Shown here: positions 1 to 64,000 of the stretch, in pieces
Layout of the letters: each line of letters opens with the position of its first letter
How positions within the stretch are numbered: the first letter of the stretch is position 1
Assembly: GCF_018873765.1 (NCBI RefSeq)
Contig: NC_057926.1
Span: forward strand, 56,247,378-56,311,377
Length of the DNA: 64,000 bases
From: Telopea speciosissima
Taxonomy: Eukaryota > Streptophyta > Magnoliopsida > Proteales > Proteaceae
Reading direction: 5' to 3'
Program-made: the position numbers and the translations under genes
Notes under the pieces: model-generated
The model's database searches: none
The model's input: the letters and a program-made list of their open reading frames with translations, nothing else
Told to the model about the DNA's origin: nothing

Positions 1-118
1 AACTTACTATTTCCCTCTCATGTAGTTCTCCACATCACCACTAGTGTGGTGTGCAGATTCCCCCAACACTGGAGTCCTCAATAACCCTCTCTCAACTTTT
101 TTTGGGCAAGATATCGTT

Positions 119-351
119 GTTTGGTCGTGTAGTCCCAGCATCAGCGTAGGGCCAATGTGAGTGCATGCAGAAACATCAACATACTGGGTGCTTTTTTTTT
201 TCTCAAGAGGGGGGGAGGGATGACAATTTTGCATGCTCATGTGGTTAGGTGCCGTAGAAGAAGCATCAACATAATTAAGATTTTTTATTTTACTAGGACA
301 GTAATTTCATACGCTCCTATGTTTGGGCACAGGGACTATATGAGCAGGCAA
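119..351. mobile_element. Probable foldback MITE, TTTGGTCGTGTAG family, copy 1
   Basis: Left end TTTGGTCGTGTAGTCCC; the right end near 331-351 is a diverged complement (AGGGACTATATGAGCAGG). A poly-T/G tract sits in the middle. Better copies are at 31190-31332 and 57381-57531. Confidence 0.45.
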
Positions 352-1337
352 CATTTTTTTTTTTTCATTTCTTTAATTGCAAAATGAAATTGGACCAGCC
401 CAAACGAGATTGAGCAATTAAGATCCAAATAATTCCCATTTAAACCAATCCATTTCATTATAACTAATCCACCTGATAGGGTTAGGTTAATCAAAACTGG
501 CTAGATCCAAGCCAACTCAAAATAAATTGAATCATATGGTCAGGTCATTAATCAATCTACTTTCTTGATTTAACTAATTCATAGCATCAAATCATATTGA
601 TAATCATGCGACATAGACACCTTTATTTTCCATAATCAATAGACATATCTAAAATATAGTTAAGGATTTAAGGCTAACTAAACTAAAGAATAAAAAGGTT
701 CCTCTCCTAACGACTCACCAAACTCACATTGTTATAGCTTGGTTTATCCGTCTATTAATGGAGTGGTTTAAGGTCCACATCACAGGAGCTTTCTATTATC
801 ACAAGTAATCTTTCTTCTTTAGTTTAAGAAAAAGGAAAGAAAGGAGAAAGAGTAGACAGAAAAGCAAATCGGAATTCGGAAAAGCTAATGTTAGATTATA
901 AGCCATGTTTGGCACGTAATTCCATGGTTACTCACTCTTCGTTGATTCTTCTGTTTTTTCGGTAGAAAATTCGTTGATTCTTCTTATAAAGAAGAAAGAA
1001 AGAGATTGGGGCAGGTTTTAAAAATCCCGAATCCAAATCCGAATTTGTCCCGGTTGATTTCAATATGGATCATAAAAGTTACGGAATTGGTAAGAATCGA
1101 CCCAATTATACCTTGACCCTAGTTTTTAAAAGGATCAGTTGAGCCAGATCGACCAGAGCTGGGATTGGCCTTGGCGGATTCCAATCCAAATTGAACAATC
1201 CAATCTGATTAAGAAACCGTTGGTTGGGGCATAAAAGGGGTGGTTGTTGCCATCATGGTTTTGATCAGGCTTAACGAATCCCTCCGAATTTCAGGCCACA
1301 CGCCGTTTTCTCCCATTTAGGTAATCAGGCCTCATAG

Positions 1338-1703
1338 GCCAGGGAATGGACATGTTTTTATATTTGGTTGGTCGTTTATCAATCCATAATTGGGTTCTAA
1401 ACAGACAAATTGACTAATCAAGCTATAACAGTCCTTAAACGGGTTATAGTTGTGCTAAATGGGTTTAAATAGGCTAATTAGGATATGCACAGTTGGTTAT
1501 CAGTTATCGGTCGGTCACAGTATTCAGTTAGTCTTGATCAGATGATTGTCAGACCACTATCTCGCATCAAGAATGTCCAGTTATAAATTGATTAGTGCTT
1601 AAACTCAATATGTTTAGTAATCAATCGGACCGACTTTGAGCTTCAATCGATTAACTTAGATCGGATCTACCAAAATGGGCAAACTTTTGACACCCCTAGT
1701 TGC
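1338..1703 (-). mobile_element. hAT-type non-autonomous element, family 1
   Basis: The minus strand starts CTAGGGGTGTCAAAAGT and ends near ACATGTCCATTCCC. Along its length it matches 60873-61187 (shared TAGTGGTC, TGAATACTGTGACCGACCGA and similar blocks). The CTAGGGGTGTCAA terminus is typical of plant hAT elements. Confidence 0.65.
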
Positions 1704-2819
1704 TGATCAGGCGACATAAAGCAGAACCACCACCTTTAATCTTTAATCCTTAAGCCTTAACTCATAAGTCTCAAGTCTTAAGCCTAAAGCCTTGAAACCT
1801 TTATCTCACTAACAAATAGTATAAAGAGGTAATCTTTACTTAGATGATGGGAAAAGCTTGTAGTCTTTTCTTGTTCAAAGAGTAAGCCAGAGGAGGCATA
1901 TGTTTGCACGTAAGGCCTGAACTGGGTTCTAGTCCAAGTATATATGCTATGGTGCATTTCTTGTTCGCTACTTAAAGTGACTTGTGAAGGTTGTTATGGG
2001 GTTATGTACATGGCCTAACAAACACGACGTTGGTGGTGTCATGGTCCACTCCTTAAGCCTATCTTGGATTTTGATCAAATCATTAGTATTAGTATTAGTA
2101 TTACTCAAAATTAATTAACTCAATTAACAAGGGGAGAGGGTTCCCCACAATGTTTGTGTGTAAGGCAAGAGAAATCTATATGCTACATCAATTACGGTGC
2201 GAAAAAATGATATCATCCACATAGAGCCCACATGATCAGAGTAGGAGAGAAAAATGATAAAGAACCTTATGTGATAGGGAAATAATTTCTTGGCATGAAG
2301 GGAAAAATTTTCCCATGTAGTAGTTTAGGCCCAAGAGTCCTCAAAATAGGGTCATCTCATTAAGAACACTCTCAAGAAGCCCTACAAAAGTTGAAGTCCA
2401 TCTTAGGGACCAGACCGGATATTGACTGGTTTAATTGACCCATAAGTTTCAATGAACAACAAGATCATCCCATATGCCAAAGCTAGCAACTTGGGTCAAA
2501 GCTTGGATTAGGACCCCTCTTTTTCTATTTGGTGCTTTGGGTTAGAAGATGACATCACTAATCAAAGTGGAGTAGTGAAGATATTTGGAGTTTAGATCCT
2601 CTATATACCTAATGCTTATATAAATTACACTTGGCAGGTCAAGTGGGGCCCAAAATTTTCCCATAAGTTACCTAACTCACTCTGGTTAATTTTGTTGAAA
2701 ATAAGATCAATTTTATATTATTAAAAATATAAAAAAATAATATAATACAAAGTGAACCATATGATAGATTAGAGCCTATAATTTTCATACATCCAATGAT
2801 CAAAATGGGAAAAATATCA
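1704..2819. other. Spacer, no gene seen
   Basis: AT-rich sequence with stops in all frames. A short ATTAGT repeat occurs at about 2089-2103. Nothing else recognised. Confidence 0.6.
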
Positions 2820-2973
2820 CCTCAATTTGTCTGCCCGTCAATGTCCTCAATTCCCTCTAATAGAGTGAGATGGACCCCACTCCAGGCAATGTGTTAGGGT
2901 AGGGGGTAGGGTGGTCATTTTTACCCTCCTATTAGATGGAATTGAGGAAATTGAGGGGCAGGCAAATTGAGGG
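2820..2973. mobile_element. Foldback element, CCTCAATTCC family
   Basis: Arms of about 40 bp (CTCAATTTGTCTGCCC... and its near-complement ending GGGCAGGCAAATTGAG) enclose a GTAGGGTGGTCATTTTTACC core. A sister copy with similar core and arms is at 58338-58495. Confidence 0.7.
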
Positions 2974-3278
2974 GATAAAGACTTGTCAAAATGAAAGCTT
3001 GAGAGAATTGAGTAAAAGACAGCATAGTGGTCAAGACGACACCTAGACACCCTTTGCTGGAAAGGCACCTTGATCACCTAGGCATTACTTCGGTGTCTTG
3101 TTAGCATCTCCTTGATGTTTAAGTCTCCAACGCATTGGATCGCCTAAACATCGTGACAACTATGATAAAGAGGATCATAACACTATAGAATAGTCTGGTA
3201 GATAAGTTGCTTAGTAAAAGAGGATTCTTAAGGAACCTTAGGGTGGGCTGTTTGGTGGCAGTCATAGCAGGGACTCGA

Positions 3279-3452
3279 ATCCTGTCAATCCGGGCAGTAG
3301 TGTTGCATGTGCAGCACCAGAGATGAGGCGGTGCGCATTTACTACCTTACCCCTGTCCAAACGCCTTACCCAAGCAGGGGTAAGGCGATCAATGCGCACC
3401 GCCTCATCTCTGGTGCCGCACATGCAGCACTGCTGCCTGGATTGACAGGATC
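3279..3452. mobile_element. Foldback element with 60-bp arms
   Basis: Arms 3279-3339 and 3391-3452 are complementary with few mismatches (CCTGTCAATCCGGGCAG near the outside, GAGATGAGGCGGTGCGCATT near the inside). The loop itself contains a second inverted pair, CCTTACCCCTG and CAGGGGTAAGG. Confidence 0.8.
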
Positions 3453-3968
3453 TTTTTCAGTCAAAGCAGGGCCCAATGTGGACTATGTAAGTGTAACCCT
3501 TTTTTTTTTTGGTAAACAGTGTAAGTGTAACCTGATACTGTGTGAACTATGTACATTACCACTAATAAATAGTAGGGAGACTATAGGGCTTCTACAATTG
3601 AATCTAATCTATATGAGTCTAAAAAGAATAGAATTAAAGTGCCTGAAATAAGGGAGGTTGTTCATATTAATCTTTAGTTAGTCATCAATTATCATTCATC
3701 GCCGAAAGAAAATATGCTTTCCTAAGAAAAGAGGAGAAAGGAAAAGTATTTGGGGTTGCTTTTTTGACCGGGAATTAGCTATAAGGTTCACCATCATCTA
3801 TATGGGGACATGAAGCATGAACCTAATGAACTGAGAAGCAGTTTTTGGATGGATAGAGGTTTTGATTTAAGGAATGTATATGGAATTTTAGTAAAATTCC
3901 TTAAATTTCAATAGAAAAATGCGAAAGGAATAAAGTAATGTTTTTAAGATATTAATTAGTATTGTAAA

Positions 3969-4226
3969 GTTTTCATGTTAAAAGTTCGAACTATTAGGTG
4001 GAGGGACTCCCAGGTGTCTAAGCGGTGCTGTAGACTAATTCTAGTACATACTGTGGACACGTGGAAATTGGGAAATCCCGTTTTGACACCATGTACAGTT
4101 TTCATCCTAAAAGTTCGAATTGTTACGTGGAGGGACTCCGAGATGTATAAAGGAGATTGTATGTTGATTAATAGCCGATGTGGAACTAAACTCCCAAAGA
4201 CAATAATTGGTAAGATTTATATTATT
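3969..4226. repeat. 129-bp imperfect tandem duplication
   Basis: GTTTTCAT..TAAAAGTTCGAA followed by GTGGAGGGACTCC recurs with a 129-bp period (units from 3969 and 4098). The later halves have diverged. Confidence 0.6.
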
Positions 4227-4407
4227 TACACAACCATAATTGCAAATTTTTCATTTTATTTTTTAAATTAATTTCATTCCTCTGCGTATCCCATTTTAGT
4301 TGCAACCATATAGAAGTTAGATGAGTTTTCATAGTACATGATTGTCATATTACTCTGTGTTATTCGTGACTTTCAGATGCCTTTGGTTTCTTTATTGGTC
4401 TGAAACT

Positions 4408-4700
4408 ATAAAGCTGAATTTCTAGCTCTTGTGAAAAGAATTTCAATTGCTAAGGAATTGGGGATTTAAGAGCTTTGGATAGAACGTGATTCTATAGCAA
4501 TGACAATAGCTATTTATGGCGGTTTTATTCCATGGAATGTGTATCAAGAATGATCTTTCCTTTGTCCTTATCTATCTTTTACATGGTGGAAACTCTACCA
4601 ATGCTGTAATGGTGATATTGGTACATGGGAGGGTAAACTGGTTAATAAAACCAATGTATCAGTATTTTGAGAGGCAAAATGGCCTAATGTAGTCTAATAC
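4408..4700 (+). pseudogene. RNase H fragment of a dead retroelement
   Basis: The plus strand encodes AEFLALVKRISIAKELGI, a stop, then ELWIERDSIAM, matching the middle of the RVT_3 RNase H domain (glutamate in AEF, aspartate in RDS). Other parts are too decayed to read. Confidence 0.6.
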
Positions 4701-4791
4701 AAATGATCCATAACAATATTGATAATAGTCGAGACCGCTATCCTTCCCTCAATCAAAAATAAAATGTCAATAGTGATTTAGCATTTACAAT

Positions 4792-5433
4792 CATAGTTAA
4801 CAAAAACGCGTTTAAAATGTATTCTCGTTTTTTTACCATTTTAAATGTGTTTTATCATTTGTTTCTCAACTATATAGAAAAAATGGCAAACGACAAGCAT
4901 TCCCGTTTTAAACACATTTAAAATACGTTTCCTTTATTTTGACGTTTTTAATGCAGTATTGTTTGTTATCCACACTAACTCGCTTAACTAACCATATCTC
5001 TCTCTCGAACTTCGATCGACCTGATTCTTTCGCTGATGTAAAGATGAATTGAAGGACTACATTTCTCATGATCCCTTCAACTCAAGGTCAATACACGAAC
5101 CCCGAAATCGAGCTCAAACTGATGTATCTATTGAAAAAGAATTTCTAAAGTGATGCATCTCAACCACCACTCCATGAGTTTGTGTTGACTGTGTTGACAA
5201 CAATGAGCAACACCATAGCCAATTTATATGAGAATAGTGTTTTTTGTTTTTTTTTTTAAATATATATGTTTAAAATTCGTATCATCCATTTTTCGTTTTT
5301 GACCTTTCTCCTTGTTTTCTCTCTCTTTTTTTTTTTTTATCATTTTTTATCGTACCGTCCGAAGTTCTACGCCGTTTAAAACCCATACCGTCCATGTTCA
5401 TATTCTTTGTCATTCCTGTTTTTGCTAACTATG
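4792..5433. mobile_element. Non-autonomous DNA transposon with CATAGTTARCAAAAAC ends
   Basis: Left end CATAGTTAACAAAAACG, right end (complement) CATAGTTAGCAAAAACAGG, interior AT-rich with repeats of ACGCGTTTAAAATG-like and CGTTTTA motifs. Flanking ...ACAAT on both sides may be part of a target duplication. Confidence 0.6.
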
Positions 5434-5552
5434 CTCACAATAGTGAGATAGTGCTTAGGCTGCCATTAATTTTCTATTTCAAAGACCACATATCAAATTA
5501 ATCTCTTGCCTGACCAAATCGATCCAACATAAATAAATAAAATGGGTCTATA

Positions 5553-5708
5553 TTCTTTGTGGGGGAGTGTGGCCCAAGTGTATGCACAAGAACCAATGAG
5601 AGGGCGCGCATTGACATCATAAAAGCGAACTATACACTTTTCATGGGGGGCAAGTTGGTCATTTTGCCTCATGTGTCTAGACATGGTGGTACACTCTCCC
5701 ACAAAAAA
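5553..5708. mobile_element. Foldback MITE, TTTGTGGGGGAGTGT family
   Basis: Left arm TTCTTTGTGGGGGAGTGTGG pairs with the right end TACACTCTCCCACAAAAAA. A related element with the same ends lies at 6684-6830. Confidence 0.7.
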
Positions 5709-6050
5709 CTTTTATCCTAAATAAATTTTAAAAAAAAAAACACCTGAAAAAAATAATGAGATTAAAAACAAAGGAAGCAATCATGCATGCATCCACATTT
5801 GTGGATGAGAAATCTTGCAAAATGCAAATGTATCCCAAACGTCCACTATAAAAACACAAAGAGGAAAGAAAAGAATTAAAAGTAGGGGCGCAGTATGAAA
5901 ATCAATTGAATATCATGAGCCTTTTTTGAGTCCCGATCAGGGGACATCTCACGAGCAAAAGCAAATGTGTTGGGATTATGTCTTTGCCTTTAGTATTCTT
6001 GGCATACATTTTACATTATTCTACAAAAAACGTGTAAAAGGGTTGAAAGC

Positions 6051-6588
6051 TTACAGGGTCAAGTTGGGCCGGGTTTTATAGAACCCCTAATCCAACCCTA
6101 AGTCCTCTTAGCTAGGCCCAGCTCGACCCGACCTTAACTCAGGGCCAGAAGAATCCAACATTGACCCGCCTTCTAGGTCGGGTCGGGCTAACCCTGATTG
6201 GCCCTGATCATGGGAAGGAGAAGGAAATGCATGGGCTGGAACGGACCGAAGAGAAAATTATCAATTTTATGTAAAATAACACCATAATAAAATGTATTAT
6301 ATCACTTATTGTCTTCATATATAATATATTATATAACAAAATGTAGGTGAGGTTTAAAGTTTATAATATATATATTATATCAATATAAATATTAATAGTA
6401 TAACTAAAAATAGGGTTGGGCCGGGCCGAGCCACGCTAAGCCCGAGGCCTCAACCCTAACCTGACCCAACCCTGACTCAGGGCAGAAATTTCCAGCCCTG
6501 ACCCACCCTTAGGGCCAAATATCTCAGCCTAGGCCTTGTTCGGGCTCAGGGTGGGTTCGGGCCGACAGGGCCAAACTTGCACCCCTAA
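6051..6588. mobile_element. hAT-type element rich in GGGTCGGGC motifs
   Basis: The right end reads GGGCCAAACTTGCACCCCTAA, the complement of a TAGGGGTGCAAG terminus, and the left end reads GGGTCAAGTTGGGCCGGG. The two ends are GC-rich and the core (6260-6410) is very AT-rich. Confidence 0.5.
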
Positions 6589-6683
6589 TGTGTACTATGG
6601 TGAAATATTTTTCTTATTCTTAGTTACCATGATTACAACATGGTCATGGATGGTAACAGAATTATTACAAATATGGAGAAAAG

Positions 6684-6830
6684 TTCTTTGTTGGGGGAGT
6701 GTACCATTCACGCTTAGACACAGTGGGGGGGGGGGGGGGGAATGACCGCCCTGCCCCCCCTTCCCCCAAGTTGCTTCAACACCTATTCTCATTGGCCCGT
6801 ACACATGCAGGGGCCACACTCCCCCACAAT
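6684..6830. mobile_element. Foldback MITE, TTTGTGGGGGAGTGT family
   Basis: Left arm TTCTTTGTTGGGGGAGTGTA, right arm CCACACTCCCCCACAA; the interior carries a long G run and GTACACATGCAGGGG. Its right part is included in the tandem block that starts near 6723. Confidence 0.65.
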
Positions 6831-7032
6831 CTCCTTACAAATATATATATGGGATAATGTTTCCTGTGGAGGGGCGGGGGAGCATACCCTCCGCTAGCGT
6901 CCCCTCCCTCTCCTCCCTATGTGAATAACCAATATGCCTCGAGGAGAGAGACATAGAGGGGGCCGTTGGTGGAGGGTAAGTGCCTCCCTCCCCCCCCCCC
7001 CCCCAAAAAAAAAAAAAACAGGAAACAGATTT

Positions 7033-7196
7033 TAATCCTCTCCAATTCCTAAAGTGTGGCAATGCGGTAGTGCTAGGTGGAGATGTTGACACTTGGCAGC
7101 TGCCACATCCAACGGTCCATATGCCAGGTGTCGACATCTCCACCTAGCACTGCCGCATTGCCACACTTCCACAGTTTTAGGAATTGGAGAGGATTA
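7033..7196. mobile_element. MITE, TAATCCTCTCCAATTCC family, copy 1
   Basis: Perfect TAATCCTCTCCAATTCC ends in inverted orientation, with long inner arms (AATGCGG, TAGGTGGAGATGT) folding back. A sister copy in the tandem partner is at 7609-7813, and another is at 28152-28363. Confidence 0.85.
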
Positions 7197-7608
7197 TTTT
7201 CCAACAGGAAACAGTTGGCTTTATATATATGGGAAAAGAACTTTGTGCTTTCGTGCATGCTCCCATTGGCTACAATGCATGCATGGGCCACATTCCCCCA
7301 CAGGAAACACTTTGGGGGGGGGGGGGGGAATGACCGCCCTGCCCCCCCTCCCCCAATTTGCTTCAACACCTATTCTCATTGGCCCGTACACATGCAGGGG
7401 CCACACTCCCCCACAATCTCCTTACAAATATATATGGGATAATGTTTCCTGTGGAGGGGCGGGGGAGCATACCCTCCGCTAGCGTCCCCTCCCTCTCCTC
7501 CCTATGTGAATAACCAATATGCCTCGAGGAGAGAGACATAGAGGGGGCCGTTGGCGGAGGGTAAGTGCCCCCCCCCCCCCCCCAAAAAAAAAAAAAGGAA
7601 ACAGATTT

Positions 7609-7813
7609 TAATCCTCTCCAATTCCTAAAGTGTGGCAATGCGGTAGTGTTAGGTGGAGATGTCGACACCTAGCAGCTGCCACATCCAACGGTCCATATCA
7701 GTCCGAGCAAATTGATATGGACCGTTGGATGCGGCAACTACCAGGTGTCGACATCTCCACCTAGCACTGCCGCATTGCCACACTTCCACAGTTTTAGGAA
7801 TTAGAGAGGATTA
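7609..7813. mobile_element. MITE, TAATCCTCTCCAATTCC family, copy 2
   Basis: Same ends as copy 1. The centre keeps an extra palindromic section around ATATCAGTCCGAGCAAATTGATAT that copy 1 lacks, so copy 1 probably lost its loop. Confidence 0.85.
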
Positions 7814-8075
7814 TTTTCCAACAGGAAACAGTTGCCTTTATATATATGGGAAAAGAACTTTGTGCTTTCGTGCATGCTCCCATTGGCTACAATGCATGCA
7901 TGGGCCACATTCCCCCACAGGAAACACTTGGGTTGGGCATAGCCCAAACTCGAGGGGTGGGTTTGTCTTGGGCTTGGGCTCACCCTCGTAGACCTTGGGT
8001 TGGGTATTACTTGGCTCTGTAAGTCTACTTGGCTTTGTGCTACAGCCCAGCCCAACCAATGCCCACTCCTAATCT

Positions 8076-9894
8076 AATTGTTGTCATATGAAATCACAAA
8101 TGGATCAGTTTTAAGATCACAAAGAACTTGAAACCATACTGCACTTGTCTGTGTAGTTGCAAATCAAAGTCCAAGGTGTGGCTAAAAAAAAAATGAAATC
8201 ATGTCTATCCTATTCTAACCTGCGTATCATGCTCATCTCCATCCAAAATAGCCTTAAGAATACCAAATTGTAAATCAAATGTTTCCAGAAATTGCAATTA
8301 AATCAAGGGATGGTGCCCTGTATCTTATTCTTATGGTAGATTCATATATGACTCAAACTAATCCTAACTTCAGCTTTTTCCCCCCTGTTTTTGAAAGGAG
8401 AAGTTTCAATTAGTGAGGCACCTGTTGGTGTGTCAAGCTGATCAGAAAATCTTGTACAAAAGGATATTGATCATTGTATTTATCACAGATTGTAATTCTT
8501 CTTTATATAATAAAATCTTGGACCAAGTTTTCCTCATCCGCCTAGTGAACATTCAGCCACCATCCTAGGGTTCACAAGCCCCTATTAGGTTTTAGTTTGT
8601 TCCCCAAAATACCCTCCCAAAACCCCTTGTGCGCATCTGAACCCACCTCAGTGAATGGATTCACATTCACCCGTGGCTGAAGGACAACTTGGTCCACAAA
8701 ATCTTCATCTTACCTATCAACAAAAAAAAAAGGGCTTTTGAGCAGAGTAATAAGCTATGGTGTTTTTATTGTGGGTGTGACCTTTTTACTGGTTATTACA
8801 GGACAAACCGATCTCTTGAGTCTTGGTAGATCTTTGTTTTTTTCCTTGATAGTTAGGCACCAAGTAGAGTTGAACTCATGACCTCTTATTTGTGAGGTGT
8901 TGATCCTTAGCTCCTTGCAAACTGAGCAATCTCCTTGGGGTTCGGTAGATCAGTAAAACACGCCGGCAATTAGCATAATAAAATGGGTTCTACGCCCTTG
9001 GCCTGGTTAAAATTAAACAATGGTGGTTCACGCTTGGTGAGCCCAGATCCTGCCAGATCTGTAGATACTATCAGGAATTCACTGAAGGCCCTGTTTGGTT
9101 CAATAGAAAGTGTTAGAAATTATGATAAAGACCATTAATATAATAGAAAATAGCAATTCTTTTAGACAGTAGAAGGAAAGTAAAGTCTTACATAATTTTT
9201 TCTACAAAAATGGGAGGAATTCAGATGAAATTTTAGAGTGTAGTTTTGTTTTGATTTCACTTTGTATTGGAAGATTTTTCATGGGTTGATATCCACTGTG
9301 TAAAATTTTAATCAGATTCATCAGCAGTCATTAGAACTCTCAAACTTGACACAATCATCCTGAAATATAAGCCATTGCTCTTTCATTACCTTAGTTGCCT
9401 AGAAATTATTGGCTGGTGTACATGGTTCATCCATAAGCAGTATAGCGCCCCCCCCAACAAAACACAAAAAATCCTTGTAGATGATTAATTTCATGTCCAA
9501 CCATCCTTTGTGCTTTCAAAGAGCTCCACCTTGTAGCTAGGCTTCTTCTCAAAGCGCATACACATATGCAACTACAGGGACTCCAGACATCCTTGCTGAG
9601 TTACTGTGCGGCCAAAACTTCCCAGCAACTGTTTAGGACATGTCCAGGTTGCGCATATAAACCTCATAGGTGCTTCCGAGTTGCACTTTCTATATATACT
9701 AGTTTAACAATAAATACCAATTCAAATGGCATGTCATGGCAACCTAGCTCAAGCAATCTGAGCACAGCCACCGTGTACCAGGTCGAATGCAATCTGAATC
9801 ATCATCTCCCGTGAGAGCTGCAGCATGATGAACATCATAGGATGTAGTTTCTATAAATATCCCTCCATAACCATGAACAGTTCGTGAAGTTTGA
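8076..9894. other. Spacer with dispersed-repeat pieces
   Basis: No gene seen. At about 8555-8705, sequence including GTTCCCCAAAATACCCTCCC and TTCACCCGTGGCTGAAGG also occurs in related form at 29800-29925, so it is a dispersed repeat. The tRNA-like fragment is annotated separately. Confidence 0.55.
8855..8945 (-). mobile_element. tRNA-like SINE fragment
   Basis: The minus strand reads AAGGAGATTGCTCAGTTTGC (A-box-like) and then AGGTCATGAGTTCAACTC (B-box-like). The arrangement resembles the tRNA-derived head of a SINE. I cannot define its 3' end or target-site duplication. A related piece lies at 59210-59300. Confidence 0.45.
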
Positions 9895-10596
9895 CTTTAC
9901 AGATTGATTTTTGGAGATATTTTCTCATTAATCTGTTTCACCAGAGTTTACCCGAAGCATGGTCTGCAATTGTGTAACATGCCTCGCATGATTCCAGCCC
10001 TTGATTTTCAGATAAATATGCTTTATCAGAAGGGCTGAAAAATTCAATCCAGTCAATATTTGGATACCACCAGGGGCATGGGTCAGCCCATTAGGATTCA
10101 TGAATGAATCTCCAACAGTATACATCATGCCTTCAGCCAAGAAAAAGCTCCACCGCCCAAAAAAAGTTTGACTATAGGACAAGTATTCACACTGAGTCAT
10201 TAGCAATGAAACATAGACAACCATAAATCTTCCATGGGGTAAATGAGTTGCTGTCACAAAAAAGAGCAGGAACATTCCTGCAACCCAGGCAGCAGAAAAA
10301 TTTTGTCCGCCAGCTCCACCCCAGAGCAGAGGCAAATAAACAAATAATAACAGTTAGAAATGGGTGCCACATTTTAGTAGAGTATAACAGAATCTTATCA
10401 ACACCCACCTTTCTTACAGGATCAAAATAAGATAACATGTACATATATATCTTAACTGAAAAAGATATGAGATATTGTTTGACTGAGAAACATGCAGGTT
10501 CTCTCTAGTTGGGTGGAGCAAGTTGAAAAGTAAAAACAAAGACAAAACGGGGACTTACAAACTAATACCAACAATGATAATGTAACTACTTTAAAT

Positions 10597-10640
10597 ACAT
10601 ACATACATACATACATATATATATATACATATATATATTA
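10597..10640. repeat. ACAT/AT microsatellite
   Basis: ACAT units followed by alternating AT in the left copy of duplication A. The right copy has only a short AT-rich stretch at the same place. Confidence 0.8.
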
Positions 10641-10843
10641 GCTAAGATCACAAGAAACTTGATCGATGCAGCTTATGACTTCAATACAAATGCATCTCTG
10701 CGCATCGGGACTCTGGTTAAATAAGGGGCAAGGTAATAAAAATTGTTTTTCAGACTGCTGAATGGCATCACTGAATTCGTCATGTTAGAATTTCCAATTA
10801 AAGTTTTCAATTATACTCTTCAATTATGGTAGAAATAAATATG

Positions 10844-10996
10844 AGCATCCCAGTGCACAAGGCTCCCGTTACTGCAGCGACTGGGAGGGGCAAATGTACG
10901 CAGCCTTACGCCATGTTTCATAGGAGAGGCTATTGCAACCAAAATGTTGCAATAGCGCAACTTAACCGTTGCACCAAGGATCGAGGCTCCCTATAG
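10844..10996 (-). mobile_element. Au-family SINE (diverged) with paralogous empty site
   Basis: On the minus strand the 5' end reads CCTTGGTGCAACGG (Pol III A box of Au SINEs) and the 3' part contains the family's CAGTCGCTGCAGTAACGGG-like stretch. It is shorter and more diverged than the copy near 21.4 kb. The flanks are 14-bp direct repeats, TAGAAATAAATATG (10830-10843) and TAGACATAAATATG (10997-11010). The paralogous site in the right copy near 16930 reads TAGTAGAAATAAATATG without an insert, which defines both ends of the insertion. Confidence 0.8.
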
Positions 10997-13286
10997 TAGA
11001 CATAAATATGGAAAAGGAAAATTTTAGTTCTCTTCTCAACAACAATCTGAAAGTATAATTGTTTTCTGCATTCTCTTAGTCTTCTGTTCTTAAAATAAGT
11101 TATTTCAAGACATTTTTTATCCAATCAATGTAAATGTCATTCACCAATTTATCCGAAGCATGGAAATGTAGTTAATTAGATCAGAATGTAGTAAAGAAAA
11201 TAAGCTACAAGTACCTGTCCACTGAGCAGATGCACAACCCAATCAACACCAGACCATCATGCAATCATATGATTATATTCCAGTAAACCTAGTCATACTA
11301 CTTTGGCTTAAAAAATACAAATACCAAATAATGAAGAAAGTAATGACTTGCCTATAGAGTTTCATGTTATCGTTATAAATTTCAAAGAGTCACTTTTTAT
11401 TTCTTCTTTACAACGTTGGATGCTACAATAAACAAGTAAGCTATCATATCAATATGCTAATTGAAAAATATAACACAAAAGGTAGCTTGTTTAACAATGT
11501 ATACGAACTCTCAGAAAAGATAGAACCTTTCTGCAGCAATTACAGCAGATCAACTGTTAAAATAATCAAAGATGAAACTCATCACTGACTAAGCATTCTA
11601 AATAAGATACAAGTTCAGCATAATGAATCAGTAAAAGAAATATCATGTAGATCCAATTCAAGAAGCAACATGTTGTCACAGCCAATAGCTGGATTGTATA
11701 ACATAGAACTAGAGTGAAAATGCTGTAACACTTCTCAAATGACACATTTATGCTTGCAAGACCACTTGTTCCCAAATTAGATAATTGAAAGTACATGTTG
11801 AGATGTTTTGAAGGGGTGTCAGCACAATGAGCTAATTTCACAAATTGGTGCTCATAGTAGTTGGAGAAGCTTACAACACGGTCGAATGATTAACTGTCTT
11901 CACTGCAGAGATGATATAATTCTAGTCAAAATAACTTGGATTATCTTTAGAGTATCTTACACAAAACAAGTGTGTGTAGGAACCAGTCACGGAATGTATA
12001 AAAAAGTAACTTTCTTCATCAACGAGCAGAAATATGGTGATCCTTAAAGCATTTTTGGCATGCATAACTAACTAATATATGTCTGCTTTTGCTATTCCAG
12101 GTTTAATTGCTAAAAGAACAGATTTCTGATGAATTCACTGTGGAACAGAGGAGAAATTTAAATATTAGCTAGTATTCTGGGATGAAGTTTGTTAAAGGTG
12201 GTTATTGTACTTGCCTATTCATAATCCTGTTCCCATGTGTAAATCAGAAGCAACCAAATTTCGCATGAACAAGCTTCAGGGGAGCAACCCCTGCTCCTCT
12301 GGTGGTACTAGATTTTGGTGGGCATATGCAGTTGGCTCCTGATCAAGTCAGTATAAAAGTTGGACAGGGTGACAAAACTTACTTGTGGGACTGATAGATG
12401 GAGTTCTAAAACCCGTTTGACAGACAATCCCTACAGTATACCTGCTAATATCAGAGTCAGGACAAAGAGATCACTATCAAATTTGACCCTGACATTTTAG
12501 AGGTATGTTAAGTGCAGCCCTCCACAATTAGCTTTCCAGTCATTAGCTGGACATGAATTCTCTAGACTGCACGATATGGCATCTTGATGCTTTTAGGCCA
12601 CCCCAGTATAACTTATTTTATAGGGCAATCGATAATGAAATTCCTTTGAAGGGTATAAGGGTTAAATGGTTTCCTTCAAAATTCCATTTTTCCTTTTGGA
12701 CAGTCTAGAGACAAAATATTAATAATTGACCACCTGAAAAGCAGAGACTATTTTATACCCAATTCTTGTATACTTTGTCTTCAAGAGAGGGGAATCAATT
12801 CATTACCTTCTCATCCACTGAGTATGCTTTAGAAGTGTTGACATCTTTTGTTGAAGAGAGAAAGGGGTGGGGGGGGGGGGGGGATTAATAGGCTTGAAAG
12901 GAATCTGGTTAGAAAATAGTACACACAAAGAAACAAATAAAAGACTATAAACAGAGGTCTTCAATCAGAACGCAATAGAATCAGAAATTCGAACTCAAAT
13001 TAGAATTATTCCAAATAACCCAATTGATTCGAAGTTGTAAACATACCTGAAAACAAGAGAAACTGATTAGTTCGAAGTTCAATCCTCAGCAATGAAATGG
13101 ATTCGAAGTTCAAGAGAAGGGATCTTAAGAAGTCGGGATAAATTTTTTTTTTTTTTTTTGGGGGGGCGGGGGGGATGGGAAACTAACCGGGAAAAAAATA
13201 AATTTTGGAACTATTCGGCATAACCTAATTGATTCGAAGCTGTAAACTGCATAGTTCGAAGTTAAACGGGCGAAAAAGGAGGAAAA

Positions 13287-13336
13287 AAAATTTGGACCAT
13301 TTCTCGATTTGTGCGTGTCATCCTTGCGCAGGGGCC

Positions 13337-13368
<32 letters not shown>

Positions 13369-13388
13369 TCGGATGTCTCCGAAGAGAC
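13287..13388 (-). ncRNA. U6: U6 spliceosomal snRNA
   Basis: Read on the minus strand this is a full-length U6 snRNA: a 5' hairpin with a UUCG loop, CATCCGATAAAATTGG, the catalytic ACAGAGA box with GATTAGCATGGCCCC, then TGCGCAAGGATGACACGC and AAATCGAGAAATGGTCC, and finally eight T as a Pol III terminator. It matches plant U6 at essentially every position. The exceptions are two changes in the 5' stem, position 4 C to T and position 11 G to A, which pair with each other. An USE-like GTCCCATACTG (consensus RTCCCACATCG, about 8 of 11) sits at -55 to -65. I see no TATA box at -25 to -30, so this copy may be weakly expressed or silent. Confidence 0.93.
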
Positions 13389-13442
13389 AAACATGCACTC
13401 CATCTGTCGTTTCATCAAGTGAAAGAAATCTCTTTAGCTTGG

Positions 13443-13453
13443 CAGTATGGGAC
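13443..13453 (-). promoter_or_regulatory. USE-like element upstream of U6
   Basis: The minus strand reads GTCCCATACTG, 55-65 nt upstream of the U6 5' end, where plant U snRNA genes carry the upstream sequence element. Three positions depart from RTCCCACATCG. The TATA box expected closer to the start is missing, so the promoter is partial. Confidence 0.5.
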
Positions 13454-14279
13454 TATCTTACCGTGAGATGCCAAACTCATTCTTGGGATCTGTGCTTTGT
13501 GGGTTGGGCCTGGGTTCAATAATAGGCTTGTTAACCTTTTGCTCTGCGTAAAGACGCCTTCGTAGCTAGAGTTTTCTCTACTAAACGGGCAAGCATAGAT
13601 CTTGTTTCTTTGTCCTTGTATTGAATCCAGAATCCATGTATAGTTGATCTAACCCATAGGTGAGGAACATGAGATTTGAAACCGAGGTCTCCTAGGAACC
13701 TGCACTCTACTGCAACAGACTCAATCCAACTACGTTAACAGTTGCCCTCCAAAAACAAAATCATCTTGATAGTAATGTGATAAACATCTTTATTTTCCAT
13801 AATTCATAGACATATCTATAGATATAATTAAGGATTTAGGGTTAGCAAAACTAAATAGTAGTCCATTAGTTGTAGATTCTGAAAAGGTGTTGCTAATTAT
13901 GTTGATAAATGATCTCTGATTTCTTGGTCATCTAAGTTTCGGCCCAAAGTGTCAATATCGGCAGATACCAAGACCGATGCCAAAGAAACCCCAACCCCAC
14001 CCTTCAAAAAACAAAAAAAAAAAAACCAACACTGATTTGTTTTTTTAATCAAAATAAAATGTAAATCACAATTAACTTGAAGCGTAGTCCACTAAGCTAT
14101 CCACTTTAGACATTACATGACCAATATTAACTTGAATATTTACAAACTTAAAAGTGCACAATTTTAAATAGAAAGCCAAAATAACATTAACCAAATGCCA
14201 TGACCAGAAAACATGGTTCTTTTCATCAAACTAGCGAACTACTTCCTCATCCTGTACCCAAATCAGAACCTCTGAGTAT

Positions 14280-14890
14280 CCTAGCTGTGTCGCCCTTTGT
14301 TGTCCTTGAATAATTCCTTTGACCTGTGCTGCTTGTAGGCATTCTGAACCATCAACACCACATCACATCCAGATAGAGAATCAAATATACTCGATGATAT
14401 TAAAATTGGATAATCTAGGGATGGTAGATCATGGGGGATAGATAGTGATGTAGATAATGATGAGTCAAGCAAAGCAATATCTGTGGCATAATCATGATTT
14501 AAGGAACATGATGGGAAACTTAAAACCTCATTCCAGTTATCCATCTATGGATATATGATAAAACAGAGCAATGAGAAGACTTGGCATTCTGGAATAAGAT
14601 ACTATTTCTAGCAAACGATATAAAATAAAAGGTAACTGAAGCCACAGATAGAAAATTCAACATGTCAATTCTGTCCATATGCTTATCTGAAACAATAATG
14701 CAAAATAAATCAATGATAGAGGGAGCATGAAAGCCTCCATCCTTATCCCTAATGGTCTTGCAAACCACAGGAAAACCTTAAACTCAGGGTGAACTTTTAA
14801 CTTCCAAAGGATCTTCCATAATTTCCTCCTATTGCCATGAGATATTAAATCCAAAGACATGTGAGCATTCGAAAGAAAATCAGCAATAAT
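14280..14890 (-). pseudogene. Dead L1-type LINE fragment (zf-RVT and RNase H part)
   Basis: Frames on the minus strand (14657-14860 and neighbours) contain LWKILWKLKVHPEFKVFLWF, the hallmark start of the zf-RVT domain that follows reverse transcriptase in plant non-LTR elements. Matching fragments continue in other frames towards 14281. Stops and frame changes make it non-functional. Confidence 0.65.
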
Positions 14891-16242
14891 CCTAGTGTTT
14901 AAAATTCCTTTGCAAGAGAAAGGTGAACAGTCTCTGATGTTTGACTTTACATATTGATTCTAGGAGAGATTTTCTCATTAATCCATTTCACCAGAGTTTA
15001 GCTGAAGCATGGCTTGCAATTGCTTAACATGCCTAGCATGATTACAGTCCCTGATTTCCAATAAATATGCTTTATCAGAAAGTCTAAAAAGTTCTATCCA
15101 TTTAACATTTGGATACCACCAGAGGCATGGGCCAGCCCAAAAGGACTCATGAAATGAGTTTCCAACAGTATCCATCATGCCTTCAGCCAAGGAAAAGCAC
15201 CACCCCTCAAAAAAAGTTCTGACTATAGCACAACCAAGTATTCACACAGCCATTAGATAGGAGATCTAGACAACCACAAATCTTCCATGCGGTAAATGAG
15301 TTTCTGTCACAAAAAAGATCCATGTATGGTTGTTGGGTACTGTCTATTATGTGCAACTTTGGACCAACTTTGGAAAAGAATGCCTAATCTCCTCGTAATT
15401 TGAAACTTCAGTTTTTGGCATCACTATCAGAGTAGTTCAATGGATGGAGACCATGAAGCTGACATAATCAAACAAACTAAACTTGTGGGCAATCCATGTC
15501 ACCTATTTCAATGGCCAGAACAGACTGCCAGCTTCTGAAACAGGAGATGCCACCTGACAGAGCAACCTTTCTCCCAACCTCAATTATATAAATAAGAAAA
15601 TTTCCAGTTTTCCATCATGTTGTGCCTGGTAATAACTCAAGTCAATCAAGATGCAGAAATGATACAATCACTATGGACAAAACTTTGAAAGCTTAAAATG
15701 CTAAGATAACGCCAGGATCAGCTGCAGTTCAAAATTCAAACTATACAGCTGATCATAATATGCCAATTACGGAATTTCCCCGCTTCTTTTACAAATATTA
15801 AACTGTGATTTAAACAATTCATAAAAACACACCACTGATTAAATGCTTACCAACACCCAAAATCTTCCATTTCACATGGTCATCTGTTTTTTCTCCCACA
15901 AACAACCTCAAATTCTGTCCCCAACTCATGGTTCTATGAACGCAGTAAATGATCATGAATGCATCCACAAACAAAACTCCTTAAACTAGAGCTTGCTAAC
16001 ATTTTTAAACAAGAAACTGGGTCTTGACTGTGACTGCATAGAAGCACATCATACTTTTCGAACAATCCTTGAATGCTTGTCAACATACCTCTCATGCATC
16101 TATCTCCCCAGGAATCATAATACAAATCCTTTCTGAAAAGGCAACTACTGAATTCCATCAAACAATGATGAATAAGTCATGATCAACCTACCAAAATCAA
16201 TAGAGCTTGAGAACATAATATCTTCCAGAATGAAGTTAGATA

Positions 16243-16376
16243 GGTTCCCTAACTAGGATACTGCCAAGTACAAGAAGTCAAGAATAGCCACCCAGTGAGG
16301 AAGAGACTGAGCAATGCTACTACAATCCCACACAATGCTATGTAGCGATTGCTTTGATCAATTTGGGATATCAATG
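16243..16376 (-). other. Exon-like segment encoding a predicted membrane helix
   Basis: On the minus strand a textbook acceptor (TTGATTTGCTTACTAACAG, with a TACTAAC branch-point motif) precedes an open frame of about 43 codons ending in TAG. The frame includes SNRYIALCGIVVALLSLFL and TGWLFLTS, a plausible transmembrane helix near a C-terminus. I do not recognise the protein and find no partner exon nearby. It could be the last exon of a dead or captured gene. Confidence 0.3.
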
Positions 16377-17204
16377 GACTACTCTGTTAGTAAGCAAATC
16401 AAGAATATCCTGCATGAAGTAAAATACATATCTAAAGATCCTAAATGAAATACTTATCTAAAGACCCCTAAGTTCCTTCGCCTTACGGAGAGAGAATAAA
16501 ATTTTTATTAAGCTGTAAAAGGTAACATGTACATATAGTATCTTTACTGAAAAAGATATGAGATATTGTTTGATTGTGAAACATGCATGTTCTCTCCGGT
16601 TGGGTGGAGGAAGTTAAAAGTAAAGTGAAAAACAAAAACAAAACGGAACTTACAACCTAATACCAACAATCATAATGTAACTACCTTAAAGATATATAAA
16701 TATATATAATCAAAGTTGAGCTATGCTAAGGTCAGGAGAAACGTGACCGACGCAGCTTATGACTTCAATACAAATGCATCCTCAGGCATCGGGACTCTGA
16801 TCAAATAGGGGCAGGGAAATAAAATTTATTTTTCAGACAGCTGAATGGCATCATGACAAATTCGTAGCACCAAATTTGCGAAGGTTAGGATTTCAGATTA
16901 AAGTTTTCAACTAAACTCTTAGATTATAGTAGAAATAAATATGTAAAAGGAAAATTTTAGTTCTCTTCTAAACAATTATCTAGAAGCATAATTATTTTCT
17001 GCCATTCTCTTGATCTTTTGTTCTTAACATATGTTACTTCAAGACATTATACATCCAATCAGAAGGAGCCACAACTGAAATGTTTTAATGTCATTCACCA
17101 TTTTATCTGAAGCATGGAAATGTACTTATGGATCAGAATGTAGCAGAGAAAAGAAGCTACAGGTACCTGTCCAGTAAGCAGATGCACAACCCTATAGACA
17201 CCAG

Positions 17205-18360
17205 ATGATGCAGATACATCACCAAAATGGGCATATTCTATTAGAAATAAGCTTTGGGTTGGGTTATGTATGTGCTGGGCCTTTGATCCCATGTGTTTTT
17301 CTTTATAATGGGCCACTTTAATGAGCCTATAATATGGGCACAGGCTAGACATACGAGATTAGGTAGTTAAGTAACTTTATTTCTTTATTTTAATTGCTAT
17401 TTAGTGTCTTCGTTGGGCTGGATTAGGATTCTTTAAGTCCAGTCCTGTTTTGAGTCTGTTTCCTTTATTTTTTCACTTTCCTAGTCAGTTTAGGTTGCCT
17501 TAATAGTTAAGGATTGGGTTAGGCCTTTCCTTTCCAGTATAGGAGTCTATTTTTGAATCTTCTATATAAATTTGTAAAGGAGGCCAGCATTGTACGCGAA
17601 TTTGATAAATAAAGTTGCTGCTTTTGTTGCCCTTCTTTTCATGTTTGAAGATCTCGTATTTGATCAAGATCCCTTGTGTTTGACCAAGGAACCCATTGTG
17701 AGCGATCAAGGTAGGTTGGTGTTTGATCCAATCGAACCACCTTGCAATATAAAGCCCGGATGTTATTTTCTGTTCCTATTATTCCATCATCTTCTTCATC
17801 CATTAACAAGTAAGTTCAGACCTTGAATTTTTCTGCAAATTCCTGTTCTACCTAGAATTTACATGTTACATGTTTTTTGAGATTAAGCAATCCAGCCAAT
17901 AGATCCTTCAGTATTTTGACTATATGTTCAGAAGCGCTAATGATGAACTCAATGAATTTGACCTAATCCTGACCTACTGATCCGGAGATAATTTCATTAT
18001 TCCAATTCTGCCATTTATTTCCAGATTCTGGATTTCTGCAATTCGGAGTACTGATTCGATTTGATTATTTTATTGGTTGATTATTGCTGCATTACTCTAT
18101 CATATATCAGATTCGATTGGTGATCAATATTCTGTTTTCAACAAGGACAAGTTCATAAACTCAGATCTGTCCATCGGATTAATCTGAGATTTTCAGCAAA
18201 GTTTCTTCTCCCATAGAACAGACTTGACCAGAGTTCTATTCTGATCTGACCATCTGATTTGCAGCTATTAATTATTCTCCATATATGGATTTTATTCTCT
18301 GAGAAAAGGTCCTATTTTGGTACTGTTTTGATCATTCAATTACAGTTCTACTTTACCAGT
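17205..18360 (+). mobile_element. LTR-like insertion in the right copy of duplication A
   Basis: The block is missing from the left copy near 11250, where the flanking sequences (CACCAG and CATCATGC) are nearly contiguous. It starts near a TATTAGAAATAAGC motif and has a promoter-like TCTATATAAATTTG at about 17559-17572. It has no coding content and no matching second LTR nearby, so a solo LTR is the simplest reading. A clean target-site duplication was not found by eye. Confidence 0.5.
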
Positions 18361-20779
18361 TCATCATGCGATCATATGATTATATTTCAGTAAACCTAGT
18401 TTAGAGCATACAACTTTTGACTTCCCTATGGAGTTTCATTTCATAGTTATAATTTTCACAAGAGTCTCCTATTTATTTCTTCTTAACAGCATTGGATGCT
18501 ACAATAAACAAGTAAGCTTAAGCTATCATTTATGCCAATATGCTGATCGGAAAATATAACACAAAAGGTAGCTTGTTTAACAATGTATACGAACTCTCAG
18601 AAAAGATAGAACATTTCTGCAGCAATTACAGCAGATCAACTGTCAAAATGATCGAAGATGAAACCCATCACTGCCTAAACATTCTAAATAAGATACAAGT
18701 TCAGTAAAAATGAATGAGTAAAAGAAATATCATCTAAATCCAACTTAAGAAGCAACATGATATAACAGTCAATAGCTGAATTGTATAACATAGAACTAGA
18801 GTGAGAATGCTGTAACACTTCTCAATTGACACACTTGTACTTGAAAGTGCATGTTGAGATCTTTTGAAGGGGTGTCAGCACAATGAGCTAATTTCACGAA
18901 TTGGTGCTCATAGCAGTTGGAGAAGCTTACATTGAATTGATTAACTGTCTTTAATACGGAGAAGATATATTCCAATAAAAAAACTTGGATTACCTTTTAA
19001 GTTTGTCTTATACAAAACAACGAAGTGTAGGCACCAGACATGGAATGTATGAAAAGGAACTTTCTTCATCAACAAGCAGAAATATGGTGATTATTAAAGC
19101 ATTTTGGCATGCATAACTAACTAATATATGCCTGCTTTTTCCATTACAGTTTTGATTGCCAAAGAACTGATTTCAGATGAAGTCACTGTGGAAAAGAGGA
19201 AATTTTTTAACATCAGCTAGTATTCTGGGATGAAGTTTATTAAAGGTGGTTATTGTACTTGTCTATTCATAATTCAGTTCAAATGGGTAAATCCAGAGCA
19301 ACCAAATGTCGCATGAACAGGCTTCAGGGTAGAAGCAGCGAGTTCTCCTCTGGAGGTACTAGATTTTGGAGGTCATATGCAGTTGGCTCCTGATCAAGTC
19401 AGTCTAAACGTTGGATAGGGAGACGAAACTTGCTTGTGGACTGATAGATGGTGTTCAAAAACACCTTTGGAAGCCAATTATCCTGCACCCTATAGTATAC
19501 CTGCTAAAACCACAGTCAGGACGAATAATTTACAATAAAACGTGGCCCTGATGTTTTGGAGGTTTGTTTAGTGTAGCCCTCCTCAATTAGCTTTCCATAT
19601 CTTCAGCTGGACATGAATTTTGAAGACCACAGGACATGGCATCTTGAAGCTTCCGGCCATCCCAGCATAACTAATATTATAGGGCAGTTCATACTGGAAT
19701 TACTTTGAAGGGGTATAAGGGTTAAATGGTTTCTTCAAAAATTCAATTTTCCTTTTGGACAGAAATTCTAGACAAAATGTTGACCATTGACCACCTGATA
19801 AGCAGAGGCTATTCTATGCTCAGTTCTTGTATACTTTGTCTTCACGAGTGAGGAATCGATTCATCACCTTCTCATCCACTGAGTATGCTTTAGAAGTGTG
19901 ACATCTTTTGTTGAATGAAAATTTTCTTTTTCTTCTTTTTTTATTTTTGGTGGGGGGGGGGGGGTTAAAACAGAAAAGGCTCTCAATTTTGAATAGCTGG
20001 AGTGGTACAATTGAACCTGCAAAGTCCAGAAAATATTGGTTGCTTCTCCCATCAGTGATTCCATGGTCCATCTGGGAGGAAAGAAATGACAGAACCAGCT
20101 TACAGCATGGTAGACAAGGCTAATGTTTTGGGATTCTTTACTGTAAAGAATTCAAAAAATATAAATTTTTACCTGATATCGATAGAGACTAGCAAAGCTT
20201 TTCTACTCAAATCCACTTCTTTAACAGGACTAGCAAAGCCTTTTTTTAATTAAAATCTAGTCCATTAGCATGATTATAAAATCAGGATGGACTGACTACC
20301 AGTAAGCCAAATCAAACCCTAGAAAGAAGCTGGGAGGTACAAATATGATCATTATGCAGCTAATCTTCCATTCATGTTCTAGAATCATGGATAGTGAGTT
20401 CCATCATTATATATTCATTTTGGGCTGCCAAGCTCGCTTTCTATTTTGATGTGCGAATTTACACCAATATCATTAAATGCATTTCTTATTGATTCGAAAC
20501 CTTTCTATACAAAAAGAGTAGTGTAAAATAGGGCTACAACATTTGAGCCACTTAATACAGAGATTTACTGTGACATGCAAGTTTTATATAGCTGCATTTG
20601 CCACAATAATGGCATCCTGGCCTTGAAAATGACCAAGAAAGGATTTGACTAATGACAATATTTCAAGAAAGAGTTGTGAGGATAATGGGACAACGTTCAA
20701 AACAGGTTCTTATTTATCAAAAAGAAATACTAATATAAACAATTAAAGTGCAGAATTCCACATTTTCTTCTTCTTCTTT

Positions 20780-21190
20780 TTTTAAGAGCAGTGACTTTAT
20801 TGAAAGGACAGAGCAGAAGAAATCCAATAAAGCAAACCACAGCCAGAGCATAAACTCTATCAGACGATCAAAAATATCGAGAAACTAAAAAGGGATAGGA
20901 TACACCCTTTAAAGTAATTTCATTACATGCCTGACTTTTGGCTAACTTGTTCACACCTGAAATGCACAATCTTGGAACCCAGTTGCATGAGATATTCATA
21001 GAATGCAGTGGTCATCTAGCATGCCTGATTAAGTGATTCAGTCTCCAAGGGCCCTGAACTTTCAGCGATCATCTTCTTTCTCTTGTTGCAATTTCTTGAA
21101 TTCATTATAGTATGCTATTACCGCCTGTAGCTTATCTGCCATAGCCAACAGCCCAGGGATGAAGGCCACTGGGAAACAGCTATTGAAGGC
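20780..21190 (-). pseudogene. Retroposed 3' end of an unidentified transcript
   Basis: On the minus strand a frame of about 50 codons ends in TGA at 21062-21064 with a well-formed C-terminus (FIPGLLAMADKLQAVIAYY, then NEFKKLQQEKEDDR). Non-coding sequence follows. Near 20800 there is CAATAAAG, about 12 bases before a run of A (minus strand), which looks like a retained poly(A) signal and tail. This suggests a 5'-truncated retrocopy. I do not recognise the parent gene. Confidence 0.4.
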
Positions 21191-21299
21191 GAGAAGGTGT
21201 GTCTCTCTTTCTTTAATAAGTAACAAAAGATTGTATCAAATCAGATTTGTTTCTCCCTTTAGTGAAACATTTATCGCAATAATCTGCTGAATTCTGTGT

Positions 21300-21466
21300 A
21301 AAAGGGTGTACCCAGTGCACGAGACTCCCACCACTACGGGCTCTGGAGAAGGTCATAATGTATGTAGGCTTGCCCCTGCTTTCGCAGAGAAGCTATTTCC
21401 AGACTCGAACCCATGACCACTTGGTCACAATGGAGCAACCTTACCGTTGCACCAAGGCCAGCACTC
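21300..21466 (-). mobile_element. Au SINE with 20-bp target-site duplication
   Basis: On the minus strand the element begins GGCCTTGGTGCAACGG (A box), followed by GGTCATGGGTTCGAGTC (B box). The Au-type body continues GCTTCTCTGCGAAAGCAGG, then CATTATGACC, and finally GTCTCGTGCACTGGGTACAC. It is flanked by a perfect 20-bp repeat, TAATCTGCTGAATTCTGTGT, at 21280-21299 and 21467-21486. The perfect duplication and intact Pol III boxes suggest a fairly young insertion. It sits 0.6 kb downstream of KCS. Confidence 0.92.
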
Positions 21467-22051
21467 TAATCTGCTGAATTCTGTGTGATTTAACTCAATA
21501 TTACAGAGACACATTTCTTTCTGATGATACAGTCTTTTCAATTGATCTACTCCCTTGAGGTTCTGCAGAGAACCAGTGGATGCTATATTAGTAGACACGA
21601 TTTTAGTTGCTTATGCAATATCATAGAATCTTTTTTGATTGACATGAATGGAGGTGTACGTCAAGACGAGTTTCAGAATAACATTGCCATAAAGGAATGA
21701 ATCTTCATATACTAATACAAGGGTTCAGCTTGAAAAATCCCAAAATATTATAGTACAAGTAACAGCAGTTGAAAAATCAGTCCTAGTGTTTGAGAGATGC
21801 ATAGAAGAAACTAAAACAACAGAGGAGGCAACATTATGACTTATATGGTCAATAACACAACATTGTGACTTTCATGGTCAAATAACAGAGAGCAGACCTG
21901 ATGAATAAAATAGTGAGACAGAACCTCATGTATCAGTAACTAATATCCTGGTATTGATCTTCAAATATGCGCTGTTGGGAGGATAGAATGGATCCTACTA
22001 GCTCTCCCCTCCTATCCTGAAAGAAGAGTCTTTAACCAAGCTGTGGTTGAT

Positions 22052-23641
22052 CTATGCAACCGTTTTCACTGGATACCTATCGATGCAATCATCCCAGGGA
22101 CTCTTGGGAGAAGGCTTGACAGTGCGCAGGGCTTCCCAAACTGCACTGTTACACTTGAAACCACTCCCAAAAGCAATCTGCCAGACACGGTGGCCCTTCC
22201 GCATCCTCCCCTTGGCTTCAATATAGGCCAACTCATACCATATAGAGCTGGATGACGTGTTCCCAAAACGATGGAGAGTCATCCTAGAAGCCTCAACATG
22301 TAAGGGCAGCAGCTGCAAGTTCTTCTCCAACTCATCAATCACAGCCCTTCCGCCGGCGTGTATGCAGAAGTGATCGAAAGCAAGCTTGAAATCAGGGATA
22401 TAAGGCTTGAGTTTGGCGTTGAAGAATTTCTTGGCCACCAGAGTGGCGAAGAAGAGAAGCTGCTCGCTAATTGGGAGGACGATCGGGCCCAGTGTGGTGA
22501 TGTTGGTCTTAAGGGCCCCTCCAGCAATGGCCATGAGATCCTTAGACAGCGAGACCCCGGTTTTACCTGCACCATCTTGCTCCTGGTAAACACATTGGAA
22601 CGCCTTGTCGTCGGCACCTTTGTGGGTCCTCACGACATGAACGAGCTTGTACTTGGCCCGTTTCCGATCGGCGGACTTGTTGGAGAGCAGCAGAGCAGTG
22701 CCACCGACGCGGAACAGGCAATTAGGTATTAGCATAGACTTCTTGTTCCCAAAGTACCAGTTCTGCGTAATGTTCTCTGTGCTCACAACAACAGCATAGG
22801 TGTTCCGATGCACCTGGAGCATATCCTTTGCAAGGTCAACGGCGATGACTCCAGCACTGCAACCCATACCACCCAAATTAAAGCTCCGGATGTTCCCCCT
22901 CAACTTGTATCTGTTGACGATCATGGCAGACAGAGAAGGCGTCGGATTGAAGAGGCTACAATTCACGACAAGAATCCCAATATCCTTGGGCTTAATGGAG
23001 GTGTTGAGGAAGAGATTTTCGAGAGCGCCAAACATGACCTGCTCAGCCTCTTCACGAGCAGCAGCCATGGAAGGTCGAGGAGGGACGTAATGCATCGCCT
23101 CGGGGACATAAGTCTCCTCGCCGAGGCCGGAACGCTCAAGGATTTTGCGTTGAAATTCGAGTGATGAATCGTCGAAGTCACCGGTGAGCCTGGAGTGCTC
23201 CATGAATTGACTATACCGGACCTGGAGATGTGAAGGAGGACGGTAGCATGAATAGTCCACGAGGTAGACAGGGCGAGGTCGAGTCATGATGTAGACGGTG
23301 GAGCCAAAGACGAGGAAGGTAGAGCAGATGATGACGCTGACGAGATTAAACTGGAGGTGGAGCCAGAGCTGGCGGACATCCTCTGGATTCATCTGAGCAG
23401 CCTCGATCACGATCACGACCATGAGAGGGATGAGGCATAGGGTTAGGAGATGTGTAATCAAATAATGGTAACCTAACTTGACATATTTCAGATTCACACT
23501 CTGCAAGAAATCCGGCAATCTCCGACTGGGCTGGATCTGAACGCCAGTGGTAGCGGCGCCACCACCACCACCAACAGAAGAACTGTTATGGTCGGCTTCA
23601 CCCGCTTCGCCTCCGCCTCCGCCTCCGCCTCCTCCTCCCAT
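22052..23641 (-). CDS. KCS4: 3-ketoacyl-CoA synthase (KCS4-like), complete
   Basis: This gene encodes the condensing enzyme of the ER fatty acid elongase, which joins malonyl-CoA to a long-chain acyl-CoA in the first step of very-long-chain fatty acid synthesis for waxes, suberin, seed oil and sphingolipids. It is an uninterrupted 529-residue frame ending in TAG, the usual family length. A glycine-rich N-terminus (ten Gly codons after Met) precedes the conserved [20 protein letters not shown] stretch. Two hydrophobic segments follow at about 61-80 and 99-119. The FAE1_CUT1_RppA condensing domain begins near [10 protein letters not shown], and an ACP_syn_III C-terminal region ends the protein. 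The catalytic triad is present: Cys261 in GGMGCSAG, His428 in HFCIHAGG and Asn461 in RFGNTSSSS. Sequence as I remember it from Arabidopsis is closest to KCS4 (the KCS4/9/17 group). The family call is near certain and the paralogue is likely. No intron is seen. Confidence 0.96.
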
Positions 23642-23739
23642 TGTCTCCTAAGTCTAACACGAAGACAGCACAGACAGGTCGTAGTATGTATGAGAATCAG
23701 CGACCTTAATTCTGTCTGTGAAAGTGGTAGTCCCTATTT

Positions 23740-23757
23740 ATTTATTTATATATATAA
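23740..23757 (-). promoter_or_regulatory. Candidate TATA box of the KCS gene
   Basis: Read on the minus strand there is an AT-only run containing TATATATAAATA about 100-115 nt upstream of the KCS start codon. Initiation about 30 nt downstream would leave a 5' leader of roughly 70 nt. No other TATA-like element is as close. The position is reasonable, but this is inference without transcript data. Confidence 0.45.
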
Positions 23758-23941
23758 ACGTGTTCGAGTAAAATAAAGAAAAGAAACAAAAATCTAAGCC
23801 AAACCAAACTCAGAGACGATTCGATTTGAAAATTACAGAAAACAGTAAAATCTAGAGAGATTGATTGTGAAAAAGAGAGAGAGATGTGAAGGAACGGAGG
23901 AGACTTCACTGCGATGTCGCTTCGTAACACGAATGGTCTCA

Positions 23942-26924
23942 GCGTTCCTGCGAGAGAGAGATTATTAAGATTAACGGTTACATTAACCGTTTCCTCTGTG
24001 CTATCTGCCTCTCTAACAGTTGGTGAAACCTTGAAGAGAGACTTCTTCCCTCTTCCGTCGTTTTCTGATCATTTTGGATAATTGGGGGTGATACATTAAG
24101 GGAATGCCGGCCCGTAATGGTGATATTCAATGGTTTAGATTCGAGTCTCGAGAGTGCCAAGAGGGATCTGAGTCATCTCTGTACATGAAAGAGAATGGAC
24201 GACTTTTTTTTTTCCTCTACCCGTCAGGGGAATATCCAAATGCAAGCAACACTGTTGGCATTTTGAATAACTCCACGCTCTATTTTAGGCCCTTGTGATC
24301 AGGGTATTCGATATCGCGAGATACCGATACCATTGTTCCGAAAAATTGAAATCTGACTGATTGAATCAGTTGATTCAGATAAGAATCAATCCATCACGAA
24401 CTATCCAATTCTTGACATTTTGGAATGACCAATTCAAGAGGTTTTGGGATCAGATCGTTGAGTTTTCAGATCTGTGTATCCGATTCAAGTTTTAAAACAT
24501 TGACCAATATATGTATTGATTGTATCAATTAAAAAAAATTTTGATTATTTAATCGATAATTGGCTTTTTGACCTCGAATCGGCTTAGTATGGAGTTTTAT
24601 AACCTTGCCTGTGATACAATTCTTAGTAGTCAAAATGTCAAATTTTAACATGAAACCAGCATGGGTACTGGGTACTGGACCAGCCAAGTGGTTTACTATA
24701 ATGGTACTTTAGTAATTTTGTGCTTCCCCAACTGAAATCATGGCATAGTTGTGGCATTTAACCCATCTATGTCAAACTTTAGCATGAAGCAAGTATGGGT
24801 GGGTATATACCCCTCCCCCTCCCCCTCCCCCTCCCCCGCCTACCCCCACCCACAAAAAAAATAAAATAAAATTATGGGTGTATATTTTTACAAAAATATC
24901 CTTTGACTAATAAAATTTAATGACATTCTCATAATTTTAGGAGAAAGGGGGAGGGGTAACGGGGGAAGATTCTCATGCTGACAGTGTGAGAATGAGTCTC
25001 ACATTGATATTTTTTTCATTCTTGATCGTATGGGTTCACATTGAGCGAAACCATTCTATGTACCATGATTGAGGAATAGGAGATTCTCCCCCGACCCCCC
25101 ACACACACTATCATCAGGGCATGAGAAACCTCTCCCTCTGCAATCTTGAACTCATTTTTTGAGCTTCCCTCTCAACATCTTTCGAGTTGAGATCATGAGA
25201 AACTTGTGACACTCATGCCACAAGCTTTGTTGAGATGTTAGAGGAATCCATCAACTTTTTATTATTTATGAATATTGGGTGGTGGTGGTGGTGGTGGTAA
25301 AACGTATGTGTTGCCAACTCTTTCTCATGTTATATATTTTAACCGTTGATTTGATATTAAATTAATTTAAAATATCTATTGAATATTCGTTATTGGATTC
25401 ATGTAGTCATTTCCATTAAGTTAGGATAAGACTGAGTTTATTATTATTGTTGTATCTATTAAATATCTGCTTAGTTAGATGAGAGAACTAAAACAAGAAA
25501 AAGAAAAAGGACAGTTTTGTTACAGGACTTTTTTTTTTTTTGTTTTTTCTTTAGTGCAAGTTTTTTTACACGACTTAAGTGGGGTAAACGTAGAGGAGAG
25601 AGAGTGGGTAGGGACTCACGGGATGTGGAAAAGTCAAACTAATGACCTCTTCTTCCTTGGGCATGGTTCTTGCCTATTGGGCTATCTCTCGAACACTTGG
25701 TATAGGAGTATTCTGTTCCAACAAGCTTCTTTCTATCACACGATTGGAATATACTACACAAGGCAATGGGATCCACTTGGACAACGCTTCGAGAAAGCAA
25801 AACATAATTCGCCAAAGTTCAAACCCCAAACGATCAGTATACCTTTCTCACATGCTTGTCAATCTCTCTAGATTTTATTTGGTTGCAAGGAAAATAAAAG
25901 GAGAGAGTGAAATCAAATCAATACTAATTATGAAATTTTCTATGATCGTTACCTAACCTCACATGATGGTATACTAACAACTCCAAAATATATCAAATTA
26001 GATTATTAAATTTCATTTTGCTTTGTCAAATTCCTTTTGGTTTGAAAAAGTATTTTTACCAAATATAGACATCGTTTTAGATAAATTATACAATCATAAT
26101 TACAAAACTATAAATGATTTCACTTCTCTTTACTTGCAATCATATCTAGCCATTAAGGGCAAACCCTTCTTCCATCCTCTGATATATGATCATTATTAGC
26201 ATATGATTTCTTAGATTCCATTCAGGTGTTGACTTGACTTGTGAATGATTCGGGTTGTAGTACCTTACGGACAAGGGGTAAAATGGTTAGAAAACTCATT
26301 AAAGGTAATTTTGTTCAATACAATCGATCCAAGCCAATACCGTATCGATATTATATCGATTTTATGTGTTGCTGATATTCATTCTGATACCATACACTAA
26401 AACCATGTGAATGCGGTCATGTGATGACATCAAGTTACACACAACATGATGTCATCAGCAGATGCTTTGGCCACCGTATTTGATTTGTCCAAGACTAGGA
26501 TTTGTGCACATGGAGATTGGACGTTGTACCGGACTTTTTTGTTTTTTTTTTTATAAGAGAAAGAAATCTATTGATAACAAGAGAACTACAGTTTCCACAA
26601 TGGCCTTTTTTGTTTTTTTGGTAAAATTTTCATAATGGCCTTGATAGCAAGATTTCCTAACAACTGCATTAAAAGATCATCATAGCATAGTTTAAAAGTA
26701 GCAAAAGAAATTTCATATTAAAAAAACAAGTACCTAAAGAAAAGTTAGAAGTTATGTCCATCAATTCTAAGTAGTTAGGTATAAGAAGAGTCCATGGAAT
26801 CTTGATGTTATTAGAGGTTTGAGAAAGACGTTCAGCTCCTTCATGGTGCACCAGATTTCTTTTGGTATGATTCTTGATTTTGATGCTGCTTTCCATCCTT
26901 CCACTATTCGAAAGATCTCTGCTT
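23942..26924. other. Spacer, no gene seen
   Basis: Besides the CCCCCT repeat there is a GGT repeat at about 25269-25297. Short frames here have no family features. Confidence 0.6.
24805..24840. repeat. CCCCCT microsatellite
   Basis: About five CCCCCT units within a spacer with no gene. Confidence 0.8.
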
Positions 26925-28137
26925 TCATCTTATCTGAAGTAGTGCGAATGTGTGATAACCTGCAGTGGTTAGAACATCTTGGTTAGCTAGCAAATTGTCA
27001 AAAGCCGAATCGGTTAATCTTAGTTGCGGGTCCAAAATGCAAATGCCTGAGCAGATTAAAACAGAGCAATTGATATCCAGGTTAGATACATATTGGGATA
27101 GAGTATAATCATTTATAGTTAATGAGTCATTAAGAGGAGAGTAGGGCAATAGGGTTGGGGGATGAATGTTCAAGTCACCAAGCCATTTAGTTACAGACCG
27201 CAAGATAAAATGTAATAATAAAAACTGGGAAAAAAAAAAAAAACCAGTGAGAAGATTGTTTATCCAAAGTTTTTGAGAGGAAAAAGGAGACACACATTCA
27301 TGCTAGAAAAGGGCTAGAGAGAAGCTTTGTTTTCAATCTAAGAAGGCCAGATGCCCATACACACTTAATCCAATCACATGATAGAAAGAGGTGTCACATG
27401 GACTCTACAAAAACTACATAAAACATATGTAGGATCGATCGCCATCCATTTCGAGATATCTGCTTTGACAGGAAATTCTGCATTTAAGACACGTCAAAAG
27501 AACATTTTAAGTTTTTGATGTATTTTAATTTTCCAGAAAAATCGCCACCATTTTGCATAGATGGGGCTATAAAACTTATTGGAAAGGAACTTTGCAGCCT
27601 GTTGTGTGGAAAACCTTTCAGTACTAGAAAGGGAACATCTCCATTGGTCATCACTGTCCGAAATAAGAATCTTTAAAATTTCATCAATAAACACATTAGG
27701 CACAGATTGTGAGAATAAATCAGAATTCCAACTATAGAATGAAATAAGATTCCCAACAGATTGAATAGAGTTTGAAGAAGGTAAAGTATATGGTAAAGAC
27801 TTCCTAAGGAATCCAGGGATCAAACCAGCAGTATGTGTTGTCTCCATTTCCAGTTTTCATTCAAACCATAGATTTGAGAGTTGGGAGCATTGTGCCTATA
27901 TTGTTCGAAGTCCAAGAACCCTTTTGTTTTTTTGAAGAGTCTTTGGATCAAATACAGAAGTTCCGGGTCAGTACTCAGTACCTAGCTTTAAGAATTCTTA
28001 CTCAGGTAGAACCATTATCATTTATCATCCTCCGACCTAATTTGAGAATTAAGGAAGGCTTTCCTAAGGCGTAGTCCTCCAATAGAGATTGGAGAGCAGA
28101 CCTTATCCCATCCAATTAGATGTAGCTTCTTGTGAGA
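26925..28137 (-). pseudogene. Dead L1-type LINE 3' portion (RT thumb, zf-RVT, RNase H)
   Basis: Order on the minus strand fits a plant non-LTR element. The RT C-terminus comes first (LIGWDKVCSPISIGGLRLRK, about 28125-28045). A zf-RVT-like stretch follows (STQQAAKFL, then WWRFFWKIKIHQKLKMFFWR-like after one stop, 27600-27490, continuing NAEFPVKADISKWM). An RNase H remnant comes last (DPQLRLTDSAF, 27040-26990). Several stops and frameshifts are present, so it is a fossil. Confidence 0.75.
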
Positions 28138-28151
28138 TCTAGAGTGAATTT

Positions 28152-28363
28152 TAATCCTCTCCAATTCCCTAAAGTGTGCAGTGTGGCAGTTAGGGGTGGA
28201 GATGTCCTAGCAGCTCGGACATCCAATGGTCCAAGCTCATTGACTTCCATATTTTTTTCTTTCTTCTTGAGCTCTGCACCGTTTGGATGTCCAAGCTATC
28301 AGGTGTCGACATCTCTACCCCGAACTACCGCACTACACACCTTTAGGGAATTGGAGAGGATTA
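28152..28363. mobile_element. MITE, TAATCCTCTCCAATTCC family, copy 3
   Basis: Ends TAATCCTCTCCAATTCCC and GGGAATTGGAGAGGATTA with inner GTGGAGATGTC / GACATCTCTACC arms. Diverged from copies 1 and 2 but the same design. Confidence 0.8.
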
Positions 28364-29361
28364 TTTTTCCGTTGTACCCGAGACCTAATGGGCCAGGGAG
28401 ACTGAGACAATGTTTTTGGTTCTTTTCTCTTCTAGGAGATGGGGAGAGTGAGTTATTTAGGCCGCCTTACGTGTAAGGCTTTAAAACGCGGAATCTAATA
28501 CCAACTCAGATTCGAAAATTGGGATCAGTGGAATCAGTCAATTCATTCAATCCTCGGCCAATGAATCTCTCTAAAAAATTAACCAAAAATAATATTAAAA
28601 AAAAAACGTTACATGGTTGAGTACCACCTTGCCCCCATGAAATTAAAAATTACATCTATGTTGATGTCTCTGCATGCATTCTCATTGGCCCCCGTGTTGG
28701 TGCAGGAGCTATACGACCACAAAGGGATTCCCCCCCCCCAAAAAAAATCTCACTATAGACCTAACATCGATGCCATGGTTTAAGGTATTGACAATCGGAT
28801 CGAGATCAATCTCGATTGATACTGATTCTGATCACCCTGAACTAGTACGGTATTGGATCGGTCAATACTCGAGATCGATCTCAGCCGATACATATCCAAT
28901 CCTGGTGAATAGATTGATCCAATCCCGAGATTACGAATCATGATCTATGCTCTACAAGCAGGGAGAAAGTTTTCCTCCACTAGTGCGTAGGTTTTCAACC
29001 ATCTATTCTAGGCTCATTATTACTCTGCCCCTTTATTGTATATGATAATACCCTCCACACTATTGCTGATATCCAAACCATGGTTTAAATGCACGGTATC
29101 ATGCATGGAATCGGTCTCTGAATTGAATGATTCAGATCGTCCAATCCAGTTCATATATTGAGGAATCGAACCTAATTAGAATCAAAATCAGAATCAATCA
29201 ATTCAATTCGATCAATTCTATCGATTTCAATTTGACTTTTTAAATCCAAGGCTATGTACCACAAGTCCCCACAAAGGGCAAAGAACCTTTTTTTTTTTTG
29301 GGTAAATCCAGAAGGGCGAAGACAATAAAATGAATAATGGAGATAGAGATTGACAATGGAT

Positions 29362-29407
29362 TGGAGGAGGGAGGAGGGAGGAGGGAGGAGGGAGGAGGGG
29401 GGGGGGG
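29362..29407. repeat. GGAGGGA repeat and G run
   Basis: About five GGAGGGA units running into ten G; potential G-quadruplex on the plus strand. Confidence 0.8.
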
Positions 29408-29712
29408 TTATGTTTGTTACGTGGTTGTTCTTCCACTTTTCCTATAGAAATGATTGCAGAAAAATTTCACACTCTCACATTTCAAAGTTTCTGCTTTTAA
29501 GTCAAAAACATCCAAACTCACTCTTCAATTTGTCAATTTTTTGCAAATTATTATATTTCAAAATTTATACTTTTAAATCAAAAACTTCCAAACTCACTCT
29601 TCAATTTGCCAATTTCTTGGTCATGGAATTCATATTCTTAGCCATGAAATGGACTCTTTCGTTACTTACTATGTTAGAAAATGGGAAAATTATCTCTGAG
29701 CCACCAGGGGCA

Positions 29713-29715
<3 letters not shown>

Positions 29716-29743
<28 letters not shown>
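29716..29743. repeat. CT microsatellite
   Basis: About 14 CT units in spacer sequence. Confidence 0.85.
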
Positions 29744-29746
<3 letters not shown>

Positions 29747-30050
29747 AACTATCCCATTAAAGTTTGGATTAAGTTTCCCTCCTCTCATAGAAGCAGATTC
29801 AAAAATCCCTCCTAGGGCTTTAGTATGTTCCAAAATACCCTCCCGAGTCCTGATATCTTTTCCCGCCCACTCCCACCCCGCATTGAATTGGATCCCATTC
29901 ACCGTGGGTGAAGGGAAACTCGATTATTAAAGTTTTTACTTTTAAATCAAAAGATTCCAAACCCACGCTTCAATTTTGCCAATTTCTTACCCATGCAATT
30001 GATATTCTTAACCTGTAATTCAGTCTCTTTCTATTATTATATTGGGGCGC

Positions 30051-30177
30051 TGTTCTCTGCGCCGCAGTGCAGTCTGCGCCCAGGCACATGGGGGTAGGCA
30101 CAATGACCACCCTATCTCCCTGCACAGGCTGCCCATGTGCCTGGGTGCTGGCCTGCTGTGCTGCAGCACAGAGAACA
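30051..30177. mobile_element. Foldback MITE, TGTTCTCTGYGCCGCAG family, copy 1
   Basis: TGTTCTCTGCGCCGCAGTGC pairs with GCTGTGCTGCAGCACAGAGAACA; the core has GCACATGGG and GCCCATGTGC. Related copies lie at 48358-48488, 57169-57256 (right end lost) and 58820-58925. Confidence 0.8.
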
Positions 30178-32017
30178 TTCTCCCTACTATATTTTAAGAG
30201 GAAAAAAAATGAAAGTGCCCGCTTGATAATCTTACGGGTGTTTCTATTCTGGTTATGTGCTAAGAAATAGCAAAATAGTTTTTTCATTTGCTGTGCTGAG
30301 AAATCATTTTTGACCCGCTTGATAAACCTGTTTTTGGAAACAAGCAAAATCCTTTTCTTTTCTTTTTTTTTTAAAATATTAACAAAAAGATATGTTTGAC
30401 ACACTTTTTCAATTTTACAAAAGAGCATAGTGAACAAATATAAGAATTTTTATCGGACACACTTTTTCAATTTTCAACCAAGAGACGACAGAACATGTCC
30501 TGTCAAAAATCTTCCAAGGAGCATATATTTTGATTTATGTTCCACAAAAAACACTTAATTATTAAGCAATTTTTAAGTGTTTTTTTTGTTTCTCAGAACT
30601 AAAAAACACCAGAAATTATTTCTCGTAAAATTATCAAGTGGTCTCGAAATTTGAGCCGCCAACGGAGGCTAGGTCAACATCTCTCTGGCTCTCTCTTCCT
30701 ACCATGTACCTTAGACTCTTAGAGAGCCCTCTCTCACCCTTAAAATATTAATGGATCCTTTTTTGTCTTTTCCATTCTCTTAAAACGTAATGTAACATCA
30801 ATCAGCTCGGACTTCTTGTATTTATATTAAGGAAAAAGATTCTCAGAACCGATGTGGCATGGGATGCTAATACCACTCTATCCATCTCCCTCACATGAAA
30901 TGATTTCGTTGTCAGAGAACCCTCCCCCTTACATTAAATATCCAAGGCCATAGAAAAGTACCAAAATCATCAAAATTTTCCCATCACGGGCACAGATTTT
31001 CTTCACCGACAGTAATTTATGATATCCTACTTACTGAACTCTTTTTTGACCTTGAAACCGTTCAATTGGACAAAAACAATTCAAACATTTACTTTGAACT
31101 TTTCCATGTCAAATAAGGTCAATGAAGGATGCCCACTCCCTATTTATATTAGTCTGTGTATAATAATTTAATGGGCAAGGGATTGCTAGTTGGTCGTGTA
31201 GCCCTGTATTAGCATGGGGCCAATGAGAGCATACACATGGGTAATACAGATGGATGCAATTTTTATTTTAAGAGGGGCTGGATAGTAATTTTGTGCACTC
31301 TTGTGCCTATGCGCAAAGAGCTACATGACCAAGAGTGCCCTTTTTCCCTAATTTTTAGGTAGACCTATTCATGTACATGCCACCATCCTATTTTTCATTC
31401 ATTGATAGTACATCTAAGCCTATCCTCTTCTCTTCTTTGTTCAAAGGAGCATGATTCATTTTCACTAAAAGTCTGAAAGACCTGTTTTATATAAAGATAA
31501 TTCCCTACCAACCCATAAACCTACCAAATCCAATCCCCCTCCCCTCCCCTCCCCCATGTTGTCAAACCATTGAAGACGCAGTTTAAAAAAACAGAATCAG
31601 GATCCAGATCGATCTCAATCGATTTAAAATGGGATTAGATCGGTAAAAACTGGCCAGAATCAGCAAAAATATGCCCCAACTCTAGATTTTGCAAGGGGGT
31701 CAGTCTCAGCCAATTCGACCAATCCGATTCTGATTTTTTGATCCCTGCTTGAAGACCTTACCACCATGAAAAGGTTGGTACCCTAAAGTTTGAAACCTGG
31801 GGAGCTACAATTCAGCTATGTTTAGCACCTCCACTTAAAAGGTTACCAAGGTTTGATTATGAAAGCATCAAATGTTGGCTTAAGGTGTGGGGGTCACAAC
31901 CCTATCAGCCTCACGTTTTATTGGGCGTTAGGTAGAATAACATTTAACATGAATTGGTATGTCTACATTATATGTCATTTAGTAACAGATATCTTTAACC
32001 TGACATGACCTTAATCC
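30178..32017. other. Spacer, no gene seen
   Basis: AT-rich sequence between foldback copies. A stretch of GATCC/CGATTC-rich repeat occurs at 31570-31750. No coding or RNA gene recognised. Confidence 0.55.
31190..31332. mobile_element. Foldback MITE, TTTGGTCGTGTAG family, copy 2
   Basis: TTGGTCGTGTAGCCC pairs with AGAGCTACATGACCAA; interior GGGGCCAATGAGAGC and a purine-rich centre. Confidence 0.75.
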
Positions 32018-33130
32018 ATGCAGAAAATATATATAAAGAGGTCTTCAGTAGAATACCTCTGTTCAATACAAATCCAGTCAATAACTATGTTTATTATTCC
32101 AAGAGTCCAAGCTCTGATAAAGAATTAAAATTCTTGGAACATCTAAAGGGAATTTCTGAGAGTCCCAAGGATCGAAAAGACTTTCTCCTATTAAGTTGAG
32201 GGAAATTCTCCTCAAATCAATAATGGCAAATTCCATATCATTCTACCATGGTCTTTTGAACTATGAAGTAGCTTCTCCATCGGATGAGAGCAGAAGTTTT
32301 CTTCTGTAGAAACAGAGGATTATAAGAGGTTGAACATTGCTCATGACCAATGGGAGCTTCCATGCCACGATGAAACTCATCACCATTGCCAACCTGGACA
32401 CCTCTTTGCCCAGCCTGGAACGCTCTGCACCCACTTGAGTTTGCACTTCGTCAACCATGCAGTTTCAACTATCAAAATCTTCCCTCAATGGAATTTACCA
32501 AGGCCAAGACCAATGCAGCCAAGGAGGAGGTTTTAAGGCTGTTAAAAGTGGAGCCTACAAATGCCTGAGCATAGAAAAAATATATGTGAAAGCCAACTGG
32601 AAACATCGTTGAGTTAGTGAGCAGCCAAAGACAAGTACCTGGTTGGTCTCTAAAGATGATCTTCATTCAGCACATTGATGAGAGGTAAAGCTGATCATCA
32701 CTCTAAGTTTGATAAGCACAACTGGACACCAGATGAGGCAAGCAAAAACAGTAGAAGGTTCTCAGTGATCAGAAAGGATCTCTGCTTGCAGCTTTCCTGA
32801 ATTTGTTTCCATGAATTTAAGTAAGATGGGTTGGGAAATGAGGGTTTCAAGAAACTGTTGTCTAAGACTTTGGATATCAACTTTGTACATACTACAGATG
32901 AGACCAATAGGTCAGTGGTCCTTCACGGGAAGAAAAAAAAAGGAGGATAAAAAGGGTTAGATCTCAAATTCTCAGCACCATTGTCAGTAGTCCTTCACCC
33001 AAGAAAAAAAGGGTTAGATGTCATATTCTCAGCACCAAGGTGATTCAGCAAGCCTTAAGAAACACAAAAAGAACAATGACTGATATGTATAAAACTAGTA
33101 TTTTCATCTGATCTTCAGAACCAACTTCAA

Positions 33131-33652
33131 CAAGCTTCTCCTCCTTTTTTTAGCCTCTTCGAAATCATTAAGCACTCAGATCCCAACTGACCTGTTCATA
33201 GCCCAAAAATGACCACCGCAAACATTCAATTTCTTCAAATTTGCACAAGGTTTCTTTTTGCAATATGTCTGGAGCTGCAGACTAACAACCTCACCAATAC
33301 TGTAATTGGAAGATAAATAGCAATATCCATCAAATCTGAAACCACCACAAAAGCCATCAAATACTCACAATATCAATCTCTTTTTTTTTTTCAAGCTTCT
33401 CATCTTTTTTTTAACCTCTTCGAAACCATGAAGCACTCAGATCCCAACTGACCTGTTCATAGCCCAAAAATGGTACCACTCCAAACATTCAATTTCTTCA
33501 AATTTGCACAAGGTTTCTTTTTGCAATATGTCTGGAGCTGCAGACTAACAACCTCACCAATACTGTAATTGCAAGATAAATAGCAATATACATCAAATCT
33601 GAAACCACCACAAAAACCATCAAATACTCACAATATCAATCTTTTTTTTTTT
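33131..33652. repeat. 261-bp tandem duplication
   Basis: Two units, 33131-33391 and 33392-33652, each begin CAAGCTTCTC and end in a T run after AATATCAATCT, and are nearly identical. The paralogous region at about 40750-41020 has one unit, so the tandem step came after the segmental duplication or was lost there. Confidence 0.9.
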
Positions 33653-36197
33653 CACATATCAAATAGATTAATAGAGAGAAAGCTATGTCCATAAGAAGTG
33701 AGCTAAACAGAACACACACACACACAAATAATAATAAAAAAACAGAAACCTGCAAAATACCATCCCTCTGCATTGGCTGAGCACACTGTAGACACTGATA
33801 GCCAATAGGTGTCACCACTAACACATATTAGTCACTAGCAGCCACCAGACATGACAAGAAAAAACAAAACTGATATTTGAAAGTCAGCCATATATAACGA
33901 GCGAAGGGGACAAAGGGAGATTGTTAATCCGTTTGTGGTAGCTTGTTCCATGTCCTTTTTTCTTGATCTGAACAAGAGCAGAGTGTCTGTAGTTCAGTCC
34001 ATAATTTTCCCACAACTTGTTTCACATTAGTGGTGTGTGCTCTCACTCCATTTTTTGAATCCAAATGGGGAATGTTTTAACACCAGCTATGAGTGCTTTC
34101 TTGAAGCACATATGCAAAGCTGGTTGCTCAGCAAAACTCAATAACTTCAATAGAATAGAAGATAGGATGGTTCATAATAGAAACACATTTAGTGACATTG
34201 GTACATAATTTATTATACTTTCTGATTCTACAAGCATAAACATGGGCCTTTGTCTCAAATTATTAGAGCACCTACGATATGGAGTCTTAATCCCGAGAAG
34301 ATAGAGATTCAAATCCACCAACCCTTAAACAAGATTAGCTCAATCATGTGAATTTAAACCTTCAACTTGACAGCTTTTCTCATGAAAATATAGAACTTGA
34401 CAGCCTTTCTCAACTACAAAACCTGTTTCCACATTTCTTTGTAATTAAAAAAAAAAAACAAAGTCTGTAGAGGCTGAATTCTGCCCTTGTATAACCACTT
34501 GATTGATGAAATTTCTGACTTACCAAAAAATGTCAGTTTTTCCATGGTTAAAGGCACAAGTATGGTTTAGTGAACTATGGATATCTAATATAAATTGCAT
34601 TAATTGATTTTTACCTGCCAAAACACACCGTGTGCTAAAGATTGCATGTTCCAAAACAAATTATTACCATCAGTTAAGAGCTCCTGTTCAAAACAATTTA
34701 AGCATATTGAAAAGCATTAGTGGAAGGACATACATAAGTTAAAAGCAGACTAAATAGATAAACTCCAGAGGTTCACTTGTTAGGTTCGGACTGGTTTAGA
34801 TACTTTGAATGATTGTTTCACCGTCAAATCACTGATCGTTCCTAATCTACCATATCTATACCAATAACTCTTCTCAAGATTTTTGAACTCAAAGACCAAA
34901 TTGAATTACATGGGAAGCATTTTTTCAGTTGATGAGCTGGAGGTCTGTGCTGCTGACTTTCATTCTATAGTAAAGATAATCATTAAGACTATCCTGCACA
35001 ATACAATCCCGTAGAAAAGAGTTTTACAGGCTAACAATTCTTAGGATTGACAAAATAGCATTAATTTGGTCTACAATCGGGAGAACTCATATCGTAACTG
35101 ACTAAAAATGAGCTACAGCATCACATAATTCACTTTTAACTGTGAATCATTTTTAGCATGGATTCCTACATTAGAAGAAGCAACCAGGAACATTTTGTGC
35201 TCTCTTTAAAAAGCAAAAGCCAAGAGAGTAAGAAACAAGCGATTGTTTTTCCCCTTGCTTTCCTTTTCCTTTACTACTGCGACCCACGAAATAAGCTAAG
35301 ATCATTATAGATGACATAAGAAATGGTAACTTTTCAGGATCCTTCTCTCTAAACCTTACAGCCTAAGAAACTTTTAACGAACCTTCTAATTAGAGTAATA
35401 TTAATTGAGTCTCCTAATTTAAATGACAGTGTAGGCACACTCTAGCATAGGAAGAAAGTCCATTCAGGGTCCAATAGGCATCCACAACATACTGGAGTTC
35501 AGAATATCCTCAATTACAAGGTCCTACTGTTTCTGTTGCTTATGAAAAACTGTTCTTGAGGGTGATTGGCGGGGGGGAACCAAATTGCTGTGACCTGGTG
35601 TAAATTACAGCTGTAGTATACTATAATCTGTTTGGATCTGCCCCTTAATGAAATGGGCATAGTTGAATACAAAAACATACAGGAAGAATATTTTCATTCA
35701 ATGATATAAAGGGAAAGGCATTCAGTTGCAAATTTAAAGACCCCAGCCCAGGGATGGAGTTAAGTAATCATAAATAAAAGCATTCAAAACAATGACTATG
35801 GTGAGGTGTACTAATTTAAGTTGATTTTCAATTTTCAGTTAATTAAGAGTCAATCATAGTGAGAAATCAGGTTGGGGAGGGAAAAATATGACAATTACAG
35901 GACATGATTATAAAAAAAAAAAAATTTCATTGTATTTCATCTAAATTTATCAGAAGAATATAGGAACATTCAATGATACCGTAAGCAAAATTTGAGGTGG
36001 GGAAAAAAGCAAGAAGAAATGATGTGTCAAGAGTCAAGACCAGATCAAACTTCCCAAGACAAGTGCCCCAGTGATTATATAAACTGATAACAGGGGAAGG
36101 ACATCCTCCTGTATAACAGTGTTGGCTATAACAACAATTTCCCAGTACCAACAGCAAACAAAAATGATCAAATTTTCCAACAATATATAAGTTAGAA

Positions 36198-36237
36198 AAC
36201 CTCTAGCAGAACGGGACACTCTCGACCAGCATGGTGG
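36198..36237 (-). pseudogene. Relic of RPI coding sequence
   Basis: About 33 of 40 bases match RPI at 45016-45055. Where RPI encodes MPVEIVPFCWKF, the relic reads M-L-V-E-S-V-P-F-C and then a stop. About 315 bp of RPI 3' coding and flanking sequence present in the right copy is missing just before it. It marks the truncated end of the left duplicate. Confidence 0.75.
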
Positions 36238-36246
36238 TTCTCAGGT

Positions 36247-37401
36247 TCACCTATCTATGAACCACTCAGGTGGTTCCCTAAAAAATAATTCAGTCCTCGA
36301 CCGTAAAGCCCGTAAGGCCCTCGAAGCAAGTTGGCAAGACACTTGAATTGACATTCTTCGATCATGGAATATTTGAGCCCAACTAAATTCAGAAAGAAGA
36401 TCAGTAATCATTGTAAGAATATTTTCCAGCCTTTGATGATGAAAAGATTGCGGCGGCCTTTCTCCTCCTCCAGTAATATTATTATTAATAGCATCAACTA
36501 GCTCCTTTGCATTAGAAACCAAAGCAATATGTTGATTAATACCTTGCACACGACGAGCTAATTGCAACCCACTAAGAATGGTTTTTGCTTCTGCTTCAAT
36601 GCTATCTCTTGCATTGTCCAGTAATTTCCCTTCGATAGCAATAAATTCACCTTTAAGATTTGTCAAGTATCTCCCATAAGCATTTTTGTCTGAATTTTCA
36701 AAAAGTGCAAAAACGCGTACTACATAGGTTGGCGGATCCGTGTATGCCAGCTCCTCCTGTGATTGGGAGTGAGCACCTCCCGCAATTTGATCAAACTTAA
36801 AACTTGTCTGCATCGATTTATAATAAAGTAGTCATTAGTTAAAGAAGATATAAACCAAGCAGAATAAATGAATCAAAGATCCTATATAGAATAATATAAG
36901 TAGCTGAGTTACCTGTAGTACATGTCTGAGTGAGCGCAAGCTCTCAGTATAGAAACTGAAGGATGGTAAGTTCCTTTTGCGAGAATAACACTTAGTAAAA
37001 CTTGTGGTTTGGAGATGGTAACAATAGAACGAACCTCTAAATGTGTCAAGAAGCACCTTAATACTCCAGGCATCATTGCCATCCTGTATTATGTCAATAG
37101 GAACATAAGGAGGCGTACCATAAACAGAATCCACCAAAGGAGTCAAATCAATACTATACTCTTTTACCCATGTCGTGGTGGTAGAAGTAGTAGTACGACG
37201 AGGAGGAGGAGGATGAGTCTCACCCTCACCATAGTGGTGGTGGTCTTTATTCAGCATCCATATGTCCATTTTGTTACCTGCAACACATGAAAGGCAGAGT
37301 AACCCTCTTAGCTCCACCAATTGGAGACCCTTGGAATGACGGATAGTTTTAAGATCGGGACACCCACTAGGACGTGGGATGAGTCTAAATTCTTCACTCT
37401 C
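36247..37401 (-). pseudogene. Continuation of the F-box gene beyond the stop: FBA remainder, intron, RNase H-like C-terminal exon
   Basis: Beyond the TAG the same frame runs open to 36913 and encodes the rest of an FBA domain: ESEEFRLIPRPSGCPDLK, GLQLVELRGLLCLSC, MDIWMLN, WVKEYSIDL, and FYTESLRS near the end. Exon 1 (36913-38265) is 1353 nt, an exact multiple of three. A consensus GT-AG intron of 105 nt follows (36808-36912; CAG|GTAACT to GATGCAG|ACA) in phase 0. Exon 2 (36247-36807) encodes 186 residues resembling the plant RVT_3 RNase H-like domain: SIEAEAKTILSGLQLA, GINQHIALVSNAKELVDAI, and DLLSEFSWAQIFHDRR. The catalytic first Asp (DGS) and second Asp (TDS) appear lost, replaced by ENS and SNA, so catalysis is unlikely. 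The stop lies about 10 bp from a segmental duplication boundary. The splice prediction is convincing; a functional fusion protein is not proven because of the TAG. Confidence 0.65.
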
Positions 37402-38265
37402 CTAGTTGAACGACAAGATTGACTTTTCGATGTCGATCATAACTTCGGGGTGGAGTTTATGATCGATGAGCCAGTGAAGAGATCCGTCTATGAAAACCGG
37501 ATATTGTTCATACAAGACATGGTATGGGGATTTTCCTACTAGTTTCCAAGCCCAAGGAGAAGCATAAGAAGAAGGAGAATCCTTTGTCATCCCCAAAGTG
37601 AAAACTCTACATTCTGTATATTCTGTTGGGGAATAGACAAAGCAATTAAAGAAAGGACGGACTAAATGTACAAATTTATACTCATTAGTAGATTCAACGT
37701 ATCCAAAACCGAAAGAACCACCACCGCGATTGTTGTAAAGTGGTGGCAATGTTATGAGTTCGTGTGTTGTTGGATTGCAAACATGAATTCCTACATTGGA
37801 ACTGAAACACAACAGATCAAAGCGGGTAGGCAACGCCCAATAGCAATTGCTGTTTGTCGACGACATCTCCATATGATCGAATTTGAATCTACTTAACACC
37901 CTACCATCTTCAATGTCGAGGGAATATATATCAAAACTTCTATCAAGAACATGATGTGGATATGATACGCAAAAGCGAAGAAGATCAGGTGAATAATGTG
38001 ATTGATGATGATGATGATGATGATGATGATGTTGATGATGATGATGAGATTGCAAGCGAATGAAAAGAGGATCACTGGATATAATATCAAGCCATCGTTT
38101 ATTTCGGCACTTAAACCTGAGGAGGGACTTCACGGGAAGCCATGAAAACACTTGGAACAACACATCTTCTGTTGTTGTTACCACTATTAATGGATCATCA
38201 TTTCGCCTATTAATCCTCCTCCTCCTCTTCCGAGGACCACCTCTGGTATTAATCTTCTTCTTCAT
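37402..38265 (-). CDS. F-box protein with FBA-type domain, upstream portion ending at an in-frame TAG
   Basis: F-box proteins dock to SKP1 in SCF ubiquitin ligases and present substrates. This 287-residue frame starts with a basic stretch (KKK, then RKRRRR at about 12-17), possibly a nuclear signal. The F-box follows at about 31-72 (EDVLFQVFSWLPVKSLLRFK, then RWLDIISSDPLFIRL). A histidine-rich run, encoded by an ATG/CAT trinucleotide repeat at about 38001-38048, follows. The start of an F-box-associated domain comes next (ICNPTT-like HVCNPTTHELITLPP, GFGYVESTNEYKFVHL, GSLHWLIDHKLHPEVM, then DIEKSILSFN). Family members normally continue beyond ILSF with an EFRLIP-type segment. Here a TAG stands at 37402-37404, and exactly that segment follows in the same frame. 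It is either a recent nonsense allele or a truncated protein. Confidence 0.85.
   Translation of the reverse strand: MKKKINTRGGPRKRRRRINRRNDDPLIVVTTTEDVLFQVFSWLPVKSLLRFKCRNKRWLDIISSDPLFIRLQSHHHHQHHHHHHHHHQSHYSPDLLRFCVSYPHHVLDRSFDIYSLDIEDGRVLSRFKFDHMEMSSTNSNCYWALPTRFDLLCFSSNVGIHVCNPTTHELITLPPLYNNRGGGSFGFGYVESTNEYKFVHLVRPFFNCFVYSPTEYTECRVFTLGMTKDSPSSYASPWAWKLVGKSPYHVLYEQYPVFIDGSLHWLIDHKLHPEVMIDIEKSILSFN
38001..38048. repeat. ATG/CAT trinucleotide repeat inside the F-box gene
   Basis: A nearly uninterrupted run of about 15 trinucleotides encodes a polyhistidine tract just after the F-box on the minus strand. Repeat-length change here would keep the frame and vary only the number of His residues. 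Confidence 0.85.
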
Positions 38266-39305
38266 CTTCTCGAGTAGAGTAGTCGATCTGTACGTAGTAA
38301 TACCTATTAATGATTCACAAACCCAAAAGACAGGTTAATGTAATGCAAATGAGGACAGAAGGCGAGCACTGAGTAGTAATGACATTATTATTAATAAGGA
38401 ACTTCCTTACCAACGTACCAACAAATTGGAATGGGAATAGGATAGAAGAAGAGAATGAAGATCTTCAGACCGTACTAATTGATCGATCCTGTAGTTTCAG
38501 TCTTTCTCCATTGCTAATTTAATTAATTTATAGGGTTGAGGAATGAAAGTGTGGCAGATTGGAAAAGCTAAATACTAGGAAGGGAGATCTGTTTATTAGG
38601 AAACAAACAAAATCTATCAATCTTCCCAACTCACTCTCTCTCTCTCTCTCAAATTTAATGAATGTGTCCTACTATAATTAGGACACAAAATTTCTCGCTA
38701 AAGCCATTATTACTCCCCCCACCCGCCCCCCTATTTGTTGAAAGTCTGAAATATCCTTCACTGTTTATATTTCTTAATATTCATCCCAAGCCGATGGCCA
38801 TTGATGAAGTTAAAAAATGGTCCTATTCTTTATTCTAACTTATTTATTTTTAAGGAATGTTTTCTTTGTCCAGGAGCATGGTGAAGCTAGGCGTTCAATG
38901 TTCTTTTGGAGGGTGGTCGTTTATCAGCTGGACCACCGGCAGAGGAAGGAGAGTGGTGGACCTTCAAAAAGAAGCCAGAGAGTAATGGGCAACCTGAGTC
39001 TATATGTTGCCCTTGTGAACCGCCAAGTACCAATCTCACAACAGTACTTAGAGCATAAAGATCGGTCCTTCACTTGCTGATCATTTACAAGTTGAACTAG
39101 CTCTCTTGCCACGCCTTTCACTCACTACCTTGAGAAAGGACTCGATCACTCTTTTTGTTTGGAGGATCATTCGTTCTTCACTCTCTTGCTCGATATGGGA
39201 AGCGGCATCCATTGATGAATGGTTATACAATGGTGGTCCTTACGAATTGATTGTTCTACACTTCTTAATCAGGGTTGATTGTTACTTAGTTTCCATTTGG
39301 GTATG
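38266..39305. other. Upstream region of the F-box gene
   Basis: It must contain the F-box promoter, but no single TATA element stands out. A CT run lies at about 38634-38650. No other gene seen. Confidence 0.5.
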
Positions 39306-39445
39306 CACCCTTGGATTGTTGTTGCACCTATGCCATCGCTCCCTATGCTTATATCTCTCCTCCCCTAATAAGGGGCAGAGATATCATTTCATAGAGATGG
39401 GAGGAGAGGTAGACAACTGGGAGCACTGATGCAGGGGTCACACAG
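39306..39445. mobile_element. Diverged foldback MITE related to 47606-47730
   Basis: ATATCTCTCCTCCCCTAATAAGGGGCAGAG and GGGAGGAGAGGTAGAC repeat the inner layout of the 47.6-kb copy, and GCACTGATGCAGGGGTCACAC resembles its right end. Confidence 0.5.
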
Positions 39446-39740
39446 CCTGGCAGCAAACCCCTTCCTTTATTTTTATTAAAAGAAAAAGTTCCCTGACCAC
39501 CGAATAGGGTAAGCTAGCACCAATGTATCTCTAAACCCTCTCCCTCATATTAATTTCGTTGTCATGAGAAAAAAAAAAAAAAATTTGGCGTTCGTATACT
39601 TTGTTGTGCTTTTTATTTCTTGTTCTGAGTTGTGATTCAATAACTTTTTTGAATTTTCTAAAACTACGGGACAATTCTTGGGAGCGGTAGATATTCTTTG
39701 ACAAAATGGAACTCCATTGTGTGTGTCAAAATGAAGAACT

Positions 39741-42700
39741 TGCACAAAATATAAAGATGTGTTCAGTTGAATAACTCTGCTCAATTCCATTCCAGTCAAT
39801 AACTACATTCATTATTCTAAGAGTCCAAGGATTGAAAAGACTTTGTCTTTCTCCTAATAAGGTGAGGGAATTCTCCTCAAATCTTCATTAAAAGAAATAT
39901 TCTCCTCAAATCAATAATGGCAAATTCCATATCATTCTACCATATGGTCTTTTGGACTATGAAGAAGCTTCCCAAGCTGATGAGAGCAGAAGTTTTCTTC
40001 CGTTGAAACAGAGGATTATGAGAGGCTGAACATCAACCATGACCAGTGCAAGCTTCATGCCATGATAAGATAACCGTGCAGTTTCGAATATCAAGATCTT
40101 CACCGGCATTCTCAATGGAATCTACTAAGCCAAAGACCAATGCAGCCATACAGGAGGTTTTTAAGGCTGTTAAGTAGAGCCTACAAATGCCTGAGCATAG
40201 AAACAATATATGTGAAAGCCAACTGGAAACAATGTCGAGTTAGTGAGCAGCCAAAGACACGTACCTCGTTGGTCTCTAAAGACAATTTTGATTCAGCATA
40301 TTGATAAGAGGTAAAGCTGATTATCTCTCTGAGTTTGATAAGCACAAGCTGGACACCAGATGAGGCAAGCAAAAGCAGTAGAAGGTTCTCAGTGATCAGA
40401 AAGGATCTCTGCTTGCAGCTTTCCTGAATTTTTTTTTCCATGAATTCAAGTCAGACGGGGGTTGGGAAACGAGAGTTTCAAGAACAAACTTCAGTCTGTT
40501 GGCTAAGAACCTAAGACTTTGGATATCTACTTTGTACATACTACTGATGAGACCAATAGGTCAGTAGTTCTTCACAAAACAAAAAAGAAAAACAAAAAGA
40601 GTTAGATCTCATATTCTCAGCACCATTCTTTTTTGGTATAAGCACTAAACAAGTGAACACACTTCAAGGTAATTTTAGCAGGCCTTCTGAACAACCAAAA
40701 GAACAATGATTTATATAAAACTAGTATTTTCAAATTTCATATAATCTTCAGAACTAACTTCAACAGGCTTCTCCACTTTTTTAGCCTCTTTCAAACCATA
40801 TACTACTCGATCCCAACGGACCTGTTCTTAGCTCAGATATGGTACCACCCCAAACATTCAATTTCTTCAAATTTGCATAAGGTTTCTTTCTGCAGTATAT
40901 CTGGAGCTGCAGACTAACAACCTCACTAATACTGTAATTGCAAGATAATTATCAATATAAATCAATTTGGAAACCACACCACAAGAACCATCAAATACTC
41001 TGAATATCAATCTTTTTCTTATTTTTTCATAAATTAATAGAGAGAAAGCTCTGTCCACAAGAAGTGAACTAAACAGAACACAACAAAAACAGAAGAAACC
41101 AGCAAAATACCATCCTTCTGTATTGGCTGAGCACATTGTAGACACCAATAGCCAATAGCTGTCACCACCAACACAGGTTAGTCACTAGCAGCCACCAGAC
41201 CTGCATGTAACCCGCACCTCAAAGGCCTGTCTCATTGTGCAATAATCGGGACATCAACACAGAACAAAAAGTCAAAACCTAGAAGCATCCATCAGACCAC
41301 AGTTAGGGCAGCCTTTCTCAAACACACCTGAAGATCAATTTAATACCAAAATTTGATCCACGACAATCAATTCATGACACTCGAGAGAATTAAAATAAAA
41401 GAATTGAGGGTGAGGGTGAGGGTGAGGGTGGGGGTGGGGGTGGGGGTGGGGGTGGGGGTGGGGGGGGGGGGGAAGGGGAAAGGGGAAAGAGAGAGAGAGG
41501 GCCACCAATGAAGGGTTACTGATCTAGCTCTAGCATCTCTATTTTCATACAACCTTATTTGGGGAAGTAAACACCTGACCAACCAAAGGATATTTTTTGT
41601 GAAAAACGAAAGTACAGAGCAACAGTTCATTAGGATAAGGGTATGGATGAAATTCTATTATTTATGAAGTTGTATCTTTAGATTATTTTTTTTTTTTTGG
41701 GGGGGGGGGGGGGGGAGTGGGGAAAGAGAGCCTGAAGCGTCCAAAACAACATGCATAATTGGTAAATCAACTGGTTTGTGTTTTTTCCATTGTCAAAAAA
41801 GGAAAGGCATACAAACAACATAGCCTAATTTTCAACAAGTAAGCTGAGCAACAAATCAGCCCAAACAGTCCATATGTTTGAAATCCAAATCATGCAATGC
41901 TTTGTGTCCTTGAGACTATATCAACAAACAAGTTTCTTTTTCACAAAATTTATTATCATCCCTTTTCCAAGATAGAACAGAAGCTTTCTTTTGATACAAA
42001 AAGAGAGTTTTTTGTGTGAGAAGTTGACGTCAAAGCTCTGACTTGATGCTACTCCTATCAACAGATATTTAAAAGTCGGCCATACATATTGAGCAAGGGG
42101 GAAAAAGGGGGTAAGGTTCTGCCATTGGTAGATTGTCAATCCATTTGTGGTAGTTTGTTCCCTTTCATTATTTCTTGATCTGAACAACAGCAGAATGTCT
42201 GTAGTTCAGTCCATAGTTTTCCCATATAACAATTTGTAACTCAACTAGTTTCACACTTGCGGTGCATGCTCTAACTCCATTTTTTAAATCCAAATGGGGA
42301 ACGTACACCAGCTATGAGTGTTTTCTTGTTAAGCACATATGCAAAGCTGGTTGCTCAGCGAAACTCAATAACTTCAATAAAAAAGCAGATAGGATGGCTC
42401 ATAATATTACACATGTAGTGATGTCAACAATATAATACAGAAAAAAGTACTGACTATGGTACATCATTTATCTGATTCTACTAAGCATAAACATGGGCCT
42501 TTGTCTCAAATTATTAGAGCACCTAGGATATGGAGTCTTAATCCAATATATCCCAAGAAGATGGAGGTTCAAATCCACTAAAACCCTTAAACAAGCTTAG
42601 TTCAATCATGTGAATTTAAACCTTCAGCTTGCAGCTTTTCTCATGAAAATATAGAATTTGACAGTTTTTCTCAACTACAAAACCCTTTTCCACATTTCGT

Positions 42701-45054
42701 TGTAAGTGAAAAATAGCAGAGTCTGTAAAGGATGAAAACTGCCCTTGTATAACCACTTGATTGATGAAATTTCTGATTTACCAAAAAAAATATTTGTTTT
42801 TCCATGGTTAAAAGGCAGGAACATTTTGCGCTCTCCTCTAGAAAGCAAAAGCCAAGAGAAGTAAGGAACAACCAATTGTTTTCCCACATATTTTCCATTT
42901 TACATCCTAAATAGTCAACTATCCACCCATGAAATAAGCTAAGATCATTATAGATGACAGAAGAAATGGTAACTTTTCAGGATCCTTCTAACTCTCTAAC
43001 CCTTTAAATAAAAGGACTTTACAGCCAAAGAAACCCCTTGAAAAACCGTCTAACTTTAGCAGTATCAATTAAGGAGTCTCCCAATTTAAATGACAGTGTA
43101 GGCACACTCTAGCATAGAGAGAAAGTCCCTTCAGGCTCCAATAGGCATCCACAACATCCTGGAGTTCAAAATATCCTCCCAATTACAAGGTCCTACTATT
43201 TCTGTTCTTTATAAAAGACTGATCTTGGTGGGGAGAGGACAAATTGCTGTGACCTGGAGTAAATTACAGCTATAGTAAACTAAAATCTGTTTGGTAGATA
43301 ACATCTGCAAGGGCATAGTTGAATACCCAGAGAAAACTCACATGACAGCCTTTCTCCCTCCTCTATTATAGAGTTTATAAAGAAGTTAGAAAAGGTTTGA
43401 AAAACCAAAAACTCTGCTTCAAAAGAAAGGGTTGCAAAAATGAGAATAAACTAGCAAAAGAAGTCACCTGTTTCCAAGAAATCATATAACCTTCAGATTT
43501 TTGGGAGGGGGAAGGTGGATGACAATGAACTTGTCTCAAAAGTCTTCCAGATACTACTCTAGCTCAAAGATGAGCAATCTGTAAACAATATCTAGAGTCC
43601 ACATACAATTAAGATGTTTAAGAAACTAACTGGTACACAAGAAGGTCTTGCATTACTAAATATCATGTCTGACCAGTGACTATGGTTTAATTCTAAAGTA
43701 AAGAAGGTCAAAACTCCAATGACCGGGCGGAGAAAGACAGGAAACCTTGCAGATCCTAAACAGAAATATTTTACGGAAAAAAAAAAAGGGATGATGTATA
43801 ATCTGAACAATCTTAAACCTTTAAAAAACAATCAGGTTATGGTCATCAAACAGAAGCTTCTATGTTGAATATGAAACATGAACAGAAGGATTTTTGTAAA
43901 GTACATTAAACTCAACTCAATTAAGCCTTTTCACAACTAAATGGATTCATGTAAGGTAAATTACACAATAATATTCTTTAATAAGAACTCCAACTAATGA
44001 AGCTCTATAATGTGAATGCATATTAATTATCCAGACGACCATTAACCAGCCTTGGAAAAATAAAATGGCAAATGACCTTGAGACTATACTGCTATTATCA
44101 GCTAGGACCAGTTTATCCAGGCACTGATATGCTAATCTAATTAAGTTTATTCAAGGAATAGAATGAGGGGAAAGATTTACCAAAAAAAAAGAATGAGGGG
44201 AAAGGCCTTCACTTGCAAATTTAAAGACCCACTCCAACCCCCCAACCCCAAAGAGAGGGGATTGAGTTAGCACAAATACAAGTATTCCATGTGATGAATA
44301 TGGTGACGTGAACTAATTGACGTTGATTTTCAATTTTAAGTTAGTAACACATCAATCATAGTGAGAACCCAGGTTGGGGAGGGAAAATATGACAATTACA
44401 GGACATGATTATTAAAAAATCTAATTGTATTTCGTCTAAATTTATCAGAAGACTATAATAACATTCAATGATACCGTAAGCAAAATTTGAGGTGGCGAAA
44501 AAACAAAAAGAAATGAAGTGTCAAGAGTCAAGACCACATCAAACTTCTCAAGACAATTGCCCCAGTAATTATATAAATTGATACGGGAAGGACATAGGAA
44601 GGACATCCTCTTGTGTAAGAATGTTGGCTATGACAAAATTTCCCAGGACCAACAACAAGCAAAAATGATCAATTTGCCAACAATATATAGGTTAGCCACT
44701 GCCTAAAGCATGATCAGTAAAACTACATTGAGAATAATCATCTTCCAAGCCTACTTGTTCTTCACTGTGACTCCAAGCTCGCCAGCAACAATGACAGTGG
44801 TGGCCATGTTGAGAAACATTCCATGCTCAACAACGCCCGGAAATCGCAAAATCGAATCACTAGCAGCATTTAGATCCCCAATATCCTTCTCAAAATACAA
44901 GTCCACAATATAATTCGCATTATCAGTCATGAACGGCTCATCATTGTCCTTGCAAGTTCTGAGCTTTGCAACACAACCAGAGTCTTCAAACAACCTCTGC
45001 AACCGCTCAGTCGTGAACTTCCAGCAGAACGGGACAATCTCCACCGGCATGGCG
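39741..45054. repeat. Segmental duplication B, right copy, running into RPI
   Basis: Direct-orientation partner of 32018-36237. It carries extra sequence at about 43300-44200, and its right end lies inside the RPI coding sequence. The non-coding part is therefore the 3' flank of RPI. Apart from RPI I see no intact gene here. Confidence 0.88.
41403..41473. repeat. GAGGGT/GGGGGT tandem repeat and G run
   Basis: Four copies of GAGGGT are followed by about six of GGGGGT and a pure G run. The plus strand is potential G-quadruplex sequence. It is absent from the left duplicate. Confidence 0.85.
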
Positions 45055-45572
45055 AGGCGACTACCGCCCAAATAAGGGACCAGCTTCGATTCGTCGACAA
45101 CAACTACAAACTTCCTGCACGCCCCTTCGATCATTTTCTCCCTGAGAAGGGACCCACCTCGGCCCTTAACGAGATTGAGATAAGGATCAACCTCATCGGC
45201 ACCGTCGATTGCAAGATCAACGACCGGGTGCTCACCAAGATCCGAAAGAGGAATTCCCAAAGACAATGCTTGTTCCTGGGTTATCTTCGAAGTGGGTAAC
45301 CCGATGATGTTCTTGAGCTTCCCCTGGTGCAGAAGCTCGCCTATCCTCTGGACAGCATACTTGGCCGTCGAGCCGGTACCGAGCCCCAAAACCATCCCTG
45401 ACTCAACAAACTCAACAGCTTTGTAGGCAGCGATTTGCTTCAACTCTTCCTGTGTCAGAAACACAGGTGGTGGAGGGGGAGAAGGAACCGAAGACGATGA
45501 GGAGGGAGTCATGATAGCTTCCTCAATGGTAGATTTCTCGGTGCATACGAAACGCGGATAAGCGATCGCCAT
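44751..45572 (-). CDS. RPI: Ribose-5-phosphate isomerase A, cytosolic type
   Basis: The enzyme interconverts ribose 5-phosphate and ribulose 5-phosphate in the non-oxidative pentose phosphate pathway. The single 273-residue frame matches the RpiA family throughout. GLGTGST at 63-69 is the substrate phosphate loop. DGADEVDP at 123-130 supplies the two acidic residues (Asp123, Asp126) matching E. coli Asp81 and Asp84. KGRGG at 136-140 and REK at 144-146 supply the Lys94 and Glu103 equivalents (Lys136, Glu145). FPGVVEHG lies near 244-251. The N-terminus has no obvious transit peptide, only a Ser/Pro linker at about 23-36, so it resembles the cytosolic Arabidopsis RPI1 (RSW10)/RPI2 group rather than the plastid enzymes. 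The gene is intronless. Its 3' flank forms the right member of a segmental duplication whose left member carries a 40-bp remnant of this coding sequence. Confidence 0.96.
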   Translation of the reverse strand: MAIAYPRFVCTEKSTIEEAIMTPSSSSSVPSPPPPPVFLTQEELKQIAAYKAVEFVESGMVLGLGTGSTAKYAVQRIGELLHQGKLKNIIGLPTSKITQEQALSLGIPLSDLGEHPVVDLAIDGADEVDPYLNLVKGRGGSLLREKMIEGACRKFVVVVDESKLVPYLGGSRLAMPVEIVPFCWKFTTERLQRLFEDSGCVAKLRTCKDNDEPFMTDNANYIVDLYFEKDIGDLNAASDSILRFPGVVEHGMFLNMATTVIVAGELGVTVKNK

Positions 45573-45807
45573 GAGTAAATAGGGAATGTGTGGATAATAA
45601 AGAATAGATTAGTGGTGGTTTGCTTAGGTTTAAGATACTTTCAAGGATTCGAAGTTCGGACAAGATAAGATTTTTGGAGAGAAAAGATTCTAGGCATCCC
45701 TTCTGGGAATATCAAACGAATAAAGAAAAGCAGGAAGGAAAAAAATTAGACAAACCAAGCTTTAAAGAGGGAGATGAAACGCACGGAGAGAGATAGGTGT
45801 CGCAGAT

Positions 45808-45817
45808 AATTTATAGA
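45808..45817 (-). promoter_or_regulatory. Candidate TATA box of the RPI gene
   Basis: On the minus strand the sequence reads CTATAAATTA about 240 nt upstream of the RPI start codon. It is the only strong TATA-like match between the start codon and about 46.0 kb. It would imply a leader of about 200 nt. Confidence 0.4.
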
Positions 45818-46037
45818 TGAGGACAGAGAGGAATGCAGGTAAAAGGGGGAGGGGGGGGGACGTAGAGAAGATCTGAACCATTCCTTTTACTCGATGTCTG
45901 ACCTTTCGAAAAAGGAGAATTTTTCGAAAGAGAAAAAGAAATTCTTTGTCACGTTTTTCAGAGAGGGTTCTTCATCCATCGGGGCTTGATTCTTTGAATT
46001 AGGGTTTTTGTTCGTGCTCGTCCAATGCTTTGTTTCT

Positions 46038-46110
46038 TTATAAAAAGGCTTCAAAGTTCAAACGCAATGGGCGGAGGAGCTTTCAGAGAAATTTCGTCTC
46101 TCTGAAAGCT
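46038..46110 (+). promoter_or_regulatory. Plus-strand TATA motif and perfect hairpin upstream of RPI
   Basis: A plus-strand TTATAAAAAGG motif (about 46038-46048) lies some 470 bp upstream of the RPI start and points away from it. About 35 bp further on are two perfectly complementary 12-nt arms, AGCTTTCAGAGA at 46078-46089 and its complement at 46099-46110, with a 9-nt loop. This could be a divergent promoter with a structured leader. No credible protein frame follows, so any product would be non-coding. Motifs are seen; function is inferred. Confidence 0.3.
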
Positions 46111-46499
46111 GAAAATTTTCTGCTATTTTGATTCTTCCTTTAATAAAAAGCCACCGTATCCATAAATTTTCTGGGAAATGTCCTTTTTTTTCTCTTTTGC
46201 CTTTTCCAACACGGGACTACGGGAGAGTTCTTCTGGTTGATATAGTGCGGGCAGCGGGTCGGATCATATTAGGCTCGTATACTTACCCAAGATCCAAGTT
46301 TATTGCAAAGCAAAATCGTTTATCAATCAATTTGAATCTGATTATAGAAAATGAAATTATTTTATTGAACGTTAATTTTTGTTTTTTTTTGGTAATATTG
46401 AACGTTATGTTTCGACTTTGACTGATAAACCGTCGATTTTGAACCAAACAGAAAAAATAAATTTGGTTTAGGCTTTGCGATTTATATACGCGCCTATTC

Positions 46500-47050
46500 C
46501 TTATGGACACCATTTGAAGTACTTGACTTGACCATTGCTAAAGGAAACCTCAGTGCACGACTTCTTGTTAAAATTGTTATCTTGAAATGGATGTCTGTTA
46601 AATCTAATTGTGTGTTCTGTGGGACTTGTGATGAATCGATTTGGCATTTTTTCTTATCATGTGATTGGACTAAGCAAATCTGAACATCTGATCCTCTTGG
46701 ATTGAGAACCGAGTGAGCATCTATCCAGCCCTTCAATGACACATTTGTGTGCCTCTCTCCTTTGCTCAAAAAGCTTTGATAAATAATCTTTAATCTGGTT
46801 TTTCTCAGTATTTATTATTACCTGTTATTTCATCTGGTCTATAAGGAACAAAGTTGTTAAGGGTTTGGCCAAGACTGACCCCATGCTGGTTTTGAAAGAT
46901 ATATTTCGGTGGATTAATGATCTACAGATTCAAACCCCCTCTTATCCTATACATGCACCCTCACCATGCACACACTCATCTCATAAATTGAATCAAGTTT
47001 CTAACCCTGACTTATAATTCCCTGGTTTAAATTGCGCAAGAACTTATGAC
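46500..47050 (+). pseudogene. LINE fragment (zf-RVT and start of RNase H)
   Basis: The plus strand reads LARLLVKIVILKWMSVKSN, CVFCGTCDESIWHFFLSCDW, then a stop. This is the Cys/His core of zf-RVT in plant LINEs. About 200 bp on, LAKTDPMLVLKDIFRWINDL continues an RNase H-linker-like frame. Stops throughout. Confidence 0.65.
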
Positions 47051-47605
47051 CCTGAACTAAGATTAACCAGTTGAGCTTTTTCCATTTTGCTAGATGGCCA
47101 GAGAGTTCTAACATCTGCAGATAGTCTAACAACCAATGACGAGAAGGAGGCAGATCTTTACGGGCTTTTGCAAAGGTGAAAACATGTTGTGAAGGCGAAT
47201 ATTAACATCAAAGAAGTGTGGTGCTACAACAGAGATCTCTGATCTCTTTTTTATTTAAGTGACAAAATGTGTTTACCTTAGAACTTACTTAAAAACTATT
47301 TCACTTTAGTCGATAAAACTACAAATTTCTCTAGTGTTAGTTTCAAATGGTGTAGTAACAAAACCCTCTACAATACGGTCTTGGATTTAGCTAGAACTAG
47401 TTTCAATAGCAATTGTACTACTCCATATCCCAGTGATGTACACTTTCTTTTTTAATTAATATAAGATTTTTATTTTTATCAAAAAAAAAACAAAAGAGGC
47501 TTGACATTTTATGCTTGTTATTGAATCTGTATTAGTATTGTGTTGGTGAAAAGAAATAAATAATCAATAGGTTTTTTTTGGGGGTAAGCAGCTTTCTGTA
47601 CAAAA

Positions 47606-47730
47606 GTGTGGCCTCTGCGTCAGCACTCCTATGTGTCTATCTCTCTCCTCCTTAAAACAAGGGGGCAGAGTTGTCTTTTCATATGGGGAGGAGAGAGATA
47701 GACTCATGGAAGTATTGGCGTAGGCCACAC
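47606..47730. mobile_element. Foldback MITE, GTGTGGCCTCTGCGTCAGCAC family
   Basis: GTGTGGCCTCTGCGTCAGCA pairs with TTGGCGTAGGCCACAC; inner arms TCTATCTCTCTCC / GGAGAGAGATAGA. A weaker relative lies at about 39300-39445. Confidence 0.75.
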
Positions 47731-47831
47731 TCCTAAACAGAGTTCGTTTTCCCTTCTTTTTTTTTTTTTTGTGAGAAATGATTGGATTAGTAGAATGCGG
47801 AAAGGAATTGAGTCAATTCCACTGGTTGGAT

Positions 47832-48160
47832 TAGGATGTCAAATGCTAGCCCAAATAGATAGGCCCGATTGAGCTCGATTGGTTAAAGCCTGACATTGGA
47901 CGACTAGTTAGTAAATGTGCTGGTGTGAGGCTACCCGATTATGAATCAATCGCTCGTTTATAGCCCAATTAATCTGGTTATAGTATAGTTTGCCCGATTA
48001 ACATGACTCTAATTATGGACTGGTAACTTACAGACTGAGTAAAAATGTGTACATGCCCTGGCCTATATGGACCGATTACCTAATCAGTCGATAATAGTAA
48101 ATCGGTGGGCACCGATTAGACCGATTAGGCCTGACAAGACCCGACTGGTTGACACCCCAA
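47832..48160. mobile_element. hAT-type element with GACTGGTTGACACCCC end
   Basis: The right end CTGGTTGACACCCC is shared with the element ending at 62703. The interior has repeated CCCGATT and GACCGATTA motifs. Confidence 0.55.
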
Positions 48161-48357
48161 GATTGGATGACATGCTGGAGTGTGGAATTGGAATCGAGGC
48201 AATTTCATTGAGACCATTAAACTTGGAAAAAATAAAAGATGGAACCAAAAAATTTATCCATCTTAATACATGACCCCCTTGAAAATATTTGCGGTTCCAC
48301 CCCACATGGTCGGATTACCAGAAGAAACCCTAGAAGTGATATTTTTAAAAGGGCGAT

Positions 48358-48488
48358 TGTTTTCTGCCTGGGAGCGCAGGTTGCACTCAGACACATGGGC
48401 GATCATTTCAGCCATCCTGGGGGTAGGACGATCATTTCACCCACCTCCATGTGTCTAAGCGCATCCTGCGCCCCCGGCACAGAGAACA
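48358..48488. mobile_element. Foldback MITE, TGTTCTCTGYGCCGCAG family, copy 2
   Basis: Ends TGTTTTCTGCC and GGCACAGAGAACA; inner arms CAGACACATGGG and CCATGTGTCTAAGCGC. Confidence 0.75.
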
Positions 48489-51371
48489 TTTGGCCTTTTT
48501 AAAAATATCCTCAACTTGACGCTTCATTAAAATGAGAAACAAATTGAATTGATCCAAACTCAGTTTCCTTCAAAATTAAAACCAACAAAATTAACCTAAA
48601 ACCAAAAAGATTCCGACTCCACATTTGGTGTGAATTTTGGTCAAAATCATTAAAATATAGTGAAACGGCTAAAAAGGACCAAAAACCACCAAAACAGACT
48701 GAGATAACTGAAACCCAAAACTAATAAATTTACCGGAAACAGCTATTTCTTTTTTTGCCACCTAAACGAAACGTTTCTAGTTTTTGTATTCAAAAGGAAA
48801 AAAATTTACAACTAAGTTTGTAAGAGGTTGAAAGGCATTTCATACATAGTTACATATTGAACTAGATCAGAGCAGTGCCTTTAAGGTCATCTGAATATCT
48901 TATACAAATACAAAGAAAACTCTGCATTCAAAGAGAACCCTCAAAATCCTGGAGGTGGGAAGAACATAAAATCATAATGAAGCAAAACAAAACATCCTCC
49001 CAAAGCATTAGTAAATAAACAGATAGTAGAAAACTAAATAATTTCAATGGTTGAAGCAGAATATAAAAAAGCTTTAACCTCAAACATAGATAAAGCACAT
49101 GCAAACGAGCAGCAAACCTTGCAACTAATGGAATAAAATAGGACAAACTCCATTATAGAAAAGAAAGAAAAGCATCAGTTTAATCAGGTTCTTTGATAGA
49201 CAATTTGGATGGTAAGGGTTTTGGCCAATAGCCAAGTTCATGATGTATAGTAAGATCTAAGAACAAAACAGAAAAGATAAGTTCCCGCTGATTTGAAGAC
49301 CAGGTCTAGGCCAGTAACCACTGAAAAAAATTCAAATGTTTTTGGTAAACATAAAATGCCTTTGCACCAGGTCTGGCCTTTTGATTTGGGAAGTAAGAAA
49401 GGAGCATAAAAAAGATGTAAGAGTAAAAGATGCCCATTACAATTATGGTATGTAAGTGAATATCTCAATCTCATTTGTTGTAAGGAGAGGTAGGAACCTG
49501 AGCTTACAGTTCAGAAATGCCTAATAACTTACAGGTATTTCTTAATTTTTCATATAAGTAACTCAGTTCAACCACATCATGTGATTCATTTGTAAAGACC
49601 AAAGTCATGTTTAGATGACAAAATGTATCTGTTAGAAGCTGAGGAATTCCTTCCAATTCATGGGGGAATACCATTCCTGTGCGATGTACGTTCTGACAGA
49701 ATCAAGTCTGCATGTAAAAACCAACATGCTTTCTAATTCATATTCTATGTTTTAGTACCATTCAAAGAAGTTGGAAATTCATAAAATACAATAAACAAGT
49801 CAGAAACCTAACAAACTTCCGGGATAAGGGTGGGAAACGGTGATAGGAAACAAGGTTCCAGACAAACGTAAAACCAAAAACATGAAAAACACCACTTTTG
49901 CAACGATGAGTGTTTCCTGTTTTCTCACTATTTTCCTCAATGAAATGGATAATTTGTGTTGGACTCTCTCCCATTTCCTAGCTTTTGAGAATACTACCCT
50001 CTTTAGTCCTTCACATGCATTTTATCAGTACTTCAAAAAATTAGGATGGGACTTCATAATTTTCGTAAAGCAAAAGTATAAACAATGGTCTCAAGACTCT
50101 GTTTCAGAGATCATTAATTTCATAAAACTTCTTGTTACATTACCAGTGAGAAATGTCATACCACTAGACACAGGAAATGTAAGCAGTACATCATGGGCTT
50201 CCAGCTCTACCAATATATAAAACTCTTGACTATCTAGAAAGTCCAGATTAACTCTAAGCAGCTGAACCACCAATAAAAACCCCTCCCTGTTTCCATGCCA
50301 TCTTGGGAATAACCCAGAAACAGTAGGACTGGCTTGCTATCATAAGAATGATAACTTGATCCCTTGAAGTCTCACGATTCCTAACCCTATTAGACTGCTC
50401 TTTGATGCAAAGCCTATGCTTTCCCCAAGAGCTATTGTAGCACTGCAGTGAGAGAGTCTTCCAACTATGACAATTAGAATGCATTACTCTTGGGACCTCT
50501 CCATCAATAGCCATTGTCTAGAATCCACCAAGAACACAGTATAATACATGCCTATGCGTACCTAAACTTCTTCCAAATGGATGATTAAGCTCTCATTCTT
50601 GTCCTTTTACCTCTACTTCACATGCTGTCGTTCCTTCTTCCGAGGGATATCACTAAACTGACCTACTATCATGACTAGACTTCTACTTTCTAGGTTCTAG
50701 TACACTTGTAACAGTCAGCTATTGTCTCCATGAGAGAATCTAGAGTGAGAAAGTTTACTATCATATGTTACTTGTTCCATCCTTATGACTCCCATAGAAC
50801 TCCGAAGAGAGACTCCTACCAAGTACTCTTCTGCTATAATTTCTAAGAATCAAAGAATACAACCCCTTCCTCATGTTGCCTGTCTGCTGACACATGAACA
50901 GGAACATTTTATTTGACCATACAGATAGAAGGCCAATAAGAACCTCGACTCTCTGAAGAAACATCAGTCATTCGTGACCTAAAGAACAAAGGGTGATTGC
51001 AGAGCTTCCAAAAACCCCATTCGACAGTCTTTCAGTAGTGACTAGGGTCTGGAAAGCCAAAATGAGTAGTGCACCATCAAGAGGACAGACTTCCACCATT
51101 CTCACTTCCTTCCCATTATTTACTGATTTTCAGGAAAGAATAATCTTTATATTTGCCTGTTTCCTTGAGTAAATTCTTCTTACTTACCAGGAGAGGACAG
51201 AGATTTAAAAAAAGTGTAGAAAATAGCCCAAGAGCATGGAATTCGATCAGTCAGAACAGTAGGTGATCTCAGAAATTGAACAATGCAGGGACATAAGAAA
51301 GCTGCAACTATTCCAGACAAGCTAATGATGCAAGGCCACCACCTTGATCGCTAGATAATGTCTCATACATA
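48489..51371. other. Spacer downstream of PILS, no gene seen
   Basis: All frames are short and lack family motifs. The right part probably includes the PILS 3' UTR. No repeat family recognised. Confidence 0.55.
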
Positions 51372-52721
51372 TTAAAGCAATTTAAAGTATATGAAAATAT
51401 AAAGCGAAAGGGAGAACACAGCAAACACATGCTGCCAGAAGAGAAGTGCTGAAGCCTCGCTGACTGCATAATTCCTCAAGCGGGCAATTGCTCCCAACAA
51501 GATGGCACTCGGCATTGTATATTGCAATAAAAGCACAAATCTGTACATTTGATCACCTTGGACTAGAAGATGCAGCTTATCCGCCAAACCAACGACCCCA
51601 ATTCCCAGCAAAGGAAGCACCAACAGCCTTGCCACAATAATACCAATTGTAGTTCTAATTCCAAGTTTAGAGTCATGTGGTCCTTCTGCAATCATTCCCC
51701 CAAGAATAAGCATCACAGAAGGCACCATTGCACCTGCCAAGATCTCCAAGCTGTCTGTGAAGAAAGAAAGTGGAGCATCAGCTCCAAAGACAAAGTCCTT
51801 GAGTTGGGGTACCATCCCAATAATAATTGCTAACAGAGAAGCGATTGTTGGGGGTTGCAGTATGTGCTGTATTGGAGTTTGTTCGGCAACAATTCTAATC
51901 TTTCGGACAACCCTGGGCTCTGCCAAACACCTAATGGACTTGGGACTGCTGCTACCACCACCTCCCTCTTCTGTGAGATCAACATCAGGAAATGTATTCT
52001 GTGACAAACTTGAGATGCTATTGAAAACCCTGGCAATGAAGGGTGTCTTGGAATGTTCGGTCTCTTTATCCTCGATTCCTGGCCATTCAGCTTCGATAAG
52101 GAGAGGCCGACTCAAATCATTGACGGGTGGTAGTTCCTCAATTTCAGTACCCTCTTCCACAACCTCATAATACTCCAAGGGAGGCTCCATCATGTGGTAA
52201 ACTAAAGTGTATACAAGGATTACAGCAACCCATTGTGCAAAAGATACATAAGCAACACCGGTTCTGTGGCAATCTTGTCCAAACGGGTGATCTGAGCTAT
52301 GGCAGACAGAGCCTATTATAGCAATAGGGAGATTCCCAGTATTCCCAAAAGCTGTCATTATAATGGTGAAACGAATGAATTCAGGAGGAGGGCGACATAT
52401 GATTGCCACCACAATCCCCAATATGCAACCAATGATTGTGCTAACCAATACATTAACAGGGATGAACCACCAAAGGGCTAAATTTTTCAGGGTAATGGAT
52501 TCACCAAGATGAGTGAAAATGAGGCATGGTAAGAACAAAGCAAATACAAGTTTACTAAGGAGCTTGAAAGTTGCTCTGGAGACAATTTGAGTTTTTGGGT
52601 GTCCAAGAATTAGGCCTACAACTGTAAGGCAGAGGAGTTTCATCAAAGGTAAAACAGCACTTAACAGATCTGCTCCAATGGTCCTTATGTCGCCGCCGGA
52701 TGATACGAAAAACCCCGACAT
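51372..52721 (-). CDS. PILS2: PIN-LIKES auxin carrier, PILS2-like
   Basis: The protein is an ER-localised member of the auxin efflux carrier family (PF03547) that, by family knowledge, sequesters auxin inside the cell and lowers nuclear auxin signalling. The 449-residue single-exon frame has five hydrophobic helices in the N-terminal half (about 15-175), a hydrophilic loop (about 180-285) and five helices in the C-terminal half (about 295-449). Family signatures include LPCLIFTHLGE, ICRPPPEFIRF, MTAFGNTGNLP, FAQWVAVILVYTLVYHMMEP, the loop stretch EAEWPGIEDKETEH, ILQPPTIASLLAIIIG, and VLLLQYTMPSAILLG near the end. The loop in particular matches Arabidopsis PILS2 as I recall it. The start MSGFF aligns with the PILS2 start. 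The gene lies 5.8 kb upstream of RPI on the same strand. A 5'-UTR intron is predicted separately. Confidence 0.94.
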   Translation of the reverse strand: MSGFFVSSGGDIRTIGADLLSAVLPLMKLLCLTVVGLILGHPKTQIVSRATFKLLSKLVFALFLPCLIFTHLGESITLKNLALWWFIPVNVLVSTIIGCILGIVVAIICRPPPEFIRFTIIMTAFGNTGNLPIAIIGSVCHSSDHPFGQDCHRTGVAYVSFAQWVAVILVYTLVYHMMEPPLEYYEVVEEGTEIEELPPVNDLSRPLLIEAEWPGIEDKETEHSKTPFIARVFNSISSLSQNTFPDVDLTEEGGGGSSSPKSIRCLAEPRVVRKIRIVAEQTPIQHILQPPTIASLLAIIIGMVPQLKDFVFGADAPLSFFTDSLEILAGAMVPSVMLILGGMIAEGPHDSKLGIRTTIGIIVARLLVLPLLGIGVVGLADKLHLLVQGDQMYRFVLLLQYTMPSAILLGAIARLRNYAVSEASALLFWQHVFAVFSLSLYIFIYFKLL

Positions 52722-52726
52722 GTTAT

Positions 52727-53043
52727 CTGCTACAATATCAATCTGGAGCCCTAAAGCAAGACCTCTAGAAAGAATTAAACGAAGTGGTTTCTAAACCAAC
52801 AGAATTCAAAGTCCCCCACTGTTATCTAACACCAAAGATGCTCTTTCAGGAACTACCAAAAAAAAATGCAAGAAATACCACAGTACGAGCTCGAATTAAA
52901 ACCAAAACAGATAGAGAGACGTAATGACGACAACAGGAGCGGAACTTACAAAGCAGAGAACTCGAAAACCAGACGAATCAAGGATGCCATGATATTCACG
53001 ACTAGAGCTCCTCTATAGCTTTAATGGCAGGAGGGGAACTTAC
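52727..53043 (-). other. Predicted 5'-UTR intron of the PILS gene with two alternative donors
   Basis: Five bases before the PILS start codon the minus strand reads TATTGTAGCAG, a good 3' splice site (exon 2 would begin at 52726). A strong donor, TTT|GTAAGTTCC, occurs at 52949 and again at 53043, because the exon and donor are tandemly duplicated with a 94-bp period. Predicted introns are 223 or 317 nt. Splice sites are read from sequence; use is inferred. Confidence 0.55.
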
Positions 53044-53128
53044 AAAGCAGAGAACCCGAAAACCAGACGAGACAAGTATCTCATGATTTTCACGAGTAAA
53101 GCTCCTCTGTAGCTTTAATGGCTTGAAA
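52941..53128 (-). repeat. 94-bp tandem duplication in the PILS 5' leader
   Basis: Two adjacent units, 52941-53034 and 53035-53128, share GGAACTTACAAAGCAGAGAA, then CGAAAACCAGACGA, and both end with CTTTAATGGC. They differ at a scatter of sites and so are not perfectly recent. Each carries the same splice-donor sequence on the minus strand. A GA-dinucleotide tract follows at once. Confidence 0.8.
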
Positions 53129-53129
53129 C

Positions 53130-53131
53130 AC

Positions 53132-53157
<26 letters not shown>
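53130..53157. repeat. GA/CT microsatellite in the PILS 5' region
   Basis: An uninterrupted run of about 14 GA units lies beside the duplicated leader exon. On the transcribed strand of PILS it is a CT tract, which is common in plant 5' leaders near the transcription start. Confidence 0.85.
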
Positions 53158-53162
<5 letters not shown>

Positions 53163-53416
53163 CATTCAAGCTTTGTTTGTTGTCAATTATTACAAAGGAA
53201 AAGATTATTATTGACAGTTCATTGAGGTGTAGTGATTCAGTAAGAACGTAAGCAGGTGATATCTAAATTTACATCCGTTAGATTGAGATTACTGCGAGAT
53301 GGAATGCCTTTGGGATGGAATCTGACGGTTCAGATTCTTTAGATCACGATAGAACCACACGTCTGCATCGCGCTCTTTTGAAATCATTTCTCTTTTGTCA
53401 TAGCAGCATGGTGTAA

Positions 53417-54340
53417 GGTGTCAAACGGTCGGTTCAGCTCGGTTTCAGTTGGGTTGAATCGGTTTTTGGTCTCGGAATGGTGATACCAAAACTAGAACTA
53501 TTAAGAATCTTCGATTTTTTATCGGTTTCAGGTTCGGTCCAGTGTGGTTTCAGTTTATTTCAATTTTTCAATTTTTCAATATAGGGTTAATACCGATTTA
53601 GATCGATTTTGTTTTCAGATTTGAACCACAATGAAATTTTAAATTCATAATTTATAGCGAGAAGATATTCGATAAAAATATTTTAATTCACCTTCCCAAG
53701 TGAAAACAAATATACAATCAAAAATAAGAAAATCGATTTGATATGTTCATGTTGTAATCCGAACAAAGAAGAATAAATTGTATGAGGAGAAAAATGGAAG
53801 ATAATTAAAATTCAAATCAATGGATAAATAGAGTTTGTGCGAAACTATTGTTACAAATCATATAATTTTTTATCATTAATTGTAAAGGGAAGATAATTAA
53901 AATTGAAATCAATGAATAGCCACTAAGAAGATAATTAATATTGAAATCACAAAACAAACCCTACTATCAAAATCATTTATTTGATAAATCAATTAATTTT
54001 GTATAGCAAACAAAGAGATCAATGGAAAAAGCATGGTCACAAGTCAATTTCATTTTTTTCATAACTTCATACTCATTGATTTGTAACAATTCCTTTTACA
54101 ATCAGAAATTTGCTCACTAATATTGAAATCAATGGATAATCAATTCACCTATTCATAACCTTATACTCAATGATTTTTTTTTATCGGTTGCATTTGGTTC
54201 GGTTTTTAGTTTATTATCGATCAGTCTGGTGCGGTCCAATTTTCAATCGATCCCATCATACTCCAGTCCAAAACCAATCCAATAAGGATCGGTTCGATTT
54301 GGTTTAGGTTTTTTCGATCGTTTCGATTGATCTTAATGAA
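53417..54340. mobile_element. Dispersed element rich in TCGGTTC motifs
   Basis: Both flanks are packed with GGTTCGGTTT / ATCGGTTCGATTTGG motifs around an AT-rich core (53630-54170) with repeats of GAAATCAATGGATAA. It looks like a non-autonomous transposon. The ends are not precisely defined. Confidence 0.45.
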
Positions 54341-54490
54341 GAGAAAAAAAATTTTGGTTGGTGGTGTTATAAAGAGGGAGTAAGGGTGACGATATGATGT
54401 TTACCAAAAAAAAAAAAGTTGACGAAATGATGAGAGGGAAAGATCTCTAGTTCATAGATTATAAAGTTTTTTACCATAAATAAAAGAAAA

Positions 54491-54705
54491 AGGTTCTCTG
54501 ATCTAGCACTAGCACAAACCCCCCCCCCCCCCCCCCCAAGAAAATCCTCTCCAGCAGGCCAATGAGTGCAACGTGCATTGGACAGTTGGAGCTGTCTTTG
54601 GGCACATGCCGAACAGCTCTAACCATCCGATGCATGCTGCACTCACTAACGCATTAGAGATCCAGACACCCCCCCTTCCACATACACTAGCTTAGAGAAC
54701 CCTCT
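54491..54705. mobile_element. Foldback MITE with AGGTTCTCTGATCTAGC ends
   Basis: The left end AGGTTCTCTGATCTAGCACTAG pairs with CACTAGCTTAGAGAACC. Inner arms around GAGTGCAACGTGCATTGGACAG and its partner ATCCGATGCATGCTGCACTC fold back, and a 20-base C run follows the left end. Confidence 0.75.
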
Positions 54706-57168
54706 CCCTTAAGCAAAATGATTCCTATACTAAATGTTACCAAAAAAAAAAATTTCCTGTACTAACTAAAATATGTAGCTCGTTTGAATATTTACATAAC
54801 TATGATTTGGAGTAGTAACTACCAAATTATGAAAATATCTTAATTTGTTATATAGTTTATGCCCTCCATTTTATGAAAATGGGGTTTACGTTTCAATTGA
54901 AAGCTATTAGATGTCCAAACTACCACTACTCATGCCAATCGGATAGTACCAATGGCCAAAGTGAGTGGATTCTCCTTTATCATGAGTGAAGATAAACTCG
55001 ATTCCAAAAAAATGTCAACAAACATCGAAAACCATGATATTAGTTGGAATCATGGAGTTGTTAACTTTTTTACTCTTTTGCATGGTTAGGGCTTGGCATA
55101 CATGTGATTTGTGTTCCTCCATAAAAGAGAAATGGGAAATGGGAAATGGGAAATAGGAAAAAGTTCACTAAGCGTGTTATGTTAGGGTACACTAACATCT
55201 ATGTGTCTATCTCTTTTCTTCTCATATGAAATGGCCTTAGTGCGCTCCAATGAGCTATGTTTTTGTCACACCTCTTTGGTGAGCTACTTTATGCTGCTTG
55301 CGCAAAAAAATATATGAGAAACAATTAAGATGTAACTGTATGGGAAAAAAGGAATCAATCATTATAATTGAAGAGGAACGGAGACCAGTCACGAGCATAG
55401 TATAGCTCACTACAATTCTCGTGGCCTTTGCTAAGCATCCTAGGTGCCAAGGCACCCCAGTTTAATTGATGGATAGGGACCTTAGTTAGTAGCTAGTACT
55501 CTTGATGTGGTTATTAGTTGGGATTTTTCTGTTTTGGTGATCCCACCCACTTAGTTGGTCTTTTTAAAGTCCAATTTTGGGTTTGAGGAATTTAGGATAT
55601 GTATGATAATGTTTCTTTTTCGCAGGCGTGTTTTCAGAGTTTAAAACCCACAATTGGTATGAGTATCGGTCCCCAAACGATTCCGATTTGAGATCGTATT
55701 GGGATTGGTCTAGAAAACCCTAGAATCGGCATGTAAATCTTTAACTATATCGATTCAATTGGATCTGTGATCCACATTGGTATGAATCGACAGATAAAAC
55801 AACAACAATAATTCAGCCTTATTCCAACTAAATGGTGTCGACTACATGGATCCTTGCCCTCTAATTAATTATATTCAAAAGGAATAATGACATCTAAAGA
55901 AGAGAACGGAAAGGTGGGGATGTAAAGTGTTGAAACTTGAAAATATGATGTAAGAGAAAAGTCTCTATGGACATGAGTTGTTTCCTTCGCCCACACATAC
56001 ATGGTTTTTTATTATTATTATTATTATTTTTAAAAATATATATATGAATAAAAAAATACGTACATATATATATAGGTGTGGGATACGCCTCATGTTCATA
56101 GGACCCCTTCCCATAAGAAAAATAGGCATATGTAAAGGTAGGGCCGTTACGGGCTGCTACGCTGTAGACGATCTGAATTGGGTTTCTCAAGTTGCTCATG
56201 TGGGAAATCTCCCACACCACACCAATTACAATATTAAAAAGGATAAATTACATGTCACCTCTAGTTTTTAAACGAAACTCAAATCACTCTCTGGTTTTTG
56301 AAAATACTTAAATTACCCCTTATAGTAGACCCCAATATGACAAATTAATCCCTACCATTAGCTTTATGCTATTAAGTGATGATGTCCAGTTAAATAAATT
56401 TAAATTCTTAAACTACCCTTGACATCCAAACATAGATTTTGAAGGGCAGTATTATAAATTTAATTCTAATTTTTTAGCACAAGAGTAAAATAATCCTTTC
56501 ACATCAATAACTAACAACAGACTAACACCGTTACTATAAAAAGGGACAGATGAGTTTTTTCAAAAATCAGAGTAATTTGAATTTTGTCTGAAAATCAAGG
56601 GATGACATATAATTTACCCTATTAAAAACTGTTTCGTCGATTTGAAAGTTCATATGAACATAAGACAATTTGTGACGAACATTTTCTCTTTCACTTACGT
56701 CTTTCAGATTAGATTCGTAGTTGGTACTTGGTAGACAAGGGCCCCATGCCACCGTCTTCTTTTCTTCTATAAAATTTCAGCTTCCAAGCATAGAAATTAG
56801 AGTTCCAATTTGACTAATCCAATCTGGAGCCTGGACCACTTTATTAACAGGATAAAGATAGGACAATATATGCCAACCCCTATCACATACAAAAATGAAG
56901 CTTTGGGGAAGAAATTTTGAAAATGCTTGTGATTTGTCTACATCCTTTTTTTTTTTTGGTTTTTTCTAATTAGTCTCATTCTATCTAGCAATGGATAGAG
57001 ATATCCATTTCCACTTTATTTCTAAATGGGGAGTTGGCTATCCCCATGAGGGTTCTTGAATTTCTTCATTTCATGAGAATCTCCTTAAAATTGTATATCA
57101 GTTTTTCCTCAGTGAGACTTAATAATATCTTCTCTCTATTAGGAGTGGTAACAAAAAATATGAGGCGT
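54706..57168. other. Spacer, no gene seen
   Basis: An ATT repeat at about 56011-56028 and degenerate GATCGG-type repeat at 55660-55800. Nothing coding recognised. Confidence 0.55.
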
Positions 57169-57256
57169 TGTTCTTTGTGTCGTAGCGTAGTCTGTGCCCA
57201 GACACATGGGCAGTTTATATAGGGGGTAGGGTGGTCATTGCACCCATTCCCATGTG
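57169..57256. mobile_element. Truncated foldback MITE, same family, copy 3
   Basis: Left arm TGTTCTTTGTGTCGTAGCG with CCCAGACACATGGG. The matching right arm ends at CCCATGTGT, and the outer terminus is gone. Confidence 0.6.
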
Positions 57257-57380
57257 TAAAAAATAATTTTTAAAAATTAAAAATTATTTTAATATAGTTT
57301 TTATATGTAATGATAGGATTTATCCTCAGACGGAAGAAAAAAAAAATCGTGCATCATACTAAAGAGGCAAAAAAAATTTG

Positions 57381-57531
57381 TCTGGTCGTGTGGTCCTTAC
57401 ACCTAGATACAAGAGTATGTGAAACTACCCTCCCCCCACCCCAAGTATGAAATAAAAAATCTCATCCATATTGATCCTCCCCTACGCACGATTTCCTTGA
57501 CCACCTTTCTGGTGCTAGGACCACAAGACTA
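57381..57531. mobile_element. Foldback MITE, TTTGGTCGTGTAG family, copy 3
   Basis: CTGGTCGTGTGGTCCTTACACC pairs with GGTGCTAGGACCACAAGACTAG. A single left arm of the same type is visible at 63548-63575 without a partner. Confidence 0.65.
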
Positions 57532-57871
57532 GGCAATGGTCTGTTACCCAAAAAGTAAAGTTAACAATCTTATTGTATCCAAGAAAGACTAATCTACATC
57601 CCTTGTATTTCTTAACTAAAACGGCAAGAAAGTAGAAAGACAAATAGAAAAAACAAGGGAAATTAGTTAAAAGGAGCTTTCAAATCCCAACAACGAGAAT
57701 CTTCCAAGCAAAGGGTACAGGGAGGCTAGCCACCATGAGCTTTAAATCCTCATCTATTCAAATTTGCTAATGCTTCTTATCCTAAATAGAACTTGACAAA
57801 CTCTATAGCGTTTTTCTTTTTTGTTTTTTAATGGACGTGTCTCAATGATACCTTTACGGGTGTGTTCCGAA

Positions 57872-58332
57872 CATGGTTTGAGGTATTGGATCGGATCGGC
57901 CGATATTGGCTGGATCGGATCAGTATCAGTTGAAGTCGATCTCAAGATTTGACCAATACAACAAGGTTTGACTGGGTCGTTGATTGGATTGTCTAACTCG
58001 ATTGGATTGGCCAATCCAATCCGATCCTTGACCAATCCAACTGAATATTTTTTTTTTAGTTATTTTATATTATGTTGACCGATATCGACCGGTACTGATT
58101 GATACCAATCAATTTTGATCGATCCGATCTAGATAATATCGGTCGATCCGATCTCGAGATCACAACACCCACCAACTCTGGCTAATACATGACCCGATCC
58201 ATAAAAAAACGATTTTGGGGGGTTTTTTGATCGATCTTGACTGATTTGGACCGATTTGATCCCGATCTGGAAAAGTAAAGTTTCGACCATGACCGATCCC
58301 GAGTTCGATACCTAGATTTTGAACCTTGGTTC
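57872..58332. mobile_element. Dispersed element with ATGGTTTGAGGTATTGG ends
   Basis: Left CATGGTTTGAGGTATTGG; the right end GATACCTAGATTTTGAACC is a loose complement. The interior repeats GATCGGATCGG and GATCTCGAGATC. Similar sequence occurs at 28770-28930. Confidence 0.5.
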
Positions 58333-58337
58333 CAAAT

Positions 58338-58495
58338 CATTATCCCCTCCAATTCACTATCCCCTCCAATTCCTCCAATTCCTCACATGGGGGCAGAAAT
58401 GATCACCCTACCCCTGCCCGAAAACAAACCCAAGGTGGGGTCCACTCCCCCCTATTAGAGGAATTGGAGGTGCCCACGAATTGGAGGTGATAATT
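58338..58495. mobile_element. Foldback element, CCTCCAATTCC family
   Basis: ATTATCCCCTCCAATTC and its complement GAATTGGAGGTGATAAT enclose GGGTGATCATTTCTGCC-like and GTGGGGTCCACTC motifs shared with 2820-2973. Confidence 0.7.
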
Positions 58496-58819
58496 ATTAT
58501 GTTTAGAACTTGACAACTTTTAATTGCCTAGCATTCAATACAGTATTTTCCATGAGGGTAAATCTATCATTTCACCTAAGAATTTTAAATGACTTTCAAT
58601 TTTTTTAAAACTCTTTTTTCACCCAATATTAAGAACTATTACGTTAAATAACTTTTGAGAATAAAATGATGGACAAAAAACCAAGATTACAAATCTATTG
58701 ACATGTTAAGGGGTGTCAAGAAGAAAAGGATTTCTTATTCACACCTCTCAAGGTGTTAAATAGGGAAAAAACTCTCTAAGCTTAAGACGTGTACCTTCTC
58801 ACATATATAATTGGGCTCA

Positions 58820-58925
58820 TGTTCTTTGTGCCGCAGCGCAGGCTGTGCCTAGACACATGGGCCTACCACTCAGGGGGGCAGGGTGATCATTGCTGGGCAT
58901 AGCCTACACCCCGGCACAGAGAACA
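58820..58925. mobile_element. Foldback MITE, same family, copy 4
   Basis: Ends TGTTCTTTGTGCCGCAGCGC and CCCCGGCACAGAGAACA; the core GGGCAGGGTGATCATTG is shared with copies 2 and 3. Confidence 0.75.
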
Positions 58926-59209
58926 TTCTCCCTATATAATGATTGTAACTTTTTAAAGATGAGAGAAGTAATGAATACAATAAGGAACAAAAAGCAAGCT
59001 AACAAATCTATTGACATGTTAAGGGTTGTTAATTCTTACCCCCAAAAAAAAGGGGGTGTTAAAAAGAGAAGGGTTGTTAATTCTTACCCAAAAAACAAAA
59101 ATGGTGTTGAAAAGAAAAATGATTTTAGGTGTAACTAAAGAACCTTCTCCCTAATTTTTTTGGAATTGGAGAGCTTTAATAGTGGGGGAAGGGGGGTTGT
59201 TAGGGGATG

Positions 59210-59300
59210 GGGATAGGCCCCAAGGTGGTTTAAACTCATGACCTCTTCTTATTTGAGGAGTTGGTCTTTTGCCAACTGAATTAACCTCTTTTAATTGCCA
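59210..59300 (-). mobile_element. tRNA-like SINE fragment
   Basis: The minus strand reads GAGGTTAATTCAGTTGGC and then AAGAGGTCATGAGTTTAAAC, the same A-box/B-box layout as the piece at 8855-8945 but with different surrounding bases. Probably a degraded copy of the same SINE type. Confidence 0.4.
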
Positions 59301-60289
59301 ATCTCTCCCTAATTTATAAGCTTATTTTTTACACTTTTATTATAACACAACTTTTTCCAATGAGAGTAAATATCATTATTTTATATTCGTTTTTGAAAAA
59401 ATCTGCATGACAAATAATGGCAATTCCCTTTCAGATTATTTTTGAAAATTCTTTTAAATCCTCTAACGTAAAGAACTTTTGAAAATAAGACAAGAGACAA
59501 TTAAAAGAAGGTAACAAGTTCCAAATACACCTATAAAAGTGTCATTTGGACAGTCCCGTTGTATAATTAAATGTGGAATCTATACCGACACACTCTCTCT
59601 ATACGTATGTGGATGATATCATTCTTTTCACTATCATTGGTGTGGTGTGGAGATCCCTAGTTTTGGATTTCTAAAGTTTTCTTTGGCCACATAGTCAATT
59701 CTCGTCGGACTAAAACTTGACATGTGAATAAATAACATTAGTTTTTCATTGTGTACAAAATTTAACCCATGTGATTTACCAAGAAACAAATATTTAGGCA
59801 ATCCAAGAAGGCATTCCCTAATTGTGTGTACAAGAAATCATGGGTTTATTCTCGTGTAATTGGTTATAACAAATAATGGGCCCTTCTCATTCACAAAGTA
59901 AAGCCAGCAATAATCCACAATCCATAAACTAATATCACAAGAATCACCTTTCCCTCTACCTCAATTATGTTCAATAGGCACGTTTATGTTCACTCCCCGA
60001 TATAAAATCTGATTAATAAGTTGCCATCATAAGATGCTTAACTTAGATTTTGGAGTATACATTCTCTTAAGAAACTGATTATATTTTTATGGAAAAAGGA
60101 GTATACATTCTTTAAATATATTGATTATATTTGAGCAAAAGGTTTTATGGTCGGGCCCACTTGTATATTATTTATGGTTGATCCACCTAATTATGCCATT
60201 TGAATTGGTGATATTTGTGAGTTGGGGTCATATTCTAATCATATTGGACAATTTAAAGGTTGTATCCTCAATTACCAATCCAAGGAAAG

Positions 60290-60487
60290 ATGCAGTTCGT
60301 CTCACCAATACACCAATTATCCATGATATATTTTGTGTAGCAGTCACATTTCATTCGATTTTGTTTTTTTTTTTAATTTTCAGGACTAGCAATGGAATTG
60401 CTGATAATCTAGCCAAGAAGTCATTATCGATTTTATGTAAAACAGAATTGTCACATTCTTCCTCTGCGTTGTTTATCTTCTCTTAAA
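60290..60487 (+). pseudogene. RNase H C-terminal fragment of a dead retroelement
   Basis: The frame contains RTSNGIADNLAKKSL, the typical last motif (NxxAD-LAK) of RNase H in plant LINEs, interrupted by a poly-T insertion just before it. No other domain is preserved upstream. Confidence 0.6.
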
Positions 60488-60872
60488 TGAATTTTCTTTT
60501 ACCAAAAAAATCAGGAAATTGGTGATATGATAATTTTGACTGTCGAATATTTGGATAATTATTTGAATCAACCACTTGCCAAATACGTACCTTATGAACA
60601 AGGGTAAGATTGTCAATTTCTAGCTCGAATTGATCAGACCGACTGAAAGCAACGGTTCAGTCCGAACCAAACCAAATCAATCCCCCTATCGGTTTGGTTT
60701 TAGTTTGGGGTTTTCCAAAAACAGAATCGAACCCAATTGAAATCAAACTTTGATTAATTGTTTGGTTTCAGTTTGACCCATTACTAACCCAAAACTAATT
60801 CAACTCAATCGAAACTAGACTGAACAAACTGATTGACACCCCTAGATAATGCGGTCCATAGAAACCTGCAGG

Positions 60873-61187
60873 GGTGTCAAAAGTTGTCCCACATCGGTAG
60901 ATTTGACATGAACTGACCAATTGGAGCAAGAGACTAACCCGACCAATTACTAACCATGTTGAGCTCAAACACCAACCAATTAATAATTGAGCATTCCTGA
61001 GGCAAGGTAGTGGTCCGAAAATCACCTGACTAGGATCGACTGAATATTGTGATCGATCGATAATCAATCATTTATAGCCCGACCAGCCCATTTATCCATT
61101 TTATGACCCGATTAAGGATTGTTTACTTTGACGTTGATAAAGGACCAATAACGGACAGACTAAATAGAAACATGTCCATACCCTAGC
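60873..61187 (+). mobile_element. hAT-type element, family 1
   Basis: Begins AGGGGTGTCAAAAGTTG and ends CATGTCCATACCCTAG; homologous over its length to 1338-1703 in inverted orientation. Confidence 0.65.
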
Positions 61188-61190
61188 GTA

Positions 61191-62703
61191 GGGGTGTCAA
61201 TTCCTAGACCGACCAAACAGCCCAACCGGTTAAAGATCGGCCTGACCCAATTACTAAACAAGTCAGGCTTAAGCTCGACACATTTAACAATCGGATGGTC
61301 CCACTGTGGATTTATAGCCCGTTGGGCGCCCAACCGGATTGACCTATTCTAGGCCCGACCTAACCCGACCCTTTAAACTTCCCCTTCCCTTCCCTCTCCC
61401 TTGTGTGACACAGGCTATGTCAATTTTTCTGGGCTCGCCCAACTTCAGATTTATGGACTTGGGTGAATCAATGGTCAAGGTTTAGGCTTGTGGCATTGGG
61501 GTCACTAGGGAATGTGGAACCCCACTTCACTCTTTGATCACTGTTTCTGTTTGGATAAAATAACATTTTACATGGGCTGGACGAAAATAAATGGATTGGG
61601 CTCAATCACTCTTCATCTTACCCAAATTAACAAATCAGATGTGGGCTTGGGCTGGGCATTTAGCTGGAGATATCCTTTTCCTAAACGGCTAAACCCCTAC
61701 ATGCCACAATTTGGCAATTTCCAGAAACCGGAGAGAAATAAAATGTTTCACAAGGGTCTCCAGAAGCTAAATCCTTTTCTGACTTCTTATTTTCTTCTCA
61801 TCATCTTTCTTCTTTTTTTAATTTGTTTTTGGGTAAACAAAGAACTTATTTTTTTTTTGGGGCTAACTAGGGATGTAAACGGATCAAATTCGGTCAGATA
61901 GTGAAATTATCATATTCGTATCCGATTATATTCGGACGGATTCGGATAATATCCTATCGGTTTTGGGACGGATTCGGATAATTTTCAGATAGTGATTTTT
62001 TTAATACAGGTTCTCCTAAATGGATATGAATACAGATCGAATACGATTATTGGACTATCCGTTGACATATTTATCGTTTTTATGATGAGGGTTAGGGTTG
62101 AGACTTGAGAGTTCAGTAATTGCCCTTTCTTCTACTCTTTTTAGTCTTTTATTCTCTAAAGTTTTTTACTTTTGTTTTGTTAATAGATATATAATTCCAT
62201 GTATCACATTGCATAAAACAATATATATAAACCAATAGCAAATCTTAAAAAAGAATCACATTATCTTATAAATTTATAAAAATAAGATAACAAAATCCAA
62301 TAAGGTAACTTAAAAGGATAGACAAACACAGAGTTATATTTCAGATCTTTTATTACCGTCGGACTGCTAAACGAATCGGATAATAATCGATCGAATAGAG
62401 GGATTATCATATTCGTATCCGAATAGTTTTGGACGGATTTGGATTCTCCTAAACGGATACGAACGCGGATCGAATACGGATTTATGAATATCCATTTACA
62501 TCCCTAAGGCTAATCCAACCTTTTAGGGTTGCACTGTGTAGAGCCCATTTAAGGACTGTTTAGAGATAAACTGGCCCATATTCCATTTAAGGCCCGATTA
62601 TAACCCAAGACCGATCAAGACCAACCAGGCCCGACCCAATTAGCTAAACGATCAATCATAGTGCATGGCTTGTGCGACCAAAACCGACTGGTTGACACCC
62701 CAG
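61191..62703. mobile_element. hAT-type element hosting a nested element
   Basis: Starts TAGGGGTGTCAATTCC and ends GGTTGACACCCC, complementary hAT-like termini. It is split by the inserted element 61868-62506; without it the host is about 870 bp. Confidence 0.55.
61868..62506. mobile_element. hAT MITE with TAGGGATGTAAACGGAT ends, nested
   Basis: Terminal inverted repeats TAGGGATGTAAACGGAT and ATCCATTTACATCCCTA. Flanking 8-mers GGGCTAAC (61860-61867) and AGGCTAAT (62507-62514) share GGCTAA, fitting an old 8-bp hAT target duplication. Subterminal GAATACGGAT/ATCCGAAT repeats are present. No transposase frame is seen. Confidence 0.75.
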
Positions 62704-64000
62704 AAACCAGAACCCATACTTCATGGTACAAAGCGTCCTCGAGTTTCACTTTTCCACTCCCGTTTCACATGAAAGGCACTCTACAAGTCCACAGCGAAGT
62801 TGTAGGCTTTATTAGTACGTTGAATTATACTAATGAACAATAGAAACTGTATTTTAATTAGGCTATTCGGAGCTTCAATGTGACCTTAAACCTTCCCACT
62901 AAGAGAATTTTTTATTTTAAAACAATTATATAACTTTTTTCCTTGGTTTAATGATCTGGTATGAATGATTAACTTGGTAATTACGAAAATTTCATCGTTA
63001 TACTCTACTAACACATAACATGTGCGTCCATTACCAGCTTTAAATTTCCCTTAATTCTCGGATTACAGGTATGGTAACGTGTGGACCATGAATGGATTAA
63101 CTTGCCTAATTACCAATATTTTATTGTTATACTTTTTAATACATGACATGTGCGTCCATTAAGAGCTTTAAATTTCCCTTAATTCTCGGATAGCAGGTGT
63201 CTGTAATGTGTGGACCATGGTTTTAAGTATCCGTATCATATCAATGTATAGATTGATATGTATTTTTTTTACGGTAAGAGATTGATACGTATTACTATCA
63301 TTGGATATTGATACTGATACAATATTGATAACGATAGATCTATTTTAAAAATACGTTCAACATTAGCTTCATATGGCTCTATTGTATCAATATCATATTG
63401 GTATAGGATATCAAACCAAATTTGTACCCTTATTAGTTTTGGTTTGACTTTCATGAAACCAATAGAAAGCTGAAAAAATCAATCGAAACCAGAAAAGACT
63501 GTGATAAAAATTGAAAAACACTACAAAGAAACACATGTTTTTCTATTGTTAGGTCGTGTGGTGCTTGCGCCCAGACATTGAAAGGCGAGGGGACGGACAA
63601 ATAACGACCTGACCCCTATTAAATACAAAATATCCATCAAGCTTGTGTAAGGGCCAAACAACCTTGGAGTGCTTTTTTACCCTATTCTTAAGAAGAAATG
63701 AATGTTGCTCGCATAGTGTAAATACTTTTTTAATACTATATTTAGAAGTCAAAAAAAGAAAAAAACATAATACAATAAAAATTATGATGACAGAATGATT
63801 GGTTTATGTGTTGATTTCTCTCTTCAAATTCAAATTTTATGGCTTAGCCTTGAAGATTTGGTTTCGATTTGGTCTAAACCATCCCAAAACAATTCAGCGG
63901 AATCAAAATGGGATCAAATTGATGGAGTGTCACATTTATTGATGTAGAAAAAGAGGATGGAAATTATATCCTCCCTACCCTGACGAGGAATTGCCGAGGA
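62704..64000. other. Spacer at the window end
   Basis: Contains the 128-bp tandem repeat and a lone MITE arm at 63548. No gene recognised. Confidence 0.55.
62957..63212. repeat. 128-bp tandem duplication
   Basis: GATTAACTTG, CATGTGCGTCCATTA, GCTTTAAATTTCCCTTAATT and TGTGGACCATG recur with a 128-bp period. Confidence 0.8.

Follow-up and report, generated by a model that had tools for sequence, protein, structure and literature searches.

The DNA analyzed here is a 64,000-nt window of the Telopea speciosissima genome (C11:56247378-56311377), within which we examined the minus strand of positions 36247-38265. This strand carries an exon that specifies an F-box and an F-box-associated (FBA) domain, followed, across a short intron, by an exon that specifies an RNase H-like C-terminal extension (Table 1). 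Exon 1 begins with an ATG and is read in a single frame to ...SLRSLRHVLQ, where it meets the donor CAG/GTAACT. Its F-box, which lies upstream of an in-frame stop, scores 24.6 bits against the Pfam F-box model (PF00646; cut-off 20.5), and with the stop written as X the exon scores 66.7 bits against NCBIfam TIGR01640 (F_box_assoc_1; cut-off 37.9). Pfam FBA_3 (PF08268) reaches 18.2 bits in the same exon, short of its cut-off of 20.7, and the 3' half of the exon, searched alone, matched no Pfam family at E ≤ 1. The histidine-rich run that follows the F-box corresponds to a gap in most of the relatives that tblastn aligns there. Among the other features of the window, the RVT_3 remnant on the plus strand probably derives from an old retroelement.

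Table 1 Features of the 64,000-nt window (positions are those of the window)
Feature	Position	Strand	Basis
Exon 1, F-box and FBA domain, 451 codons including one in-frame stop	36913..38265	-	direct reading, Pfam/NCBIfam matches
F-box domain, residues 33-69	38059..38169	-	Pfam match
His-rich run, residues 74-87, after the F-box	38005..38046	-	translation, tblastn alignments
FBA domain, residues 150-382, split by the stop	37120..37818	-	TIGR01640 match
TAG stop in frame, codon 288 of 451	37402..37404	-	direct reading, ORF list, family comparison
Intron, phase-0 GT-AG, 105 nt, 27% GC, CTAAT branch-point-like motif, in-frame stops	36808..36912	-	sequence, paralogue comparison
Exon 2, 186 codons plus stop (TGA), RNase H-like C-terminal extension, ends PPEWFIDR	36247..36807	-	translation, Pfam, alignment
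RVT_3 (RNase H-like) match, exon 2 residues 44-164, profile 15-123 of 123	36316..36678	-	Pfam
FAE1/type III polyketide synthase-like (3-ketoacyl-CoA synthase)	22052-23647	-	Pfam
Ribose-5-phosphate isomerase A	44751-45608	-	Pfam
Mem_trans membrane transporter, auxin-efflux type	51372-52790	-	Pfam
RVT_3 remnant, 16.3 bits, under cut-off 21.6	60079-60486	+	Pfam
Tandem repeat of a 263-base unit, two copies, 95% matches	33131-33652		

The sequence-only reading had joined an uninterrupted 451-codon exon 1 to exon 2. The exon coordinates and the joining of the frames were borne out by our analysis; the open exon 1 was not, codon 288 being a TAG in the one assembly on which this stop rests. In the frame of exon 1, the list of open reading frames gives two separate stretches, one that ends in the TAG (37402-38334) and another that covers 36835-37401, and the TAG is the sole stop that we found in the joined 637-codon frame. 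A sense codon occupies the corresponding position in all 13 of the family regions that reach it (18 were searched, 5 of them without coverage there). The window copy thus fails to offer an open frame across both exons and, given the in-frame TAG, cannot make the 637-residue protein.

The arrangement recurs elsewhere in the genome. A search of the T. speciosissima assembly (823 Mb, 1287 contigs) with the exon 2 protein returned 25 matches, counting that of the window, at E ≤ 0.01. Around the matches outside the window we took 18 regions, ten of which fall in the 45.6-56.0 Mb stretch of C11 and the others on C9 (five), C10 (two) and C5 (one); because L041 and L042 are parts of one C9 locus, approximately 9 kb apart, the 18 regions make 17 loci, and a single region (L050) holds two copies of exon 2. 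In 15 of the 17 loci tblastn located exon 1 upstream of exon 2 and on the same strand. A possible sixteenth is L045, where pieces of exon 1 lie just beyond the region taken, and L051 is a 3' fragment. Counting the window, 7 of 18 loci have an open exon 2 and in 11 it is broken, split, internally deleted or fragmentary, and both exons are open in three (L037 at C11:50.98 Mb, L038 at C11:56.00 Mb and L039 at C11:53.07 Mb). The spliced proteins of all three exceed the Pfam cut-offs for the F-box (36.1-38.9 bits) and for RVT_3; the cut-off for FBA_3 (20.7) is reached in L037 (23.1) and missed in L038 (15.1) and L039 (14.2). The seven open copies of exon 2 are 76-94% identical in DNA. Further exon 1 matches included two more C11 loci, one whose exon 1 is disabled and leads into a remnant of the beginning of exon 2 (L055; 26 profile positions, E = 1.7e-7) and the other a close copy of exon 1 that ends inside the FBA part (L056); in the 1.7 kb past the last match of the latter, itself a truncated copy, exon 2 is absent. 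Judged from these genomic copies, an F-box/FBA protein with an RNase H-like tail is a real architecture that is inherited across a family and is not a fresh event in a single gene. At one C9 locus (L020, positions 1954-2166; C9:45.71 Mb), a fragment that by eye is like a ribose-5-phosphate isomerase gene lies beside a decayed exon 2; an isomerase gene also lies near the F-box gene of the window, which suggests that a segment carrying both was duplicated.

The sequence-only reading had placed a 105-nt phase-0 GT-AG intron between the two exons, joining them in frame, and this part of it holds: the signals in the window are good (GTAACT...CTAAT...ATGCAG, with the CTAAT close to the 3' end), and the donor and acceptor recur in the paralogues. 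In particular, the donor is [CA]AG/GTA in the family copies compared, the exception being L050 (CAT/GTA), and the acceptor CAG keeps its position in those copies whose match begins at the exon border, while the intron itself differs in length among the six copies measured (105, 108, 125, 156, 447 and 655 nt). Splice sites that are kept while introns differ make the pattern of a used intron, from which we infer that the family intron is spliced between exon 1 and exon 2.

Exon 2 had been likened to RVT_3, a resemblance that is well supported. Searched against PF13456, the window exon 2 scores 31 bits (cut-off 21.6, E = 2.7e-7), and each of the seven intact family exon 2s matches the same model at E up to 1, the best at 7.5e-15; the scores in the window copy and L037-L039 span 31-52 bits. 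Consistent with these matches, hhalign paired a profile of the seven exon 2s with one built from four RNase H-like domains from the same genome, at a probability of 95.9 (E = 5.9e-9). The Pfam and hhalign results, together with the codon models described below, rule out exon 2 as random sequence. Solved structures, searched with a profile of the exon 2 family, gave three matches that we judged to be chance, namely a de novo TIM barrel (E = 0.0036), a DUF507 protein (E = 0.1) and an autotransporter (E = 0.12), and a single-sequence AlphaFold2 model of the window copy had a mean pLDDT of 46.8, too low for a reading of the fold.

The catalytic carboxylates of active RNase H are D-E-D-D. We aligned the seven open exon 2s with eight RNase H-like domains from the same genome, which we take to be LINE-type and from which the four in the hhalign profile were drawn. 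The first catalytic Asp is absent from all seven exon 2s, the third is non-acidic in six and Glu in L035, and all seven have Cys or Val for the fourth; the catalytic Glu is kept in six and is Asp in L035. In the window copy, where the catalytic Asp residues had been read as replaced, all three Asp positions are indeed changed and the Glu is kept. The exon 2s of the family thus fail to present the D-E-D-D set of an active RNase H, and their RNase H-like domain appears to be catalytically dead.

When the 5' half of exon 1 served as the query, a second group of F-box loci emerged, located chiefly at C5:58.7-58.9 Mb and C1:69.3 Mb and approximately 40-47% identical, of which we examined three (L052, L053 and L054, on C5 and C1). 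L053 qualifies as an ordinary F-box/FBA gene: its F-box, FBA_1 (PF07734) and FBA_3 (22.3, cut-off 20.7) matches are all over their cut-offs, and a stop lies nine residues past its FYMESL segment. The F-box frame of L054 is itself interrupted. The exon 2 profile matched none of the three within approximately 1.7 kb (L052 and L053) or 1.2 kb (L054) past the F-box frame, and in the same search it matched every one of the 18 family regions (six had contributed to the profile). In the exon 1 tree, the three sister loci are split from 16 loci that bear exon 2 with a support of 100. Given that exon 2 is absent from these loci on other chromosomes, a single, old gain of exon 2 is the simplest account of the sequences, though it may alternatively have been lost in the sister group. 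That a segment of the RNase H family was captured to extend the C-terminus, as the sequence-only reading proposed, therefore stands for the family, with 17 more loci carrying the segment and none of three sisters, and falls as a fresh event in one gene; a retroelement is a plausible direct donor. A side observation concerns L052, where a donor-like CAGGTATGT lies at approximately 1291-1299, near the position of the family intron donor; as L052 is without exon 2, an intron at this point may predate the gain of exon 2.

The strongest challenge to a fused protein is that exon 2 is decaying, retroelement-type sequence that sits beside F-box genes, was duplicated with them, and is untranslated and joined to them only on paper. 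The proportion of damaged copies given above is in keeping with this, as are the pairwise NG86 ratios of exon 2, which range from 0.63 to 1.14 and are near 1 for many pairs; moreover, differences are spread nearly evenly over the three codon positions (800/672/728). To these can be added the comparison of the window with L042, in which exon 2 (92.3% identical over 466 bases) diverges at the pace of the 3' flank (93.3% over 526), so that no constraint is visible between these two copies. (The first 400 bases of the 3' flank align poorly for the pairs first tried, and the flank serves as a neutral yardstick for this pair.) Against it stand the divergence of the intron with splice sites held, the seven copies that stay open at the DNA identities given above, and a strong heterogeneity among sites. 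Codon models were fitted to exon 2 copies that had been chosen for being open, with code that we wrote ourselves and checked on 108 codons by simulation, 20 times under neutrality and 20 times under M1a. Over 168 codons, log likelihoods were -2200.83 for omega = 1, -2197.85 for M0 (omega 0.70), -2167.66 for M1a, with 42% of codons at omega 0.11, and -2143.04 for M2a, with 6% of codons at omega of approximately 9. When codons within three of a gap were removed, leaving 108, M1a placed 41% of codons at omega 0.10, and twice its log-likelihood gain over omega = 1 was 30.6, compared with a maximum of 2.1 in the 20 neutral simulations. The heterogeneity persists on 168 codons when the window copy and L040 are left out (34.9 for the same comparison), with an M0 omega of 0.78 that is just 2.0 from omega = 1 on that scale. 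We consequently hold it improbable that exon 2 is untranslated debris, even though its high mean omega (0.70, and 0.78 in the reduced set) means that much of it looks relaxed.

The same models bear on diversification. On the 108 masked codons, M2a improves on M1a by 16.3 (twice the log-likelihood difference), compared with maxima of 7.7 in the neutral and 3.7 in the M1a simulations. Exon 2 residues 37, 41, 69, 166, 172 and 173 were assigned to the diversifying class at a posterior above 0.9; the last three of them sit in a gapped stretch. A warning about this extra class comes from exon 1 (four copies, 414 codons; M0 omega 0.57), where M2a assigns it an implausible omega of approximately 105. 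In addition, the block that holds exon 2 is 92% identical between L039 and L040, whose outer flanks are 83-85% identical, which suggests gene conversion; conversion between neighbors can inflate site-model tests, and it hurts the claim of diversification more than that of constraint. Exon 2 thus looks like a constrained core with a few possibly diversifying sites, under selection that is at least partial. PMC3719486 reports that in plant F-box proteins the C-terminal interaction domain is under positive selection. For the same pairs among the window copy and L037-L039, synonymous divergence in exon 2 was below that in exon 1 (for example, 0.27 versus 0.43 for L038/L039), possibly through gene conversion or a different mutation rate.

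With respect to the window copy itself, the proposal that it acts as an SCF adaptor is blocked by the TAG, unless the TAG is an assembly error, is an allele that is not fixed, is spliced out or is read through. That the TAG is the lone stop in an otherwise continuous frame would fit a functional gene whose stop is erroneous, confined to one allele or bypassed, so that the full 637-residue protein is made. However, the subclade to which the window belongs in the exon 1 tree (with L041/L042, L034 and L046; support 96) is disabled in four of four loci, by the TAG in the window, by splitting on C9 and by stops or frameshifts in L034 and L046; exon 2 of the window evolves at the rate of the flank relative to L042; and since the TAG lies inside the FBA match, its removal by splicing would cost sequence of that domain. 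We therefore think a functional window copy quite improbable. Even harder to credit is a truncated protein of 287 residues, with an F-box and half an FBA domain, that acts as a dominant-negative adaptor: the F-box upstream of the TAG does exceed its cut-off, but a stop codon far upstream of the last splice junction, as here, normally triggers nonsense-mediated decay, and the subclade shows ongoing decay. Least credible of all is a separate gene with a start of its own at an ATG that stands six bases ahead of the acceptor, since that ATG, in frame directly before exon 2 in the window (ATGCAG), is missing from L011 and L023 (AAGCAG; the same loci as L035 and L048) although their CAG acceptor stays, and exon 1 precedes exon 2 in nearly all of the other loci; we rejected a transcript of its own for exon 2 on the unconserved ATG and the conserved acceptor. 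On the sequence evidence, a young pseudogene is the likeliest identity of the window copy, whose FBA domain a nonsense codon interrupts midway.

Our findings make it likely that these genes constitute a subfamily of F-box proteins, serving as SCF adaptors, with a domesticated and catalytically dead RNase H-like recognition domain, of which the window holds a recently disabled member. According to this model, an F-box/FBA gene, of a kind whose relatives end a few residues past the FYTESLRSL segment, would have acquired a further coding exon that brought in an RNase H-like domain; most of the catalytic acids of that domain would have been lost, as judged from every surviving intact copy; and the fused gene would have multiplied, mostly on one chromosome, to leave three copies that keep both exons open. 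In the intact relatives, SKP1 is the predicted partner of the F-box, and a surface for binding targets would be formed jointly by the FBA domain and the dead RNase H fold, such that the family would join SCF complexes and probably marks proteins for destruction. The tail may instead bind nucleic acid, a candidate role to which the sequence lends no particular favor.

The family resembles plant F-box/FBA proteins in that even the window copy is over the cut-offs for the F-box and F_box_assoc_1, and differs from them in that an additional exon, joined in phase 0, carries an RNase H-like domain. It likewise resembles LINE-type RNase H (PF13456), exon 2 matching both RVT_3 and the RNase H-like profile from the same genome, but lacks key catalytic Asp residues and is fused to an F-box protein. 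In its domain table, PMC4759884 lists RVT_3 among the domains integrated in NLR immune receptors, in seven species. The same Pfam domain is thus joined to a plant recognition protein in both cases; the receptor there is an NLR and here an F-box protein, and we draw the comparison as a parallel only. By analogy with integrated decoys of NLRs, the dead RNase H could be a diversifying target-recognition module of clustered SCF adaptors engaged in an arms race, a doubtful extension of the model, as is the suggestion that its targets might be, for example, retroelement or pathogen proteins. The S-locus F-box (SLF/SFB) genes are similar in being clustered and of the FBA type, with possibly diversifying sites; we know of no RNase H-like tail in SLF.

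F-box proteins diversify through changes in their C-terminal recognition domain, and a C-terminal change in such a protein is in itself a known kind of event. A search of the open-licence literature, mostly of titles and the starts of abstracts, gave no report recognizable as describing an RVT_3 tail on an F-box protein. What the family seems to record is the addition of a retroelement-type RNase H domain by way of a new exon, followed by the loss of its catalytic residues and by spread with the gene, under selection that is at least partial. Because intact fused genes (L037, L038 and L039) exist alongside relatives without exon 2, the contribution that the added domain would make to the choice of target is directly testable.
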